Source of the DNA: Nocardia sp. NBC_00403
Lineage (GTDB): Bacteria; Actinomycetota; Actinomycetes; Mycobacteriales; Mycobacteriaceae
DNA length: 64,000 nucleotides
Direction of reading: 5' to 3'
Assembly: GCF_036046055.1 (NCBI RefSeq)
Contig: NZ_CP107939.1
Location: 5,642,001-5,706,000, forward strand
Part shown: positions 1 to 64,000 of the stretch, one piece after another
Layout of the letters: each line of letters begins with the position of its first letter
Position numbering within the stretch: position 1 is the stretch's first letter
Made by a program: the position numbers and the translations under genes
Notes under the pieces: model-generated
Told to the model about the DNA's origin: nothing
The model's input: only the letters and a program-made list of their open reading frames with translations
Databases searched by the model: none

Positions 1-706
1 CAGTGCGCGACGGCAATTCCGCCATGAGTTCGAGATCGCCGACACGCTGCATCACCCCAATGTCGTGGAGATGCTCGAGTTCGGGGAGTTCCGGGATCAG
101 CCGTGGATGACCTACACCTATCGCGAGGGCGAGCCCGGTTCCGGCCTGCTCCCGCGGCGGCACGAAGAGATCGATCTGGCACGAATGCTTCCGGCACTGG
201 CCGGCATCGCCGCCGGATTGGACTACATCCATCAGCACAACGTGGTGCACCTCGACGTCAAACCGCACAACATGCTCATCGGCCCGCGGGGCACGGAGGC
301 GGTGCTGACCGATTTCGGAATCGCGCACCGCCTCAGTGACGATTCGCCGCTCGCCGGACCCGATGGGCTGGTGCCCGTGTCACTCCCGTACGCGGCACCG
401 GAAGTGCTACGCGGCAAGCCGGTCTCTCCCGCGACCGACCAATATTCGCTGGCATGTGCGGTGGTCGAGTTCTTCACCGGCCGCCCGCCCTTCCCACTAC
501 CGACTCAGTTCGCGATCGCCGATGCGCATCTGTGGGCCATTCCCCCGGACGTGTCGTGGCGACGCCGCTGGATCCCGCACGCGGTCGACTCGATACTGAA
601 CAAAGCACTGGCGAAAGATCCGGACGCTCGGTACGACTCGTGCGCGGAGCCGATCCGCCTGATCACTCGGGTATTGCGTGGCATGGAACCGCCGAAACAC
701 CGCTGA
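1..706 (+). CDS. Serine/threonine protein kinase, 3' part (start lies before the window)
   Basis: The reading frame is open from base 2 and ends in TGA at 704-706; the start is outside the window. Visible eukaryotic-type (Hanks) kinase landmarks are the C-helix-like segment RHEFEIADTLHHPNVV, the catalytic loop HLDVKPHN (Asp and Asn present), the metal-binding DFG in TDFGIA, and APE in YAAPE. The ATP-binding Gly-loop and catalytic Lys must lie upstream. The protein ends directly after the kinase fold with no transmembrane or PASTA region, so it looks like a soluble kinase or one whose other domains are N-terminal. The GTG at 65 is internal to the domain and is not the start. Substrates cannot be told from sequence. 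It converges with the next gene. Confidence 0.9.
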   Translation, partial: SARRQFRHEFEIADTLHHPNVVEMLEFGEFRDQPWMTYTYREGEPGSGLLPRRHEEIDLARMLPALAGIAAGLDYIHQHNVVHLDVKPHNMLIGPRGTEAVLTDFGIAHRLSDDSPLAGPDGLVPVSLPYAAPEVLRGKPVSPATDQYSLACAVVEFFTGRPPFPLPTQFAIADAHLWAIPPDVSWRRRWIPHAVDSILNKALAKDPDARYDSCAEPIRLITRVLRGMEPPKHR

Positions 707-909
707 CGAACGCAGTTCCCCCTAATTCCGGCCGATTCTCGGCGGTGGCTGTCGCTGAGGCAGGGCCGGACAAACTGGAGGCCGCAGCAGCCCGACCCCT
801 GCCTACATCATCCGAAGCGCCGGTAATTTCCACCGCGCCGTGCCCGGACCGTCAACTCCGAGCCGAATCGTGGCCTCAGCCGAATCAAACGGCCGGCGCT
901 GTCGCCACC

Positions 910-2097
910 TCATGCCCACGGCGGCCGATGGAAACCTGGCGAGGCCGCGGTGATACAGAGTGCGCCGACGCCCTGATCGGACACGGTGAACTCGTACCAA
1001 TCAGGAGTACGCGCATGGCCGACGATTCCGGATTCGCCGTCGGTGGTGTGGACATTCCAGCCACGCTTACGCCATTCCGCTATCACCATGTCGAGGTAAG
1101 CGGCAGTCGCGTCCGCGGGCAAACCCGCGAGCCAGTAGCGCACATCGAGGCGGTCGACCTGGTAGACGTTTCCGGCATCGTCGTCGAAGGGCAGGATCAG
1201 TTCGCCGTCCATGCCGTGCTGCGGATGTAGGCTCGGCGCGCCCGGCAGAGCGTCGAGCAGGTCGGCGAGGTAGTCACGAATCTGCTCGCGCGCGGTCGAC
1301 TCGTCCAGCGAGCGATTCCACACAACGGCCCGGGCCACGGGTTCCAATATCGGAAGTAGGCCATCATGAGCAGTGGTCTCGGCCGATTGCGGTAGCTTGT
1401 CCCGACTGAGCACGAACCCCTGGCTCATGAAGGTGTCGCAGGTCGAATCGAAGGGCTGCGGGCTATCGATATTCCCGCCGAGCTCGAACCCGATCGTGCC
1501 CGCAGGCAGGTCCGGCGACACGCAATAGCGGATGCCGCTGATGGCATCGGCGACGAGCATCACCCGGTTCGGCGAGATCTCAACGTCCGCATCCCAGTTG
1601 TGGACCACCGCGTGGCCGACGCCGAGCTCGGCGTAGGTAATCATGTCGCGTGGACGCAGCGGGCCGAACGATTCGCCCTCCGGGGCCGAGAATCCAGCGT
1701 GGACGGTGCGCAGAAATGCGCGCAGCGGCTCTGGCAGACAGTCGAAGAACGGCGGCTCGTCTGCGCCGAATGTGCTCGGATCCCAACCGATCCGGATAAC
1801 CGGTGGCTGGTATTCCTCGCGCAGAATGTAGAGCAGTACCCAATCCCCGCGCAGCAGGGCTACCCGAACGTCGACGAGGAACTCGTCCAGCACGGCGGCA
1901 AACCGCGGCAGCACGTTGAGAAAGTCCAGATTCCATAGCGCGAGTGCGAGTTCCCGGCGATCCTGCGGCCACGTGGCCCGCGCGATCGCCTGCCACCGAG
2001 CAGGCACATGCGCGGCGGCAGGCGATCCGGGCTCGACGAGATCGGCGACCGCTGGTCGTAGTGCATCGATGATCTCGGCGAGGCCGATCTCCTCCAT
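910..2097 (-). CDS. Hypothetical protein, 395 aa
   Basis: No family recognised with confidence. The ATG at 2097 gives a protein beginning MEEIGLAEII and has an AAGGA-like ribosome site about 9 bases upstream; an upstream GTG-type extension of 32 residues is Arg-rich and lacks coding character. The central part, with LPEPLRAFL and RPRDMITYAEL, recalls SMI1/KNR4 (SUKH) proteins, often immunity or scaffold proteins, but this is only a visual impression. The C-terminal about 120 residues (ELILPFDDDAGNVYQVD onward) look like a second small alpha/beta domain with a Trp-rich stretch. No signal peptide or membrane segment is seen. It sits between the kinase and a group of small minus-strand genes. 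Confidence 0.65.
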   Translation of the reverse strand: MEEIGLAEIIDALRPAVADLVEPGSPAAAHVPARWQAIARATWPQDRRELALALWNLDFLNVLPRFAAVLDEFLVDVRVALLRGDWVLLYILREEYQPPVIRIGWDPSTFGADEPPFFDCLPEPLRAFLRTVHAGFSAPEGESFGPLRPRDMITYAELGVGHAVVHNWDADVEISPNRVMLVADAISGIRYCVSPDLPAGTIGFELGGNIDSPQPFDSTCDTFMSQGFVLSRDKLPQSAETTAHDGLLPILEPVARAVVWNRSLDESTAREQIRDYLADLLDALPGAPSLHPQHGMDGELILPFDDDAGNVYQVDRLDVRYWLAGLPADATAAYLDMVIAEWRKRGWNVHTTDGESGIVGHARTPDWYEFTVSDQGVGALCITAASPGFHRPPWA

Positions 2098-2226
2098 ACG
2101 AATTCCATCCTTGGGTGCGTGAGGCAGAACCCGGCGGCATACTTCGACGTTCGCCCACGTCCGCCTCCACAGCTGGGAACTCCGCTCGTGCACTCAGCGC
2201 AGCGTGTCGGCCTGTTCGGGCAGCAG

Positions 2227-2529
2227 CTATCGGTTCCGAATCGAGCGCGGTAGGGTCCCGTCCGGTGTCACCAGATCGCAGGCCAGGGCGATCGCTCGTG
2301 CATGTCCGCCGAAGTGGCCGAAATGAGGTGTCAGGATGGCGATTGCCCCTGCCTTGCAAGCTGTTTGGACCACCAGCGTCGTCGGCATGTAGGTGTCCGA
2401 TCGGATCGTGAGGATTCCGACGAACTCATAGCCCCGCTGATGAGCCAATGTGCCGATCACCTGCTCGTCCCGATGCCGGTTCGGGCCGGTGATATCGAGC
2501 TGCAGCAAGCCGATTGCCCTGGGCTGCAT
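2227..2529 (-). CDS. Small hypothetical protein, resolvase-N-terminal-like, 100 aa
   Basis: The ATG at 2529 is preceded by AGGGGAGATCTT, a good ribosome site. The protein starts MQPRAIGLLQLDITG and contains an alternating beta/alpha pattern (GYEFVGILTI, ACKAGAIAILTPHFGHFGG) like the N-terminal catalytic fold of small serine recombinases. The resolvase Ser and Arg signature is not evident, and no DNA-binding domain follows. The short protein encoded at 46741-47064 seems to be of the same general type. A stand-alone fold of this kind is common in nocardial genomes; its function is not known to me. It lies 49 bases downstream of the next minus-strand gene and may share its transcript. Confidence 0.55.
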   Translation of the reverse strand: MQPRAIGLLQLDITGPNRHRDEQVIGTLAHQRGYEFVGILTIRSDTYMPTTLVVQTACKAGAIAILTPHFGHFGGHARAIALACDLVTPDGTLPRSIRNR

Positions 2530-2578
2530 AAGATCTCCCCTGATCGCTGTTGGTTGGCGCAGGCTCATCCGACTGCGG

Positions 2579-2902
2579 TCAGTCGTCGTTCAATACCCGT
2601 TCCAGGCGTCGGTCCGGCACAACCTCACCCGCGAGGACCAGCACCCGGAACACCGACCGCTTCCGGCCACACTCGTCGATACGACACTCGCTGTGCTCTT
2701 GCGCGGCGTCATGCGCCTCCGGCACCGTGAATGGGACCGTCGGCGATTCATGCTGGAGCCGAAACTGGATGCCGGACACCGTGATCGAGTCGTGCTCGTT
2801 CGGGTGCTGCTCATCGCCGAACGGAAGCAGCCACACCATCGCCACGATTCCGCCACAACAAGCAAGCGCCACCAAGAGTCCGCTGACCACTGCCGCATCC
2901 AT
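2579..2902 (-). CDS. Small single-pass membrane protein, 107 aa
   Basis: The N-terminus MDAAVVSGLLVALACCGGIVA continues into a hydrophobic stretch of about 25 residues, predicted to be one membrane segment, followed by a polar, acidic C-terminal tail. No catalytic motif is seen and no family is recognised. It is probably in one transcription unit with the small gene ending at 2227, since both are minus-strand and 49 bases apart. Confidence 0.5.
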   Translation of the reverse strand: MDAAVVSGLLVALACCGGIVAMVWLLPFGDEQHPNEHDSITVSGIQFRLQHESPTVPFTVPEAHDAAQEHSECRIDECGRKRSVFRVLVLAGEVVPDRRLERVLNDD

Positions 2903-2978
2903 CGGTCACCGCCCGGCGATTCGGTCACGGCCCGTGATGTCAGCTCCGGCCCGAACGCTCCGCACCAGTTTCGGCCCG

Positions 2979-3161
2979 CTACTCATAGTCGGAGTCGTCA
3001 CGGGCACTGATGTAGGCCGTGGCTGCCACGCTCGGTAAACACTGAGGGCTGTGTGCAGCGTGATCCTCGAGAATCTGGTGCGCCATGTCGCTGTTCACGA
3101 TCACTGGTGCGTCCTGGTCGCACCGGTGCCACACAGCCCCTTGGCCGGTCATGATGCCCAT
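2979..3161 (-). CDS. Short hypothetical protein divergent from XRE regulator, 60 aa
   Basis: The ATG at 3161 is preceded by AAGGGAAGGCATACCA, a strong purine-rich ribosome site, which favours this start over the longer open frame reaching 3371 (that frame would run across the palindrome at 3342-3358). The product, starting MGIMTGQGAVWHRCDQD, is small, polar and His/Asp-rich. Position opposite an XRE-type regulator across a shared promoter region suggests that the regulator controls it; such regulator/small-protein pairs are frequent in actinomycetes. Function unknown. Confidence 0.45.
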   Translation of the reverse strand: MGIMTGQGAVWHRCDQDAPVIVNSDMAHQILEDHAAHSPQCLPSVAATAYISARDDSDYE

Positions 3162-3341
3162 TGGTATGCCTTCCCTTGTCTGTTGGCACCCGGTTCGAGC
3201 TGTGGCCGTTGGCGTTTGGCTGACGCCGAGCGAGCATCGAGATAGCGTCGTCAGCCTTGGTTCCGATCCGAGGTTGAGTTCTCTGAGATCGGCAACGTCG
3301 TCGGGTGCCAGGAACACACTGGGGCTATCACCGAGAGAAAC

Positions 3342-3358
3342 TGTCCCGCGGCGGGACA
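3342..3358. promoter_or_regulatory. Perfect 17-bp palindrome, operator candidate
   Basis: TGTCCCGC-G-GCGGGACA is a perfect 8-1-8 inverted repeat. It lies 53 bases before the ATG of the XRE regulator at 3412 and about 180 bases before the divergent small gene at 3161. Size and symmetry suit a dimeric HTH repressor. That the XRE protein itself binds here is an inference from position. Confidence 0.6.
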
Positions 3359-3411
3359 ACGTCCAGCCCAACTAGCACTTGGATTGCCAGTGCCGCCTAG
3401 AGAGCAGGCAT

Positions 3412-4641
3412 ATGAGCGAAACCCCCGCTGATGAAGGCCGCTTTGTCGGCAGACAGGTGCGGAGTATCCGGGCCCGCCGCGGCATATCGCAGCAGGTGCT
3501 CGCCGATCGGGTCGGTGTCAGCCGCGGCGCTATCGCCAAGTACGAAAACGGCGAGCGCCCTATCGACTCCCGCAGACTGCTGTATGCGCTGGCGAGCGCA
3601 CTCGGAGTTCGAGTAGACGACCTGACGGGCCAACCAGGTGACCAGACCGATCCCTCCGCAATGGCGTTTCACGCGACTGTCGCGGACATCGAGACCGCAC
3701 TGTGGGCAGCTGGCGATGCGACTCCAACCGAGCCACCGATGAGTATCGCCGATCTCGCAGCGGCGGCCCGTCGAGCCAGCGTGGCCCTGATCGACTGGGA
3801 TTTCGTAGTACTCGGGCCGATGCTGGCTCCGCTGCTCACCGAGTGCTACCGACATACCGCCGATACGACTGGGGCACAACGTGATCGCGCATGGAACATT
3901 CTTGCGGGCATTGCATCCGACACTGCGATCGCACTCCGGGTGCGCGGCTACACCGCGCAGGCATGGACAGCGACGCAAGTCGCCGAGCAGGCCGCGACGA
4001 ACACCGATGACCTCGCAGCGTTCGCGGCGGCAGCTTTCGCACGTAGTCAAGTGCTACTGTCCCGGCCGGAATCGTTCTGCGCCGCGCTGAATTGCGCAAC
4101 GCGGGTTGCCGACGAATTGGATTCGCATGCAACCACGCTCGGAGAGCTGGAAACGGTCGGTATGCTGCACCTGCAGAGTGCGCTTTCCGCCGCTGCACTC
4201 GGTGAGAACGCCGAAGGATATTTCGACAAAGCCGCCGAAATCACGGCTCGGATACCTCATGCCCGGCCTGGGTGGTCGATCTTGCGCAATCCCACATTCG
4301 GCGTGGAGAACGTAACTCTCTGGCGCATGTCAGCGGGCATGGAGCAACGCGAGCCGGGCCGTGTGTTGGAACTTGGATCCGCGCTCCCGCCAGCGACGAT
4401 TTCGGCACCAAGTCGACGCGCACAGTACTTCGTAGAACTGGGCCGCGCCTACGCTCTGCAGCGCGAATACCCAGAATCTCTGAATGCTCTCTTGCGGGCC
4501 GAACATATTGCGCCACAGAATGTCCGCAGTATGACGCACGTGCGAGAACTGGTCGGTCACATGATGAGAACCGCTCGCCGCGGCCTTACAACCGGAGACC
4601 TGGGCAAACTGGCGAAACGCGTCGGAGCCGTTCCGACCTGA
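3412..4641 (+). CDS. XRE-family helix-turn-helix regulator, 409 aa
   Basis: Residues about 12-68 form an XRE/Cro-C1 HTH domain (VRSIRARRGISQQVLADRVG, then SRGAIAKYENGERPI). The remaining about 340 residues are Ala-rich helices with repeated pairs such as AWNILAGIASDTAIALR and AVEYP-type turns, typical of the TPR-like sensor half of large actinobacterial XRE regulators. The ATG at 3412 follows GAGAGCAGG and begins the HTH-proximal sequence MSETPADEGRF; the open frame extends 11 codons upstream without support. It is followed after 27 bases by a flavoprotein gene, a recurring pair in nocardioforms, so the two are probably co-transcribed. The regulator may control itself through the palindrome at 3342-3358. 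Confidence 0.85.
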   Translation: MSETPADEGRFVGRQVRSIRARRGISQQVLADRVGVSRGAIAKYENGERPIDSRRLLYALASALGVRVDDLTGQPGDQTDPSAMAFHATVADIETALWAAGDATPTEPPMSIADLAAAARRASVALIDWDFVVLGPMLAPLLTECYRHTADTTGAQRDRAWNILAGIASDTAIALRVRGYTAQAWTATQVAEQAATNTDDLAAFAAAAFARSQVLLSRPESFCAALNCATRVADELDSHATTLGELETVGMLHLQSALSAAALGENAEGYFDKAAEITARIPHARPGWSILRNPTFGVENVTLWRMSAGMEQREPGRVLELGSALPPATISAPSRRAQYFVELGRAYALQREYPESLNALLRAEHIAPQNVRSMTHVRELVGHMMRTARRGLTTGDLGKLAKRVGAVPT

Positions 4642-4668
4642 CTCGCGTGGCCACACCGAGCTGACACG

Positions 4669-5247
4669 ATGGTGGCTATGAATGATCAGGGAAGCCCCGT
4701 GCTGTATGCCATCGTGACCGGTGCGACCCCAGCCGGCGGCGTCGGTGAGCTTGTCGACCATGCTCAGGCCGACGGTTGGGACGTATGTGTGATTGCCTCC
4801 CCGAATGGCAGTCGGTTCATCGACGCCACTATGCTGGCCGCCAAAACCGGGCACCCGGTGCGCAGTCAGTACAAGGAGCCCGGCACACCGGACGCCCTGC
4901 CGCCAGCCGACGCCATGATTGTCGCGCCCATTACGTCGAACTCGATGGCGAAGTGGGCGGCGGGGATCTCCGACACCCTGCCGTTGGGGATGCTGGTGGA
5001 AGCTGTGGGGCAAGGACTTCCGGTAGTCGCGGTGCCTTTCGCAAAGCAGGAGTTGCTTCGCTTCCCCGCCATACAGGAAGCCATGCGCAAGCTGTCCGAT
5101 TGGGGTGTGGTGTTGGTCGGCGACGACGGTCACGAACAAGGCACAGATGAACTCTCCCTCGACGATGTCCCGTGGCTCGCAGCTTGGCAAGCGCTGATTG
5201 CGCATCTACGGCACAGGTCTGCTGGCGGCAAATCACTGACCAGCTGA
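4669..5247 (+). CDS. Flavoprotein (HFCD/flavoprotein fold), 192 aa
   Basis: The protein has the Rossmann-like flavoprotein fold of the HFCD family (phosphopantothenoylcysteine decarboxylase-like): beta1 with AIVTGATPAGG, then DVCVIASPNGSRFI, the FMN-pocket segment ADAMIVAPITSNSMAKWAAG, and VVAVPFAKQELL. At 192 aa it lacks the CoaB ligase half, so it is not Dfp itself. The substrate is unknown. An ATG at 4669 and another at 4678 are both possible starts. The 27-base gap to the upstream XRE gene indicates one operon. Confidence 0.8.
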   Translation: MVAMNDQGSPVLYAIVTGATPAGGVGELVDHAQADGWDVCVIASPNGSRFIDATMLAAKTGHPVRSQYKEPGTPDALPPADAMIVAPITSNSMAKWAAGISDTLPLGMLVEAVGQGLPVVAVPFAKQELLRFPAIQEAMRKLSDWGVVLVGDDGHEQGTDELSLDDVPWLAAWQALIAHLRHRSAGGKSLTS

Positions 5248-5440
5248 CACGATCAAGGGGCATCAAGTCGTGGCCGAAAGGTACCGGTCGTCCTCCTGAC
5301 ACTATGTTTGGCCTCGATCGTCGGACCCACCCGACTCGGGACACGACCGCCACAACTCGCGCCATCGAGGGAATTCGCGCAACCCAGCGCTAACATGGGC
5401 CAGCTGGTAACGGTCGATTTGCCGATCCCGAGGTGGTTCG

Positions 5441-6373
5441 ATGCCAAGTACTGTTCCACAGCCTGTGGCGCTGGGTGATGATGCCGCCCGGACCCTTGCG
5501 AACGCGACCAAAACCGTCCCGCAGATGGAGTCGATCACCCCGCGGTGGCTGGTTCATCTGCTCAATTGGATCCCGGTCGAGGCCGGTATCTACCGGCGCA
5601 ACCGGGTAACGCATGAGCAGACCGTCGATATTCAGTGCGACAATTTCGACGAGTCCCCGCTGCCGGAAACCTTCATCGACTACGAGAAGCAACCGCGTGA
5701 ATACCGACTGAAGGCAGTGCACACGATCCTCGACGTGCACACCCGCGTTTCGGACCTGTACTCGAGCCCGCATAGTCAGATAGCCCAGCAGTTGCGCTTG
5801 ACGATCGAAGCGATCAAAGAGCACCAAGAAGGCGAGCTCATCAACAGTCCCGACTACGGGCTGATCGCGAATGCCGCCGACAAGCAGCGGATCCCGACGA
5901 TCGCCGGACCCCCCACCCCCGATGACCTCGACAATCTGATCGCGCGCGCGTGGAAGGAACCCGGCTTCTTCCTGACGCACCCAGAAGGGATCGCGGCATT
6001 CGGGCGAGAATGCACCCGGCGCGGTGTGCCGCCACCGACGGTAAGCATGTTCGGTTCGCAGTTCCTGACCTGGCGTGGGATTCCGATCGTCCCGTCGGAC
6101 AAGGTGGCGGTCGAGAGCGGCAAGACGAAATTCCTGCTGATCCGGACCGGTGAGACCCGTCAGGGCGTGGTGGGGCTGTACCAGCCGGGACTGGCAGGCG
6201 AACAGGGGCCGGGGCTTTCGGTGAAGTTCATGGGTGTCGATCGCAGTGCGATCGCGTCGTATCTGGTGTCACTGTATTGCTCGCTGGCGATCCTCACCGA
6301 CGATGCCGTCGCAGTGCTAGAGGGAGCAGAGGTGGACAAGTTCCATGACTACGCCCCGTCCTACCGGAGCTGA
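5441..6373 (+). CDS. Family 2A encapsulin nanocompartment shell protein, 310 aa
   Basis: This is an HK97-fold capsid-like protein of the family 2A encapsulins (SrpI-like), which self-assemble into a closed protein shell. Recognition rests on the N-terminal arm with ITPRWLVHLLNWIPVEAGIYR, the segment GSQFLTWRGIPIVPSDK and the C-terminal half with IRTGETRQGVVGLYQPGL, together with length and the overlapping cysteine desulfurase gene downstream. Family 2A shells are known to load a cysteine desulfurase through its disordered N-terminus and have been linked to sulfur storage or redox stress. The start used is the ATG at 5441, with GGTGG-type purines upstream. The two genes overlap by 29 bases, so expression is coupled. 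No rhodanese or serine acetyltransferase partner is adjacent here. Confidence 0.9.
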   Translation: MPSTVPQPVALGDDAARTLANATKTVPQMESITPRWLVHLLNWIPVEAGIYRRNRVTHEQTVDIQCDNFDESPLPETFIDYEKQPREYRLKAVHTILDVHTRVSDLYSSPHSQIAQQLRLTIEAIKEHQEGELINSPDYGLIANAADKQRIPTIAGPPTPDDLDNLIARAWKEPGFFLTHPEGIAAFGRECTRRGVPPPTVSMFGSQFLTWRGIPIVPSDKVAVESGKTKFLLIRTGETRQGVVGLYQPGLAGEQGPGLSVKFMGVDRSAIASYLVSLYCSLAILTDDAVAVLEGAEVDKFHDYAPSYRS

Positions 6374-8273
6374 GCCGCCGGTTCCGCCATATTCGGCGGA
6401 TACCGTTGCGGCACCGGCGAGTTCATTGCTGCCGGACGAAGCCACGTTGAACCGTCTCGCCGCGGAGTTCTTCTCGGCGCTGCCTTCGGCGGCGCGTGGG
6501 ATCGAGTTTCCCGGCATCACGTCGCCAGACATTGTCACACCCGATTTCGCGTCGCCGGGTATCGCGACGCTCGGTGTCGCGGAGCAAGGAATGACGCCGT
6601 CGAGCGCCTCCGTTCCGGCCGCACCACCTGCGGCCGGGCGCTCGGCAGCCGGTCCAGCCGCAGGTGGTACCTCGGCAGCGAGTCCGTGGATGGCCAGTCC
6701 GTCGGCAGCCGATCGGCAGGCATCGATGCCACCCAGCTCGCCCGCACAGGGCGTCCCACCCGGAGGACCCACCCCGGATCCGACGGTGCCTTCCTGGCAG
6801 ACAGAGGTGCCCGCCAACCCGGCGGGCCGACCGCCGACCGCGGCACTGACCGGTGCAGATGTGTACACCGACCAGTTCCTCCCCGACTTGCCCACGCTGA
6901 GCAATTCCCCCAGGCTGCCACCGTCGACCGGTCCCGCACCGTCGGCCGAACCGAGCTTCTATTTCCTCGACCGGCCAGAAATCGCTGCACCACAGGCCAA
7001 TTCGCAGTTCTACTTCCTCGACGAAGGTCGCAGGGCCTCGCCCGACCGGCACCCGCCCTTCGACGTGTACGCGGTGCGCAACGACTTTCCGATTCTGCGT
7101 GAACGGGTGAACGGACAGCCGCTCGTCTGGTTCGACAATGCCGCCACCACGCAGAAACCACGATCGGTCATCGAGCGACTCACATATTTCTACGAGCACG
7201 AGAACTCGAACATCCATCGCGCCGCACACGAACTGGCCGCCCGCGCGACCGACGCATATGAGCAGGCCCGCGACATCGTGGCCCGGTTTCTCGGCGCATC
7301 CTCCGCGGAGGAGATCATCTTCGTCCGCGGCGCCACCGAAGGCATCAATCTCGTCGCCCAAACCTGGGGCCGCAAGAACATTCGCGAGGGCGACGAGATC
7401 GTCATCTCGCACCTCGAGCACCACGCGAATATCGTGCCCTGGCAGATGCTCGCCGGCGAGACCGGCGCGGTGCTGAAGGTCATCCCAGTCGATGACAGCG
7501 GGCAACTGCTGCTGGACGAGTACACAAGACTGCTGTCCGATCGCACGAAACTTGTCTCGGTAGCGCATGTTTCGAATGCGCTCGGCACGATCACGCCGGT
7601 CCACGATATCGTCGCGGCCGCGCACCGAGCCGGTGCCGTCACGCTCGTCGACGGAGCGCAATCGGTGCCGCACACCAGGATCGATGTGCGATCGATCGGC
7701 GCCGACTTCTTCGTGTTCTCCGGCCACAAGCTCTTCGGCCCCACTGGAATCGGCGTGGTGTATGGCACTTCTTCTGTGCTACAGGATGTTCCGCCATGGC
7801 AGGGCGGCGGAAACATGATCAGCGACGTCACCCTGGAACGTTCCCTCTTCCAACCGCCCCCCGGCCGCTTCGAGGCAGGCACCGGAAACATCGCCGACGC
7901 GGTCGGGCTCGGCATGGCCATCGAGTATGTCGAAGGCATCGGCATCGACAATATCGCCCGGTACGAACACGATCTTCTCGCCTATGCGACGCCCCTCGTC
8001 GCTGCGGTGCCGGGCGTTCGCCTGGTCGGGACCGCCGTCGAAAAGGCCAGTGTGCTGTCGTTCGTCATGGACGGATATCAACCACTCGAGGTCGGAAAGG
8101 CATTGAACGAGAACGGCATCGCGGTGCGCGCCGGGCATCATTGCGCTCAACCCATACTTCGGCGCTTCGGACTGGAAGCGACCGTCCGTCCCTCGTTCAC
8201 GTTCTACAACACCTGCGAGGAAGTCGACCGCATGGTTGCCGTCCTCGAACGGCTGGCCCGCGCACGTCGCTGA
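6345..8273 (+). CDS. Encapsulin cargo cysteine desulfurase (SufS-like) with long disordered N-terminus, 642 aa
   Basis: Residues about 235-640 are a class V aminotransferase/SufS-type cysteine desulfurase: WFDNAATTQKP at the start of the fold, SHLEHHANIVPW, the PLP lysine in FSGHKLFGPTGIG (K462), and the persulfide cysteine in RAGHHCAQP (C600). It would release sulfur from L-cysteine as an enzyme-bound persulfide. The first about 235 residues are low-complexity Pro/Ala/Ser/Thr sequence, expected to be disordered and to target the enzyme into the shell. Within it LPDEATLNRLAAEFFSALP (29-47) looks like a short amphipathic helix, and FYFLD occurs twice (205-209 and 222-226). The ATG at 6345 lies inside the shell gene, in a different frame. 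Confidence 0.9.
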   Translation: MTTPRPTGAEPPVPPYSADTVAAPASSLLPDEATLNRLAAEFFSALPSAARGIEFPGITSPDIVTPDFASPGIATLGVAEQGMTPSSASVPAAPPAAGRSAAGPAAGGTSAASPWMASPSAADRQASMPPSSPAQGVPPGGPTPDPTVPSWQTEVPANPAGRPPTAALTGADVYTDQFLPDLPTLSNSPRLPPSTGPAPSAEPSFYFLDRPEIAAPQANSQFYFLDEGRRASPDRHPPFDVYAVRNDFPILRERVNGQPLVWFDNAATTQKPRSVIERLTYFYEHENSNIHRAAHELAARATDAYEQARDIVARFLGASSAEEIIFVRGATEGINLVAQTWGRKNIREGDEIVISHLEHHANIVPWQMLAGETGAVLKVIPVDDSGQLLLDEYTRLLSDRTKLVSVAHVSNALGTITPVHDIVAAAHRAGAVTLVDGAQSVPHTRIDVRSIGADFFVFSGHKLFGPTGIGVVYGTSSVLQDVPPWQGGGNMISDVTLERSLFQPPPGRFEAGTGNIADAVGLGMAIEYVEGIGIDNIARYEHDLLAYATPLVAAVPGVRLVGTAVEKASVLSFVMDGYQPLEVGKALNENGIAVRAGHHCAQPILRRFGLEATVRPSFTFYNTCEEVDRMVAVLERLARARR

Positions 8274-8306
8274 ACCTCCGCGGTACGACGCTGGTCTATG
8301 GCTACT

Positions 8307-8343
8307 GGGCCGGTTCCCGCAAAACCCGGGGCGGGAGCGGCCG
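8307..8343. terminator. GC-rich hairpin between convergent genes
   Basis: The arm TCCCGC (8315-8320) pairs with GCGGGA (8331-8336), extended by GGCCG/CGGCC with a small bulge. It lies 34 bases after the cargo-gene stop and in front of the convergent ppdK-like gene. No T-tract follows, so it is only a candidate. Confidence 0.35.
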
Positions 8344-8487
8344 TTGCCGACGATGCTTGTCTCCAACTGATGACATCTGCCGGATTCGTACACCGGGATC
8401 GGGTCGACGCCGGGACCGAGTTCAGGGTGACGTGGTCGGATCGATCTCTGGAAGGGCCTCGACCCCCATGAGGATCGAGTTTCAAAG

Positions 8488-9957
8488 TTAGCCGCGCAGG
8501 AGGACGACACGAGCGGTAGCCAGGCGTTCGGTCTCGTTGCGTGGTGAGTGATTGCCCGATACCTTGTCGGCCCATTCGAGCAATTGATGCAGGTAAGGGT
8601 CGGGCACGGCCGTAGCGATGCGGGGGCTGCCGATGGTGACCGCACCGCTGGTTCCATCGATGGTGACGAGCGTGCCTTCGGGGAGTGTGCGTTCACCACA
8701 GCGCACGGAGGCGGCGTCGACGATGAGGTCTGTGACCCCCACGACGGCTGGTTTGCTCATTGCTCGCGCGACGATCGCGGCGTGACAGGACGGCCCGCCA
8801 CGGGCGGTGACAACTCCGGCGGCGGCGGCCAGGCCGTGCATGTCCAGTGGGGAGGTCTCTGGTCGGATCAGTATGACCGGACCTGCTGCGGCCATCCGGA
8901 CCGCGTTGTCGGCGGTGGTCACGATTCTGCCAGCGGCGACACCTGGGCAGGCACCCAGTCCTCGGGCAAGGATGTCGGCTCCGCTGTCTGTCGCTATTCG
9001 GGGTGTGCGGGCATGCTGGAAATGTTGCGGGGAGATTCTCAGTAGTGCTTCATGGCGTTCGATCACGCCCTCGGCGGCGAGGTCGACGGCGACCCGGACC
9101 GCGGCAACAGTGGCGAGTCCGCCGGTGCGTACTTGCAGGATCCACAACGCGCCTGCCTCGAAGGTGAACTCGATGTGGCATGCGTCGCGGTAGTGGTTCT
9201 CGATGCGCGTCAGGGCGTGTACCAGGTCGGCCCACACTTGCGGCTCTCGGTCGGCCAGTTCGTGAAGGGGGCGAGTCGGTGATTTGCCGGAGACGACGTC
9301 GTCGCCTTGGCCGCCGCAGAGGACTTCACCGAACGGGACAGGTTCACCGGTGTTGGGGTCGCGGCTGAATGCGACCCCGGTCCCGCTGTGGCGATCGCGA
9401 TTCCCGTACACCATTGCCTGCACCGTTACGGCTGTGCCGAGGTCGTCCGGGATGTTGTGCAGTGCGCGGTAGGTTGCGGCACGCGGCGTGTCCCATGACG
9501 AACACACGGCCGCGACCGCCAGCTCCAGCTGCCGAGGCGCGTCCTCGGCAGCAACGGCTTCCAGACCGGCTGCGTCGATGTCGGTGATCGCGGATGCGAA
9601 ACTCGACATGAATCGCAGCCGCGATTTCCACGCGAACGATGAATTGCCTGTCTCGGCCGTCAATCCCCTGGTGGCGTTGATGGTGAGACCGAGGTTGAGG
9701 ATTGTGTTCATCATGCCGGGCATCGACACGCTGGCTCCGGAGCGGACGGACACTGTCAGCGGCCTTTCGGAGCCGCCCAGCGTGCGATGCGTAGCGGATT
9801 CGAGTTCGGTCACGGCGGTTACGAGTTCGGTATGGAAGCCCTCCGGGAAGCGCCTGTCACGGAGAAAAGCGCGGCAGGCCTGTGTGCTGCAACTCTGGCC
9901 GACTGGGAAGCATCGCTTCGCCCCCGAGGTGCGCAAACGACAAACACTGGCCCGCAA
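8488..9957 (-). CDS. ppdK: Pyruvate phosphate dikinase-like protein, short form (about 489 aa), N-terminus uncertain
   Basis: The protein contains the ATP-grasp half of pyruvate, phosphate dikinase (SVRSGASVSMPGMMNTILN, then GTGVAFSRDPNTGE and FTFEAGALWILQVRTG) and the swivelling phosphohistidine domain (GGPSCHAAIVARAMSKPAVVG, with the His). The C-terminal PEP/pyruvate barrel of the full enzyme (about 870 aa) is absent. Short proteins of about 490 aa annotated ppdK exist in mycobacteria, so this length need not be a truncation. The N-terminus is odd: the usual GGKxxxLxxM...GLPVPP segment is not readable before STQACRAFL, and pieces resembling it (GEAAHSLA) appear in another frame near 9960-10000. 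The start is therefore unresolved and a frameshift is possible. Confidence 0.7.
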   Translation of the reverse strand: MRASVCRLRTSGAKRCFPVGQSCSTQACRAFLRDRRFPEGFHTELVTAVTELESATHRTLGGSERPLTVSVRSGASVSMPGMMNTILNLGLTINATRGLTAETGNSSFAWKSRLRFMSSFASAITDIDAAGLEAVAAEDAPRQLELAVAAVCSSWDTPRAATYRALHNIPDDLGTAVTVQAMVYGNRDRHSGTGVAFSRDPNTGEPVPFGEVLCGGQGDDVVSGKSPTRPLHELADREPQVWADLVHALTRIENHYRDACHIEFTFEAGALWILQVRTGGLATVAAVRVAVDLAAEGVIERHEALLRISPQHFQHARTPRIATDSGADILARGLGACPGVAAGRIVTTADNAVRMAAAGPVILIRPETSPLDMHGLAAAAGVVTARGGPSCHAAIVARAMSKPAVVGVTDLIVDAASVRCGERTLPEGTLVTIDGTSGAVTIGSPRIATAVPDPYLHQLLEWADKVSGNHSPRNETERLATARVVLLRG

Positions 9958-10130
9958 GGGAATGAGCCGCTTCGCCCCACCAACCAGAGCTCACGTCTGG
10001 GCAGGCGAACTGATGCTGCCTCTTATGCCGCCCGTGAATCAGTAGATCCAAAGCCGAGTCGAGGACTGCGGCAGCCTGCTCGGCTCGCCGGAAGCCGCTC
10101 GATACCTGGTTTCAGCTCGTGGCGGTCGGC

Positions 10131-11291
10131 TCAGTTCTCGCTGACGCCGCTGAGTTCATTCGGGGCGGCGGCCAAGGTGATGGTCGCCGCGACGGTGCCC
10201 GTCGCAAGGTCGATGCGGTGCACCTTCTTGGTGGCTGGGTCGGAGACGTAGGCCATCCCACCGCGCGCGAACAGCGCCGGGCGGGCCTGCTGCCATTTCA
10301 GCGGTTCCTGCCAGGCATCGATGACCGGGATGGCGCGGGTGACGGTGCCCGCTACGGGATCGATCACATGGATGCGACCGTCGGTGCCGAGGACCAGCGC
10401 TTCGCCCTGTGGGCCGCGGGCCAGCGATCGGAAGGTGTAGCTCGTGCCGAGATCGACCAGGCGGAGTGTGCCGGTGGCCGTGTCGATGAGTGAAATCTGC
10501 TGTGGTCGTTCCAGTTCGGCGTCCTTGTCCTGCTTGTAATCGCCGAGCACGATCGAGGAGACAGCGCTGCCCGCGGCATTCCCGATGCGGCCGTACGGGG
10601 TCGGGCTGGTCACCTTTGTGACAACACCGTTGCGGTAGACGAGAACACCTGTCTGGCAACCGATCACGACCGCCTCTTCCTTGGCGGTGGCTTCGCCGTG
10701 CACGCCGGGGCAGTCCTCGTTACGAGCGATCTCCCTGCGGTCCTTGTCGAGCACCGCGATGCCGAGGCGCTTCTCCTCGGTGCCGAGAGTGATCACCATT
10801 TCACCGTTGTCCAGTTCGACAGCGACGCCGTGATGCGGCGCGGCGGCACGGTAGACAACCGTCTCCGGCTTCCCGCCGCCGAGCGTCGCGGGGTCGAAGG
10901 AGGTGACTTCGCCGGAGCCGTCAGCGAACAGAACCGTACGCCCCGCGTGCCGGACGACGTGGCCCGGTTCCGCAGCGGGGAAATCGGTGCCGGTGAACAC
11001 GGCGTCGACCGCATCGAATACCCGGAAGCCGTCCTTGGTCGACACCATCAGATGACGATCATCGCCCGCCGGATTCAATCGGTTGAACCCCTCGAGTTTC
11101 GCCTCACCCGTCCGCGCGAGTGTCATCGCGTCCAGGACATAGATACCGCCGTCATGGGTCACCGCGATCGGCTCGCCACCCGAGGCAGACGCTTTCTTCG
11201 AGTCGTCCGCGCCGCAGCCCCCGAGGACAACCACCGAAGCGATGAGCCCGGATATGGCCGCCGATTTCGTTGCTCGTGATCGACTATGCAT
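10131..11291 (-). CDS. aztD: Zinc metallochaperone AztD-like lipoprotein, 386 aa
   Basis: A lipoprotein signal with lipobox VVLGGC (Cys about residue 26) is followed by a beta-propeller-like domain with recurring motifs (GGIYVLDAMT, RVFDAVDAV, GRIHVIDPVAGT, KVHRIDLATGT). In characterised azt systems AztD is a zinc chaperone that hands metal to the solute-binding protein AztC. The ATG at 11291 has GGAG six bases upstream. It lies 32 bases after aztC in the same direction, so it is the last gene of the minus-strand arm of this zinc locus. A His-rich metal loop is less obvious here than in the AztB fusion upstream; the name relies mainly on neighbourhood and propeller repeats. Confidence 0.8.
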   Translation of the reverse strand: MHSRSRATKSAAISGLIASVVVLGGCGADDSKKASASGGEPIAVTHDGGIYVLDAMTLARTGEAKLEGFNRLNPAGDDRHLMVSTKDGFRVFDAVDAVFTGTDFPAAEPGHVVRHAGRTVLFADGSGEVTSFDPATLGGGKPETVVYRAAAPHHGVAVELDNGEMVITLGTEEKRLGIAVLDKDRREIARNEDCPGVHGEATAKEEAVVIGCQTGVLVYRNGVVTKVTSPTPYGRIGNAAGSAVSSIVLGDYKQDKDAELERPQQISLIDTATGTLRLVDLGTSYTFRSLARGPQGEALVLGTDGRIHVIDPVAGTVTRAIPVIDAWQEPLKWQQARPALFARGGMAYVSDPATKKVHRIDLATGTVAATITLAAAPNELSGVSEN

Positions 11292-11323
11292 GTACTACTC
11301 CAGTTCTCGTGCGGTAGGCACAT

Positions 11324-12241
11324 TTACGGCGTGGTGAGCCCACGCGCGATCGCCTCGGTGTTGACGCGCATCATTTCCAAGTAGGTGCCGGCACCCGCAC
11401 CGGGTTCGGTGAGCGATTCGGTATGTAGCCCGATCACCTGCACGTGCAGGCCGGCCTGTTCGGCGAGGACGTGGGCGAGCCGGTCGGGTTGCGACGAGTC
11501 GATGAAGATTGCTGGGACGTCGGCGGCTCGGATCGCGTCGGCAAGGTCTTTGAGGTCGGATGAACTCGGCGACGCGAGGGTCGTCCCGCTGGGAATCACC
11601 GCGCCGACGACCCGGAAGTCGAAACGGTGTGCCAGATAGCCGAATACGTGGTGATTGGTGACCAGTTGGCGTCGCTCGACCGGAATCGTGGCGAACCGCT
11701 CGGTCATCCAATGGTCGAGCTGATCGATCTCGGCCAGGTAGCGATCGGTCCTGGTCCGGAGGTCTGCGGCATCGATGCCGCCGACATGCTCGATGATCTC
11801 GGCGCTGATCACATCGACGGCCTTGCGCGTCTGCTTCGGATCGGTCCAGAAGTGCGGATCGGAACTGCCCGCGGATTCGTCGGAGGCGTAGCTGAGCGGG
11901 TCGAGGTGATCGGCAACGGCGACCGTTGGGACACCGGCGTTCTCGGCCGCCGCGACATTGCGGGCAACCCCTTCCTCCAAACCGAGGCCGTTGTGCACAA
12001 CCAGGCCGGCACGGTCGAGCAGTGCCGCCTGTTTGGCGGATATCGCGAAAGAGTGCGGGTCGGCGTCGGCCGGCATCAACACCGTGACTTCGGCGGCGTC
12101 GCCGACGATGGCCCGAGTCAGATCACCGAGAATATTGGTGGTGACGACGATTCCGGCGCGCTCGCCGCCACCTGTCGTGCAGGCGGCGACTACCGGCAGC
12201 AGCATCGCCAAGGCCGCAGCGATCCGCGTCACGGTTCTCAT
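11324..12241 (-). CDS. aztC: Zinc ABC transporter substrate-binding lipoprotein AztC, 305 aa
   Basis: This is a cluster A-I (ZnuA/TroA-type) solute-binding protein. It has a lipoprotein signal (LLPVVAAC), the first ligand loop ADADPHSFAISAKQ, DPHFWTDPKQTRKAVD, the second ligand His in VTNHHVFGYLAHRF, and the acidic ligand region AIFIDSSQPDRLA. It would capture zinc outside the membrane and deliver it to the AztB permease. The His-rich loop of proteobacterial ZnuA is absent, as expected where a chaperone (AztD) supplies metal. The start ATG overlaps the stop of the upstream permease gene (ATGA), so translation is coupled. Confidence 0.88.
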   Translation of the reverse strand: MRTVTRIAAALAMLLPVVAACTTGGGERAGIVVTTNILGDLTRAIVGDAAEVTVLMPADADPHSFAISAKQAALLDRAGLVVHNGLGLEEGVARNVAAAENAGVPTVAVADHLDPLSYASDESAGSSDPHFWTDPKQTRKAVDVISAEIIEHVGGIDAADLRTRTDRYLAEIDQLDHWMTERFATIPVERRQLVTNHHVFGYLAHRFDFRVVGAVIPSGTTLASPSSSDLKDLADAIRAADVPAIFIDSSQPDRLAHVLAEQAGLHVQVIGLHTESLTEPGAGAGTYLEMMRVNTEAIARGLTTP

Positions 12242-14235
12242 TCGCCGGTCTCGACCATCAGTGTCGGATCGATCCCGACGGTGAATGTGCGCGCCAAGCG
12301 CAGGTTGTCGTTGTAGGCGATCTCGTAGACCTTCCGTCGAGCCGCGTCGTTGACATAGGCGCGATTCGAATCGACCTGGATCACCGGCGGTGTGGCACCT
12401 TCGGCCAACGGCTCCAGCAGCGCTATTTGTGCTGTCTCCCTACCACTTTCGGGATCAAGGCCGCGCAGCACACCGTCTCGCGTCAACACCAGCAGCGAGG
12501 ATCCCTCCCCGGCCGTGTTCACGGCCCGCACCGGGCCGACCGACGCGAACGTCCACACCTTCTTGCGGACATCCAGCGTCCAGATCCCCTGCTCCCCGGC
12601 CTTGGCGGTAAGCGTCGCACTGCCAGGACGGTGGGTGAACTCCACCGCGCGATCGGCGTCGACCACTTCTCGCGGGTAACGAATCTTCGTGCCGGTGAAC
12701 ACTCCGTCTCGATGGGACACCACCAAAGCGCCATCAGCACAACCGAAGACCACGCCGCGACGGGTCACCGCCCGACCGCGCGGGTGGGCGCAGGGCTCGG
12801 CGACGGCAGTCACCGGCGCGCCGTCGCGGACGCGAACCTCGATTCGCCCACTCGGGACCGCGACCAGCAGATGTTCGGCGTAGGGCACCACACTGCCTTC
12901 GGCGATCCGGCCCCGTTCGGAGACCGTCCCGTTCTCCAGGGCAAGCCGGTCGAGCAGGAGCGTGGTGCCGCTCTCGAAGGCCACCGCGACCACGGCTGCG
13001 TCGGTGAGCACACCCGCCACCCGGCCGCCTACGATGGCGCCGATCCCGCGGGCCGTTGTGCGGTAGTAGTGGACGTGATCACCGTGATCGGCCGTCCATC
13101 CGCCGCCGTCTACGATCCGTGTCGAATCCGCGGCGCCGATAAACGCGAACCGACCGTCGCCCGCAATCCCACGCATGCCTTCGGCCCGACCAGCCTCGAC
13201 GACCTGCACGGTGATCAGGTCGAGCACCTCGATGGCGCCGGTTCGCTCATCGGCCAGGACCAGACGCGACTGCGCATCCGAAGTCTCCTCGGCTCCCACC
13301 ACGTAACCATGCGGCGTTGCCGCCGGCTGCCGACTGTCGGCACCGACGCCACACCCCGCCAGTGGCACTGCTGCGACAGCACCTGCCGCCAAAGCGGCAT
13401 AACGAACGCCCCTGCCGCGCAGCCGATCACGCAGTCCAGCGGCGAGTGCCGAGAGAAAGAACAACCCCACGGCGACCGCCGCGATCGTTGCGCCGCCCGC
13501 GGTTCCGGCATGCGACGAAATGATCAGCCCGACAACGGTGGACAGCGCGCCGAGCAGTGCCGCGACGAACATGACGGCCGGAATACGATCCGCCCAATAT
13601 GTCGCGGCCGCGGGCGGGGCGATGAGCAGCCCGAAGACCAGCAGAGTGCCGACGATGTGGAACGACGAGACGATCGCCAGCGTCACCAGACCAACCAGCG
13701 CAACCTGCGCGAGTCGCGGGCGCAGACCGAGCGTGTGCGCCTTGCGCGGGTCGAAAGCAAGCGCCACGAAACCGCGGTGGCCGAGCACCGCGACCGTCAC
13801 CGCGACGATCAGCGCGACGATCAGATACCAGAGGTCTCGCTCGCGCACGGCCAGCACGTCACCGAACAAGAACCCGGTGAGATCTACGGCGAACGACTGT
13901 GAGCGGGAAACAATGATCACCCCCAAGGCGAGCATGCCCACGAACAGCAGCCCGATCCCGGTGTCGGCGGACAGCCGCCGGTTACGTCCGAGTGCCGAGA
14001 CGCCGAATGCCATTGCCGCACAACTGATCGCGGCACCGAGGAGCAGATTGCCGCCCAGCAGCGACGCCACGGCGACTCCGGGCAGCATGCCGTGCGCCAT
14101 CGCGTCACCGAGAAAGGCCATGCCGCGCACTACAACCCAGGTCCCGGCCAGGGCGCATACACAGGAGACGAGCAGGCCGCCCCACAACGCCCGTTGCACG
14201 AACGCCACCTCGAACGGGGCGAATAGGAACTCCAT
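12238..14235 (-). CDS. aztB: Zinc ABC permease AztB fused to an AztD-like propeller domain, 665 aa
   Basis: The first about 285 residues are an ABC-3 family metal permease with about eight hydrophobic segments and conserved stretches (RGMAFLGDAMAHGMLPG, LVFGLLIAPPAAATYWADR, SSHAGTAGGATIAA). The reading frame then continues without interruption through RDRLRGRGVRY and a hydrophobic segment ending PLAGC, exactly like a lipoprotein signal, into about 350 residues of beta-propeller sequence with DHGDHVHYYRT, a potential metal-binding loop. So a permease and a second AztD-type domain form one polypeptide, or two proteins if translation also starts internally (a GTG lies near the last permease helix). 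The ATG at 14235 is preferred; earlier starts would run across the Zur-like box. It is divergent from aztA. Confidence 0.85.
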   Translation of the reverse strand: MEFLFAPFEVAFVQRALWGGLLVSCVCALAGTWVVVRGMAFLGDAMAHGMLPGVAVASLLGGNLLLGAAISCAAMAFGVSALGRNRRLSADTGIGLLFVGMLALGVIIVSRSQSFAVDLTGFLFGDVLAVRERDLWYLIVALIVAVTVAVLGHRGFVALAFDPRKAHTLGLRPRLAQVALVGLVTLAIVSSFHIVGTLLVFGLLIAPPAAATYWADRIPAVMFVAALLGALSTVVGLIISSHAGTAGGATIAAVAVGLFFLSALAAGLRDRLRGRGVRYAALAAGAVAAVPLAGCGVGADSRQPAATPHGYVVGAEETSDAQSRLVLADERTGAIEVLDLITVQVVEAGRAEGMRGIAGDGRFAFIGAADSTRIVDGGGWTADHGDHVHYYRTTARGIGAIVGGRVAGVLTDAAVVAVAFESGTTLLLDRLALENGTVSERGRIAEGSVVPYAEHLLVAVPSGRIEVRVRDGAPVTAVAEPCAHPRGRAVTRRGVVFGCADGALVVSHRDGVFTGTKIRYPREVVDADRAVEFTHRPGSATLTAKAGEQGIWTLDVRKKVWTFASVGPVRAVNTAGEGSSLLVLTRDGVLRGLDPESGRETAQIALLEPLAEGATPPVIQVDSNRAYVNDAARRKVYEIAYNDNLRLARTFTVGIDPTLMVETGE

Positions 14236-14252
14236 GGTCGGCCACGATATGA

Positions 14253-14267
14253 TGAAAACGATTATCA
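14253..14267. promoter_or_regulatory. Zur-like box between divergent aztB and aztA
   Basis: TGAAAACGATTATCA is an AT-rich imperfect 7-1-7 palindrome (5 of 7 arm pairs match) in otherwise very GC-rich DNA. It resembles actinobacterial Zur/FurB operators. It lies 17 bases before aztA and 17 bases before aztB, so one zinc-responsive repressor could silence both arms when zinc is ample. Inference from sequence form and gene context. Confidence 0.65.
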
Positions 14268-14283
14268 TTACAAACGAGGTGAC

Positions 14284-14964
14284 ATGTCCCACACCCCCGT
14301 TCCGGACGCGCTGCGCATCAGCGGACTATCCGTCGGCTATTCCGGCAGGCCCGTCCTGCACGACCTGACCACCGCCATCCCGTGCGGCCGCGTCACCGCG
14401 GTGGTCGGGCCCAACGGGTCGGGAAAATCCACGCTGCTCAGCGTCATCGCGGGCGTCCTCACGCCGCGAGCAGGCACCGTGTGGCGACGATCCACCGAGC
14501 GGCCCGCATTCGTCGTCCAGCACACCGCCGTTCCCGCGACACTGCCGCTCACCGTCCGGGAGACCGTCGCCATGGGACGCTGGGCACACCGCGGCCCATG
14601 GCGGTGGCTGTCCCGGCAGGACCGCAACACCGTGCACGCCTGCATGGAACGACTGGACATCACCGACCTGGCGACGCGACGCCTCGACACCCTGTCCGGC
14701 GGCCAACGCCAGCGAACCCTGATCGCTCGAGCACTCGCCCAGGAAGCGTCGCTTCTCCTGCTCGACGAACCCGCCGCCGGGCTGGATTCGGCCGCACAGC
14801 AAGAGATCTCCCGCGCACTCGGCGAGGTCAGCAGCCACGGCGTCACCGTGGTGCAGGCCACCCATGACATGGACGAGGCGATGCGCGCCGACCATTGCCT
14901 GCTCCTACGCGACGGCATGTTGATCGCCGAGGGGAAACCGCTCGCGGTACTGTCCGACCGCTGA
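14284..14964 (+). CDS. aztA: Zinc ABC transporter ATP-binding protein AztA, 226 aa
   Basis: A complete ABC ATPase: Walker A GPNGSGKSTLLS, signature LSGGQRQRTLIARAL, Walker B LLLLDEPAAGLD and the switch His in THDMDEAM. Together with AztB it would power zinc import. It is transcribed away from aztBCD from a shared control region with the Zur-like box. The ATG at 14284 follows AACGAGGTGAC, an acceptable ribosome site. Length is normal for the metal-transporter subgroup. Confidence 0.88.
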   Translation: MSHTPVPDALRISGLSVGYSGRPVLHDLTTAIPCGRVTAVVGPNGSGKSTLLSVIAGVLTPRAGTVWRRSTERPAFVVQHTAVPATLPLTVRETVAMGRWAHRGPWRWLSRQDRNTVHACMERLDITDLATRRLDTLSGGQRQRTLIARALAQEASLLLLDEPAAGLDSAAQQEISRALGEVSSHGVTVVQATHDMDEAMRADHCLLLRDGMLIAEGKPLAVLSDR

Positions 14965-15063
14965 ACCGACCGCCTCTCACCAGACTTTCACGGCCGGGAA
15001 ATCGCCGACAATCCACGACCACACCCCGTCTCGCGCCTGTCCCATCCGGCGCCGCTGATCTTG

Positions 15064-15534
15064 CTATCCGAACACGCCAGTCGAACGGATGACCCACAGC
15101 ACCAGGAAGGTGAGCATGCTCGCGAAGCACAGGACATGATCCTGAAAGATGGACCGGGACAGGCGCGTCTGTTCCGAGGATGTATCGGAGCGCCCGCCGA
15201 GCCGCATCGCATTGGGCACAACTCGGGTGATCGCCAGGAGGATCGGGCCGCCCGCGAGTGGGGCCGACACGATCAGCAGCCACCCCGGATCGTCGCCGCG
15301 AAAGGCTTGAATACCCAACGCGCACAAAAGAATAAGCATGACTACTGCGATCAGCAGACTCATCGGTTTTGAGGTCGTTGTCGCCCGGCGATAGTAATCA
15401 GCGATGGACGCGAGCACAGGTTCGGGTAGTTCGCCCCGACGCCCCCGCACCTGGATATCGAAGATCAGGTCCATCCATAAGGTCGACAGCAAAAACCCAC
15501 TACAAGCGGTGAGCAGCGCGGGCTCGACATTCAT
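15064..15534 (-). CDS. Membrane protein, 156 aa
   Basis: Four hydrophobic segments are visible: ALLTACSGFLLSTLWMDLIF, PMSLLIAVVMLILLCALGI, GWLLIVSAPLAGGPILLAI and LCFASMLTFLVLWVI, with a polar loop after the first. No catalytic motif is seen and I do not recognise a named family. It converges with aztA, with about 100 bases between them. Confidence 0.6.
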   Translation of the reverse strand: MNVEPALLTACSGFLLSTLWMDLIFDIQVRGRRGELPEPVLASIADYYRRATTTSKPMSLLIAVVMLILLCALGIQAFRGDDPGWLLIVSAPLAGGPILLAITRVVPNAMRLGGRSDTSSEQTRLSRSIFQDHVLCFASMLTFLVLWVIRSTGVFG

Positions 15535-15775
15535 TGCGAGAGTATGCAGCCGAACGGCGCGGCGGAAGATGGCGGGTGGTCGACGAATAGGAATACGCGG
15601 CTGTCGCGTCCGGCCGATCTCGGTTCAGGCACATACGTCGTGATCATTTACCCGGCCGAGTCGCTGCCCACCTGACTGCGTCCGGCTCGCTCGCGTCTAC
15701 TCGCATGGCGCCAACTCGGTGCGACCGTTGCCACGCTCGCACCGAGCCACTACCAGCGACTATGCCCGGCAGATC

Positions 15776-17008
15776 TCAGCAGATGACGGGCGCAGGCTCG
15801 CCGCGAACTCGGCCCTCGAGCCACCCCAGCACCGTGGGGGCACCCTCTGCCGCCGCAGACAAATGCTCGGGCGCGGACACCAGCATCGTCTGCAACTGCA
15901 CCCCGGCCCCGCACCAGCGGCGGTCGGTGTTGTTGATGGCGTCGACCGGAATCAGCGGGTCGCTCGGCGAATGCCATTCGAACATCGGTATTTGCGGCAC
16001 CCCGGCGTAGAGCTCCATACTGTTCTCCTCCACCACCGACCGGGCCGAGGGACTGTCGAAAATCGTGGTGCTGGTGAGGTAGTCGCGAGCGCTGCTGTTG
16101 GCACCCATGGCGAGGATACTGTTGGTGCAGCTGTTGGCAAGGGCGTCACGGATCTCGTTGCCACGCGAGTTGAGATACGCGCTGATCGGCACTCGGTCCG
16201 GGTACTCCCGCTCCAAGCCGACTGCCGTTGCCATGGCCAGCCCGAAAGCCGGGTGCGGCGCGAAGCCCAGCGCCTCCGCCATCGTCACCAGGTTCGCCGG
16301 GTAGCCGCCGATGGCCGCGCCCGCGAGTTGCAGCTCGGTTGCGTACGACGGCTGCAGCGCTGCCGCCCATGCGGTGGCCAGGCCGCCGCCGGAGTAGCCG
16401 GCCATCACCACTGGACTGTGCTGTACGGCGAGCTCGGGCAGCCGTTTCACCGCCCGGATGCCGTCCAAAACGATTTGGCCACCCAAACGCCCGGCTCCAA
16501 AGGCAAACTGCGGTCCGAGATGATCCGGCAGCGCGACACTCCAACCCTGCTGCAGCACCACGTTCAACATCGGCGTCGTCGCCATCAGATTCAGATCGCT
16601 GTTGTACAGCGTGTGCGATACCGCGCAGGCGGTGCCGAGCGAATTGATGAAATGCTGATACGACAGCAACGGCCCGTCGGGCCGATGACCGAAGGGGGTA
16701 AGGATCGTCGTGGTCGCCGCGATCGGCGCACCGTGCGAGTCGGTAGACCGGAACTTGACCAGTGACACAGTGGCGCCGGGGAATAGGGGCAGCGGCGGCA
16801 TTCCCCGCACCTCGAGCACGTCACCGGGTCCGTGCGCTGCCAGATCCGCCGGGGCGGCATAGAACGGGTCCGGATCGGGCCGCGGATACGTCGGTCCCGC
16901 GGTTGCCGTCGTCGCCAGCAGCAGCGTGAGTGCTACACCGCCGAATACACCGAAGACATGGGCCCAACCGCTGCGCATACTGCCGAAGGAAAGAAGCGGA
17001 CGAGTCAA
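15776..17008 (-). CDS. Secreted lipase/esterase, alpha/beta hydrolase, 410 aa
   Basis: An N-terminal signal peptide (VFGVFGGVALTLLLATTATAG) precedes an alpha/beta hydrolase of the secretory-lipase (LIP) type found in Nocardia and related genera. The nucleophile elbow is GYSGGG in VVMAGYSGGGLATAW. The late acidic and His residues are plausible at HSPSDPLIPVDAIN and SAPEHLSAA. Four Cys residues could form disulfides outside the cell. The TTG at 17008 is chosen because GGGAGG lies eight bases upstream; the in-frame ATG at 16978 has no ribosome site. Its substrate would be a lipid ester; no chaperone gene is nearby. Confidence 0.85.
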   Translation of the reverse strand: MTRPLLSFGSMRSGWAHVFGVFGGVALTLLLATTATAGPTYPRPDPDPFYAAPADLAAHGPGDVLEVRGMPPLPLFPGATVSLVKFRSTDSHGAPIAATTTILTPFGHRPDGPLLSYQHFINSLGTACAVSHTLYNSDLNLMATTPMLNVVLQQGWSVALPDHLGPQFAFGAGRLGGQIVLDGIRAVKRLPELAVQHSPVVMAGYSGGGLATAWAAALQPSYATELQLAGAAIGGYPANLVTMAEALGFAPHPAFGLAMATAVGLEREYPDRVPISAYLNSRGNEIRDALANSCTNSILAMGANSSARDYLTSTTIFDSPSARSVVEENSMELYAGVPQIPMFEWHSPSDPLIPVDAINNTDRRWCGAGVQLQTMLVSAPEHLSAAAEGAPTVLGWLEGRVRGEPAPVIC

Positions 17009-17354
17009 GACCTTGACCTCCCAGGGTTATGCGTGGCATTCGTCGACCAGCCAGGCTGAATTCAAGGACTACCGTTGGCAAACTTACAGCGACACATCGA
17101 AGAGTGGGCCGAATATGTCGAAAAATGGCGCTGCGCATCCGATGCGGCCCAGCCCGGTGGCACTGTCGTCGAGCCTTTCAAGGCAACACTACGGATACGC
17201 CGCGCCGAGACGACCTGGAACTATAAGTAAGCGCAGCATCGAAATCCGGCGGAGGTTTCGGCTTCGCGGGACATCACTTCGTCGCGGGCCGGTTCGAATT
17301 AATGCGGTCCGCCGCGGATGGTAGGTCGCATCCCAGGGCCGATCAGCGTACCGA
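17009..17354. other. Intergenic stretch
   Basis: About 345 bases between the lipase start and the end of the cyclase gene. It should hold the lipase promoter. No convincing open frame, palindrome or RNA gene was found. Confidence 0.5.
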
Positions 17355-18026
17355 TCAGCTAACGACGCCGCCGGCATCGGTCCAAGCGACAGCGCGCAGC
17401 GGAAACGAGCCCATCCCGTGCATTGGCGCCGGCAGTGCGACCAGCCTGGCACCGGTGTCGGGGACCGCGTCCAGGTTCGTCATGTGCTCGATGATCGGGA
17501 TTCCGGCACCGAGCAGAGTGTGGTGGCACGGCCGCGTCGGCAGGGACGTGTCGTCGATGTCGAGCGAGTCGATTCCAACCAGCGCCACGTTGGCGGCGAC
17601 CAGCGCATCCGCGACCTCGCCGACCAGGAACGGATGCCCGGGACTCCGGTATGCGGACGAACCCCACCGGGCCGACCATCCCGTGTGCACGAGCACCGCC
17701 TTGCCCCATAGCCGCGCCGGGTCGCCGAGCACATCCGGTCCCACCACGCGAATCCCCGCCACGCGGATCATCACGATCGGCACCTTGAACAGCCGTTCCA
17801 GCGGCAGTTCGGCGATATCGGCGCCATCGGCGTGGAAATGGAAGGGTGCGTCGATAGAGGTCCCGGTGTTGCCGAGCATATCCACGCGCGCGATGTCGTA
17901 GGTCATGTCGATCAGCGGCGACTGCTCGCGCGAGATTTCTGTGGTGATTCGCGGTCCAGGCAGGCTCGGATAGGTGAGCATGCCGTCCGAGATCGGATGG
18001 GACAGCTCCCACATCGCCTTGCTCAT
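17355..18026 (-). CDS. Cyclase-family (kynurenine formamidase-like) hydrolase, 223 aa
   Basis: This belongs to the putative-cyclase/KynB-like metal hydrolases. The metal-binding signature HxxxHxD-type region is seen as NTGTSIDAPFHFHADG, and the N-terminal ELSHPISDGMLTYPSLPGP is typical. LVHTGWSARWGSSAYRSPGHPF and VGIDSLDIDD complete the fold. Members hydrolyse amides or lactones; the substrate here is unknown. The ATG at 18026 gives the family-typical start. No partner gene of tryptophan degradation is present in the window. Confidence 0.8.
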   Translation of the reverse strand: MSKAMWELSHPISDGMLTYPSLPGPRITTEISREQSPLIDMTYDIARVDMLGNTGTSIDAPFHFHADGADIAELPLERLFKVPIVMIRVAGIRVVGPDVLGDPARLWGKAVLVHTGWSARWGSSAYRSPGHPFLVGEVADALVAANVALVGIDSLDIDDTSLPTRPCHHTLLGAGIPIIEHMTNLDAVPDTGARLVALPAPMHGMGSFPLRAVAWTDAGGVVS

Positions 18027-18335
18027 GCAAGAGACCGTACCGGGCGATTCCGCTGTAAGCGGCGAGCTTTACTTCGGATTACGAGCGGATCGCGTGATCG
18101 GTTGATACGGGTCGATGGGAGGTCGTCACCGCGGCGAAACCGGCCGCGGCTTCGGAACGCGAATCAGACCCGACCACCACGAGACGATCGTCGACATCAC
18201 CATGATCGCCGTTTGGTCCGGACGTGCCCGGGTATGCCGCGCTTTGACCTGAGACGCTCGGACAGGGCGGCTCTCGACGAGGTTTGCTCGCTCGCCCGAC
18301 TCGGGCCCGGGCGACGCGCCGGAAAAGGAGTTCAG
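18027..18335. other. Intergenic stretch between divergent genes
   Basis: About 310 bases with the promoters of the cyclase (minus) and SRPBCC (plus) genes. An open frame reads through it on the plus strand into the SRPBCC gene but lacks coding character before 18336. No clear operator was seen. Confidence 0.45.
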
Positions 18336-18797
18336 ATGAGCACCGTGGCTGCCAGTGTCGATGTCGAGGTACCGGTCCGCACCGCCTATGACCAATGGAC
18401 GCAATTCGAGACATTTCCACAGTTCATGCTGGGTGTGGAGGCGGTAGACCAGCTCGACGACAAGCACACCCACTGGCGTATCCACGTCGGACCCTCGATC
18501 CGGGAGTTCGACGCGACCATCACCGAGCAGCATCCCGACGAACGTGTTGCATGGAAGTCCGACAATGGTCCCAACCACGCGGGCGTGATCACTTTCCATC
18601 GCCTGGACGACACCCACACCAGGATTACCGCGCAAATGGAGGTCGATCCGGAGGGATTCGTGGAGAGCGCCGCCGACAAGCTCGGCGTGCTGAAGCACCG
18701 GGTCAACGGCGATATGCGGCGCTTCAAGCACTTCATCGAAGGCCGGCCCCACGAAACGGGTGCATGGCGTGGTGATATTCCACGCCCTGACGCATGA
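18336..18797 (+). CDS. SRPBCC / polyketide cyclase-dehydrase family protein, 153 aa
   Basis: A START-like fold protein of the coenzyme Q-binding/polyketide cyclase subgroup: VEVPVRTAYDQWTQFETFPQF, then GVEAVDQLDDKHTHWRI, DERVAWKSDNG and a C-terminal MRRFKHFIEGR helix. The ATG at 18336 has AAAAGGAG seven bases upstream, so the longer open frame from 17832 is not the gene. Such small proteins bind hydrophobic ligands; the ligand here is unknown. It is monocistronic. Confidence 0.8.
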   Translation: MSTVAASVDVEVPVRTAYDQWTQFETFPQFMLGVEAVDQLDDKHTHWRIHVGPSIREFDATITEQHPDERVAWKSDNGPNHAGVITFHRLDDTHTRITAQMEVDPEGFVESAADKLGVLKHRVNGDMRRFKHFIEGRPHETGAWRGDIPRPDA

Positions 18798-18924
18798 TCG
18801 AACCTTGGCCCGAAATCATCTCATGAATTACCGAGCAGCAGTCGAAAAATTCTATCGTGCAACGCAATTCGGCGATGCCGACGCCCCGGGCCCCGGACAG
18901 CCGGGGAACCCTCAGGATCAAATG

Positions 18925-19320
18925 TCAGGGGCTTCTCGACGGCTGTTCAGGATCAGCCTCCTGCTGCGTCTCACCCGACTTCGAGTCCGGATCGACCTTA
19001 TCCGCGCGCTCCCACTCCTTGTCCAGCTCGGATCGCGAATCCGCCGCCTCGTTGCGATGCACATGCGCCTGCTGCGCAAGCTGCTCAGCCTGTGCCGCCT
19101 TGACCTCGCTTTCCGCCTTTGCCGCCCGGCTTCGGGCAGCGGTCTCCTGCGCCCGCGCCTCCCGCTGACCGACCTCGAATTCCTGTTCCGCCGCGCGGTC
19201 ACGGATACCCTGGGCTTCGACCCGCTGGTGTTCGCGCCGTTTGCCTATCAACACCCAGGCCACAAGCAAAATGACCACAACCGCGACGACGATGATCACA
19301 ATCACAATGGTGGTGCTCAT
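18925..19320 (-). CDS. Single-pass membrane protein with coiled coil, 131 aa
   Basis: The N-terminus MSTTIVIVIIVVAVVVILLV is a strong membrane anchor, followed by basic KRREHQR and about 80 residues of charged Ala/Glu/Arg heptad-like sequence (AEQEFEVGQREARAQETAARS), a likely cytoplasmic coiled coil. The C-terminus is acidic and Pro/Ser-rich. Proteins of this layout are widespread in actinomycetes without assigned function. Convergent with the SRPBCC gene. Confidence 0.65.
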   Translation of the reverse strand: MSTTIVIVIIVVAVVVILLVAWVLIGKRREHQRVEAQGIRDRAAEQEFEVGQREARAQETAARSRAAKAESEVKAAQAEQLAQQAHVHRNEAADSRSELDKEWERADKVDPDSKSGETQQEADPEQPSRSP

Positions 19321-21521
<2,201 letters not shown>

Positions 21522-21641
21522 ACCGACCGTGGATCACCCGCATCGCCAAGCTGTCCAACGATTGCTTCAAGCCCTAACCTAGGCTCCGTTGACGTGCGGA
21601 ACCCAGCGATCCGACGAGCCGCCGGTTCGCGTCGCTGGGCG

Positions 21642-24110
21642 TCAAAGCGCCGCGCGGCGGGCACCGCGGCGTCGTGGACGCAGCTGGTACAGGCGATACC
21701 AGGCCAGCGCGAGGAAGACAGCCGCTAGCCCGGCGACGACTCCCATGTCGACCAGCCACGTGCCGAGGGTGTGTTTCCACATCGGGTCGGGTCCGCCCGT
21801 GTGCGGTGTGAGGGTGTCGAGATCGAGGGTGGCGGCTCCCGCGCCGAACCCCCAACGGGACGGCGATATGTAGGCCAGTTGCTCTAGGCCGAGCGTGCCG
21901 GGGAGCCGCACCAGCCCGCCCGTGAGCACCAGTTGCGCCATCGACAGCACAATCAGCAGCGGCAATGTCTTCTCCGAGGTGTCCACCGACACCGACACCA
22001 GCAAGCCCAATGCCAGCGATGCGATGCCGAGCAGCGCCATCGCCAGGATCAGCTCCAGCTCGACTGACGTGAAAAGCCCCTTGGGCGGCATATCCACACC
22101 GATGGTGCCGACCAGAACCAACACCACCGCCTGAAGGGTGGTGATCACGCTCAGGACCAGCATTTTCGACATCAGATAGACCCCCGCTGACAGGCCTGCC
22201 GCGCGTTCTCTGCGGTAGATCGTCTGTTCCTTGACGATCTCGCGAATCGAGTTGCCGGTGCCGACGAAGCATGCCGCGAACGCCAAAACCATGAGCTTGG
22301 TCGGGGCATCGGTGTTGGATCCCGGCGGCCCGGCGAACCCCTCGCCCGACGGCACTGCAGCGATCAAGCCACCGAGAAGCAGGGGCATCACGCCGAGGAG
22401 CGCCAGATAACTTCGGTCCGAGGCAATCACCGCCAGATACCGCCGGCACAAGGTACTGAGCTGGGCAAGCTTGGACTGCTGCGCGGGCGGCGGCGCCGGT
22501 GGGCGCACTTCCACTGGGCCGACATCGTCGGTCAGTCCGACCGCCACGTAGTTCTCGAAGCGTGACGACGCCTGGAACTCACCGGCCCAGTCGCGCTCGT
22601 CCTCGCGATCGAATGCCTGGAACACCTCAGCCCAGGTGCGCTGTGCGAACTGCTGCAGCCCCTCCTCGGGCGGCCCGTAATAGGCAAGCCGACCGCCGGG
22701 CACCAGGACCAGCAGGCGGTCGCAGGAATCAAGATTCGCCACGCTGTGCGTAACGACGATGACGGTCCGCCCGTCGTGCGCCAGTTCTGACAGCATCTCC
22801 ATGACAGTCTTGTCCAGGCCCGGGTCGAGGCCGGAGGTCGGTTCGTCGAGAAACAACAGAGACGGTTTGGTCAGCAACTCCACTGCGACGCTCACCCGTT
22901 TGCGCTGCCCGCCCGAGAGCTTATCGATGCGGGTATCGGCGTGCCGCGTCAAGCCGAGCTCGTCGAGGACCTCGTCGACCCGCTGCTCGCGCTCCTCGCT
23001 GCGCGTGTCACCGGGGAAGCGCAGCTCGGCCGCGTAGAGCAACGCACGCCGCGTCGCAAGCTGGTTGTGCAGGATGTCCTCCTGCGGGACCAGCCCGATC
23101 CGGTGCCTGAGCTCGTCGTAATTGGTGTACAGGTCGCGTCCGTCGTAGCGGACCGTCCCCTCCGTCGCCGGCCGCAACCCGGTGACCGCGCCGAGCAACG
23201 TCGACTTGCCCGCTCCGCTGGGCCCGATGACCCCGACGAGCGAGCGCTGCGAGATGGGGAAGCCCACCCCGTCGAGGAGCACCTTGCCCTCAGGTGTCCG
23301 CACGGTGAGGTTCTGCACCGAGACCGACACGTCACCGGTGTCGACGAACTCCCGCAGCTCGTCGCCGACCAGCCGGAACGTGGTGTGCCCCATGCCGATC
23401 AAGTCGGATTCCGATAGGTCCGCGGCGTCCACCCGGGAGCCGTTGATGTAGATGCCGTTGTGGCTGTCGAGGTCGACGATCCGGTACCTGCCGTCGCCGA
23501 CTATGTGCAGCTCGGCGTGATGGCGGGAGACCATGAGATCGGGCACAACAACGTCGTTGTCGGCCGCGCGTCCGATCCGAAGCGTGGGCGATGTTATCCG
23601 GACGACCGCGCTGGGGTGTGCCGCCGGAGCTGACGACCGCGAAACTCGCCGGGGCCGGCCCGGGTCGAACTGGACCGTTGCTTCATCGTCGAGCTTGTAG
23701 CCGGGATCGGGGACGACCATCGTGTCTCCCCCGAAATCCGTGTCTCCCCCGACATCGCCACCGGTCTCGTGGCCGGGTAGTACTTCCACCGAGCAGACCA
23801 ACTGCTCGCCGTCCACGGCGTGCCCGAGCTGGAACGTCTCGTCCCGGTCGATCACCATCCGTTCGACGCGACGGCCCTCGAAAAAGGTGCCGTTGAGGCT
23901 ACCGGCGTCCTCGATTTCCCAACCGTCCGCACCACGCTCCAAAACGGCGTGCAACGAAGATGCGCGCGGATCGGTCACAACAATGTCGGCTGTCGGATCG
24001 CGACCGACGTTGTATGCGCCCCCGGCGCGTAGCCGATAGACGCGTTCCCTGGTCTGCACCACAAGAACTGGCGCCTCGGGGAATTCGGTGGAGGACGATT
24101 CATCCGCCAT
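21642..24110 (-). CDS. FHA-domain ABC transporter (Rv1747-like), ATPase and permease in one chain, 822 aa
   Basis: Domain order: FHA1 at about residues 12-95 (NVGRDPTADIVV, SLHAVLER, GSLNGTFFEG), an acidic linker, FHA2 at about 170-245 (RIGRAADNDVVVPD, VSRHHAELH, SHNGIYING), ABC ATPase at about 265-480 (Walker A GPSGAGKST, signature LSGGQRKRVSVAVEL, Walker B LLFLDEPTSGLD), and an ABC-2 type membrane domain with about six segments to the C-terminus. This is the architecture of mycobacterial Rv1747, an exporter regulated by Ser/Thr kinase phosphorylation through its FHA domains. The ATG at 24110 (MADESSST) is chosen; a further upstream ATG adds nine residues. The kinase partner is not adjacent. 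Confidence 0.9.
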   Translation of the reverse strand: MADESSSTEFPEAPVLVVQTRERVYRLRAGGAYNVGRDPTADIVVTDPRASSLHAVLERGADGWEIEDAGSLNGTFFEGRRVERMVIDRDETFQLGHAVDGEQLVCSVEVLPGHETGGDVGGDTDFGGDTMVVPDPGYKLDDEATVQFDPGRPRRVSRSSAPAAHPSAVVRITSPTLRIGRAADNDVVVPDLMVSRHHAELHIVGDGRYRIVDLDSHNGIYINGSRVDAADLSESDLIGMGHTTFRLVGDELREFVDTGDVSVSVQNLTVRTPEGKVLLDGVGFPISQRSLVGVIGPSGAGKSTLLGAVTGLRPATEGTVRYDGRDLYTNYDELRHRIGLVPQEDILHNQLATRRALLYAAELRFPGDTRSEEREQRVDEVLDELGLTRHADTRIDKLSGGQRKRVSVAVELLTKPSLLFLDEPTSGLDPGLDKTVMEMLSELAHDGRTVIVVTHSVANLDSCDRLLVLVPGGRLAYYGPPEEGLQQFAQRTWAEVFQAFDREDERDWAGEFQASSRFENYVAVGLTDDVGPVEVRPPAPPPAQQSKLAQLSTLCRRYLAVIASDRSYLALLGVMPLLLGGLIAAVPSGEGFAGPPGSNTDAPTKLMVLAFAACFVGTGNSIREIVKEQTIYRRERAAGLSAGVYLMSKMLVLSVITTLQAVVLVLVGTIGVDMPPKGLFTSVELELILAMALLGIASLALGLLVSVSVDTSEKTLPLLIVLSMAQLVLTGGLVRLPGTLGLEQLAYISPSRWGFGAGAATLDLDTLTPHTGGPDPMWKHTLGTWLVDMGVVAGLAAVFLALAWYRLYQLRPRRRGARRAAL

Positions 24111-24532
24111 ATCGCGAGTATACGACTGTCGCCGCAAATGATCGGCAAACCCGCGATCCTGGCTCGGTGTCCACCCGCCTCGAGCCTCGTAGAGGTGAGG
24201 GTGGTCAGCTGGGCGAGCCGGTCAAGCAATGGGAAGCCGTAGCAGGGTTGCCAGGCGCCGGGGTGCTGGGGCCGATGCTGCGCGAGTTGGCGGCCCAACA
24301 ACGCGCAGCAGCCCGAGGCCGACGTGATCCGGGGCGCGGCAACTGTATTGGCGTCCGCGCCGGCGGTCACCCGGCCAAGGGATGCGTGGAGAAGTTCGAC
24401 CGAACTTGTTGGTCAGCCCGTGGCCGGTGGCTCGACACGGCGGTGTGGGGGCTTGGGGCAGCCGCACCGTGCGCTTGTGTGCCGGTGCGGCTGCCCTGAT
24501 TCAGCAATGCGCGGGTTGTTCGGGGTGTGTTA
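24111..24532. other. 420-base stretch between two minus-strand genes
   Basis: It carries the promoter of the FHA-ABC gene at its left end. A plus-strand open frame over 24180-24499 is Arg/Gly/Ala-rich and matches no family that I know. Nothing else is supported. Confidence 0.4.
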
Positions 24533-25774
24533 TCAGGTGTGGGAGGTGATTTCGTTCACCAGCCATGCGCCCAGTTCCTCGGTCATGGTGGTGTGCCCCT
24601 CGTTGTTGCTCGCGCAGGCGAAGGCGTCGAGTTCGCTGTCGCCGGAGATGATCGGGCTGTACAGGGTGTCACGGTCGCTGATGTCACCGGCGGCTACAGC
24701 ACTGACGGTGGGGATGAAGCAGGAGCTGTTGACCTGGAGATCGGTCTCGGATCCGAGCAGTCCCATGAGCATCGCGGCCATGCCGAAACTGCCCGGATTG
24801 CCCGGCAGCATCGGGTTCTCGGGGAACAGGCCGCCAGCTGCGCCGTCGATGTCCGGCAGCCCGTCGACGTGGACCTCGAGGGGGGATTCATCGGCTTTGT
24901 GCAGGGTTGCCACGACCTGGTCGCCGAGTGCTTGGGTGCGCAGGGTGGCCTCCATCAGCTCACCCCGACCGCTCGTCGCGGTCCGCGCGGGGTCGATACC
25001 GTTTCCCGCGCCGGTGGCGACGCCGTTGGCGACGCCGATCTTGCGCATGCCCTTGGGCCATCCGCCGAGCGCCTCGAGTTGTTTGAGGAAGGTGATGCGT
25101 TCCGCAGCCTGGTCGACCTCGTCGCCGATCTTGCCGATGTGCCAGCGCGCCATCTGCCGGGCCGCCGAGCTGTTGATCAGGTCGGAGAACTGGCCGAAGA
25201 TCGGGTGGTTCGCGCCCCAATTGTCCTTGAGGAAATGGGCGAATGCTTGCATCGAGATCGGCAGCCACGCACCGCGATGCGGCGTGTCGTAGGACAGATA
25301 GATGGCGGTTTCGGGGTCGGGCAGATTTCGATCGCGCTGCATCTTGGCCAGCGCGTAGCGGGTGACCATGCCGCCCATACTGAAACCACCCACGGCCAGC
25401 CGCGCATTACCCACGCGCTCGGATATGGCCTTGCGGATGCATTCGATGGCGGTATCTGCGTTGTCCATGATCGAGGCCGTCCGATCGTCATAACCCAGCA
25501 CGATCACATCCCGGCCCGCAGCGTGTAGTTCGGAGACGAAACGGTATCTGCCGTTTTCCTCCAGCCCGGCCCACAGCTCACCGAGATCACTCGCTCCCAA
25601 GGAGAACCCATCGGCGAGGATAACCGGCCGGACGAGCTGGCGCCGGTTCAGCGGGCTGTAGTAGACCCATGCCGTACCGCCGGTCAGCGGCCATTCGTCG
25701 TGCGGCTCGGGCGGCGCAGGAAACGCCGATCGTGCCACGGGACTGAGCGAACCCCAAACGTTTACAACAGTCAT
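24533..25774 (-). CDS. Alpha/beta hydrolase, esterase/lipase-like, 413 aa
   Basis: The fold starts at VRPVILADGFSLG and the nucleophile elbow is GGFSMGGMVTRYAL, a GxSxG motif in a lipase-like context. YLSYDTPHRGAWLPISMQAF follows, as in PGAP1/lipase-class hydrolases, and a C-terminal ASNNEGHTTMTEELG may supply the catalytic His. No signal peptide is seen, so it is probably cytoplasmic. The substrate is unknown. The ATG at 25774 lies after a weak GGAGCAGG ribosome site. Confidence 0.75.
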   Translation of the reverse strand: MTVVNVWGSLSPVARSAFPAPPEPHDEWPLTGGTAWVYYSPLNRRQLVRPVILADGFSLGASDLGELWAGLEENGRYRFVSELHAAGRDVIVLGYDDRTASIMDNADTAIECIRKAISERVGNARLAVGGFSMGGMVTRYALAKMQRDRNLPDPETAIYLSYDTPHRGAWLPISMQAFAHFLKDNWGANHPIFGQFSDLINSSAARQMARWHIGKIGDEVDQAAERITFLKQLEALGGWPKGMRKIGVANGVATGAGNGIDPARTATSGRGELMEATLRTQALGDQVVATLHKADESPLEVHVDGLPDIDGAAGGLFPENPMLPGNPGSFGMAAMLMGLLGSETDLQVNSSCFIPTVSAVAAGDISDRDTLYSPIISGDSELDAFACASNNEGHTTMTEELGAWLVNEITSHT

Positions 25775-25966
25775 TTACCTGCTCCTCGAGTGGTCGACTG
25801 ATACGTGGATTCACAACAAGCCCTGGCGCCGCCACCGAGGCGATCACCGGGCCGATTTCATAGCTTATTGCTATTTCGGCGTAGGATGTTGGCGATTCCG
25901 GTCTCGTTGTCGCATCGCCATAAGACCTGCAGTTTCGGCCAGCGGTTCAGATGAATATTCGCTGTG

Positions 25967-26179
25967 AGGATATTGCGGCTCCCGATCGAACCCACACGAC
26001 TACCACGCCTGGACGAAGTTCAGGCCGACATCACCAAACGCATCGACACCGTCCGCACCCAACAATGGCGGGTAGACATCGACCAGCTGCCGACCACACT
26101 GATCCACATCGAGGCCAAACCAGACGAAACTCCTCACCCACCCGGCCCAGCCTTGGTCATCCCTATACCGGACTCCTGA
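25967..26179 (+). pseudogene. Possible remnant of an integrase/transposase C-terminus
   Basis: The 71-residue open frame reads IEPTRLPRLDEVQADITKRI followed by DTVRTQQWRVDIDQL, which resembles the C-terminal helical tail of phage-type or transposon integrases in actinomycetes. There is no upstream catalytic domain. The rest of the 467-base interval 25775-26242 holds nothing else that I recognise. Low confidence; it could be a short unrelated gene. Confidence 0.3.
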
Positions 26180-26242
26180 GAACTGAACGCACCCAACACA
26201 TCTGGCTGGTTTCGACATCGGTTGGCGAGGGCCGACCGATGG

Positions 26243-26794
26243 TCAATTCGATTCGCCGTCGTCAGAACCATCCGTTTCCACCGACAGTGTCAGTGCTACC
26301 TCCGATATTTTCGGGATCATTTCCGAGACTGCCGCCAGTTGCTCCCGGATCTCGGCCAATTCTGCTGTCACGCACTCTCTTAGCCGTGACAGTTCCTCAA
26401 TCGTCAGATCAACGTTGCGCCACTGAACGGCATCGCGCCACCACGGATTATCGGTCGACCACGCCCATACAACATCGCGCACCAGGCTGCGGTCGGAGGT
26501 ATGTACGCGAAAATGTTCACCCTCTGAACCCTCGCGATATTCCAGTTCGTAGACACCGTCGGAGTCCAGGCAGGTTTGGACGTAATTCTGCTCTTCGCGT
26601 TCTATGACGAGAAACGGATTGTTCGGATCGGGAGGATCGGCGAGCAGGTCCTCGACCAGTTCCTTGGTCAGATACGGCAAGGTTGTTCCGTCACCAACCG
26701 TCACGAGTACGTCGGCACGCCCGCGTGGGTCGTAAAGTCGTCGAGCCTGAGGGTCCACAACTGCCAGGCTACGGTCTGTCAGATCGACTGCCAC
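26243..26794 (-). CDS. Hypothetical protein, 183 aa
   Basis: The N-terminal about 60 residues (AVDLTDRSLAVVDPQARRLY) suggest an SH3- or immunity-like beta-rich domain. The middle part (VQTCLDSDGVYELEYREG, then WAWSTDNPWWRDAVQWRNVD) is of a type seen repeatedly in actinomycete genomes without assigned function. The last about 45 residues form a helix with heptad character. The GTG at 26794 is used; the start overlaps the end of a degraded frame (see 26779-26907), so the N-terminus may be borrowed sequence. It stands alone between decayed fragments. Confidence 0.55.
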   Translation of the reverse strand: MAVDLTDRSLAVVDPQARRLYDPRGRADVLVTVGDGTTLPYLTKELVEDLLADPPDPNNPFLVIEREEQNYVQTCLDSDGVYELEYREGSEGEHFRVHTSDRSLVRDVVWAWSTDNPWWRDAVQWRNVDLTIEELSRLRECVTAELAEIREQLAAVSEMIPKISEVALTLSVETDGSDDGESN

Positions 26795-26907
26795 TCAATC
26801 AGCCGCGCCGCCACCCCGATCACCTCCGGATCGGCGTCCAACGCGATCAACTGATCCTGCTCGAGCCACGACTCGCGACGGATCTGGTTCGGCACCGCTA
26901 TCCCCGA
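26779..26907 (-). pseudogene. Fragment resembling a TnsA-like transposition endonuclease
   Basis: In the frame ending at TGA 26779-26781 the sequence reads NQIRRESWLEQDQLIALDAD then PEVIGVAARLIEWQS. This resembles the ESxLERDxxxLLDFDPxVxGIAAQP region of stand-alone TnsA-like endonucleases common in actinomycetes. It stops before the catalytic Lys region, so it is a remnant. Recognition is by eye. Confidence 0.4.
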
Positions 26908-27107
26908 GTGCGGTAGCAGCCGACGCCGAGTTCGAATAGAGCTGGCAGCACGCTCATCGGCACTGTCGCGGGTTCCAACCGGCAGAGTCGAATTGTGTTC
27001 TCGGACAACAGGTCTGCGGCTGGCACAGGCGGATCCGAACGCCCGATGTGCGACATGAGCGGTGGCCTGAATGTGGCTGCGCGTACGACCGTTGCCATCA
27101 TGAGGCC

Positions 27108-27983
27108 ATGTCGATTGATCGCGCGATCCTGTTTCGCCTTGCCACCAATACCCGCTTGGAGCGGATCGTCAAGACCGTGCCGTGGGGGCAGGACATGGCG
27201 TGGCGAGCAGCGTCGCCCTACGTCGCGGGCACCGTGGCCGACGACGCGATCCGGGCAGCCCAGGAACTCTCCGCACGCAACGTAGCCAGCAGTATCGACC
27301 AGTTCGGCGAACTGGTCGACGACCCAACCGTCGCACAACGTGTTACCGATGACTACCTACGATTGGCCGGTCAACTCACCGATTCGGATGACACCTGGCT
27401 GGCGATCGACCTGTCCCACCTCGGCCTCGATATCGACCCGCGCGGCTGTGCCGACCGCATCACAGCGATCGCGCGGGCACTACCGGAGGGTCGCCGCATC
27501 CAGGTCGGAGCCGAGGACCACGCGCGCTCGGACGCCGTGCTGACATGCGTGCTCAACGTCGCCGGCAGAGGGCTGGCCGACCGGCTCGGTGCCACCGTAC
27601 AGGCCAACCTCCGTCGCACCCCCGACGATGTGGAACGCCTCCTGAATGCCGGTATCCACATCCGGCTGGTCAAAGGCGCCTACGTCGAGCAATCCGATCG
27701 TGCCCTCCCCTACGGCGAGCCCACCGACATCGCCTATCTGCGCTTGGCGCACCGGCTCGCTACGACGAAAGCGCCATTCGCCCTTGCCACCCACGATGGA
27801 GTCCTCCGCGAAGCAGTCCTCGCCTCGCTCGGCCCCGTACCCGTCGAACAGCTACTCGGCGTGCGACCAGAGGTGATAGACGACCTCACTGCCCGCGGAA
27901 TCCCCGTTCGCGTGTACATACCCTTTGGCCACAACTGGTTCCGCTACTGGATGCGCCGCCTCGCCGAATCACGCGGCGCTTGA
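27108..27983 (+). CDS. Proline dehydrogenase (monofunctional, PutB-type), 291 aa
   Basis: An FAD-dependent TIM-barrel enzyme oxidising proline to pyrroline-5-carboxylate. The family landmarks are LAIDLSHLGLDID, VGAEDHARSDAVLTC, VQANLRRTPDDVERL, HIRLVKGAYVE and the substrate-binding C-terminal helix YWMRRLAE (YxxRRxxE). The ATG at 27108 (MSIDRAILF) is preceded by GAGG; the longer frame from 27048 is unsupported. The usual partner P5C dehydrogenase is not adjacent. Length matches monofunctional enzymes of actinomycetes. Confidence 0.88.
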   Translation: MSIDRAILFRLATNTRLERIVKTVPWGQDMAWRAASPYVAGTVADDAIRAAQELSARNVASSIDQFGELVDDPTVAQRVTDDYLRLAGQLTDSDDTWLAIDLSHLGLDIDPRGCADRITAIARALPEGRRIQVGAEDHARSDAVLTCVLNVAGRGLADRLGATVQANLRRTPDDVERLLNAGIHIRLVKGAYVEQSDRALPYGEPTDIAYLRLAHRLATTKAPFALATHDGVLREAVLASLGPVPVEQLLGVRPEVIDDLTARGIPVRVYIPFGHNWFRYWMRRLAESRGA

Positions 27984-27984
27984 A

Positions 27985-28190
27985 CACCTTCCGACCAACA
28001 TTCCGGGGTAAGGAAGACCCGGCGGGCGACGTTGCGTTCGCCGGTCGAGAAGCCAGGACGCAACGCTTCATACGGCTCGTTGTGAGCCAACACGTCATAC
28101 CTCGCACTCAACACCACCCTGGCAACGGATGAAGATGATCCAAAATCACCTGAAGCTCGTCCGGCAGAGCGGTACCCGCATGCGCCGTCG
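27985..28190 (-). pseudogene. Frameshifted remnant of an XRE/MmyB-type regulator
   Basis: One minus-strand frame reads LPDELQVILDHLHPLPGW (about 28165-28110) and the next frame continues with LSARYDVLAHNEPYEALRPG and ERNVARRVFLTPECWSEG. Together they match the ligand-binding half of MmyB-type regulators (pattern RYDVLAxN...ERNxxRxxF). The two halves are out of frame near 28115 and no HTH domain is found upstream, so this is a dead fragment. It occupies most of the 260-base gap between its neighbours. Confidence 0.5.
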
Positions 28191-28242
28191 GCACCGTCAG
28201 TCGGTGGGTCGGCCCCGGGCAGAGGCGCGCACCCATCCTCTG

Positions 28243-29301
28243 TCAGTCGGTGAGTTGGTATGTCGCGAAGATGCCTTTGTGGTCGCTGCCCCACTGCGCT
28301 GGCGAGACGAGGAAATTGTCCTGGGTTGGTTCTTGCGGTCGGGTACCACGCACGATGGACCCGCGCGGGCCGATCATGCCGACGGCAGACAGGCACAGCG
28401 CGGCACCATGAGCGAAGATGTAGTCGACGCGGTCGCGTTCGTCGGCCTCAGGAGCCCAGGCGAGCTCGGAGACGTCCACATCGACGTTGTCCGAGGGCCA
28501 GGTGAGTCCGGGATGGGTGGCCGGGTCCGGGTACATCGATCGGTAGGCATCGATGAAACCGGCTTGTTGCAGGCGTCGAGTGGTCTCCCACGCCAACACC
28601 ACACCGTTGTGGTCGAACAAGTTCGCTGTGGCCGGCGTCCAATCCAGCAGGGACGGCTCGTTCAGGTCACCACCCATGATGACCGAAGACCCGTCGGCGA
28701 TCTCGGCTTTCGCGTCGGCGAGAAAGTTGCTGATGATCTCGGGGCGGCCCGAGGCCGCGTTGATGCGCTCGATCACGGCAGGGTCGGTCACTGGGCCGTC
28801 CGGCAGCTTGTTCCACTCGTGCTCGGCGAACTCGCCCGGCGCCGCGGCCCCGGGTCCGTACCCTCGGGGCAGGTTGGAGGCATACCAGCGGTACTCCAGA
28901 TGCGCGGAGTAGACAGTGAGTCGCTTTCCGCCGATGTTCAACCGCGCCTTGACCATCCATTGCCGATCGGCGCTGTCCTCGACCGGAAACACCGACAGAA
29001 TTCCCGTGTCGTGCGAGGGGACGGCGTTGAACTCGCGCCCCCGCCGCACCAGTTCGGCCGCAACCGCCGTGGTCGCTTCGGTTGCCTCCGAGAGCAGCAC
29101 GATCGAGGCCTGAGTCGAGATGATGAGATCGGTGATCAGCTGAATGCCATTGGAGATTTTGCTGCCGCTGTGCCACGTGTTCAATGCGAGCACCCGGATC
29201 TCTCGTGCCGCGGGTGCGGCAGCGGCAACGGACATCGCCGCACCGGCCGCGACCGCTCTGCCCGCCCCTGCCGCCCCCACGTCATTATCGCTTCGCGTCA
29301 T
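28243..29301 (-). CDS. Secreted endonuclease/exonuclease/phosphatase-family protein, 352 aa
   Basis: An EEP-fold metal-dependent phosphodiesterase. Landmarks: LALNTWHSGSK, ILLSEATEATT-like Glu segment, VYSAHLEYRW, MGGDLNEPS (catalytic Asp/Asn) and the terminal GSDHKGIFATYQL (catalytic His). The Ala-rich N-terminus behaves like an export signal. The fold includes sphingomyelinases, nucleases and inositol phosphatases, so the substrate is open. The ATG at 29301 is used rather than an upstream frame extension. Confidence 0.8.
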   Translation of the reverse strand: MTRSDNDVGAAGAGRAVAAGAAMSVAAAAPAAREIRVLALNTWHSGSKISNGIQLITDLIISTQASIVLLSEATEATTAVAAELVRRGREFNAVPSHDTGILSVFPVEDSADRQWMVKARLNIGGKRLTVYSAHLEYRWYASNLPRGYGPGAAAPGEFAEHEWNKLPDGPVTDPAVIERINAASGRPEIISNFLADAKAEIADGSSVIMGGDLNEPSLLDWTPATANLFDHNGVVLAWETTRRLQQAGFIDAYRSMYPDPATHPGLTWPSDNVDVDVSELAWAPEADERDRVDYIFAHGAALCLSAVGMIGPRGSIVRGTRPQEPTQDNFLVSPAQWGSDHKGIFATYQLTD

Positions 29302-29720
29302 CAACCCATCATGACCTCCATCGAAATGCCTACGATTGCGAGCAGTGCTGCTGCAGCACATCCGGGCTCAGGTGAGGGCCTACCGGCGGTCAGGCCCATC
29401 TCCGGCGCGCCAGAGGATGGTCGTGCTGTTCAGCGGCTCACTAGAACCCGCGAAGCGGCATCTCCGAACGGTCGCGAAGCATGTCGGTACCGGCTGACCC
29501 GGCGGTCCTGGGCGGCGACATACCGATCGGGATCGTGCGGCACGCGCCCCTGCCCAGTTATTCCCGCGCGGCGGCGATCGACGGCGATTCAGCCGTCCGT
29601 CCCGCCGGCGCAGGTGGGCTACGTCCGGCAGACCAGCACGCCTCCTGCGGCCTCGGCGCAATGCGCGTACTGTTATGTACCTATCAGTGAGGTGTGCCAC
29701 CGGTTCGCCGGGAGATGGAG
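29302..29720. other. 420-base stretch, promoter region of the frd operon
   Basis: Lies between the divergent EEP gene and the small gene before frdA. No gene is supported. Near 29670-29685 the sequence TACTGTTATGTACCT is locally AT-rich and may belong to a promoter. No DosR-like box was found here. Confidence 0.4.
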
Positions 29721-29954
29721 ATGCTAAGCGCCACCGAGCAGTTCAGCAGGGAGCGCGCCCCGTGCGGGAAACTGAGGGGCGGGGCTCGCCACCGCGAAGA
29801 CGACGAGGCGGGCTTGGTCATTGACGATCTGCGTTACGACTGTGGCTGCCGCCGGATTCGGCGCGAATTTCACGACGGCAGCATTCGGATCAGAATCGTC
29901 CGCCATGACGGCAAGGTCCTGATGGACGAGCACAGCGCCGACTTCGAGGCCTGA
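29721..29954 (+). CDS. Small hypothetical protein preceding frdA, 77 aa
   Basis: The ATG at 29721 has GGGAG seven bases upstream and is favoured over ATG 29715. The product contains [16 protein letters not shown], a CxC motif in a short beta-rich segment ([18 protein letters not shown]). The stop is 25 bases before frdA, so it is likely in the fumarate reductase transcript. The Cys pair might bind metal or serve in assembly; that is speculation. Family not recognised. Confidence 0.55.
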
Positions 29955-29979
29955 CGGACGACACCCGGGTGGTGCCACC

Positions 29980-31722
29980 ATGACCGCTTCTCACGACGTC
30001 GTGATCGTTGGCGGGGGCGGCGCGGGCCTGCGTTCGGCCATCGCCATCGCGGAACACAATCCGCGGTTGAGTATCGCGATCGTTTCCAAGGTTTATCCGA
30101 TGCGCAGCCACACCGTCTCCGCTGAGGGTGGCGCCGCCGGAGTCGCCGGTCCCGGCGACAGCTTGCAAGAGCATGCATACGACACGGTCTCCGGCAGCGA
30201 TTGGCTCTGTGACCAAGACGCTGTCGAGGCCTTCGTCGAGGAAGCACCGCGGGAGCTGCTCCAGCTAGAGCATTGGGGCTGCCCATGGAGCCGCCGGCCG
30301 GACGGGCACATCGCGGTGCGGGCGTTCGGCGGCATGACGAACAATCGCACCTGGTTCGCAGCCGACAAGACCGGTTTTCACTTGCTGCACACCCTGTTCC
30401 AGACCGCACTGTCCTATCAGGACATCGTCAGGTACGACGAATGGTTCGCCACAACATTGCTCGTCGACGACGGCAAGGTATGCGGCATCGTAGCCATAGA
30501 ACTAGCCACCGGACGCGTCGAAACCATTCTCGCCAGCGCTGTCATCGTGTGTACTGGTGGCTGCGGCCGGGTGTATCCGTTCACCACCAACGCCAATATC
30601 AACACTGGCGACGGTATGGCGCTGGCCTACCGGGCAGGCGCGCCGCTCAAGGACATGGAGTTCGTCCAGTACCACCCGACCGGCCTTCCGTTCACGGGCA
30701 TCTTGATCACCGAGGCAACGCGCGCGGAAGGCGGCTGGCTGCTCAACAAGGACGGTTACCGCTACCTACAGGATTACGACCTTGGGACGCCCTCATCGGT
30801 GCCGGTCATGCGAAGCATGGAACTCGGGCCACGCGACCGGCTGTCGCAGGCCTTCGTGCACGAACTCGACAAGGGCCGGACCATCCGCACACCGTACGGA
30901 CACGTCGTCCACCTCGACATACGCCACCTGGGTGCGGATCTCATCGACACGAAACTTCCGTTCGTGCGCGAGCTGTGCTCGAAGTACCAGAACATCGACC
31001 CGGTCCGGGAGCTGATCCCGGTACGCCCCGTCGTCCACTACATGATGGGCGGCATCCATACCGACATCCATGGCGCGACACCCCTGGCGGGCCTGTACGC
31101 CGTCGGAGAGGTCGCGTGCGTCAGTATCAACGGCGCCAACCGGCTCGGGTCGAACTCCCTCCCCGAGTTGCTGGTCTTCGGTGCGCGAGCCGGTCGTGCC
31201 GCCGCCGAGTACGCGAGCTCGGCCACGGCCGTCCCGACGTCGGCGGTCTTGGCGCGCGGCCGCGCCGAACAGGACCGGCTGGAACGGGATCTCACGCGAC
31301 ACACCGAGGGATCCGAACGCATCGCGCACATCCGCACCGAGATGCAGAAGACGATGGAGACCAGTGCCGGGATCTACCGGGACGGCGACTCCCTCGCCGA
31401 GGCGGCCGACAAGTTGCACGAGCTTCGCGATCGGTTCGGCAGCGCGTGCCTCGATGACCACAGCCGGGCGTTCAACACCGAACTGGTGGCGGTGCTGGAG
31501 CTGTCGTGCATGCTCGATGTGGCGGAATGCATCATCGCCTGCGCGCTGGCGCGAGAGGAATCCCGGGGCGCGCACCAACGGACCGATTTCCCCGCCAGGA
31601 ACGACCAGCGATTCCTCGCCCATTCGGTGATCCATCGGCAGCCGGACGGCTCGGGGCGGGTCTCGTACCTCCCGGTAACGATTACTCGCTGGCCTCCCGG
31701 CGAACGCGTATATGGGAGGTGA
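29980..31722 (+). CDS. frdA: Fumarate reductase / succinate dehydrogenase flavoprotein subunit, 580 aa
   Basis: The catalytic FAD subunit that reduces fumarate (or oxidises succinate). The Rossmann motif [15 protein letters not shown], the flavinylation His in [10 protein letters not shown] (H44), the HPTGLP active-site segment, and the C-terminal substrate-binding [10 protein letters not shown] and [10 protein letters not shown] are all present. The membrane subunits are FrdC/FrdD-like, not SdhCD-like, so it is named a fumarate reductase. This enzyme can keep redox balance when oxygen is short. The stop overlaps the frdB start by one base (TGATG). Confidence 0.93.
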
Positions 31723-32471
31723 TGACGATGGTGGACCGGATAACCCTGCAGGTTGCGCGCTACCGACCGGATCAAGAGGACGAACCGGTACTGCAGTCCT
31801 ACGAGGTCCCGCTGCGCAAGGAATGGACGGTGCTCGACGGCCTCAACTACATCAAGGACTACCTCGACGGAACGGTGTCCTACCGGTGGTCCTGCCGGAT
31901 GGGCATCTGCGGTAGCTGCGGCATGACCGTCAACGGCGAGCCACAACTGAGCTGCGCCACTTTCCTGACCGACTACGCGCCGGGGCCGGTGCGAATCGAG
32001 CCATTGCGCAACTTCCCGGTGATACGGGATCTCGTCATAGAGATCAGCGACTTCATGCACAAGCTGACCGAGGTCAAGCCATGGCTGATCAGGGAGGAAC
32101 ACCGGCCACTCGAAGACGGCGAGTACCTGCAAACACCGTCCGAAATGGACGACTACACGAAGTACAGCATGTGTATCAACTGCATGCTCTGCTACTCGGC
32201 CTGTCCCGTCTACGCGCTCGAGCCCGAGTTCCTCGGTCCGGCGGCGATCGCGCTGGCCCAACGCTACAACCTCGACTCGCGCGATGAGGGAGCCGGAGAT
32301 CGACGGGACGTTCTCGCGTCCGCCGAGGGAGTATGGTCCTGCACCCTTGTCGGCGAGTGCACCACCGCCTGCCCCAAGGGGGTCGACCCGGCCGGCGCGA
32401 TCCAACGCTACAAGCTGACCGCGGCCACGCAATCGCTGCGAGATTTCCTCATGCCTTGGCGGGCACGATGA
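31722..32471 (+). CDS. frdB: Fumarate reductase iron-sulfur subunit, 249 aa
   Basis: Carries the three cluster sites that pass electrons between FrdA and the membrane quinone: [2Fe-2S] in [15 protein letters not shown] plus a later Cys, and the two C-terminal cluster motifs [12 protein letters not shown] and [17 protein letters not shown]. The ATG at 31722 follows GGGAGGTG and overlaps the frdA stop; the longer open frame from 31506 is not used. The end overlaps frdC by ATGA. Confidence 0.93.
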
Positions 32472-32860
32472 CCACGACACCCCGGTTGTACCGAAAACCG
32501 ATCTCCACGTTCTGGTGGGCGCAACGCCGCTCATACCTGATCTTCGTCCTGCGCGAACTCAGCAGCGTGTTCGTCGCCTGGTTCGTGGTATATCTCCTGC
32601 TTCTGGTCAACGCGGTCAGTTCCGGAAGCGAGGAGTACCAGCGGTTTCTGAGCTGGAGCGCCGGCCCGTGGGTGCTCGCACTGAACATGATCGCCCTGTT
32701 GTTTGTGCTTCTGCACACGGTCACCTGGTTCAACCTCGCGCCCAAGGCGATGGTGGTGCGTGTGCGGAACCGGCGCGTCGCACCGGTCGTGATCCTTGGG
32801 CTGCACTACCTGCTGTGGGGTCTGCTGACGACGATCGTGCTGTCGGTGGTGCTGCGATGA
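32468..32860 (+). CDS. frdC: Fumarate reductase membrane subunit C, 130 aa
   Basis: Three membrane segments: [39 protein letters not shown] and [20 protein letters not shown]. The start shares ATGA with the frdB stop, and the stop overlaps frdD, so the four genes are translated as a coupled operon. It anchors FrdAB and forms part of the quinone site. The conserved His in LLHTVTWF is kept. Confidence 0.9.
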
Positions 32861-33210
32861 AAAGCAGGAGGTCCCTGGAACCGTTGGCGTGGCTGCTGTT
32901 CGGCGTCGGCGGGATGGTGGCCGCGCTGCTCATACCGGTGCTGCTGTTCCTGTTCGGCCTCGCCTTCCCGCTGGGCTGGCTTCCCGCGCCGGACCACGCA
33001 TACCTGCTCTCGGTGTTGCGTCATCCTGTCACCCGGCTGGTCCTTTTCGGGCTCTGTGTGCTGGCTCTATTCCATTGGGCACACCGCTTCCGGTACACGC
33101 TGTACCACGGCTTGCGGCTCGAGCAGTTCAGCGCGTTGATCATCCTGGTCTGCTACGGCGGCGCCGTCATCGGCTCGGGAACCGCCGCTTACTTCCTGCT
33201 GCGCGTCTAA
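32857..33210 (+). CDS. frdD: Fumarate reductase membrane subunit D, 117 aa
   Basis: Three membrane segments (WLLFGVGGMVAALLIPVLLF, TRLVLFGLCVLALFHWAHRF, FSALIILVCYGGAVIGSG), with the family's HWAHRFRYTLYHGL stretch. It completes the menaquinol-interacting anchor. The start overlaps the frdC stop (ATGA). Confidence 0.9.
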   Translation: MKSRRSLEPLAWLLFGVGGMVAALLIPVLLFLFGLAFPLGWLPAPDHAYLLSVLRHPVTRLVLFGLCVLALFHWAHRFRYTLYHGLRLEQFSALIILVCYGGAVIGSGTAAYFLLRV

Positions 33211-33634
33211 CACGCGGGATATTCGGGAAGGAGACAGCTAAGTGGTTGCGCATCAAACGCACCCGCCACGTCATTGACTGCCCGTCAGCCGTGCATCAAC
33301 GAATTCGTCAGTCACAGGCTGGTCCCACCGCGGGCAGCGCAACGCTGCCCGACCCACCGCACCGGCCGAATCCGTGCAGACCAGCAACGAATGACAGCCG
33401 ATGCAACCTCGCCGAACGAGCACGTTTGCACACGCCGCATCAACACACGCGACGAACAGTCCGCCAAACAGGATCTGACCTGCGACCACTCGACCCAGGG
33501 AACTGGATTTCGTCCTCGGGTGCCCACCTGATCCTTTCCCGTCCAGGTCAGAGGATTTTCAACGTCCGGCTCGTATTGCCCGATCTGCCTTGTTTCCGCC
33601 CTTGATGAACCCAGGCCGACGTCGACTTCGGAAA
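33211..33634. other. 420-base stretch after frdD
   Basis: Contains short open frames on both strands; a minus-strand one over 33271-33489 is Cys-rich but lacks a ribosome site. No gene is supported. No TetR-type regulator gene, which one might expect beside the palindromes at its right edge, is present. Confidence 0.4.
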
Positions 33635-33668
33635 ACTAGTTGCATTGCAACTAGTGTCTATGACACTA
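33635..33668. promoter_or_regulatory. Two overlapping palindromes, TetR-type operator candidate
   Basis: ACTAGTTGCA (33635-33644) and TGCAACTAGT (33646-33655) form a perfect 10-1-10 inverted repeat. A second perfect repeat, TAGTGTC-TAT-GACACTA (33652-33668), shares its first four bases with the first. They end 55 bases before the monooxygenase ATG. Size and form suit a TetR-family repressor binding as two dimers; no such gene is adjacent, so the regulator would act from elsewhere. Confidence 0.65.
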
Positions 33669-33723
33669 TTGATTCGGTGGTCGACCGGGCACCGATCGCG
33701 AGGATCGAAGAGATGGAACGATC

Positions 33724-34938
33724 ATGGGAATCAAGACCGCGTTGATCATCGGTGGCGGCATTGCCGGACCCGTGACGGCACTGGCACTGCGGAAAGCCGG
33801 CATCGCAGCGACGGTGTTCGAGACGTACGACAGCGCAGCCCGCGACGTAGGCGGCGCGCTGACTGTCGCCCCGAATGGACTGGCCGCACTGAAAACGGTC
33901 GGCGCCGACGAACTGGTGCGGGCCGCCGGACACCCGCTGCACAGCATGGTCATGGAGACAGGACGAGGCCGCAAACTCATGCGCGTCGACGCCCTACCAG
34001 GCCTGCCGCCGAGCTGCGTGATGCTGCGCGCGGACTTGTTCGGTGTGCTGCACGACCACGCCTTGGCGAACGGGATCGCGATCGAGCACGGAAAACGGCT
34101 GGTCGACGTCACGGAGACCGCGCACGGGGTCGTCGCGACATTCGCCGATGGCACCAGCGCCGAGGGCGACATCCTCATCGGCGCCGACGGCATCCACTCG
34201 ACTGTCCGCACCCTGATCGACCCCGAGGCTCCCGGCCCCGAGTACACCGGACTGATGAGCTTCGGCTTCGGTGAGTTCACACCCGACGGCAGGCGCCGCG
34301 ACGGTGGCGTCGGCGATATCGACGCCATGCACTTCGCATTCGGCAAACGAGCGTTCTACGGCTACTGGCGGCAACCCGACGGCAGCGACATGTTCTTCAG
34401 CAACCTCCCACAGCAGGAGGCGATGACGATGGCCGAGGCCAAGGCCGTCTCCGCCGAGAAGTGGCTGGCCGAGCTGCGCGCCGCACACGTCGGCGACACC
34501 CCGGGCCAGCAGCTGTTCCAGCGAACCAGCGTTGAGAAGATGATCGTCGCGGGCCCGATGGAACGGATGCCGCACCTACCACATTGGTTCCGCGATCGGA
34601 TGGTGCTCGTCGGCGACTCGGCGCACGCCCCCTCCTCCAGCTCCGGTCAGGGCGCGTCGCTGGCCATCGAGTCCGCGGTCGAGCTTGCCCGCTGCCTGCG
34701 CGACATCACCGACCCGACCGCCGCGTTCGCCGCCTACGAGCGGCTGCGCCGCCCCCGCGTGGAGGACATCTCGAACAATGCCGCCAAGACCAATAGCGGC
34801 AAGACCTCCGGCCCCATCGCCAAGGCCCTCTTCGGCCTCACCATGCCGCTGGCCACCCGCACATTCCTGAAGCCGGAGAAGATGTTCGGCCCGGTTCACC
34901 GGTTCGTCATCGACTGGAACCAGAAGGTCGCGACCTGA
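33724..34938 (+). CDS. FAD-dependent monooxygenase, 404 aa
   Basis: A class A flavoprotein hydroxylase (PHBH fold): Rossmann motif IIGGGIAGPVTALALRKAG, mid-chain GADGIHSTVRTLI (DG motif) and the second FAD motif LVGDSAHAPSSSSGQGASLA. Such enzymes hydroxylate aromatic or polyketide-type substrates, including some antibiotics (rifampicin or tetracycline type); the substrate here cannot be told. ATG 33724 follows an AGATGGAACG region with a weak ribosome site. Expression is probably controlled at the upstream double palindrome. Confidence 0.88.
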   Translation: MGIKTALIIGGGIAGPVTALALRKAGIAATVFETYDSAARDVGGALTVAPNGLAALKTVGADELVRAAGHPLHSMVMETGRGRKLMRVDALPGLPPSCVMLRADLFGVLHDHALANGIAIEHGKRLVDVTETAHGVVATFADGTSAEGDILIGADGIHSTVRTLIDPEAPGPEYTGLMSFGFGEFTPDGRRRDGGVGDIDAMHFAFGKRAFYGYWRQPDGSDMFFSNLPQQEAMTMAEAKAVSAEKWLAELRAAHVGDTPGQQLFQRTSVEKMIVAGPMERMPHLPHWFRDRMVLVGDSAHAPSSSSGQGASLAIESAVELARCLRDITDPTAAFAAYERLRRPRVEDISNNAAKTNSGKTSGPIAKALFGLTMPLATRTFLKPEKMFGPVHRFVIDWNQKVAT

Positions 34939-35544
34939 CGAGTCCCACTTGCACGACCAAGGCCCGGCCCCGCGTGGGCCGGGTATTTCGAGTGACCATG
35001 GTGGGAACTCGGCAGGCGGATCCGGGCCGCGGGTCGCCCGCAATCGGCACTCCGATACGCCGGGCCTGAGCCAGTGACGCAGTGGAGTCGACGCTCCGCG
35101 CGACGGTCTGCGGAATGGCGGGCGGCTCCGCGGTCCTGGGTAGGTCCGCAGGCAGTCGGTAGTGGGCGACTGTTGCAGTGCCCCATACATAGGGTCCGCC
35201 TGCGCGCTACCGAACGGCGACCAGGCCAGGCGGGTTCGGCCGGTCTTGTCGCAGTAGTGCGGCACCATGGCTGCCTGGCTCCGCATCAGTGACGACATTA
35301 AGCCGTGCGGCGGGCTCATCGCTCCCGCACCGAAGATCTCTCGGTTCCGAACCCAGATCAAGCATTCCGGCTGAACATAAAGCAGAAGTACGGGGCAATG
35401 TCAGAATTTTCCGCAGCAGTATAGGTATATCGGTGACGAATACTCATAATTGGAAATCGGTCAACTGGCGATGCACCTCACATTGGCATCAACTGCGGCG
35501 CTGTCGCTCAAACCTCGATACGCACGTTCAGGAGCTTTTTGCCT
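34939..35544. other. 600-base stretch without a recognisable gene
   Basis: Open frames on both strands are Arg-rich shadows with no ribosome site. The right end carries AT-richer sequence (near 35420-35460, TATAGGTATATCGG) that may be the former promoter of the alanine dehydrogenase fragment that follows. Confidence 0.4.
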
Positions 35545-35832
35545 GTGAAAATCGGAATCCCCCGCGAAATCAAGAACCCGGAGTACCGCGTAGCGATAAC
35601 CCCGGCCCGGGCCCACCAACTGATCTCCCCCGGGCATGAGGTATTCGTCGAATTCGGCACCTGCCGCGGGTCATCGTGCGATGACGCGGACTACCTGCGG
35701 TCGGGGGCGACGATCATGGACTCCGCCGACAACGTGTGGGGCACAGCGGAACTGCTATTCGAGGTCAAGGAACCGATTGCCGAGGATGGCCGCGCAGATT
35801 TCTGCCCGGTACCCAAGGAGGCTCGAGCCTGA
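35545..35832 (+). pseudogene. ald: Alanine dehydrogenase, N-terminal fragment
   Basis: The frame from GTG 35545 reads KIGIPREIKNPEYRVAITPA and ends LLFEVKEPIAEDG, the N-terminal about 80 residues of alanine dehydrogenase (L-alanine to pyruvate and ammonia, NAD-linked). It then runs into unrelated sequence and a stop. The NAD-binding domain and catalytic His are missing (normal length about 370 aa), so it is non-functional. The break lies next to mobile-element remnants. Confidence 0.75.
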
Positions 35833-35833
35833 C

Positions 35834-36052
35834 ATGGACAGCCAGATGTCTCCGCATCCGGAGGAAGCGGACGTGCACCTTGCAGTGCAACTCGGTCATG
35901 TGCGCCTCGATTTCACCGCGTGCGTCACCGCGGCTTTGTTGTTCATACAAGATTGCCGTGACCGCTGCTATCCGAAACATCTCGCAGTGATACCTGATGA
36001 CAGCCGTAGGTACCCACGCTTGCCCAATGAACGCCTGTACCTGGAGCCCTGA
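35834..36052 (+). CDS. Possible small hypothetical protein, 72 aa
   Basis: The ATG at 35834 is preceded 13 bases upstream by AAGGAGG, an excellent ribosome-site sequence, although it is inside the ald fragment and spacing is long. The frame reads MDSQMSPHPEEADVHLAVQL and has no family resemblance. It may simply be chance open sequence behind the truncated ald. Confidence 0.25.
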   Translation: MDSQMSPHPEEADVHLAVQLGHVRLDFTACVTAALLFIQDCRDRCYPKHLAVIPDDSRRYPRLPNERLYLEP

Positions 36053-36206
36053 AGGATACTCATGGGCCGAACAACTCACACCGACCCGACGGATGTCGAC
36101 GGCACGGAAAAAATGGATCTGGCACAGTCTGCGTGATTGACCCGGCTCGGAATACGAACGGGTGCTTGATGATCGATCGTGTTGTCGGCGTTCTGATCTT
36201 GGGCCG

Positions 36207-36366
36207 ATGGCGATTCTGTTTCCGCATCTTGACGGGCTGCGGATCGATGGTGGGGACTCGGTAGGGCTGCGGGTGCGCCTGGACGTGAGCACCCGAGACG
36301 AGCCGGCAGCCTGCCCCGGCTGCGGAGTTTTGTCTCGTCGAGTTCACAGTCGCTGGCCGCCGCAAC
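36207..36366 (+). pseudogene. ISL3-family transposase, N-terminal fragment
   Basis: The frame starting at ATG 36207 reads AILFPHLDGLRIDGGDSV then VSTRDEPAACPGCGVLSRRV, the N-terminal zinc-finger region (CPxCG) of ISL3-family transposases. The similarity ends after about 50 residues. It is a different subtype from the complete ISL3 element at 44913-46525. Confidence 0.6.
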
Positions 36367-36490
36367 CCAAACCGCCAAGTCATGAACCCGCGACGACGTT
36401 CCGTTCAGGTTGTCGATTCGAGGGGTGCTCGCGCGTCGGATAGCTAAATGGTCCAAACGGTGGGCCGTGCCAACAAATCGGAGGAATGCC

Positions 36491-36895
36491 ATGACCATGA
36501 CCCGAACGGACGACTGTGCGGCCATCAACCAAGTCTTGGCCGACCAGTACAAAGCATGGGCAGCCGGTGACGCGGACACTTTTGTCGCGGACTACACCGA
36601 GCACGCCACCGTGATCATGCCCGGGGCCTACCGGCGGAACAGGGAGGAAGTCCGGCAGAGCATGGCTGCAAGTTTCGCTACCTACCTCCAGAACTCGACC
36701 GTGACCGACGAGATCCAAGACATCCGGTTCCTCGGTCAGGACTACGCAATCGTCGTCAGCAAGGCCGGCATCGTGTTCGCCGGCGAAACCGAAGTGCCTG
36801 CCGACCGGCTCGTCAATGCGACCTGGGTCCTCCAGAGGCGTGACGACAGGTGGTTGGTCGCCGCCTACCACAACAGCCCTGTCGACCCGAGCTAG
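36491..36895 (+). CDS. SgcJ/EcaC-type (SnoaL-like) protein, 134 aa
   Basis: A small cone-shaped SnoaL/DUF4440-type fold protein: INQVLADQYKAWAAGDADTF, YTEHATVIMPGAYRRNREEV and TWVLQRRDDRWLVAAYHNSP. Members bind small ligands or act as accessory enzymes; function here unknown. ATG 36491 has GGAGGAATGCC upstream. Its TAG stop (36893-36895) lies inside the GCTAGC target duplication of the adjoining IS481-type element, so the insertion left the gene intact but separated it from the hairpin at 38004-38039. Confidence 0.8.
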   Translation: MTMTRTDDCAAINQVLADQYKAWAAGDADTFVADYTEHATVIMPGAYRRNREEVRQSMAASFATYLQNSTVTDEIQDIRFLGQDYAIVVSKAGIVFAGETEVPADRLVNATWVLQRRDDRWLVAAYHNSPVDPS

Positions 36896-37881
36896 CTGTA
36901 CTGACCTGAGAGGTTAGTAACGCGGCTAGCGGGCGGGTGGCCTGCGAGTGCGGTGTGGCCGCGGTGGTGATTGTAGGTGTGGAGCCAGGTGGTGAAGGCT
37001 GCGCATCGTTCAACATCGCTGCGGTAGAGCCGCGCATAGGCCCACTCGTCGGCCAGGGTGCGGTGGAAGCGTTCGACCTTGCCGTTGGTTTGGGGCCGGT
37101 AGGGACGGGTGCGTTTGTGGACCACCGGCCCTAGGGCCTCGGCGAAGGTGCGGGATCGGTAGCAGGACCCGTTGTCGGTCAACACCTTTCGGGTGATGAT
37201 GCCGTTGGCGGTGAACCAGGCGTTGGCGCGTGCCCAGAACGCGGCGGCGGTTTCCTTGCGCTCGTCACCGAGGAGTTCGGTATAGGCCAGCCGGGAATGA
37301 TCATCGAGGGCAGTGTGCAGGTAGTGGTAGCCGTGCATCGGGTTGCCGTGAACATTGTTGACCCTGGTTAGCTTGTGCGCCTGGGAATTTCGGTTGCCAG
37401 CGGAACGGCCGAGCTTGCGCCAGCCACCGCCGTCGGGGATCTTGCCGAGTTTCTTGACGTCGATGTGGATCAGATCGCCCGGGGCATCGTGTTCATAGCG
37501 GCGTACCGGTTGGCTGGTGGCGCGGTCGAGCCAGCGCAGCCGTGCCAGCCGGTAGCGGGTCAGGACCCGGTGCACCGTCGAGGGATGCAAGCCCAGTAGG
37601 TAGGCGATGCGGGCCGGTCCCCATCGGCGCAGCACACGAACTTTGATGATGCGGCGTTCGGTGCGAGTCGGTGTCCGGCGCGGGCTGTGATGTGGTCGCG
37701 AGGACCGATCGACCATGCCCGCCGGGCCCTGCAGGCGATAGCGACCCGCCCACCTCGACGCGGTGGTGGCCGAGACCTGGAACCGTTCGGCCGCCCGGCG
37801 GAGCGGCCAACCTTCATCGACGACACAACGAGCAAGACGCAACCGGCCCAACTCCGTGAGCGGGGCATTACGGTGAGACAC
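36892..37881 (-). CDS. IS481-family transposase, 329 aa
   Basis: N-terminal HTH (GWPLRRAAERFQVSATTASR) followed by a DDE integrase core: HIDVKKLGKI (first Asp), TALDDHSRLAYTELL, VLTDNGSCYRS (second Asp) and YRPQTNGKVERFHRTL (Glu). The GTG at 37881 has GGAGG five bases upstream. The last codon AGC is completed by, and the TAG stop is entirely within, the GCTAGC target duplication outside the element. The ribosome site lies in the downstream arm of a 13-bp hairpin (37881-37941). Confidence 0.92.
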   Translation of the reverse strand: MSHRNAPLTELGRLRLARCVVDEGWPLRRAAERFQVSATTASRWAGRYRLQGPAGMVDRSSRPHHSPRRTPTRTERRIIKVRVLRRWGPARIAYLLGLHPSTVHRVLTRYRLARLRWLDRATSQPVRRYEHDAPGDLIHIDVKKLGKIPDGGGWRKLGRSAGNRNSQAHKLTRVNNVHGNPMHGYHYLHTALDDHSRLAYTELLGDERKETAAAFWARANAWFTANGIITRKVLTDNGSCYRSRTFAEALGPVVHKRTRPYRPQTNGKVERFHRTLADEWAYARLYRSDVERCAAFTTWLHTYNHHRGHTALAGHPPASRVTNLSGQYS

Positions 37882-37986
37882 GAAGACCTCCGACAGGTGA
37901 ATGCGTTCCTAGACAGCTCGCACTTCACTCGGAGGTCTTCGCCATGTCAGCTCGCCACGCCGTCACCAACGTCCATGGTCAGTACA
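36897..37986 (-). mobile_element. IS481-type insertion sequence, complete (1090 bp)
   Basis: Terminal inverted repeats TGTACTGACC (36897-36906) and GGTCAGTACA (37977-37986) enclose one transposase gene. The 6-bp direct repeat GCTAGC flanks both ends (36891-36896 and 37987-37992), agreeing with the NCTAGN target duplication known for IS481. Intact ends, intact transposase and a perfect duplication point to a recent insertion. Confidence 0.9.
37881..37941 (-). promoter_or_regulatory. Hairpin occluding the transposase ribosome site
   Basis: TCGGAGGTCTTCG and CGAAGACCTCCGA form a perfect 13-bp inverted repeat (37929-37941 and 37881-37893) with a 35-base loop. On the transposase mRNA the 3' arm contains the GGAGG ribosome site. 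A transcript entering from outside would pair both arms and hide it; one starting inside the loop would not. Inferred from sequence only. Confidence 0.6.
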
Positions 37987-37992
37987 GCTAGC

Positions 37993-38382
37993 GAACCCCC
38001 GAGGCTGGGCCACCAAGCACATCAGCTGGGTGGCCCAGCTGTCGAGACTCGAGTCCAGGCTGTCGCTGGATCGCGAGGGCCTGTTCACCGGTGAGTCACC
38101 GTAGGGCAACGTCTTTCGTCCATGCACACTGACCGGAAATAGCGACTCCTGAATCCAACCGCTCACCCTTGTGACTCACCCACACGCCCTTCCGCGGAAG
38201 ATCGCCTTGCCCCGCATCGTCGAACGGGCGACTCGACACCTCACCGGCCGCGTTGCACACCACGCAGCCGAAACCCGCCAGCCGCCGGCACCAAATATCG
38301 AGATCGACCCGCCGATACGACGACACGTACCCCTCTGCTGGCAAATTCCTCGCGCGTGTCCTCGAGCCTTCGTTTCCTGGAA
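37993..38382. other. Intergenic stretch with hairpin
   Basis: Between the IS481-type element and the end of the porin gene. Apart from the hairpin at 38004-38039 no gene or repeat is evident. Confidence 0.45.
38004..38039. terminator. 11-bp stem hairpin, likely terminator
   Basis: GCTGGGCCACC and GGTGGCCCAGC pair perfectly around a 14-base loop. Before the IS481-type insertion this hairpin would have stood about 9 bases behind the stop of the SgcJ-type gene at 36491-36895. No T-run follows, which is usual in such GC-rich genomes. Confidence 0.55.
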
Positions 38383-39285
38383 TCAGAAGGTGAACTGGCT
38401 GCCGTATGCAGTGGTCTGCACCGTCCCCACCGCGGTACTCACCGTGGCGGTGATGAAGGGGACGGCCGATACCGGTGAGGCACACTGGCCGACGTTCAAC
38501 GCGGCGTTGTTGAAAATGAAGTGGTACGGGAACACCGTCTTGTCGTCCAGGTCGGCCGTCACTGTCGTGACGGTGGTGATCTGGCCCGGCGCCAAGGTGG
38601 CTTCCAGGATCTCGGTCAAGCCCAGGGCGCCGCCGACGGTCGGTCCGAGGCTCGCGGAGGACGGGCTGGTCGAGGCACTCGGGGAAGTGGTGGCGGCGCT
38701 CTCGGAGGTGGAGGCGGCACTCCGGGAGATCGGTGCGGCACTCCGGGAGATCGGTGCGGCACTCCGGGAGATCGGTGCGGCACTCCGGGAGATCGGTGCG
38801 GCACTCCGGGAGATCGGTGCGGCACTCCGGGAGATGGTGGGGGCACTCGGCGTTGTGGGCCCCGGCGCGGGCGTCACACTCGGCAGGGTGGCGGCAACGT
38901 TCGACTGGCCGAAGTCGGGGGAAATACTCGCCAACAGCCCTTGATTGGGATCGATTCCGATGGAGAAGCCGTTGTCCAGACTGATCGCGCAGCCGAGGAG
39001 GAACCCCGCGACGGCCTGGCCGGACGTTATTCCATTGCCCTCCACGGTCAGCGAGTAGTCGCCTGATAGCTGCGCGGCATGCGCGAATGTCATGAGAAAG
39101 CTCGGCATCCGGTCGCCCGGTGGGTCCACTTTGACGTTGTCCACCGATGTCGTCAGATGAATCCCGGCACCGGAGACGTCCGCACCGGGCGGTTGGGCTT
39201 GGCTCGGCTCGGCGCCCTGCCACAGAACCACAGCCAGAACAGCCGCGACCACAGCGGTCGCGATAACGACGAATCGAGGTCGCAT
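38383..39285 (-). CDS. MspA-family porin-like protein with Ser/Ala heptad repeats, 300 aa
   Basis: Signal peptide VVIATAVVAAVLAVVLW, then MspA-type outer-membrane porin sequence: ADVSGAGIHLTTSVDNVKVD, the Gly-x-Cys segment AGFLLGCAISLDNGFSIGID, and the C-terminal beta strands LAPGQITTVTTVTADLD and QCASPVSAVPFITATVS. Between the two halves lies a low-complexity insert containing six consecutive ISRSAA(P/S) heptads and further Ser/Thr-rich sequence, at the place where MspA proteins have their periplasmic/rim region. Two Cys residues may pair. ATG 39285 is chosen over 39315. It would form a channel in the mycolic-acid outer membrane; how the insert affects this is unknown. Confidence 0.75.
   Translation of the reverse strand: MRPRFVVIATAVVAAVLAVVLWQGAEPSQAQPPGADVSGAGIHLTTSVDNVKVDPPGDRMPSFLMTFAHAAQLSGDYSLTVEGNGITSGQAVAGFLLGCAISLDNGFSIGIDPNQGLLASISPDFGQSNVAATLPSVTPAPGPTTPSAPTISRSAAPISRSAAPISRSAAPISRSAAPISRSAAPISRSAASTSESAATTSPSASTSPSSASLGPTVGGALGLTEILEATLAPGQITTVTTVTADLDDKTVFPYHFIFNNAALNVGQCASPVSAVPFITATVSTAVGTVQTTAYGSQFTF
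38714..38839. repeat. Six tandem 21-bp repeats inside the porin gene
   Basis: Units of 21 bp beginning GCGGCACTCCGGGAGATCGG are repeated six times head to tail; the sixth differs at its end. They encode ISRSAAP in the porin gene (minus strand). Near-identity at the DNA level points to recent slippage expansion. Confidence 0.9.
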
Positions 39286-39511
39286 ATTTGATCCCGTTTC
39301 GAATCGGATGTACATCAGCGGTGGCGAAATTGTCCGAATAGACCCACATGGCTAATACACGGCAAGCATAGTGGGATACCAGCCCGACGCATCGAGGTTG
39401 CAGGGTGTGTCGCGCATCGACTGGGCACAGCCACAGATTTGCCGGGCGCACACAGGATTCGAAAATTCGCCCCGTCCCGGCCGCGTCGTCGGCTTAATAC
39501 TGCAACTGCAC

Positions 39512-39676
39512 TCAGGTGAGTGGGTGCCCTCGCCGCCGGTAGTGCGACAGCCGGGCTTGGTGTTGTCGGCGTCGTCGCCAGCGTGACCAGGCCCAGATGT
39601 GGTCGGCGGCATGCAGCGGAGTGAGCACGAACGCGATGAGTAAGCGGCGGATCTCCGGTAGCGTGAGAGCGATCAT
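39512..39676 (-). CDS. IS701-family transposase, C-terminal part in shifted frame, 54 aa
   Basis: Reads MIALTLPEIRRLLIAFVLTP then WSRWRRRRQHQARLSHYRRR, the usual C-terminus of IS701 transposases. Its ATG overlaps the main frame's stop (ATGA), so it could be made by translational restart, or it belongs to one protein interrupted by a frameshift. Together the two parts give 431 residues, a normal family length. Confidence 0.65.
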   Translation of the reverse strand: MIALTLPEIRRLLIAFVLTPLHAADHIWAWSRWRRRRQHQARLSHYRRRGHPLT

Positions 39677-40806
39677 GCCTTCTTCGCTTCTGGCGAGTCC
39701 CCCTTTGCGGCAAGGGTTTTTGTGGCGGCAAGCCAGGCCAGGGCGAGCATCGACAGGGTGATGTGGGCATACCAGGCGCGCCATTTGCGGACCTGATAAT
39801 GGTCGAGCCCGGCCTCGCCTTTGGCCTGCTGAAACGCTTCTTCCACATGCCAGCGCGACCCGGCGGTCCAGGCCAGATCGACCAGCCGCGACGAGGCCGG
39901 GCCGTAGCAGATGTAGTAGGCGATCTCGGTGGGGTCACTGATCGAGCGCCGTGCCAGCAGCCAGTGCCCGCGCCCGGTCTTCCAGGTGCCCTCGATCTGG
40001 CGGCGTGCCCAGTCGTATTCGCGGGGTCCGTGTGCGCCGGCACCGACCGACAACCGTTGCCAGGTGCGGTCGCCGAACTCCGCGACCAGCTCGTCGGCAC
40101 GAGCGATGCGGTCGGCGCGGGTGGCCAGCTGGTGATCGCAGCGGGTGGCCATCACATAGAACACGTCGTGGTCCCCACACCAAGCCCGCAGGTAGCCGGC
40201 CTGACCGTAGGCCTCATCAGCGGTGAACCACACAAACGGCACCTTCGCGACCAGCGCACGCTCGAGCATGGCGATCATCTGCCGGGGCTTGGTGGCGAAC
40301 TCGATTTCGTCGGGAATCCCGGCGTCACGGCACCGCTGCCGATCACCGATCCACGACTGCGGGACGTAGAGCTCCCGGTCGATCAGGGCGTGCCCGTGTT
40401 TGGACGCATACGCCAGGAACACCCCGATCTGACAGTTCTCCGTACGTCCGGCCGTGCCCGAGTACTGCCGTTGCACGCCAGCGGATTTGGTTCCCTTCTT
40501 CAGGAAACCGGTCTCATCACCGGCCAGCACGGCGGCCGGGTCACCGAGGTGTTCGACCACATAATCGCGCACATCGTCACGCACCCCGTCGACGTCCCAG
40601 TCGGCAGCGCGCAGCAGCCGCTGCATCCCGTCCGGAGCGCTCTCACAAGCGCGTTCGGCCAACGTCCACCCGTTCTTGCGTTCCAGGCCCGCGACCAGCC
40701 CCGACACATACTCACCCGCCCGCCCCCGCGGTTCAGCGCGGGTGAACCGTTCCCCGATCCTCGCCATCAACGAATCCAGTTCGGCCACAGCATGATCCAA
40801 CACCAC
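39673..40806 (-). CDS. IS701-family transposase, main part, 377 aa
   Basis: A DDE transposase of the IS701 type: LAGDETGFLKKGTKSAGVQR (first Asp), WFTADEAYGQAGYLRAW (second Asp), and SRWHVEEAFQQAKGEAGLDH (YREK-like Glu region). The frame stops at TGA 39673-39675 just before the family's C-terminal helix, which continues in another frame (39512-39676). Either a programmed shift/restart or a mutation separates them. GTG 40806 start. Confidence 0.88.
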   Translation of the reverse strand: MVLDHAVAELDSLMARIGERFTRAEPRGRAGEYVSGLVAGLERKNGWTLAERACESAPDGMQRLLRAADWDVDGVRDDVRDYVVEHLGDPAAVLAGDETGFLKKGTKSAGVQRQYSGTAGRTENCQIGVFLAYASKHGHALIDRELYVPQSWIGDRQRCRDAGIPDEIEFATKPRQMIAMLERALVAKVPFVWFTADEAYGQAGYLRAWCGDHDVFYVMATRCDHQLATRADRIARADELVAEFGDRTWQRLSVGAGAHGPREYDWARRQIEGTWKTGRGHWLLARRSISDPTEIAYYICYGPASSRLVDLAWTAGSRWHVEEAFQQAKGEAGLDHYQVRKWRAWYAHITLSMLALAWLAATKTLAAKGDSPEAKKA

Positions 40807-40906
40807 GCAACAGGTCTACCAGGAACGAACTACACGAGTGCAGTTGCAGTACTAACAGGTTCTGCTGGTTGGCGTTGAGTGTCGTTGCAGTGCAGGATGT
40901 TTCGCT

Positions 40907-41773
40907 GTGGCAGCACCATGGATCGTAGACGACCAGTTGTGGGCAGTAATCGAGCCGCTACTACCGACGAAGGCGCCGGGAACACCGGGACCCGCCCAGA
41001 TGGACAACCGGCTGGTGCTGCAAGGAATCCTGTTCGTGCTGATCACCGGGATCGGGTGGGAAGACCTACCCCAAGAACTGGGCTTCGGGTCAGGGATGAC
41101 CTGCTGGCGGCGGTTGCGGGACTGGCAGGCCGCCGGGGTGTTCGAGCAGATGCATCAAGCGATCCTGGCCCGCTGCCACAGCGCGGGGTTGATCGACTTC
41201 GACCGGGTCATCGTCGACGGCTCGCACCTGCGGGCCAAAAAGGGGGCGCTGCAACCGGACCGGGCATCGTCGTCGAGGGAGAAGCGCTCGGACGATCTCG
41301 CGGTGGGCTGAGCACCAAAGTCCATCTGGCCGTCGACGGCCGCGGCCTACCGATGCGGGTACTGCTCACACCGGGCCAAGCCGGAGACAACCCGCAGATG
41401 CTGGCGCTGCTCGACGGCATCAGCGTGGCCAGGGTCGGGCCGGGTCGGCCGCGCATCCGTCCCGACGCGGTGATCGCCGACAGGGCGTATTCGCATCCGT
41501 CGACCCGGCGCGCTACGCGAGCGCCGGGTCCGGTTCATCAGTCCCGAACGTCACGATCAGATCGGTGGTCGCAAAGCCAAGGGATCACGCGGCGGCCGAC
41601 CGCCCTCGTTCGATGCCGAAACCTACAAGCAGCGCAATGTCGTCGAGCGATGCTTCAACAGACTCAAACAATTCCGCGACCTGGCCACCCTCTACACCAA
41701 ACGCGCCGCCTACTACCAGGCCGAACTCACCATCGCCGCCATCATCCTAGGTAGTTTCATTCGACTTACCTGA
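40907..41773 (+). pseudogene. IS5-family transposase broken into three frames
   Basis: Frame A (40907-41311) encodes MAAPWIVDDQLWAVIEPLLP through FDRVIVDGSHLRAKKG. Frame B takes over near 41300 with GLSTKVHLAVDGRGLPM and PDAVIADRAYSHPS. Frame C begins near 41508 with LRERRVRFISPERHDQIGGR and ends VVERCFNRLKQFRDLATLYT. The A/B shift occurs where IS5/IS427 elements commonly use programmed frameshifting; the B/C shift looks like a one-base deletion. Terminal inverted repeats were not found. It is inserted directly beside the IS701-type element. Confidence 0.8.
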
Positions 41774-42109
41774 CGGTGCTCGCCGAAATCGACTTCGACG
41801 CAATCTTGGTGATCGACTAACCGCTCAGCGCGTGCCGAAGCGTAGACGCGAGTAGAAGCTTGCCGGTGGGCATGCTCCCGAGACTGGAGAAGGATCGCGG
41901 CGGAATCAGAGAGTTTCCGGTCCGGTGGGGAGGACCACTGTCGGGCTATGTCGGTCGCGCGGGAAGGCCGCGGCGTTCGTGTGTCGGCGGCGGACGGATT
42001 CGTCGGTCGTAGGCCGAGCTGGACAAGATCGTCACCCTGCTGCTTGTCGACGCGGAACGCAGCCTCCGGCGGCGGATACCTGACGGCGGCCATTGACGTG
42101 GCAAGCCAT

Positions 42110-42249
42110 GCCATCACCTGCCCCGACAACTGCCCGCGCCGGAAGTCCTCCTCGCCAGGATCGGACACCAGCCGGTGCTCCACCATCCACCGCGGCATCC
42201 GTTCCTCGAGCTCGTTGGCATCGGGATACAGACGCGCCAACGGGAACAT
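42110..42249 (-). pseudogene. Possible N-terminal fragment of a terpene synthase
   Basis: From ATG 42249 the frame reads MFPLARLYPDANELEERMPR then WMVEHRLVSDPGEEDFRRG, resembling the N-terminal region of actinobacterial terpene cyclases. Similarity fades after about 45 residues, and none of the metal-binding motifs follow before the IS5-type element. The rest of the interval 41774-42316 holds nothing else recognised. Low confidence. Confidence 0.3.
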
Positions 42250-42316
42250 GATCACCGGCTCGGGCCGGCAACGGTAGAAGGCCGACGCGCGAAGACGAAG
42301 AGTAGGATGATGCGCT

Positions 42317-44893
42317 GTGGCGACCAGAGGTTGGGATCGCGTCGGTGGCCTACCCGCAGCCACCGCGAACTTCGTTGGTCGTGACCGTGAGCTGGAGACG
42401 ATCAGCACCCTGCTGTTGAGTTCGGCCCGGTTGATCACGTTGACCGGGCCGGGAGGGATCGGTAAAACCCGGTTGGCGGCCGAGGCCGTGCGGCGTTACC
42501 ACAAAGCCAGAAGCGTACCGGTGTATTGGGCGCGGTTGGCCCGGCTGGTCAAAGGCTGCGACCGTGCCGCTGTCGAGGAAGAAGTCGCCAAGGCGGTGCT
42601 GGATGTCGACTTCTCCGGTCGGTCGGTGTTCGACGCGTTGGTCGAGACGTTCGCCGTCGCCGATGCGGCGGGGCGGGACCGGCAGATCGTGTTGGTGCTG
42701 GACAACTGCGAGCACGTCGTCGTCGGTGCCGGTGAGTTGATCGCCGAACTGCTGGAGGCGGTGCCGGGGCTGAGCGTCGTGGCGACCAGCCGCGAGGCGA
42801 TCGGCTGGATCGACGAGCGACTGGTCGAGGTGCCCCCGCTGACCCGCGAGCAGGCGTTGGCATTGTTCCGGCAACGGGCCGAACAGGCTGGCCACCCGAT
42901 CGCCGAGCGCGAGCAGATCACCACGGTCGAGTCGATCTGTCGCCACGTGCACAACCATCCGCTCTACATCCAGCTGGCCGCTGCCCGAATGCGTCTGCAA
43001 CCACTGGCGAGCATCCTCGACGAGTTGAGCGGCCGGGCCGCCGACGGACGGATGCGCTGGTCGCCCGGACCACGGTTCGGAGTTGACCCCCGTCACCGGG
43101 CGGTCGGCGACGTCATCGCCTGGTCGTACGAGCTGTGCACCGACACCGAACGTCTGTTGCTGGACCGCATGTCGGTGTTCGCCGCGGGCTATGACCCCAA
43201 CCCGCAAGACAACATCGGTGACAGAGTCCTCGACGTCGGGGCCGACCTGGAAGCCATCCAGGCTGTCTGCGCCGACGACCCCGGCACCGATGCGGTCGTG
43301 AGGGTGATGATCGATGAGGTCGAGGGGTTGCTGGAGCGTCTGGTCGACCAGTCGCTGGTGTCGGTACACATGACGGCGACGACCGTGCGATATTCGCTAT
43401 TGGAAAGTATCCGAGTATTCGCCCAGCAGCGACTAATCGAACGCTCCACCGGCGAGATGAACGACGAACCAGCCCGGCTGGCTGCGCGCCACCGCCGTTA
43501 CTATCGCGACAAAGTCTTGTACGCGGCGTCCCACTGGTTCGGTCCCACAGAGAGGGACCTGCTGGATTGGGCCCGCGCCGAATGGGACAACCTGCTGACC
43601 GCGATCGAGTCCAGTCTCGCCACACCGGGCGAATCCGTACTCGGCCTGGAGATCTGCGTCGGGCTGATGGTCCTGCGCGTCCCGTTCTTCGCGGGCTCGC
43701 TGCGAGAGACCCGCCGCTGGACCGAACGCACCCTGGCGGCCACTCGTGTCCTGCGCCCGCAGCCGGTCGAACTCCAAACAGACGCTGTGGCCCAGCTCGT
43801 GCTGATCTTGCTGTGTCAGGGCCAGCTCGAAGACGCCGAACGAATGCTCGAAGACTGCATCCTCCTCTGTCTGCCCGAGGCCAGGGCCGACTGGCGACAA
43901 AACCCCGAAACCGATATCGGCCTGCCCGCCGCTGTCGAATTCGCGTGGGGCGCTGAACTGTTGCTGGCCCGCAGTGATCGGCGAGCCATCACAGTCTTGA
44001 CTCGCGCCGCCGACAAAGCCCACCGTCTGGGCAGCGAAGGCCCCGCCTCGATGTGCGAAATGTTCGCCGCGCTGGCCGCTAGTATGCTCGGATCACCGCA
44101 TCAAGCCCGCGAGATCCCCCGACGCAACCTCGATAACGCCACCGCATCGGGGGCGTGGTGGACGAAATCCTGGGCCGAACTGGCCTGGGCGATTACGCTC
44201 ACCCAACACGGCAACCCCACCGAGGCGCTCGCCGTCGGACGCGCCGCGCTGGCACAGCAACTCCCAACGGGCGACCAATGGGGTGCGTTGTGGGCGGTGG
44301 AAATCCGAATATGGTCGCTTGCCCAGATCATCACCGACACGATCGCCGCCGCAAACCCCGACCGAGCCACCCTCACCGCCCTGGCCACCGAAGCCGCTCA
44401 ACTTGCCGGAGGGACCAAAACACTCCGCGCCCGAATCGGCGTCGGCATCGAGAACATGGGTCCCTTCGGCGCTGAAACCGCCAAGGCGATCGGCATCGTG
44501 CGCCGCGTGCTCGGGGACAACACCTTCACCGTCGCCGAAACCCGAGGCTCTCGGCTGCGCCCCGAACTGACCGAGGTCCAACAGCTCGCTCTGGGCACAC
44601 TGCACATCGAACAACCCGCCCGCAACGACACCCGATCGCCTTGGAACGAACTATCCACCGCGGAACGGCAGGTCGCGATCCTGGCAGCGGCCGGATGGAC
44701 CAACACCGCCATCGCCGCACGCCGAGGAAACTCCTCCAGAACCATCGACGCCCAGGTCAGTGCCATCTTCCAGAAACTGGTCATCACCTCACGCGCCGAC
44801 ATCATCGGATTCGTCCCCAAAAACCACATCGACCACGTCCAAACCGAAGCCACCCGACGACCGCACCTGCACCGCCACCAACCCCACCGATAA
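42317..44893 (+). CDS. LuxR-type regulator with N-terminal STAND ATPase, 858 aa
   Basis: N-terminal NB-ARC/AAA-type ATPase: P-loop LTGPGGIGKTRLAAEAVRR, Walker B QIVLVLDNCEHVV, sensor VVATSREAIGW. A long helical (TPR/winged-helix) middle follows, and the C-terminus carries a LuxR-type HTH (WNELSTAERQVAILAAAGWT, then NTAIAARRGNSSRTIDAQVS). Large regulators of this kind sense a ligand and control pathway or antibiotic genes. GTG 42317 start, just 3' of decayed sequence. It is bracketed by the IS5-type remnant and a complete ISL3-type element, so its former target genes may have been lost or moved. Confidence 0.87.
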   Translation: MATRGWDRVGGLPAATANFVGRDRELETISTLLLSSARLITLTGPGGIGKTRLAAEAVRRYHKARSVPVYWARLARLVKGCDRAAVEEEVAKAVLDVDFSGRSVFDALVETFAVADAAGRDRQIVLVLDNCEHVVVGAGELIAELLEAVPGLSVVATSREAIGWIDERLVEVPPLTREQALALFRQRAEQAGHPIAEREQITTVESICRHVHNHPLYIQLAAARMRLQPLASILDELSGRAADGRMRWSPGPRFGVDPRHRAVGDVIAWSYELCTDTERLLLDRMSVFAAGYDPNPQDNIGDRVLDVGADLEAIQAVCADDPGTDAVVRVMIDEVEGLLERLVDQSLVSVHMTATTVRYSLLESIRVFAQQRLIERSTGEMNDEPARLAARHRRYYRDKVLYAASHWFGPTERDLLDWARAEWDNLLTAIESSLATPGESVLGLEICVGLMVLRVPFFAGSLRETRRWTERTLAATRVLRPQPVELQTDAVAQLVLILLCQGQLEDAERMLEDCILLCLPEARADWRQNPETDIGLPAAVEFAWGAELLLARSDRRAITVLTRAADKAHRLGSEGPASMCEMFAALAASMLGSPHQAREIPRRNLDNATASGAWWTKSWAELAWAITLTQHGNPTEALAVGRAALAQQLPTGDQWGALWAVEIRIWSLAQIITDTIAAANPDRATLTALATEAAQLAGGTKTLRARIGVGIENMGPFGAETAKAIGIVRRVLGDNTFTVAETRGSRLRPELTEVQQLALGTLHIEQPARNDTRSPWNELSTAERQVAILAAAGWTNTAIAARRGNSSRTIDAQVSAIFQKLVITSRADIIGFVPKNHIDHVQTEATRRPHLHRHQPHR

Positions 44894-44912
44894 CCGGGAG
44901 TATCTCGTTAAC

Positions 44913-46525
44913 GGCTCTGGCTCACTTTCGGTGGTGGCCGGTTTCTAGGCCAGGAGGATGCGGTGGCGTAGGAGTCGGAAGCTGGCGCGGCCATACATTT
45001 GTCGTTTGATCAGTTTGGTTTTCGTGTTGACGCCCTCGACCGGGCCGTTGTTGTAAGGCAGGGTGAATCCAGCAACGGCGGCGTCGTGGTCCTGGGTGAG
45101 GCCGCGCAGGAACGGATCGAGTTCGGGTAGCCCGGCGTCGCGGACCTGTTTCATCCAACCATCGAGATCGTTTCCGCGGCGTTCGCCCATGATTCGGGCG
45201 AACTCGTGCACCAACCGGGCCAGTCTGGTCAGCTCCGGGCATGCGGCGAGGAGCTCGTCGAGGTGGACACGCCGCTGTTCGGTCAGGTCGGCGGGCTTGG
45301 TGGTGATCCAGGAGGTCAGCCGCCGCGGCGACGGCGCGATCCGGTCACTCCGTTCGCGGCCCTGGTTGAGGTATTTGTGCAGAAGGTTGAGGCTGCCGGT
45401 GTAGCCGAGGGCTTTGATCTCGTGGAACAAAGCGACTACCGGCACGCCGGGTTCGGTGGCGCGGCGTTCTCGCAGGTGATCGCGGTAGGGATCGACCAGG
45501 CATGCACGGTATTGCGGTGGGCGGCGCAGTTTTTCGGGTTCGGCTGTTCGGGCGTAGCGTTTGACGGTGTTGAGGCCCACGCCCAGTCGGCGGGCGCAGT
45601 CCATCAGTCCGACTCCTTGATCGAGCAGATTGTGCACGGCGCGCCACCGTTGCAAGGTGGTCGTCTCGCGTGTCAGCGTGCGCCGTTTCGGTCCGGCCGC
45701 TGCCCAGCAGCGACTGTGGGCAGTGACTACCTTCTCCACCGACCGCACCAATCCGTGCCACAGATGCCAGCGATCAGCGACCTGGGTCGCGCCCGGCAGA
45801 GCGCGGCGCACGGCCTCGGCGTAAGAAGCCGATCTGTCACGAACGACGACCTCGACACCCGGATGGGCGCGCAGCCACGCCTCGAGCGTGTCGGACCTGC
45901 GGTCGGGCAGCACATCGATCCGCTCGTGTGTGACGGCGTTGATCAGGACGGTGCCGTAACGGTGGCGACGTAGCAGAGCGAAATCGTCCACACTCACCAC
46001 CTGCGGGATCGGTGGCCGCGGTGCGGGAATACGCAGGAGGATCCGGATCGCGGTGTGACGTGACAACCGCACCGCCAGCGCCCCCAGCAGCCTGACCGCG
46101 GCGCGCCCGGCCAGTTCCCGGACCACCGCCCGCACCTGCGCGGTGAGACGGACGGTGCGCCGTTGATAGCGTTCCACCACACCGGGGACTTGTTCACGAA
46201 AAGTGGTGAAGCACTGAAGAGTTGAGCAGAACAGCCGTCGGATACGGACCCGAACGACAACGCTGCGACCGTCCATCGGCATGTCGGCGAGGGTTCGTTG
46301 ATGATAGCTATGTACCCGGCCAGACCAGGTTCCGCAGGAAGGACACACCGCCGGGCCCGCCGGTGTCCGCGCCGACACCAGGATTCTTCGACCATCATCA
46401 CGCACATCCTCGACAACCAGCGGACCCAGTCCTGAAAAAGCCACCCCGACAGGCACATTCACCACACTCACCGACGCATCCTGCCGTCAGTCGCGCAGAC
46501 CTACCACCGAAAGTGAGCCAGAGCC
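44913..46525 (-). mobile_element. ISL3-type insertion sequence, complete (1613 bp)
   Basis: Perfect 23-bp terminal inverted repeats beginning GGCTCTGGCTC (44913-44935 and 46503-46525) enclose one intact transposase gene. The 8-bp flanks TCGTTAAC and TCGTTAAA match at seven positions, consistent with the 8-bp duplication of ISL3 elements with one later change. The left end lies 20 bases after the LuxR-type gene stop. Confidence 0.88.
44945..46471 (-). CDS. ISL3-family transposase, 508 aa
   Basis: Zinc-finger N-terminus (CPSCGTWSGRVHS), then DDE core: QVVSVDDFALLRRHRYG (first Asp), VVVRDRSASYAEAVRRA (second Asp), a helix-turn-helix-like GVGLMDCARRLGVGLNTVKR, and the C-terminal Glu region GFTLPYNNGPVEGVNTKTK (Asn-Gly-Pro-Val-Glu-Gly). 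GTG 46471 start. Intact and likely active. Confidence 0.92.
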   Translation of the reverse strand: MSVVNVPVGVAFSGLGPLVVEDVRDDGRRILVSARTPAGPAVCPSCGTWSGRVHSYHQRTLADMPMDGRSVVVRVRIRRLFCSTLQCFTTFREQVPGVVERYQRRTVRLTAQVRAVVRELAGRAAVRLLGALAVRLSRHTAIRILLRIPAPRPPIPQVVSVDDFALLRRHRYGTVLINAVTHERIDVLPDRRSDTLEAWLRAHPGVEVVVRDRSASYAEAVRRALPGATQVADRWHLWHGLVRSVEKVVTAHSRCWAAAGPKRRTLTRETTTLQRWRAVHNLLDQGVGLMDCARRLGVGLNTVKRYARTAEPEKLRRPPQYRACLVDPYRDHLRERRATEPGVPVVALFHEIKALGYTGSLNLLHKYLNQGRERSDRIAPSPRRLTSWITTKPADLTEQRRVHLDELLAACPELTRLARLVHEFARIMGERRGNDLDGWMKQVRDAGLPELDPFLRGLTQDHDAAVAGFTLPYNNGPVEGVNTKTKLIKRQMYGRASFRLLRHRILLA

Positions 46526-46554
46526 TCGTTAAACGGTGTTTCCGGCGTTGTTCC

Positions 46555-46743
46555 TCAGTAAGTTTGGGCGTCGGGCCAGCGGTCGGCGAAGGTGATCGCA
46601 AACGCGTTGACCGCAGGTTTCCAGCGCATCGTCCATCGTGCCCGACCGGCGCCGGTCGGGTCGAGTGAACGGGTGACCAGCTACAGGCATTTCAGGGCGG
46701 CCTGCTCGCTGGGGAAATGTCCTCGGGCCTTGATGACTCGTTA
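46555..46743 (-). pseudogene. IS256-family (mutator) transposase, C-terminal remnant
   Basis: The minus-strand frame reads VIKARGHFPSEQAALKCL, an in-frame TAG, then LVTRSLDPTGAGRARWTMRW and KPAVNAFAITFADRWPD, the typical end of IS256-type transposases, where LYLxxRxLDPTG is expected. The internal stop and missing core make it a remnant. Confidence 0.7.
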
Positions 46744-47064
46744 CCCGACTTCGTGGACGACGGCCTCGACGCGCACTTGCAGGACCGCCTGCAGGACCAT
46801 CCGCGACATCGACATGTTCGACATGTGCCCCGCCAGTGTGATCACCGCGTGCGCCGCGGCGCGGCGGCATTCCTGGATCAGATCGACGAACGCTGGTGGC
46901 AGCATTCCGGTCTCCGGTGGCGGTTCATGGAACACGGTACCCAGCTCGTAGCCGAGCGAGCGGGCAGCAGCCCGTAACGTGTCTTCACCCGACTCACCGT
47001 CGCGATCACCGATCAAGTCATCACGCAAGTACCCGTAGGCAAGAGGTAATAGTGCAGTCATCAT
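46741..47064 (-). CDS. Small resolvase-N-terminal-like protein, 107 aa
   Basis: ATG 47064 (or 47061). The product (LLPLAYGYLRDDLIGDRD, then DTLRAAARSLGYELGTVFHE and AAAHAVITLAGHMSNM) follows the beta/alpha pattern of short recombinase-like proteins common in nocardioforms, the same general type as the protein of 2227-2529. Catalytic Ser is not evident. The stop abuts the IS256-type remnant. Function unknown. Confidence 0.5.
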   Translation of the reverse strand: MMTALLPLAYGYLRDDLIGDRDGESGEDTLRAAARSLGYELGTVFHEPPPETGMLPPAFVDLIQECRRAAAHAVITLAGHMSNMSMSRMVLQAVLQVRVEAVVHEVG

Positions 47065-47375
47065 AGAAGCCAATTCCGCATCGACCGACCACCGCAGACA
47101 ACCACCTGCGCCAGCCGGATGGATATGTTCGCCGCAGCCCGCTCGCAAAGCCAAGCCCGGCACTCGTAGCCACTCGTATCCAGTTGATGACCGCGACCCC
47201 ACCGAGCGTCGTTGCCCGACTCGGCTCCACGTCGTTGTGCACCGCAGGGGTCGCCATCGTCGCTGACGGGCATCAACCGCGCGGTGGAACGCACCCAACC
47301 GACACCTGTGCCCGCCGACACCTCTTACCCTCGTCGCATAGGTAGCCAACCCACATCGGCAAGGTACGCAACTAC
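47065..47375. other. Intergenic stretch
   Basis: About 310 bases upstream of the small resolvase-like gene. No gene or striking repeat was recognised. Confidence 0.4.
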
Positions 47376-47555
47376 CTACCTAGATGGGTCGGGCGGGTCA
47401 CCATCGCGTGACTTAGTGAGCGTCCGGGAACTGTCGTCAGCTGTCGGTGGTGGTGAGTTATCGGTGGATTCGGCCGTGCCGGGTTCGGTGGTGCCGGGTC
47501 GGCGATGTGGTTGCGGGTGAACGGTGTTCGGTCCGGCGTGGTGTAGTTCGGACAT
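47376..47555 (-). CDS. Possible short Pro/Ser/Thr-rich protein, 59 aa
   Basis: ATG 47555 is preceded by CCAGGAGTTCTTC, with AGGAG at ideal spacing. The product starts MSELHHAGPNTVHPQPHRRP and is polar and disordered in character. No family is recognised. The ribosome site is the main support. Confidence 0.35.
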   Translation of the reverse strand: MSELHHAGPNTVHPQPHRRPGTTEPGTAESTDNSPPPTADDSSRTLTKSRDGDPPDPSR

Positions 47556-48028
47556 GAAGAACTCCTGGTAGATCACCGGTTGTCGAGACCATGTTCTGCC
47601 AGGAGTTCGTGTGTCAGTATTGCCGAGTCTGTGTTCGTCCTGCCCGGCCCATGGCCAGTCGCCGTTGCGGTGTCCGGCGTATCCGTCCTCGTGCAGTGAC
47701 AAGCAGTGGGACCCACTCGGCACGAAGATACGGGTGGTGTGCGAGCGCGAGGACCAGTCACCGCTCGGGCCGGGCGGGGGTCAGGCGGACCGTGGTTGAT
47801 CCACGCGTCGACGTTCGGCAGCGCTCCGGCGTCAATCGGCTCAACCTGGGCACCGACCCGACACCGGGGTAACCGCCCCAGACCGGCCGCGCCTCGAGAT
47901 CAGCGTCCCTGCCAGCACCGATGCCGTCGGCCATCGCCATTCGGGACCTTAGTCCCTCGCGGCGCGTCTCGTACTCCGGCCAGACTCGAAACCGGACGGC
48001 TACACCCGACCGAGCAGAGGCCTTGATA
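47556..48028. other. Control region upstream of the hydrogenase operon
   Basis: No supported gene in about 470 bases. The right part holds the DosR-like box at 47940-47959 and should contain the hydrogenase promoter. Confidence 0.5.
47940..47959. promoter_or_regulatory. DosR/DevR-like box upstream of hydrogenase operon
   Basis: TTCGGGACCTTAGTCCCTCG matches the 20-bp mycobacterial DosR consensus TTSGGGACTWWAGTCCCSAA at 16 positions, including both GGGAC and GTCCC half-sites. It ends 69 bases before the first hydrogenase start. DosR activates transcription in hypoxia or NO stress; this organism is presumed to have an equivalent regulator, which is not in the window. Confidence 0.7.
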
Positions 48029-49156
48029 ATGCCCAATGACAGTATGGTCATCGATCGCGTTGGTCTGGATCGCCTGGTGGATGTGCTGCGTGAGCACGGA
48101 TACCGGGTCATCGGTCCGCAAGTGCGCGACGGGGCGATCGTGCTCGGCGAACTGGAGTCGGGCGCGCGGCTTCCTGCGGGGTGGGGCGTGGAGACCGCGC
48201 CCGGACGGTATCGGTTACATCGCCGAACCGACGAGGCGGTGTTCGCGCATTCGGCTGGCCCCGGGTCCTGGAAGCAGTTCTTGCATCCGCCGCGCCGCAA
48301 AGTTCTCGATATCGGACCAGACCTGCAGACTGAACCCGTCGAGGATGTTCCGGTGCGCTCCGCGTTTCTCGGCGTCCGCGGCTGCGATTTGGCCTCGATC
48401 GCGATCCTGGGGCGGGTACTCGGTGGCGGGGCGCATCCCGACTCCTCGTTCACCGCCCGCCGGAAAGATCTCTTCGTCGTCGCCGTGAACTGCACCGAGC
48501 CGGGCGGGGTGTGCTTCTGCGCGTCGATGGGCACCGGCCCCGGAGTGTCGGCCGGATACGATCTCGCTCTCACCGAGCGCGTCGACGCCGAGGGGCACCG
48601 ATTCCTCGTCGACGTGGGCAGCGAAGACGGCGCCGAGATCCTCGCCGAACTCACGGCGCGTTCGGCCGACGCAGCGGAGGTCATGCAGGCCCGTGCGGCG
48701 GTGTCGGCGGCAGCCGACCGGATGGGCCGTGCGATGCCCGAGGTCGACATTCGCGCACTGCTTCGCGACTCCCGTGAGTCCCCACACTGGCAGGACGTCG
48801 CCAGCCGCTGCCTCACCTGCGGAAACTGCACCATGGTGTGCCCCACCTGTTTCTGCACCACCACCGAGGACGTCACCGACCTCACGGGCGATCATGCCGA
48901 GCGCTGGGAGCACTGGTCGTCGTGCTTCGAACTGGACTTCTCCAACCTGCATGGCGGCAGCGTGCGACAATCCGGCGAAAGCCGCTACCGGCAATGGATC
49001 AGTCACAAACTCAGCACCTGGTATGACCAATTCGGCAGCTCGGGATGCGTCGGCTGCGGACGGTGCATCGCCTGGTGCCCGGCCGAGATAGACCTGACGG
49101 CTGAGGTGACCCGGCTCGCCGAGCTCGCCGAGGAATCCGATCATGCCCACCAGTGA
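48029..49156 (+). CDS. hyhB: [NiFe]-hydrogenase Fe-S (beta) subunit, 375 aa
   Basis: Electron-transfer subunit of a group 3b-like (NADP-coupled) hydrogenase. An N-terminal about 240-residue domain containing CDLASIAILGRV and NCTEPGGVCFCASMGTGPG leads to two [4Fe-4S] sites, CLTCGNCTMVCPTCFC and CVGCGRCIAWCP, near the C-terminus. The same domain order occurs in the beta subunit of Pyrococcus sulfhydrogenases. ATG 48029 (MPNDSMVI) follows AGAGG. First gene of a tightly overlapped operon of six genes. Confidence 0.85.
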   Translation: MPNDSMVIDRVGLDRLVDVLREHGYRVIGPQVRDGAIVLGELESGARLPAGWGVETAPGRYRLHRRTDEAVFAHSAGPGSWKQFLHPPRRKVLDIGPDLQTEPVEDVPVRSAFLGVRGCDLASIAILGRVLGGGAHPDSSFTARRKDLFVVAVNCTEPGGVCFCASMGTGPGVSAGYDLALTERVDAEGHRFLVDVGSEDGAEILAELTARSADAAEVMQARAAVSAAADRMGRAMPEVDIRALLRDSRESPHWQDVASRCLTCGNCTMVCPTCFCTTTEDVTDLTGDHAERWEHWSSCFELDFSNLHGGSVRQSGESRYRQWISHKLSTWYDQFGSSGCVGCGRCIAWCPAEIDLTAEVTRLAELAEESDHAHQ

Positions 49157-49652
49157 TGAGTTGTCCGCCTTCGCGCGCTTGGACAGACTGAGCCGCAGAG
49201 ACCTGAGCACGCTAGCCCAGGCCGGGCGTTATGTGTCGTTCCTCGCCGGGCAACGCATCATCGTGGAAGGTCAAGTGGCACAGCGGTGCTGGCTGATCCG
49301 TGACGGGCAGATATTGCTGGACGCGCAGGTGCCGGGGCAAGGTGAGGTCGTCGTCCAGACCCTCGGCAGCGGAGACTTGCTCGGTTGGTCGTGGCTGGTG
49401 CCGCCATACCGGTGGCATTTCGGGGCCGTGACCACTGAACCGGTGGACGCGGTCGAATTCGATGCCGAGACGCTGGCCGAGTTCGCTGCCGCAGATCCGC
49501 GTTTCGGCCATGCGCTGACTCTGACGCTGTTCGAGGCGCTCCTTGACAGACTGCAAGCCACCCGGGCCAGGCTGCTCGACCTCTACCGGAACCCCGCCGA
49601 AACGTGCACCGCCGGTCCACCCCGCATCGCGGTGGGGCGAGGTGGCCGATGA
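49143..49652 (+). CDS. Cyclic-nucleotide-binding-domain protein without HTH, 169 aa
   Basis: A Crp-like cNMP-binding beta-roll: RYVSFLAGQRIIVEGQVAQR, then WLIRDGQILL, LGSGDLLGWSWLVPPYRWHF and AVEFDAETLAEFAAADPRFG. It stops after the C-helix (LLDRLQATRARLLDLYR) and has no DNA-binding domain, so it is not an ordinary Crp regulator. It overlaps both neighbours, so it is made together with the hydrogenase and may regulate or scaffold the enzyme. The phosphate-binding Arg of true cAMP sites is not evident; the ligand is unknown. Confidence 0.85.
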   Translation: MPTSDELSAFARLDRLSRRDLSTLAQAGRYVSFLAGQRIIVEGQVAQRCWLIRDGQILLDAQVPGQGEVVVQTLGSGDLLGWSWLVPPYRWHFGAVTTEPVDAVEFDAETLAEFAAADPRFGHALTLTLFEALLDRLQATRARLLDLYRNPAETCTAGPPRIAVGRGGR

Positions 49653-50503
49653 GCGTCGACACGCAGGTCCGCACGGCACCGTCCGGGGACACCATGCTGC
49701 CCTATCGAGTCATCGGCCGCACCCCGCAAACTCCCGACACCGTGACACTGCACCTGGAACCGGTACGAGATGCGGCGCAACGGTTTCGGGCCGGGCAGTT
49801 CATGATGCTCTACAGCTTCGGGGTGGGTGAGGTCGCGATCTCGATCAGCGGGAACCCTGCGGCCGGCGACGATCGCTTGGAGCACACGATCCGGGTGGTC
49901 GGCGCGGTCAGCGGCGCACTGCACGACACCGATATCGGCGGCGTGATCGGTGTGCGTGGACCGTTCGGCACCGGATGGGATCTGGCGTCGGCGGTCGGAG
50001 GCGACCTCGTCATCGTCGGCGGAGGCATCGGGCTGGCACCGCTGCGGCCGGTTGTGCTCGCCGCGATCGCGGCACGCGGCGACTACGGGCGGATCGTCGT
50101 GATCAGTGGAGCCCGCACCCCAGCGGACATTTTGTTCCGCGGTGAGCAAGATCTGTGGACGACGACCGGTTCCATCGAACTACATCAGACCGTCGACCAC
50201 CCCGCGCCGAACTGGGGAGGCCGAGTCGGCTTCGTCACCGAGCCACTGGCCCACCTGACATTCGAACCCGGCCGCGCCACAGCGTTCCTGTGCGGTCCGG
50301 AACCGATGATGCGCTTTTGCGCGCAGACCCTGCTGCGCAAGGGAATTCCCGCCACCGATATCCAAGTGTCGCTGGAGCGCAATATGCAGTGCGGTGTCGC
50401 GCGCTGTGGGCACTGCCAGCTCGGCACGCTGCTGCTGTGTCGCGACGGCCCCATCGTCGACTACGCAGTGGCCGAACCACTACTGGCGGTGCGAGAACTA
50501 TGA
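49649..50503 (+). CDS. hyhG: Hydrogenase FAD/NAD(P)-binding (gamma) subunit, 284 aa
   Basis: Ferredoxin-NADP reductase-like: FAD domain with [20 protein letters not shown], nucleotide-binding [29 protein letters not shown], and the C-terminal [2Fe-2S] cysteines in [17 protein letters not shown]. It exchanges electrons between the hydrogenase and NAD(P)H. ATG 49649 overlaps the previous stop (ATGA); the stop overlaps the small-subunit start. Confidence 0.88.
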
Positions 50504-51273
50504 CGAAGACACCGACGCTCGCCGTCTGGAAGTTCACCTCCTGTGACGGTTGCCAGCTCACTCTGCTCGACTGCGAGGACGAGCTACTCACCCTCGCGGG
50601 CCGCCTCCGCATCACTCACTTCGTGGAAGCTTCCAGCGTCATGGAGCCGGGACCGTACGATGTTTCACTGGTCGAAGGCTCGATCACCACGCAGGAAGAG
50701 CTGCACCGGATCACCGAGATCCGCGAGCAATCCAGGATTCTGGTAGCGATCGGGGCATGTGCAACGCACGGCGGCATCCAGGCGCTGCGCAATTTCGCCG
50801 ACGTCACCGAATTCACGTCTGTGGTCTACGCCAGCCCGGAGCACATCGCCACACTTGCCACCTCCACCCCGATCTCGGCGCACGTACCCGTGGACTTCGA
50901 GCTGCGTGGCTGTCCGATCGACCGGCGCCAACTGCTCGACACCCTGTGTGCGTTCCTGGCCGGCCGGTCGCCGGACATACCGAACACCAGCGTCTGTACC
51001 GAGTGCAAACGCCGCGGTACAACCTGTGTGACCGTCGCCGAGGGAATCCCCTGCCTGGGGCCGGTCACACAGGCTGGATGTGGTGCCTTGTGCCCGGCAT
51101 ACCATCGTGGCTGCTTCGGTTGTTTCGGCCCGATGGCCAATCCCAACATCCACGCGCTGCTTCCTATCCTGCGCGTCAACGGCATGGACACCGGTGACAT
51201 CGACCGCGTTTTCGCCACATACGCCGCGGCCGCGCCAGGCTTCGCGAACAGGAGCGGCGATGAGTCATCGTAG
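50500..51273 (+). CDS. hyhS: [NiFe]-hydrogenase small (delta) subunit, 257 aa
   Basis: Small subunit carrying the Fe-S relay next to the active site: proximal-cluster Cys in [12 protein letters not shown] and [12 protein letters not shown], then [26 protein letters not shown] and CFGCFGPM. The short form lacking a Tat signal places it in the cytoplasm, as for group 3 enzymes. ATG 50500 overlaps the gamma stop; its end overlaps the large-subunit start by 14 bases. Confidence 0.9.
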
Positions 51274-52549
51274 GGAGCTGAAGGTCGGCTCGCTAGCTCG
51301 CGTCGAAGGCGAGGGCGCGCTGCGCGTGGTCGTCACGGATGGGCACGTCGAAAGCGCGGAACTGAGCATCTACGAGCCACCGCGATTCTTCGAGGCATTC
51401 CTTCGCGGCCGCGCCTACACCGAACCGCCCGATATCACCTCCAGAGTCTGCGGGATCTGTCCGGTGGCCTACCAGACCAGCGCGTGCAACGCACTGGAAC
51501 AACTCTGTGGCGCGGAGTTGGACCGGCCACTGGCCGACCTGAGGCGTCTGATGTACTGCGGCGAATGGATTTCCAGCCACTCCTTGCATATTTATCTGCT
51601 GCACATTCCGGACTTCCTCGGCTACCCGGACGCGATCGCGCTCGCCGCCGACCATCGCGCCCTGGTCGAGCAGGGGCTGGCGATGAAGAAAGCGGGCAAC
51701 GCGCTGCTCGAACTCCTCGGCGGCCGGGCCATCCATCCCGTCAATATCCGGCTCGGCGGCTTCTACTCGGTCCCCGAACCCGCCGATTTCGCTCCCGTGA
51801 CCGAACTACTATGCCGTGCACGAGATTACGCGGTGGATACCGCGCGCTGGGCGGCGAGACTCGAATTTCCCGAGCAGGAACTCGAGTATGAACTGCTTGC
51901 CGCGACCGAACCGGGCCGCTACGCCATCGACAACGGGGATGTGCACACCAGCACCGGGCTTCGGTTCGCTGCGGCCGATCTTCCCGCTCACGTGCGGGAA
52001 CACCAGGTAGCGCACTCCACCGCCTTGCACGCCATGCTCGACGGCGAGCGATACCTCACCGGACCACTGGCGCGGTACACGCTGAACTACCACCAGCTGT
52101 CGCCGATCGCCCGACAGGTCGCGGTCGAGATCGGACTCGGCGCCGAATGCCGTAACCCGTTCCGCAGCATCCTAGTGCGCGCGGTCGAAGTCGTCTACGC
52201 CATCGAAGAGGCGCTCACGCTCATCGCCGAATACGAACGCCCCTCCCGTACCGCGGTTCCGGTCGAGCCCCGCGCCGGAACCGGCCACGGCGTGAGCGAA
52301 GCGCCACGCGGTTTGCTCTACCACCGTTACGACATCGACGATCAGGGAATCGTGCGCTCGGCCACGATCATCCCACCGACATCCCAGAACCAGGCGGCTA
52401 TGGAGGACGATCTGCGGCGCGCCGTCTCGGAAAATCTCGACCTCGACGACGCCGCGCTGGCCGCCGTCTGTGAACGCACGATCCGTAACTACGATCCCTG
52501 CATCTCCTGCTCGGCGCACTTCCTGGACATCGACGTGGTGCGCCGATGA
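51260..52549 (+). CDS. hyhL: [NiFe]-hydrogenase large (alpha) subunit, 429 aa
   Basis: Holds the NiFe(CN)2CO active site. The N-terminal motif [19 protein letters not shown] and C-terminal motif [16 protein letters not shown] supply the four Cys ligands. After the ligand-motif His a tail of nine residues remains, the part normally removed by a dedicated protease, which is encoded next. The motifs fit bidirectional group 3 rather than membrane-bound group 1 enzymes. Accessory hypA-F genes are not in the window and must be elsewhere. Confidence 0.92.
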
Positions 52550-53028
52550 CCGGGCCCTGGGCCGTCGTCATCGGCGTCGGCAACGAGTACCGCAGCGATG
52601 ACGGAGTCGGTTCGGCTGTCGCTTCCCGAATCGAAAAACTCGACATCCCAGGAGTTTTCGTAACCATCTCCGACGGCGAGCCCACGAGTCTCCTGGATAT
52701 GTGGGCAGATGTGGAGCTTGCCGTGCTGATCGACGCTGTACGCTGCGAATCTTCGGTTCCCGGCCGGGTCCGCCGCACCGACATCGACCTCCTCCGGCAC
52801 GCCGGCACCGCCGCTTCTTCCCACACTCTCGGCATCCATGACGCGCTGCCACTGGGCCGCGCCCTCGGCCGACTCCCAGGCAGGATCGTCGTCATCGCCG
52901 TAGACGTGGCGTGTCTCGAGCTGGGTGTCGGATTGTCCGAGCCAGTCGCAGACGCCGTTCCGCGCGCGGTCGATGCCGTCGTGCGGGAATTGCGACGAGC
53001 CGAGCCCGCGACCCGGCCTCGGAGGTGA
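52546..53028 (+). CDS. Hydrogenase maturation endopeptidase, 160 aa
   Basis: HycI/HyaD-type protease that trims the large-subunit C-terminus after nickel insertion. GVGNEYRSDDGVGSAVASRI has the family's GxGNxxxxDDGxG start with the nickel-sensing acidic residue. VLIDAVRCESSVPGRVRR carries the second Asp and SSHTLGIHDAL the His. ATG 52546 overlaps the large-subunit stop (ATGA). Last gene of the operon. Confidence 0.88.
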   Translation: MTGPWAVVIGVGNEYRSDDGVGSAVASRIEKLDIPGVFVTISDGEPTSLLDMWADVELAVLIDAVRCESSVPGRVRRTDIDLLRHAGTAASSHTLGIHDALPLGRALGRLPGRIVVIAVDVACLELGVGLSEPVADAVPRAVDAVVRELRRAEPATRPRR

Positions 53029-53334
53029 AGGCCAGGGTCAGGCCATGAACTGCGGGACAAAGGTACGCGGTACGCGTGACACCCGCGAGCAGATCCGACC
53101 GCAACTACCTGCTGGCAATCCTCGAATTGCTGGATTCCGGGCAGCAGATGTGCCAGCGTCGCCTATCGACTGCCGGGAGGACGGCCCGAATCGGAGTCGG
53201 TCACCCAGAAAGGCATCTCGATCACAGGGCGAAGGTCCCACGGCAAGTGTCGGTTCGGCTCTGTGCGCCTACTTACGCTCGCCGTAACGTCGTAATTCTC
53301 GGGTTCCACGGTGCGCAACGCAGAGGAGCCGACC
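53029..53334. other. Intergenic stretch before the flavodoxin gene
   Basis: About 305 bases. An open frame runs through it (including NYLLAILELLDSGQQMCQRR) but resembles no family that I know. At 53226-53240 the minus strand reads TGGGACCTTCGCCCT, similar to a DosR box but one base too short between half-sites. Confidence 0.4.
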
Positions 53335-53862
53335 ATGCGTGCACGAGTTGTCTACGAGTCGATGTTCGGCAACACCGCGGCGGTCGCGGAAGCCATCGCA
53401 CAAGGGCTGCTCGAGCATGCCGAGGTGGAAATGCTGAACGTGGTGGCTGCGGCCGAAGTGCCTGCCCTGGCGGTGCACCTGCTCGTGGTCGGCGGACCCA
53501 CCCACACCTTCGGGCTCAGCCGCCCGCAGACGCGCCGCGACGCCGCCAAGCTCACCGACGCGCCGATCGCGATCGACATCGGCATACGGGAATGGCTCGA
53601 GGCCGCGCCGCTGGTGCCACCCGGCCACCGCGCCTTGGCGTTCGGGACCAAAGTCGCCAAACCTCCCTGGTTGCCGGGCTCGGCCGCACGCGGTATCGCA
53701 AAACGGCTGTGGCGCTTGGGCTATACCCTCGCCGACCAGCCAGTAGATTTCCTCGTCGAAGACACGACCGGCCCGCTCGCGCCGGGCGAGCTGGACCGCG
53801 CCCGTGTTTGGGCGGGTCGGATCGCCCATACCGAACTCGATCGCATCATGCACCATGCTTGA
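53335..53862 (+). CDS. Flavodoxin-like protein, 175 aa
   Basis: FMN-binding flavodoxin fold: VVYESMFGNTAAVAEAIAQG is the phosphate loop, LLVVGGPTHTFGLS the second loop, and RALAFGTKVAKPPWLPGSAA the third. It could carry electrons in the low-oxygen metabolism suggested by the adjoining hydrogenase, but no partner is fixed. ATG 53335 has GAGGAG seven bases upstream and is favoured over GTG 53311. Confidence 0.85.
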   Translation: MRARVVYESMFGNTAAVAEAIAQGLLEHAEVEMLNVVAAAEVPALAVHLLVVGGPTHTFGLSRPQTRRDAAKLTDAPIAIDIGIREWLEAAPLVPPGHRALAFGTKVAKPPWLPGSAARGIAKRLWRLGYTLADQPVDFLVEDTTGPLAPGELDRARVWAGRIAHTELDRIMHHA

Positions 53863-54053
53863 CGGGCGAGCGTGAATCCATGCTCTGAAGCAACTGCACA
53901 TCATCATTGCAAGTGGCCGACGCGGAAACCGCAGCCTCCGTGTGAGCCCGCCTTCGAGTGCTCGTCGCTTCCAGCCGTGCGCTGATTTTTGCGCGTCCGC
54001 GCGAACCTGAGCCTCGCGTGGCTCGGGCCCTGTGGTGGTCGACGGCTCACAGA

Positions 54054-54231
54054 AGTGCAGGAAGAAGCCGAGAAATTGCTGTCGCAGAGCCTGGCCGGCT
54101 ACTGCGGAAAGTATCCGGGGGTGGGCAGCCACGGACGCGGTGATTCCGCCGGAATGACGGTCGGTTCGGTCGGGCAAGCGGTGCTATACGACGCGAAAAT
54201 GGTGGTGATCATCGCCAGGTCGGCGAACTGA
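54054..54231 (+). pseudogene. Universal stress protein C-terminal remnant with internal deletion
   Basis: Reads EVQEEAEKLLSQSLAGYCGK directly into GVGSHGRGDSAGMTVGSVGQ and ends VVIIARSAN. Compared with the intact protein at 57328-58206, the roughly 35 residues between YPDV and VVGSHGRGG are missing and the whole N-terminal part is absent. The remaining ATP-loop motif GSHGRG is recognisable. The rest of the interval 53863-54451 holds only the box at 54344-54363. Confidence 0.7.
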
Positions 54232-54343
54232 TCCCGCATCGCGCTCCTCTGGGCCTGCTGCCGAGTTGATCGACAGCAGGACCGAGTATCCCCGGCGCAC
54301 CGTTGCCCACGTCTACCAGCCTGAACGAGCCGATCCGTCCCGT

Positions 54344-54363
54344 CCAGGGGCAAAAGTCCGCAA
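54344..54363. promoter_or_regulatory. DosR-like box upstream of nitroreductase
   Basis: CCAGGGGCAAAAGTCCGCAA; read on the minus strand the core is CGGACTTTTGCCCCT, one mismatch from the shorter hypoxia motif GGGACTTNNGNCCCT as I remember it. It ends 88 bases before the nitroreductase ATG. Weaker than the hydrogenase box. Confidence 0.5.
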
Positions 54364-54451
54364 AAGCCGCCGGGCGTAGGGGCCACCCAGCGACAAGATC
54401 CGGGACCAACGACTCCTCCTCCATCGGCGTGGCAGACATACGGTCAGCGAT

Positions 54452-55450
54452 ATGAATCAGCTACCCACCGGAGAAACCATCGAGACGGCCGTCCTGCTCG
54501 CTGGCCGGGCGCCGTCGCTGCACAACAGCCAGCCCTGGCACTGGACATTCGACGGCCACGCGCTACAGCTGTTCGCCGTACCCGAACGCAGACTCCCGGC
54601 CACCGACCCTTCCGGCCGCCAGATGCTGATCAGCTGTGGTATCACGCTGGGCCATTTCCGTGCGGCCATGTCCGCGGCCGGTTGGCATATTCACGTCGCC
54701 CGTTTCCCGAACCCGAACCGTCGCGATCACTTGGCCGCCATCACGTTCCATCCGGCACACTTCGTGACAGATGCCGACCGCACCCGTGCCGACGCCATCC
54801 GGCGCCGGCACACCGACCGGCTGCCGTTCGCGGAACCCACCGGATGGTCCGATTTCGAACCCATATTGCGGAGCACCTTCGATCAGGCCGACGCCACCCT
54901 CGACGTGCTGCACGACGACAGCCGCCCCGCCCTGGCCCGCGCCTCGGAGATGACCGCATCCCTGCGCCGCTACGACGCCGGCTACCACGCCGAACTACAG
55001 TGGTGGACCGGCCACGTCATCGGCAATGCCGGCGTCCCCCGCGAAGCGCTCATCTCCTCGGAGGAACGTCAACGAGTCAACGTAGGCCGCCAGTTCCCCA
55101 CAGCCACCGGGGCACCGCGTCGCGGTGAGACGACCGCCGACCATTCGGTGATACTCGTGCTCTCCACCCACGGCGACACCCCCGACGAACTGGTGCACTG
55201 TGGCGAGGTGCTGTCCACGGTACTGCTGGAATGCACCCTCGCGGGATACGCGACGTGCCCCCTGACCCACATGTCCGAAGTACCACAGAGCCGCGCACTT
55301 GTCCGCACGCTGATCGCTGGCTCCGGCTTGCCGCAAGTGCTGGTCCGTGTCGGCTCGGCGCCCGAATCCGCGCAGAACGTCCCGGAGACGCCGCGCCGCC
55401 CGCTCGCCGAGATACTCGATATGCCCACTTCCACCGACCAGGTGGACTGA
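54452..55450 (+). CDS. Acg-family nitroreductase-like protein, 332 aa
   Basis: Tandem nitroreductase-fold protein of the Acg type. AVLLAGRAPSLHNSQPWHWT is the characteristic N-terminus; RRRHTDRLPFAEPTGW and AELQWWTGHVIGNAGVP follow, with HCGEVLSTVLLECTLAGYAT near the C-terminus. Mycobacterial homologues are DosR-controlled dormancy proteins thought to sequester or use flavin. ATG 54452, with a DosR-like box upstream. A paralogue is at 58322-59323 and a dead copy at 56842-57007. Confidence 0.87.
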   Translation: MNQLPTGETIETAVLLAGRAPSLHNSQPWHWTFDGHALQLFAVPERRLPATDPSGRQMLISCGITLGHFRAAMSAAGWHIHVARFPNPNRRDHLAAITFHPAHFVTDADRTRADAIRRRHTDRLPFAEPTGWSDFEPILRSTFDQADATLDVLHDDSRPALARASEMTASLRRYDAGYHAELQWWTGHVIGNAGVPREALISSEERQRVNVGRQFPTATGAPRRGETTADHSVILVLSTHGDTPDELVHCGEVLSTVLLECTLAGYATCPLTHMSEVPQSRALVRTLIAGSGLPQVLVRVGSAPESAQNVPETPRRPLAEILDMPTSTDQVD

Positions 55451-55581
55451 GGCCACACCGACACAGGGACATTCGCCCCTCGCTGGCGGGTAGCAGTGGC
55501 AGTCCTCGACCTGGAACGTGCCCTGGAATTCGCTTCCGAGGATGGCCGCCGGGTTACGTCGCGTAATGGGTGCGAACTATC

Positions 55582-56481
55582 TCAACACTCGCGTACCACG
55601 GTGAGAGGGCATTGCACCGAATGCAGCAACGCGGCGCTGGTCGAACCGACAAGCATGCCGGCGAAGCCGCCGCGTCCATGGCTGCCGACCACAACCAGCT
55701 GTGCGTTCTCGGATTCCTTCAGCAACGAACGAGCCGGCTGGTCGCATACAAGAACTCGGCGAACGGAGACATCTGGATACCGTTCCACCCAGCCGGCCAG
55801 GCTCTCGGCGAGCAGTGCGTCTTCTGCGTCCTCGATGCCGCCCCAATCGAACGCGGGCAGCTGCGGGCCGCTCGTGTCTCTCCAGGAGTGCAGGGCGATA
55901 AGACCCACCTTGCGCCGTGATGCCTCCTCGAAGGCCAGTTCGATGCCCGCCACGCTGTTCTGGGTTCCGTCGACACCGACCAGGACCGGTTTGAATGCCG
56001 ATATCGCGTCGGTGGCCGAGGTGGTGTGCACCACGGTGACCGGACAGTGCGCGTGCCGGGTCACCGCGAGGGCCACCGAGCCGAGTACCTCGCGACGTAC
56101 TGCACCGAGCCCACGGCTGCCGACAACCAACATCCTGGCCCGCTTCGACCGCTCTATCAGCCAAGGAATAACCGGCTGACCAAGCATCGAAGTGGATATG
56201 GCGAGCACGTCGTCCGGCGCCGCCGCCCGCGCCGCCCAGGTTGCTTCGGTGAGTACCCGCTCGGCTTCGGTGCGCATCCGACGCACATCGTCGGGTGGTG
56301 CCGCGGTCGGGCCGAATCCGAACGGGACCGTGTACGACATCACGATCTCCAGGTGGCAGCGATGAACTGCGGCGTCTACCGCCGCCCATGCTGCGGCGTG
56401 ATAGGAAATGGCCGAGCCGTCTACGGCGACCACGATGGGAGCATCGATCGCAGAGTGTGACGGATCGGTGCCCTCCATCAT
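55582..56481 (-). CDS. Universal stress protein, tandem UspA domains, 299 aa
   Basis: Two UspA domains: the first from PIVVAVDGSAISYHAAAWAA with LVVGSRGLGAVRREVLGSVA, the second from PVLVGVDGTQNSVAGIELAF with LVVVGSHGRGGFAGMLVGST. The G2xG9xGS pattern of ATP-binding USPs is kept in both. Mycobacterial Rv2623-like proteins of this form are DosR targets that slow growth. ATG 56481 overlaps the stop of the upstream SHOCT gene, so the two are translated together. Confidence 0.88.
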   Translation of the reverse strand: MMEGTDPSHSAIDAPIVVAVDGSAISYHAAAWAAVDAAVHRCHLEIVMSYTVPFGFGPTAAPPDDVRRMRTEAERVLTEATWAARAAAPDDVLAISTSMLGQPVIPWLIERSKRARMLVVGSRGLGAVRREVLGSVALAVTRHAHCPVTVVHTTSATDAISAFKPVLVGVDGTQNSVAGIELAFEEASRRKVGLIALHSWRDTSGPQLPAFDWGGIEDAEDALLAESLAGWVERYPDVSVRRVLVCDQPARSLLKESENAQLVVVGSHGRGGFAGMLVGSTSAALLHSVQCPLTVVREC

Positions 56482-56786
56482 GGTCGGTCCTGTTCGTGAA
56501 TGTCGACGCCAGCCGGTGAGCGCACCTCTCCGGTCGGGGCATCACCACCGAGCACCGCAAGCCTACGTCGATATTCGGTCTCGTCGAGTTCACCGGTCGC
56601 GAACCGCTCAGCCAAAATGCCTGCGGGCGAGCGATTTCCGGTGGGCCGGAGCGAATATCGAGAAGGGCTGCTCGATGCGCGCAGCACCACGACGATCGCG
56701 GTGATCACGGCGAACCACAGCGGGATGACGATGAGCAGCATCACGACGAACATCCAGCCGTTCATTGCTCCCTCGTGCCAATACAT
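56478..56786 (-). CDS. SHOCT-domain membrane protein, 102 aa
   Basis: One membrane segment (WMFVVMLLIVIPLWFAVITA) followed by a C-terminal SHOCT motif (ILAERFATGELDETEYRRRL). SHOCT segments are short oligomerisation modules. ATG 56786 has AAAGGAGAAGATC upstream. It is overlapped with the universal stress gene, and its promoter probably lies beyond the dead nitroreductase fragment, near the box at 57040. Confidence 0.8.
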   Translation of the reverse strand: MYWHEGAMNGWMFVVMLLIVIPLWFAVITAIVVVLRASSSPSRYSLRPTGNRSPAGILAERFATGELDETEYRRRLAVLGGDAPTGEVRSPAGVDIHEQDRP

Positions 56787-56841
56787 GATCTTCTCCTTTC
56801 GACGGCGACAGCGGCGTTCCGCGCGAGAACGCCTTGCGCGG

Positions 56842-57007
56842 CCGCATGAGTGCCGAAGTACACCGACTTATCGCCGGCCCGCCACTGCCATGGCCGGGTG
56901 CTGTGCACCGACGGCGCACGCACCGCGAGTGAGAGCGGCAAACAAGGTGTTGGGATCAGGGTGTCGGGTCGGCATCTCGAGTTCTCCGCATCGGTGGGGA
57001 TGTGCAT
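56842..57007 (-). pseudogene. Acg-type nitroreductase, N-terminal remnant
   Basis: From ATG 57007 the frame reads MHIPTDAENSRCRPDTLI and LSLAVRAPSVHSTRPWQWRA then GDKSVYF, closely matching the start of the two intact paralogues (RAPSVHNTQPWRW). After about 50 residues the similarity ends and the SHOCT gene begins. A DosR-like box lies 32 bases upstream, so the promoter may now serve the SHOCT/USP pair. Confidence 0.7.
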
Positions 57008-57039
57008 GTCACGCTCGCAAACCAAGGCAGGCCACAGAA

Positions 57040-57054
57040 AGGGCCGAAAGGCCC
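57040..57054. promoter_or_regulatory. DosR-like box, minus-strand orientation
   Basis: On the minus strand GGGCCTTTCGGCCCT, one mismatch from GGGACTTNNGNCCCT; it is also a GGGCC/GGCCC palindrome. It precedes the nitroreductase remnant and the SHOCT/universal-stress genes. Confidence 0.5.
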
Positions 57055-57327
57055 GGTAATCGCGCCGACCGACCATGTTCGGACGGCCGATGCCGCATCG
57101 GGTTCCAGATGGCCGAAATACCCTTCGCCCGGTGCCGTTCGACACTGTGGATCGCGGTGCGTTCGAACCCATGCTGAGGACGGTGCGCCGATGACTCCGA
57201 TATCGGAGGTTGACGAAGCCTCGAGCCCGTTATCGAGGTGGAGAGCGTGGACCCGTCGATCCGCCCGGACGGGGGCCCTCACGATAGTCGGCTACTGCAC
57301 CGAATCCATTGGAAGGCAAGGCAAATC

Positions 57328-58206
57328 ATGTGCGGTTCCAAGATCAATCCGCCGATCGTCGTCGGTGTCGACGGTTCCCGTGCCGCCGCTGGTGCGGTGC
57401 GCTGGGCCGCTGCCGAGGCAGCCGCACATCACACCCCCTTGCACTTGGTTTCGGCGATCGGGCAGCCGATCGACTATGGACCGGGTCTCGGCTTCGCGCC
57501 GATCATCGATGATGCTTTCCGCGAGGCCAGCGCCGAAACTCTCACTACCGCTGAGAAGTCCGCGGCCGAGGCCGCCACGCTCGTCGATGATGCTGTTATC
57601 TCCACCTTCGTCGTCGAAGCGCCGCCGATTCCGGTACTGGTGAACCGTTCGAAGGAGGCACGGCTGCTTGTGGTCGGCACAACGGGCAAAGGCGCTTTCC
57701 GGCGTGGGCTGCTCGGTTCGGTGAGCACCGCACTGGCTCGGCACGCGCAATGCCCGGTGGTGGCTGTCCCCGCGACCGACAACCGCATGCCCGATCGGCT
57801 CTCCGGTGGTGTGGTAGTCGGCGTCGACGGATCACCATGCAGCATGGCCGCCATCGCGATCGCCTTCGACGAGGCATCCCACCGCGGGGTCGAACTGGTG
57901 GCCGTGCACACCTGGTCGGAGTTCAACCGGTACCTGTCTCGCACCGAACTCCAGGAACAGGCGGCAGGAGTGCTAGCCGAGAGCCTGGCCGGATTCGCCG
58001 AACAGTATCCCGATGTCATAGTGCGGCGCGTGGTTGTCGAAGATCACCCCGCCAGACGGCTGCTCGCCGAGTCCGAGCACGCGCAACTGATCGTCGTCGG
58101 CAGCCACGGCCGCGGCGGATTCGCCGGCATGACCCTCGGTTCGGTCGGCCAAGCCGTACTGCACGGCGCCGACATCCCGATCATCATCGCCCGCCAGGAA
58201 GACTGA
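57328..58206 (+). CDS. Universal stress protein, tandem UspA domains, 292 aa
   Basis: Two UspA domains, PIVVGVDGSRAAAGAVRWAA with LLVVGTTGKGAFRRGLLGSV, then VVVGVDGSPCSMAAIAIAF with LIVVGSHGRGGFAGMTLGSV. Both retain the ATP-loop pattern. ATG 57328 (MCGSKIN) is preceded by GGAAGGCAAGG; the open frame from 57238 is too long. Paralogue of the minus-strand gene at 55582-56481. A role in dormancy-type stress is inferred from neighbours. Confidence 0.88.
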   Translation: MCGSKINPPIVVGVDGSRAAAGAVRWAAAEAAAHHTPLHLVSAIGQPIDYGPGLGFAPIIDDAFREASAETLTTAEKSAAEAATLVDDAVISTFVVEAPPIPVLVNRSKEARLLVVGTTGKGAFRRGLLGSVSTALARHAQCPVVAVPATDNRMPDRLSGGVVVGVDGSPCSMAAIAIAFDEASHRGVELVAVHTWSEFNRYLSRTELQEQAAGVLAESLAGFAEQYPDVIVRRVVVEDHPARRLLAESEHAQLIVVGSHGRGGFAGMTLGSVGQAVLHGADIPIIIARQED

Positions 58207-58269
58207 ACCCCTGCCGGACAGCACCGATGTCTCCGGTCACCCGCCACGGGTGACCATCGGCCCGCCGCA

Positions 58270-58284
58270 ACAGGCGGAAGGCCC
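58270..58284. promoter_or_regulatory. Weak DosR-like box upstream of second nitroreductase
   Basis: On the minus strand GGGCCTTCCGCCTGT, agreeing with 9 of the 12 fixed positions of GGGACTTNNGNCCCT. It ends 37 bases before ATG 58322. Suggestive only. Confidence 0.3.
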
Positions 58285-58321
58285 ATATTCCGTAGCACCC
58301 GACCGGACGAGACTCGACACC

Positions 58322-59323
58322 ATGACCGCAAGCCACAGTTCTTCCGTAACCTCCGTACCGGATCATCGGACGATGCTGGCGGCGATCCGCCTCGCCGGCC
58401 GAGCACCCTCAGTGCACAACACCCAGCCTTGGCGCTGGGTGTTCGATGGCACCCGACTGCATTTGTACGCCGATATAGATCGGTGCCTGGCCTCGGCCGA
58501 CCCGAACGCGCGGCAGTTGGTGATCAGTTGCGGTGCCGCACTCCATCACGCTCGCACCGCGTTCGCCGCACACGGCTGGCACACCGATACGGTGCGTATG
58601 CCCGACCCGGCTCAGCCCTGGCACCTGGCTGCCATCGACTTCCGCCCGTGGCCCGACCCGCCCGCCGGAATCGCCGAGCGAGCACGCGCCATCGACCATC
58701 GATACACCGACCGGCTGCCGATGCTCGAGCCGGACGGTTTCGCGCGGATTCTGCCTGAACTGCGGATGCTGACCTCACCACACGACATCGAACTCGACGT
58801 GCTCGACGATGACGCCAGACAACGGGTGGCCGCTGCTTCGGACCACTCGTCAGCCACTCGTCAGTACGACATGATGTATCAAACCGAACTGCAGTGGTGG
58901 GCCGGTCATCACGACATGCCGGAGGGTGTTCCGCCGAACGCCCTGCCCTCAGATGCCGAATCCGCTCACGTCGACGTCGCACGCACGTTCCCCTCGGTGC
59001 CGCACTCGACCCGCCGAGCCGCGCTGGATGACCGCTCCAGACTGGTGGTACTGAGCTCGGCAAGCGAATCCAAACCGGCGTGGCTCCACACCGGTGAGGC
59101 GCTGTCGGCTGTGCTGTTGGCCTGCACCGCAGCCGGACTGGCAACCTGCGCGCTCACCCACATCACCGAACTCCCGACCGCTCGCACGACGATCGCGGGC
59201 TTCCTCCCCCACCCCACACTGCCCCAAGTTGTGATCCGCGTGGGCACTTCCCCCGACGACACCGAACCCCCGCCAACCCCTCGCCGCCCAGTCGCCGATG
59301 TCTACACCGAGCCCCGAACGTAG
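58322..59323 (+). CDS. Acg-family nitroreductase-like protein, 333 aa
   Basis: Paralogue of the 54452 gene: AAIRLAGRAPSVHNTQPWRW, IDHRYTDRLPMLEPDGFARI, TELQWWAGHHDMPEGVPPNA and HTGEALSAVLLACTAAGLAT. ATG 58322 (MTASHSSS) is preferred to the frame start at 58250. The pair of paralogues next to universal stress genes mirrors mycobacterial dormancy loci. Confidence 0.87.
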   Translation: MTASHSSSVTSVPDHRTMLAAIRLAGRAPSVHNTQPWRWVFDGTRLHLYADIDRCLASADPNARQLVISCGAALHHARTAFAAHGWHTDTVRMPDPAQPWHLAAIDFRPWPDPPAGIAERARAIDHRYTDRLPMLEPDGFARILPELRMLTSPHDIELDVLDDDARQRVAAASDHSSATRQYDMMYQTELQWWAGHHDMPEGVPPNALPSDAESAHVDVARTFPSVPHSTRRAALDDRSRLVVLSSASESKPAWLHTGEALSAVLLACTAAGLATCALTHITELPTARTTIAGFLPHPTLPQVVIRVGTSPDDTEPPPTPRRPVADVYTEPRT

Positions 59324-59512
59324 CGAATCAGCCTGCTGGACAACGAAAGACGCCTTGCCCGACCTACGGCTGGCATCGCCCTCGACCACTGCGGGTACCG
59401 TGAGGTACCACTCGTGGTATCGCGTAAGGGCAACGCGTATGCGACAAAGGTCGTTGCTCTCGCTGCCGAAGTGCCCTTTGCCCGCACCGTGATTCGGCGG
59501 AACGTATCGAGT

Positions 59513-60187
59513 ATGAAAACAACGACGGCATGCGCGATCGGGATCGCGACATACGCGGCGGGACTCGCGGTCGGCTCCCAGGTGATCGCGCGCCGATGGC
59601 GCCTCACCTGGGGCGCAACCAGCGACGAGGTGACACGAACCATGCCAGGTGACGAATTGCTTGCCGAACCGGATATCGTCGCCACCCGGGCGATCGCCAT
59701 TGCCGCGGGACCGGAACAGGTCTGGCCGTGGCTGGTCCAACTCGGACCCGGTCGTGGCGGTGCGTATACCTATGACTGGATCGAGAACCTGCTGGGCCTC
59801 GATATGCATAGCGCGAACACCATTCTCCCCGAGTTCCAGAGCCTCTCCGTCGGTGACGCTTTCACACTCGGCGCCAAGGGGCCGCGTATGCGTGTGGCGA
59901 TCCTCGACCCCGAACGGACGCTGGTGTTCGCCTCCGAAGACGGCCGCTGGGTGTGGGCGTTCGGGCTCTACCCTGCGACGAACGGCGTTCGGCTGGTCAG
60001 CCGCAACCGCATCGCGATCCCCGATGCCACCGTGTCCACTCGGCTGTTCAACTGGATGATCATGGAACCGGGCAGCTGGGTCATGGAACGGAAGATGCTG
60101 CTCGGCATCAAGGAGCGGGCCGAAGGCCGTCGCTGGAGAAGTTCTCTGCGATCTTCCGGTGATAGGACGGCAGGTTGCCCTCGATGA
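59513..60187 (+). CDS. SRPBCC-family protein with N-terminal membrane segment, 224 aa
   Basis: N-terminal hydrophobic segment (ACAIGIATYAAGLAVGSQVI) then a SRPBCC lipid- or ligand-binding fold: RAIAIAAGPEQVWPWLVQLG, GGAYTYDWIENLLGLDMHSA, LVFASEDGRWVWAFGLYP. The C-terminal ten or so residues run into a degraded neighbour and may be abnormal (SSLRSSGDRTAGCPR). ATG 59513. A 6-2-6 palindrome TACCAC-TC-GTGGTA lies at 59406-59419 upstream. Confidence 0.75.
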   Translation: MKTTTACAIGIATYAAGLAVGSQVIARRWRLTWGATSDEVTRTMPGDELLAEPDIVATRAIAIAAGPEQVWPWLVQLGPGRGGAYTYDWIENLLGLDMHSANTILPEFQSLSVGDAFTLGAKGPRMRVAILDPERTLVFASEDGRWVWAFGLYPATNGVRLVSRNRIAIPDATVSTRLFNWMIMEPGSWVMERKMLLGIKERAEGRRWRSSLRSSGDRTAGCPR

Positions 60188-60223
60188 GCAGGTTCGTGAT
60201 CATCGCGGCCCCGATGCTTGTGC

Positions 60224-60580
60224 CTACCTTTCGTTCTCGACGAGTCTGATGTCGGTGACGATGCTCGGTTCGATCTCGATCACCGTGTCCGTGACGGAGT
60301 CGACCCACGGTCGCAGCCGCTGCTCGAACTCGGCGATCCGCGCGGGATCGGTGACTGGCGGGCGAGTTCGGTGACCACCACCGACCACCCGAGTCGCCGG
60401 ATCGGGTCGAAGTCGTCCGCCTCGCAAGCGACGACGATCCGATGCGAGCCGGACCGCCGAACCGAGCCGAGAGGTGAGCCGAGTGCGGACGATGATGATC
60501 CGGTCGTCGACGACCACATGGTTGACCGGACATATGGCCGCTCGGGACCGAATTCCCTTATCCCGAGGCCCCGAGGTACA
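60224..60580 (-). pseudogene. Pyridoxamine 5'-phosphate oxidase-like protein, frameshifted
   Basis: The parts are all readable but in two frames: CPVNHVVVDDRIIIVRTRLT (frame 1), HRIVVACEADDFDPIRRLGW and SVVVTELAR (frame 2), and VTDPARIAEFEQRLRPWVDS then IEIEPSIVTDIRLVENER (frame 1). Together they match PPOX/F420-type split-barrel proteins (pattern VNYVVDG...VVxEVDxFDPxxRTGWSVVVTG). Two indels and a missing start show it is dead. In mycobacteria a protein of this family is encoded beside the tgs1 gene in the DosR regulon. Confidence 0.75.
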
Positions 60581-61375
60581 TCACACTCCGGCGATATCAC
60601 GCCGGTCGAAAACCGGCAGTGCGGTCAGCAGGACCACCGCGCCTGCCGCGACCAGATATCCATATGCCGCCGGTAATCCGGCTCCCATCGGCCCGCCGTC
60701 GATCGCCTGATGAAACGGCGACGCCGGCCCCCACGGCTGCATGGCATCGACCAGCTTGCTCGCCACGTAAAGCACGTACGCGCCGACGGCGAGCACCGAC
60801 GCGACTGCGAGCGCGACGATCCGGTTGCCGGTCGCCGCACCGATGGCCAGCGCGATCCAGCCGAACTCGACACCGAGCAGCACCATCGCGAGCGCACCCG
60901 CCGATGCTGCCCCGATTCCGACGCCGAGACCGAAGACCGCCGAGCACACCACGAGCGCACCGAAAAGCACGATCCCGAGTGCACCCGCCGTGGTGGCAAG
61001 TAGCGCGGCCTGCTCCAGTGCGAGACGAATCGGCGACAGCTTGGTCACCAGTAGCACTTCGAGTGTGCCGCGCTCCTCTTCGCCTGCGATCGCTCGGGCG
61101 CCGCGGCTTATCGCGAACACCAGAAACAGGATCGGCAGCAGCATGCTGAACAGCTCTGCATTCAGGAATCCGGTGCCAGTGACAAATGCGTCCATGTTGA
61201 ACAGCTTGCGCAGCGGCTCCGGGTAGCTGTCCAAGAATTCGCGCAGTCCCGCCATATCCGAGATCGACGGCCACAACGCGCTTTCCAGCAGTACGAGCGC
61301 GACGATGCCGAGGCTCCAACCGATCAGTCCACGCCGCTGATCGCGCAGACTCTTCAGATAGACGTTGCGCAACAC
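60581..61375 (-). CDS. ABC-2 type transporter permease, 264 aa
   Basis: About six membrane segments (LIGWSLGIVALVLLESALW, MLLPILFLVFAIS, GIVLFGALVVCSAVFGLGVG, GALAMVLLGVEFGWIALAIG, LVAAGAVVLLTALPVF) with the amphipathic ARAIAGEEERGTLEVLLVTK after segment two, as in drug/polyketide exporters. ATG 61375 lies 6 bases after the stop of the ATPase gene, forming one operon. Confidence 0.85.
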   Translation of the reverse strand: MLRNVYLKSLRDQRRGLIGWSLGIVALVLLESALWPSISDMAGLREFLDSYPEPLRKLFNMDAFVTGTGFLNAELFSMLLPILFLVFAISRGARAIAGEEERGTLEVLLVTKLSPIRLALEQAALLATTAGALGIVLFGALVVCSAVFGLGVGIGAASAGALAMVLLGVEFGWIALAIGAATGNRIVALAVASVLAVGAYVLYVASKLVDAMQPWGPASPFHQAIDGGPMGAGLPAAYGYLVAAGAVVLLTALPVFDRRDIAGV

Positions 61376-61381
61376 GGTCCG

Positions 61382-62263
61382 TCACTCCTGTCCGTAGTAG
61401 GTGAGGAAGACCTCTTCGAGATCCGGTTCGTGGCTGACGATGTCGACCACGTCGTAGGGTGCGACCGCCTTCACCAAATCTGCCGTCGAACCCTCCAGTT
61501 CGATATGCACCGCGACGGCGTTGCGTTCGGCCCGCCGGACGCCCGCGATCCCACGCAATACGTCCGAGTCCGGTGGCTCGCCTGCGAAGGTGAGGTCGAT
61601 GCGATGGAACGCCTGCTTGGTCAGCTCGGCCACCGACCGCACGGTGATCAACTGTCCTTCGCGCAGCATCCCCACCGTGTCGGCAACGGCCTGCACCTCC
61701 GACAACACGTGCGAGGACAAGAACACCGTGCGCCCCGCGGCGCGCGCCTGGCGCACCATGCCCAGGAATTCGCGCTGCACCAGCGGATCGAGCCCGGTTG
61801 TCGGCTCATCGAGCACTAGCAGGTCCGGCTCGAACATGAATGCCTGCACGATGCCGACCTTCTGCCGGTTGCCGTGTGACATCGCACCGATGCGCTGTGA
61901 GGGATCCAGATCCAGCCGCTCGATCATGGCGTCACGAACAGCGGGATCGACGCCGCCGCGCAGCGCGGCCAGGTAACGCAGATACTGCTCGGCGGTCAGA
62001 TCTGGATAGGCGACGAATTGTCCAGGCAGATAACCGATATGACGCTGCGCGACCTCACGCTCGCGCACCGTGTCAGCGCCGCGCACCCGGGCAGTTCCCC
62101 TGGTCGGCCGCATGAGACCGACCAGGATTCGGATGGTGGTCGTCTTGCCCGCGCCGTTGGGCCCGAGATAGCCGAAAACGACTCCGGCAGGGACTTTCAG
62201 CGTGACATCGACGAGCGCGGGCTGTCGCCCGTAGTACTTGGTGAGTCCGTCGAATTCGATCAT
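61382..62263 (-). CDS. ABC transporter ATP-binding protein (DrrA-like), 293 aa
   Basis: Walker A GPNGAGKTTTIRIL, Walker B LLVLDEPTTGLDPL, switch His in LSSHVLSEVQAVA; the signature is degenerate as SHGNRQKVGIVQAF (SHGNRQK in place of SGGxxQR), which recurs in this subfamily. A C-terminal about 80-residue extension is typical. ATG 62263 has GGGAGG eight bases upstream. Together with the next gene it makes a two-component exporter. Confidence 0.88.
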   Translation of the reverse strand: MIEFDGLTKYYGRQPALVDVTLKVPAGVVFGYLGPNGAGKTTTIRILVGLMRPTRGTARVRGADTVREREVAQRHIGYLPGQFVAYPDLTAEQYLRYLAALRGGVDPAVRDAMIERLDLDPSQRIGAMSHGNRQKVGIVQAFMFEPDLLVLDEPTTGLDPLVQREFLGMVRQARAAGRTVFLSSHVLSEVQAVADTVGMLREGQLITVRSVAELTKQAFHRIDLTFAGEPPDSDVLRGIAGVRRAERNAVAVHIELEGSTADLVKAVAPYDVVDIVSHEPDLEEVFLTYYGQE

Positions 62264-62288
62264 CGGTGAGCCTCCCGCGGTCGGCGCA

Positions 62289-63638
62289 TCAGTGCTGCGG
62301 CGCCGCGTCACGAGCACGAGCGAGCAGCTGTTCGGTCGCGCGCTGGATCCCCTCGGCGATCATGTCGATGTCGGGAGTGGTGTCGTAGTCGCCGGTAATG
62401 CCGAACACCAATTGGTCGCGGTAGCTGAGGATGGCGATGCCGGTGCGCAAACGCACCGCGATCGGGGCATAGGGGAGGATCTCCAACACTTCCCTGCCGT
62501 GCAGATACAACGGTTGTTTCGGACCCGGCACATTCGTGGCCAGGCCGGCGATGCTGTGCTGCGGTAGCCGCAAGACGAGCCGAACAGTCCAGGCGAGCGG
62601 CGCGAACGGCAGCCGAGAAGCCAAGGCAAACACCGAATTCGCCGCCGAGGCCGAGCCGCTGGCCTTGTGCTCGGCCATTCGCGTGTGCACAGCGCTCAGT
62701 TGTTGGACCGGATCTTCCAATTCGATCGGCAGCAATGGCAGCACAGCTGAAACCCTGTTATCGAGAATATCTTTCGCGTCCTTGGCGCGCACCGACACCG
62801 GTGCGAGAATGCGCAGCATATCGGCCGTCGGCTGCTCGCCGCGTTGCAGCAGTACCGCACGGAACGCGGCAGCGACCGCGGCGAGCGCGACATCGTTCAC
62901 AGTCACCCCGAATGCGGCTCCGATCTCCTTGACCTCCGGCAGGGACGTGCGTGCCACCGCATACCGGCGCTGTCGTCCGATCGGTCCGATGAGCGAGGAC
63001 CCCGCTGCCGGTAGCACCGCTTCCAGCACTATCGGGACCGCACCGCGCACTGTCTCCAACACCGCGCGTGGCACATCGATCGGTAACCGCAGTCCCTTGA
63101 CCAGCAAGCCGCGCCAGTCGCGCGACCCGTTGTCCACAGACTGTGGAAGGGGCGCGACTTGCTGTCGCGGCGAATCACACAGCCGCTCGAACAAGGTGAT
63201 CCCCGAAATACCGTCGACCATGCTGTGGTGAACTTTCACGATCAACGCCCAGCGATCGCCTGCGAGATGTTCGACGACGATGCACTGCCACAGCGGGTGA
63301 TCGCGATCGAGACGTTCCTCCATCTCTGTCGCGATCAGCTCGTGCAGCGTGGCCTCGTCACCGGGATCGGGTAAGGCGGTCCACCGAAGATGATGTGCCA
63401 GATCGAAATGCGGATCATCGACCCACACAGGCGCGGTGAGATCCCATCGAGCCCTACGCACTTTCTGTCGCAACCGGGCATCCACGTTCAAGTGTTCGGT
63501 AAGCGCTGCGGCGAACTCCGCCCGCGAGGGTGGGACGCCCGCGAGCACCGCCACCGCCCCGATTCCGGCGCTGACGTGCCGATCGGTGTCCTCCAGTTCG
63601 ATAAATCCCGAATCCAACGGGCCAAGTCCGGTCATCAC
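62289..63638 (-). CDS. Wax ester synthase / diacylglycerol acyltransferase, 449 aa
   Basis: WS/DGAT-family enzyme joining an acyl-CoA to a long-chain alcohol or diacylglycerol, producing storage wax ester or triacylglycerol. The catalytic motif HHSMVDG (HHxxxDG) is at residues 137-143 and the second family motif around NDVALAAVAAAFRAVLL is present; ATNVPGPKQPLYLHGREV closes the fold. Length is normal. In mycobacteria Tgs1 of this family is DosR-induced in hypoxia. ATG 63638. The stop is 25 bases before the ABC transporter genes. Confidence 0.9.
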   Translation of the reverse strand: MMTGLGPLDSGFIELEDTDRHVSAGIGAVAVLAGVPPSRAEFAAALTEHLNVDARLRQKVRRARWDLTAPVWVDDPHFDLAHHLRWTALPDPGDEATLHELIATEMEERLDRDHPLWQCIVVEHLAGDRWALIVKVHHSMVDGISGITLFERLCDSPRQQVAPLPQSVDNGSRDWRGLLVKGLRLPIDVPRAVLETVRGAVPIVLEAVLPAAGSSLIGPIGRQRRYAVARTSLPEVKEIGAAFGVTVNDVALAAVAAAFRAVLLQRGEQPTADMLRILAPVSVRAKDAKDILDNRVSAVLPLLPIELEDPVQQLSAVHTRMAEHKASGSASAANSVFALASRLPFAPLAWTVRLVLRLPQHSIAGLATNVPGPKQPLYLHGREVLEILPYAPIAVRLRTGIAILSYRDQLVFGITGDYDTTPDIDMIAEGIQRATEQLLARARDAAPQH

Positions 63639-64000
63639 AGGTGTCCATCTCGAATGCCGTGGAAGGCCGCTGCCGGATCGGCCACGGCCCCTGCCACCAC
63701 CTCATCGTCGCGCCTCGACGGGGCACCGAGGGAGATGCGAAGGGACTCAGGTTCAGGGACGTTGGCCCTCGTTGCGCTCGATTCGACAAATCGCCACCGA
63801 GTGTATGAGTCGTCGCCTGGTCACGAGCACGAAAAGGATCGGTGCTGTCCGGTTCTCGCTTGGTGGCAGATAGGGCATTGTGTGGCTACTGCGCAGGGCC
63901 GTGCGGGGTCACGGTCGGTCCAGGTGCAACGTGGGCTCACCGGGATGTTCTGTGGTTGGGCACGGCCACTGCATCGAACCGGTCCGATCCAGACGTGCGT
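63639..64000. other. Right end of window
   Basis: Contains the promoter region of the acyltransferase gene; AGGGACGTTGGCCCT at 63755-63769 resembles a DosR box with a one-base-short spacer. From about 63840 to the end a minus-strand frame rich in Cys (CPICHQARTG) runs off the window and could be the end of a zinc-ribbon protein, but this is not secure. Confidence 0.35.

Follow-up and report, generated by a model that had tools for sequence, protein, structure and literature searches.

Two copies of a short aromatic motif are common in the disordered tails of family 2A encapsulin cysteine desulfurases, with a tightly spaced pair in Nocardia sp. NBC_00403

Two copies of a short aromatic motif of the FYFLD type are the common state in the tails of family 2A encapsulin cysteine desulfurases, and codon comparisons place both copies in the cargo of Nocardia sp. 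NBC_00403 under constraint. The system is a known one and the FYFLD motif itself has already been published; the new details lie only in the copy layout and in the constraint on both copies, which are not spelled out in the open-licence literature that we searched. The locus lies in the window (the whole 64,000-nucleotide stretch analysed here, C1:5642001-5706000 of a genome of 8.7 Mb in one contig). Judged by the curated NCBI models that its genes pass, it is a family 2A encapsulin system of two genes, ordinary for Actinomycetota, with the following features.

5441..6373, + strand: family 2A encapsulin shell protein, SrpI-like, 310 aa (NF041162 519.3 bits, cut-off 380; PF19307 334 bits)
6345..6373, + strand: overlap of the shell and cargo genes, 29 bases (ORF coordinates)
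6345..8273, + strand: family 2A cargo cysteine desulfurase, 642 aa (NF041166 866.4 bits, cut-off 800; Aminotran_5 476 bits; invariant H359, K462, C600)
6429..6485, + strand: motif 1, LPDEATLNRLAAEFFSALP, residues 29-47, with a predicted helix at 32-45; counterpart of the published LARLANEFFS (AlphaFold, conservation, published motif)
6936..7022, + strand: direct repeat of 36 nt (72% identity, 51-nt spacing), with FYFLD at the end of both copies (repeat comparison)
6957..6971, + strand: FYFLD copy 1, residues 205-209 (top-ranked tail conservation; codon constraint)
7008..7022, + strand: FYFLD copy 2, residues 222-226, lineage-restricted (gaps in relatives; codon constraint where present)
7083..8270, + strand: SufS-type cysteine desulfurase domain, from residue 247 (DFPIL) (TIGR01979 548 bits)

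An earlier, sequence-only reading of this DNA had named a family 2A encapsulin system with shell and desulfurase genes overlapping by 29 bases, and both statements hold: the curated shell and cargo models score above their cut-offs, and the overlap is exact at 6345-6373. Solved relatives of the shell, by sequence, are 8t6r, 9ksl, 8wol, 8won, and 6x8m. The family 2B model also reaches 407.8 bits on the shell (cut-off 400), covering only profile positions 2-48 and 208-449. Because the insert positions of that model remain empty and the protein has 310 aa, the shell is without the cyclic-nucleotide-binding insert that defines 2B and is assigned to 2A instead. Shell and cargo genes overlap in 72 of 77 non-redundant loci, by 17-74 bases and by exactly 29 in 17 of them, with starts that were chosen mechanically. 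A described counterpart is the SrpI-CyD encapsulin of Synechococcus elongatus PCC 7942 (PMC8049743), whose shell is 66% identical to that of the window and whose SufS-type cargo likewise has a disordered tail, an aromatic motif before the enzyme, and a shell gene directly upstream. The two systems differ in that the S. elongatus cargo has one motif copy and 234 bases separate its gene from the shell gene, whereas the window has two close copies and the 29-base overlap. In addition, cysK, serine acetyltransferase, and rhodanese genes adjoin the S. elongatus locus and none of them adjoins the window genes.

The cargo model matches 11 places in this genome, and only the window cargo is above its cut-off. 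H359, K462, and C600 (window numbering) are invariant across 89 aligned cargos. We take K462 to be the PLP lysine and C600 the active cysteine, as in SufS enzymes, and their presence and invariance indicate an intact desulfurase active site. In an AlphaFold model built with the 89 aligned cargos, 331 of 642 residues have a pLDDT of at least 90, nearly all in the enzyme domain by block means, and values stay below 50 for most of the stretch 1-231, with about 27-48 as the exception. This long N-terminal tail, predicted to be disordered, carries both published motifs. The helix-like stretch that had been pointed out at residues 29-47 is exact in its letters, and AlphaFold confidently predicts a helix at 32-45 (block pLDDT 87 for residues 31-40). 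No solved structure that includes this tail came up in a sequence search up to E 10.

FYFLD occurs twice in the tail (205-209 and 222-226, separated by 12 residues), as the sequence-only reading had it. With the enzyme domain beginning at residue 247, copy 1 starts 42 residues ahead of it and copy 2 starts 25 ahead. They reach 24.6 and 27.9 bits on a motif profile whose threshold of 8.0 bits is reached anywhere by 1% of shuffled tails. Codon differences were compared in the 21 loci with DNA, using pairs of related sequences that are not independent. Among codon pairs that differ, FYFLD-1 has a nonsynonymous share of 0.35, FYFLD-2 (where present) 0.47, and motif 1 0.37; linker stretches have 0.75, 0.85, and 0.89. 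Both copies therefore change mainly synonymously, and the shuffled tails together with the codon test rule out a chance origin, which had also been doubted at the outset. Conservation separates the two copies: FYFLD-1 ranks first among 242 five-residue tail windows, both in 37 close cargos and in all 130 cargos, whereas FYFLD-2 ranks 31 and 151 and falls in a gap in 31% and 85% of them. Thus an alignment of the two sites, the check originally suggested, bears out copy 1 as conserved across the family and leaves copy 2, mostly gapped in the wider set, as a lineage feature.

To place the pair within the family, 228 cargos were compared. They comprise 119 of 120 proteins that two homolog searches returned, the window's own included, and 109 loci: a shell-alignment scan of GTDB genomes gave 78 (out of 80), a search of the genus 23, and plasmid records 8. 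At 85% identity the cargos form 130 groups, in which the window protein (P0001) is grouped with L001. Three entries were left out: P0061 has no DFP[IVL]L, the L078 cargo is divided over different frames, and L116 runs into a contig end. The 130 tails hold 221 motif sites against about 1.3 expected. The motif is present in 128 of these non-redundant tails and in at least two copies in 88 (none in 2, one in 40, two in 83, three in 5). As the homolog-search proteins were found with motif-containing queries, the shell-found set was counted separately; among its 50 groups, each with a shell-found locus as representative, two copies occur in 42 and one in 8. Both counts rule out a duplication special to the window cargo. 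An Aliarcobacter locus (L045) has a 2A shell and a cargo with the motif absent, and cargo P0115 is also without it.

The centre of the motif is Y and F at 221 of 221 sites, a count with some circularity, as the motif itself seeded the profile, and is followed mostly by L and then D, G, or E. This strictness bears on the proposal that the FYFLD repeats are stickers, which associate cargo tails with one another and concentrate cargo during shell assembly. Aromatic motifs with variable spacing in a disordered chain are the usual layout of sticker-and-spacer proteins, and the cargo tails do hold several such motifs, variably spaced in a long proline-rich chain. The letters are nevertheless stricter than generic stickers would need (with the same circularity in the count), and we consider this explanation unlikely.

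Position within the tail is regular as well. Measured before DFPIL, 140 of the 221 sites are within 60 residues (129 at 20-49) and 75 are at 61-120 (58 at 80-109). The usual layout is one copy about 80-110 residues and the other about 20-50 residues before the enzyme, with distal sites commonly reading SSPYYFLGE and proximal sites FYFLD. Both slots are filled in 38 of the 50 shell-found groups and in 60 of 130 overall; two proximal copies are seen in 4 of 50 and 28 of 130, respectively. The Acinetobacter baumannii cargo (L039), with motif 1 as ARLANEFFS and a shell 70% identical, resembles the window in having two motif copies. Its copies are 98 and 38 residues before DFPIL, which puts them 60 residues apart instead of 17. 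The window pair (42, 25) is of the two-proximal kind, which is found mostly in Nocardia and Antrihabitans and also in single Actinospica and Rubrivivax loci. An LPSL..LSPxR element that precedes the motif is ambiguous for placing the window copies in the distal or the proximal slot.

Copy number has changed repeatedly. The paired state needs at least eight changes on a tree of 49 enzyme domains, an approximate figure given the weak support for 17 of the 44 inner branches. P0010 and P0016 have enzyme domains that are 98.7% identical, and copy 2 is cleanly absent in P0016; its absence beside such a near-identical relative makes copy 2 look dispensable. Nocardia sp. CDC159 (L051) has a recent 173-nt in-frame direct repeat, 91% identical and with a spacing of 210 nt, that includes an element with LPSL..LSPPR and YYFLD (the letters of this element were taken from L017, which has the same layout). 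An in-frame tandem duplication may also lie behind the window pair, where the identity of the repeat is largely the motif itself: the 21 bases before the motif are 0.57 identical between copies versus 0.34 expected (fraction 0.02; 1 of 54 loci examined). The DNA trace of a recent duplication is weak in the window and clear only in L017 and CDC159.

Within the genus, 23 of the 118 Nocardia genomes sampled (this one included) have a cargo match above the cut-off, so the system is scattered in Nocardia. P0038 and P0051, both from Nocardia sp. NBC_01499, are different 2A cargos with one motif copy each, apparently on the same contig, and possibly represent two 2A systems. Cargo matches run over two frames in L032 (Nocardia G087) and in L078 (Acinetobacter calcoaceticus JUb89), which could reflect loss of the system or assembly errors.

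The published loading experiments set the frame for what the motif might do. Nichols et al. (2021, eLife, PMC8049743) described 'AASPYYFLDG' and 'LARLANEFFS' in most such cargos. The passages of that paper drawn on here report that the S. elongatus cargo tail is necessary and sufficient for loading, that residues 1-100 load GFP but less well than 1-225, and that a fragment with the 'AASPYYFLDG'-type motif (155-183) is insufficient to load GFP; this was the only direct test of the motif that we found in print. In our comparison, the single copy of this motif in that cargo is FYFIDE at residue 178 and residues 1-100 are without it. Since residues 1-100 loaded and fragment 155-183 failed, FYFLD would be at best an auxiliary docking peptide. 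The sequence-only reading, which had put the copies forward as candidate shell-docking peptides, is therefore partly supported: conservation and constraint agree with it, and the failure of the homologous fragment limits the role. Its fuller form, in which FYFLD is a complete stand-alone loading peptide and the duplication doubles the signal, strikes us as quite improbable. That form would fit a motif so well conserved and missing from the scanned paralogs and 2B flanks, but the motif-only S. elongatus fragment did not load (PMC8049743), albeit with a single, slightly different copy (FYFID).

The same experiments also bear on a different partner for the motif. FYFLD could bind the desulfurase, within or between dimers, and tune its activity or substrate access while motif 1 alone docks the cargo. 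This would fit the 129 of 221 sites that are 20-49 residues before the enzyme domain, the loading already achieved by residues 1-100 in the absence of FYFLD, and the roughly sevenfold higher activity reported for the encapsulated desulfurase relative to the free enzyme (PMC8049743). We give this reading little weight because AlphaFold places neither copy on the enzyme with confidence, in a monomer model that a dimer-made site would escape. The blocks holding the copies score 42-46, FYFLD-1 is below 50, and two FYFLD-2 residues are at or just above 50. Membership of FYFLD in the enzyme fold itself was set aside on the same prediction.

Our preferred reading, held with only slightly better than even confidence, is that of an ordinary 2A sulfur encapsulin in which the N-terminal helix does most of the cargo docking and the FYFLD repeats add auxiliary contacts of an avidity type. 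The shell protein would assemble the nanocompartment, and the SufS-type desulfurase would be packed through its long disordered N-terminal tail, with the amphipathic helix at residues 32-45 as the main address. The FYFLD repeats, short linear motifs in one to three copies in most relatives, would make auxiliary contacts, most likely on the inner shell face, that raise avidity and keep the enzyme near the shell without being the primary signal. Partial loading by 1-100, best loading by 1-225, and none by the motif-only fragment (PMC8049743) is the pattern that a secondary contact predicts. Copy number would shift through in-frame duplication and deletion, making the avidity tunable, and the window would represent a tightly spaced pair. 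The gene identities, the conservation, the constraint on the two copies, their usual number, and the predicted disorder come from computation; assembly and loading of this particular pair, the shell as motif partner, and the avidity role are inferred.

Comparison with desulfurases and shells outside the 2A cargos gives a measure of specificity. The motif is absent before the enzyme domain in eight Nocardia desulfurase paralogs below the cargo cut-off (L002-L004, L033-L037), among which the SufS-type paralogs have only a few residues before that domain. Three desulfurases beside 2B-type shells were also compared, with L126 annotated as 2B and L127 and L031 judged by a split match to the shell model. 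The one from Methylobacterium has one motif, and those from Kitasatospora and Nocardia G105 have none; the motif is thus not strictly tied to 2A shells. In place of FYFL, the tails of L031 (Nocardia G105) and L126 (Kitasatospora) both have RYWLP ahead of the enzyme domain, a possible 2B counterpart. In 516 frames of at least 60 residues from 13 family 2B shell loci, the best motif score is 3.7 versus the threshold of 8.0. This genome contributes one of those 13 loci, a full 2B shell at C1:3983765-3985111 beside a gene that looks, by eye, like a terpene cyclase. A short 2B match in two pieces is at C1:5609916-5610335, about 32 kb before the window. On the shell side, SrpI F262 and Y273 were placed near cargo density (Nichols et al. 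2021, eLife, PMC8049743, in the passages cited). They align with F263 and Y274 of the window shell and are invariant in 112 2A shells, but the positions are kept in 16/19 and 18/19 2B shells too, so these residues are not supported as the FYFLD site. Family 2B terpene cyclase systems differ from the window in motif, cargo, and shell class (with the cNMP-binding insert in 2B), and likewise have a short conserved motif in disordered cargo regions. This motif, GPTGLGT, is repeated in geosmin-synthase-like cargos and has been proposed to target cargo, according to the sections of PMC8346489 used here.

The neighbourhood of the locus is equally unexceptional. The absence of the rhodanese and serine acetyltransferase partners, remarked on earlier, is confirmed within the window: all 13 rhodanese matches of the genome fall elsewhere, and serine acetyltransferase has no match above cut-off anywhere in this genome. 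Neighbours were counted in 63 of 80 shell loci with about 6 kb on both sides, with redundancy kept and nine query proteins at E up to 1e-8, which could miss distant ones. Both partners are missing in 14 of 15 Actinomycetota loci; in Pseudomonadota loci, rhodanese is present in 46 of 47 and serine acetyltransferase in 41 of 47. The cysE model (TIGR01172) passes its cut-off in 0 of 59 Nocardia genomes (best 170 vs 210.65 bits) and in 8 of 14 control genomes. Because the absence is usual in Actinomycetota and cysE is matched above the cut-off in none of the Nocardia genomes sampled, the other sulfur route that had been suggested is not called for. The source of the cysteine precursor in Nocardia is worth a look in its own right. 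The A. baumannii family 2A system reportedly stores elemental sulfur. A published summary describes family 2A desulfurase cargos, in its wording, as 'involved in sulfur storage'. If family 2A systems do store elemental sulfur, a dedicated sulfur acceptor may be unnecessary.

A hidden third partner was also sought, with every frame in the window's first 16 kb set against nine loci from Nocardia, Rhodococcus, and Antrihabitans. Nothing recurs except shell and cargo, and the remaining repeated rows are alternative frames across those two genes. Two neighbouring frames are worth recording for themselves. At 12238-14292 on the - strand, a 684-aa frame combines an AztB zinc permease (residues 22-274, 371 bits, over cut-off) with an AztD-like metallochaperone part (residues 346-662, where 49 bits fall short of the cut-off of 400). 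It adjoins a separate AztD (10131-11291), AztC, and AztA, and such a permease-chaperone fusion may be unusual. A pyruvate phosphate dikinase-like frame at 8488-9957 on the - strand has a TTG start and scores 446 vs a cut-off of 456; its match to the model of 534 positions begins only at position 49, possibly through a wrong start or a shortened gene.

The biology of the window locus itself is ordinary, and the interest of the FYFLD pair is in what the common layout may mean for the family. Recognition of family 2 cargo is unsettled: the tail is needed, and the passages of PMC8049743 and PMC8346489 drawn on here give no minimal peptide for desulfurase cargos. A search of the main text found nothing on motif copy number in Nichols et al. 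(PMC8049743), which by title was the only encapsulin paper retrieved from the open-licence literature with FYFLD, YYFLD, LARLANEFF, or LARLAGEFF, and we found no loading test of a two-copy fragment in the literature searched. The two-copy layout offers a possible reason for the failure of the single-motif fragment. A more ambitious and tentative proposal, which we think possible but short of probable, is a bivalent rule: two FYFL-type motifs in distal and proximal slots would each bind the inner shell face and hold the enzyme dimer at four points, and lineages without the distal copy would regain valency by a new copy elsewhere, as in the window pair. The layout makes the docking question easier to test and could help engineers to load foreign enzymes. 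If true, the bivalent rule would amount to a code of tunable avidity for loading nanocompartments, invisible to a single-motif test.
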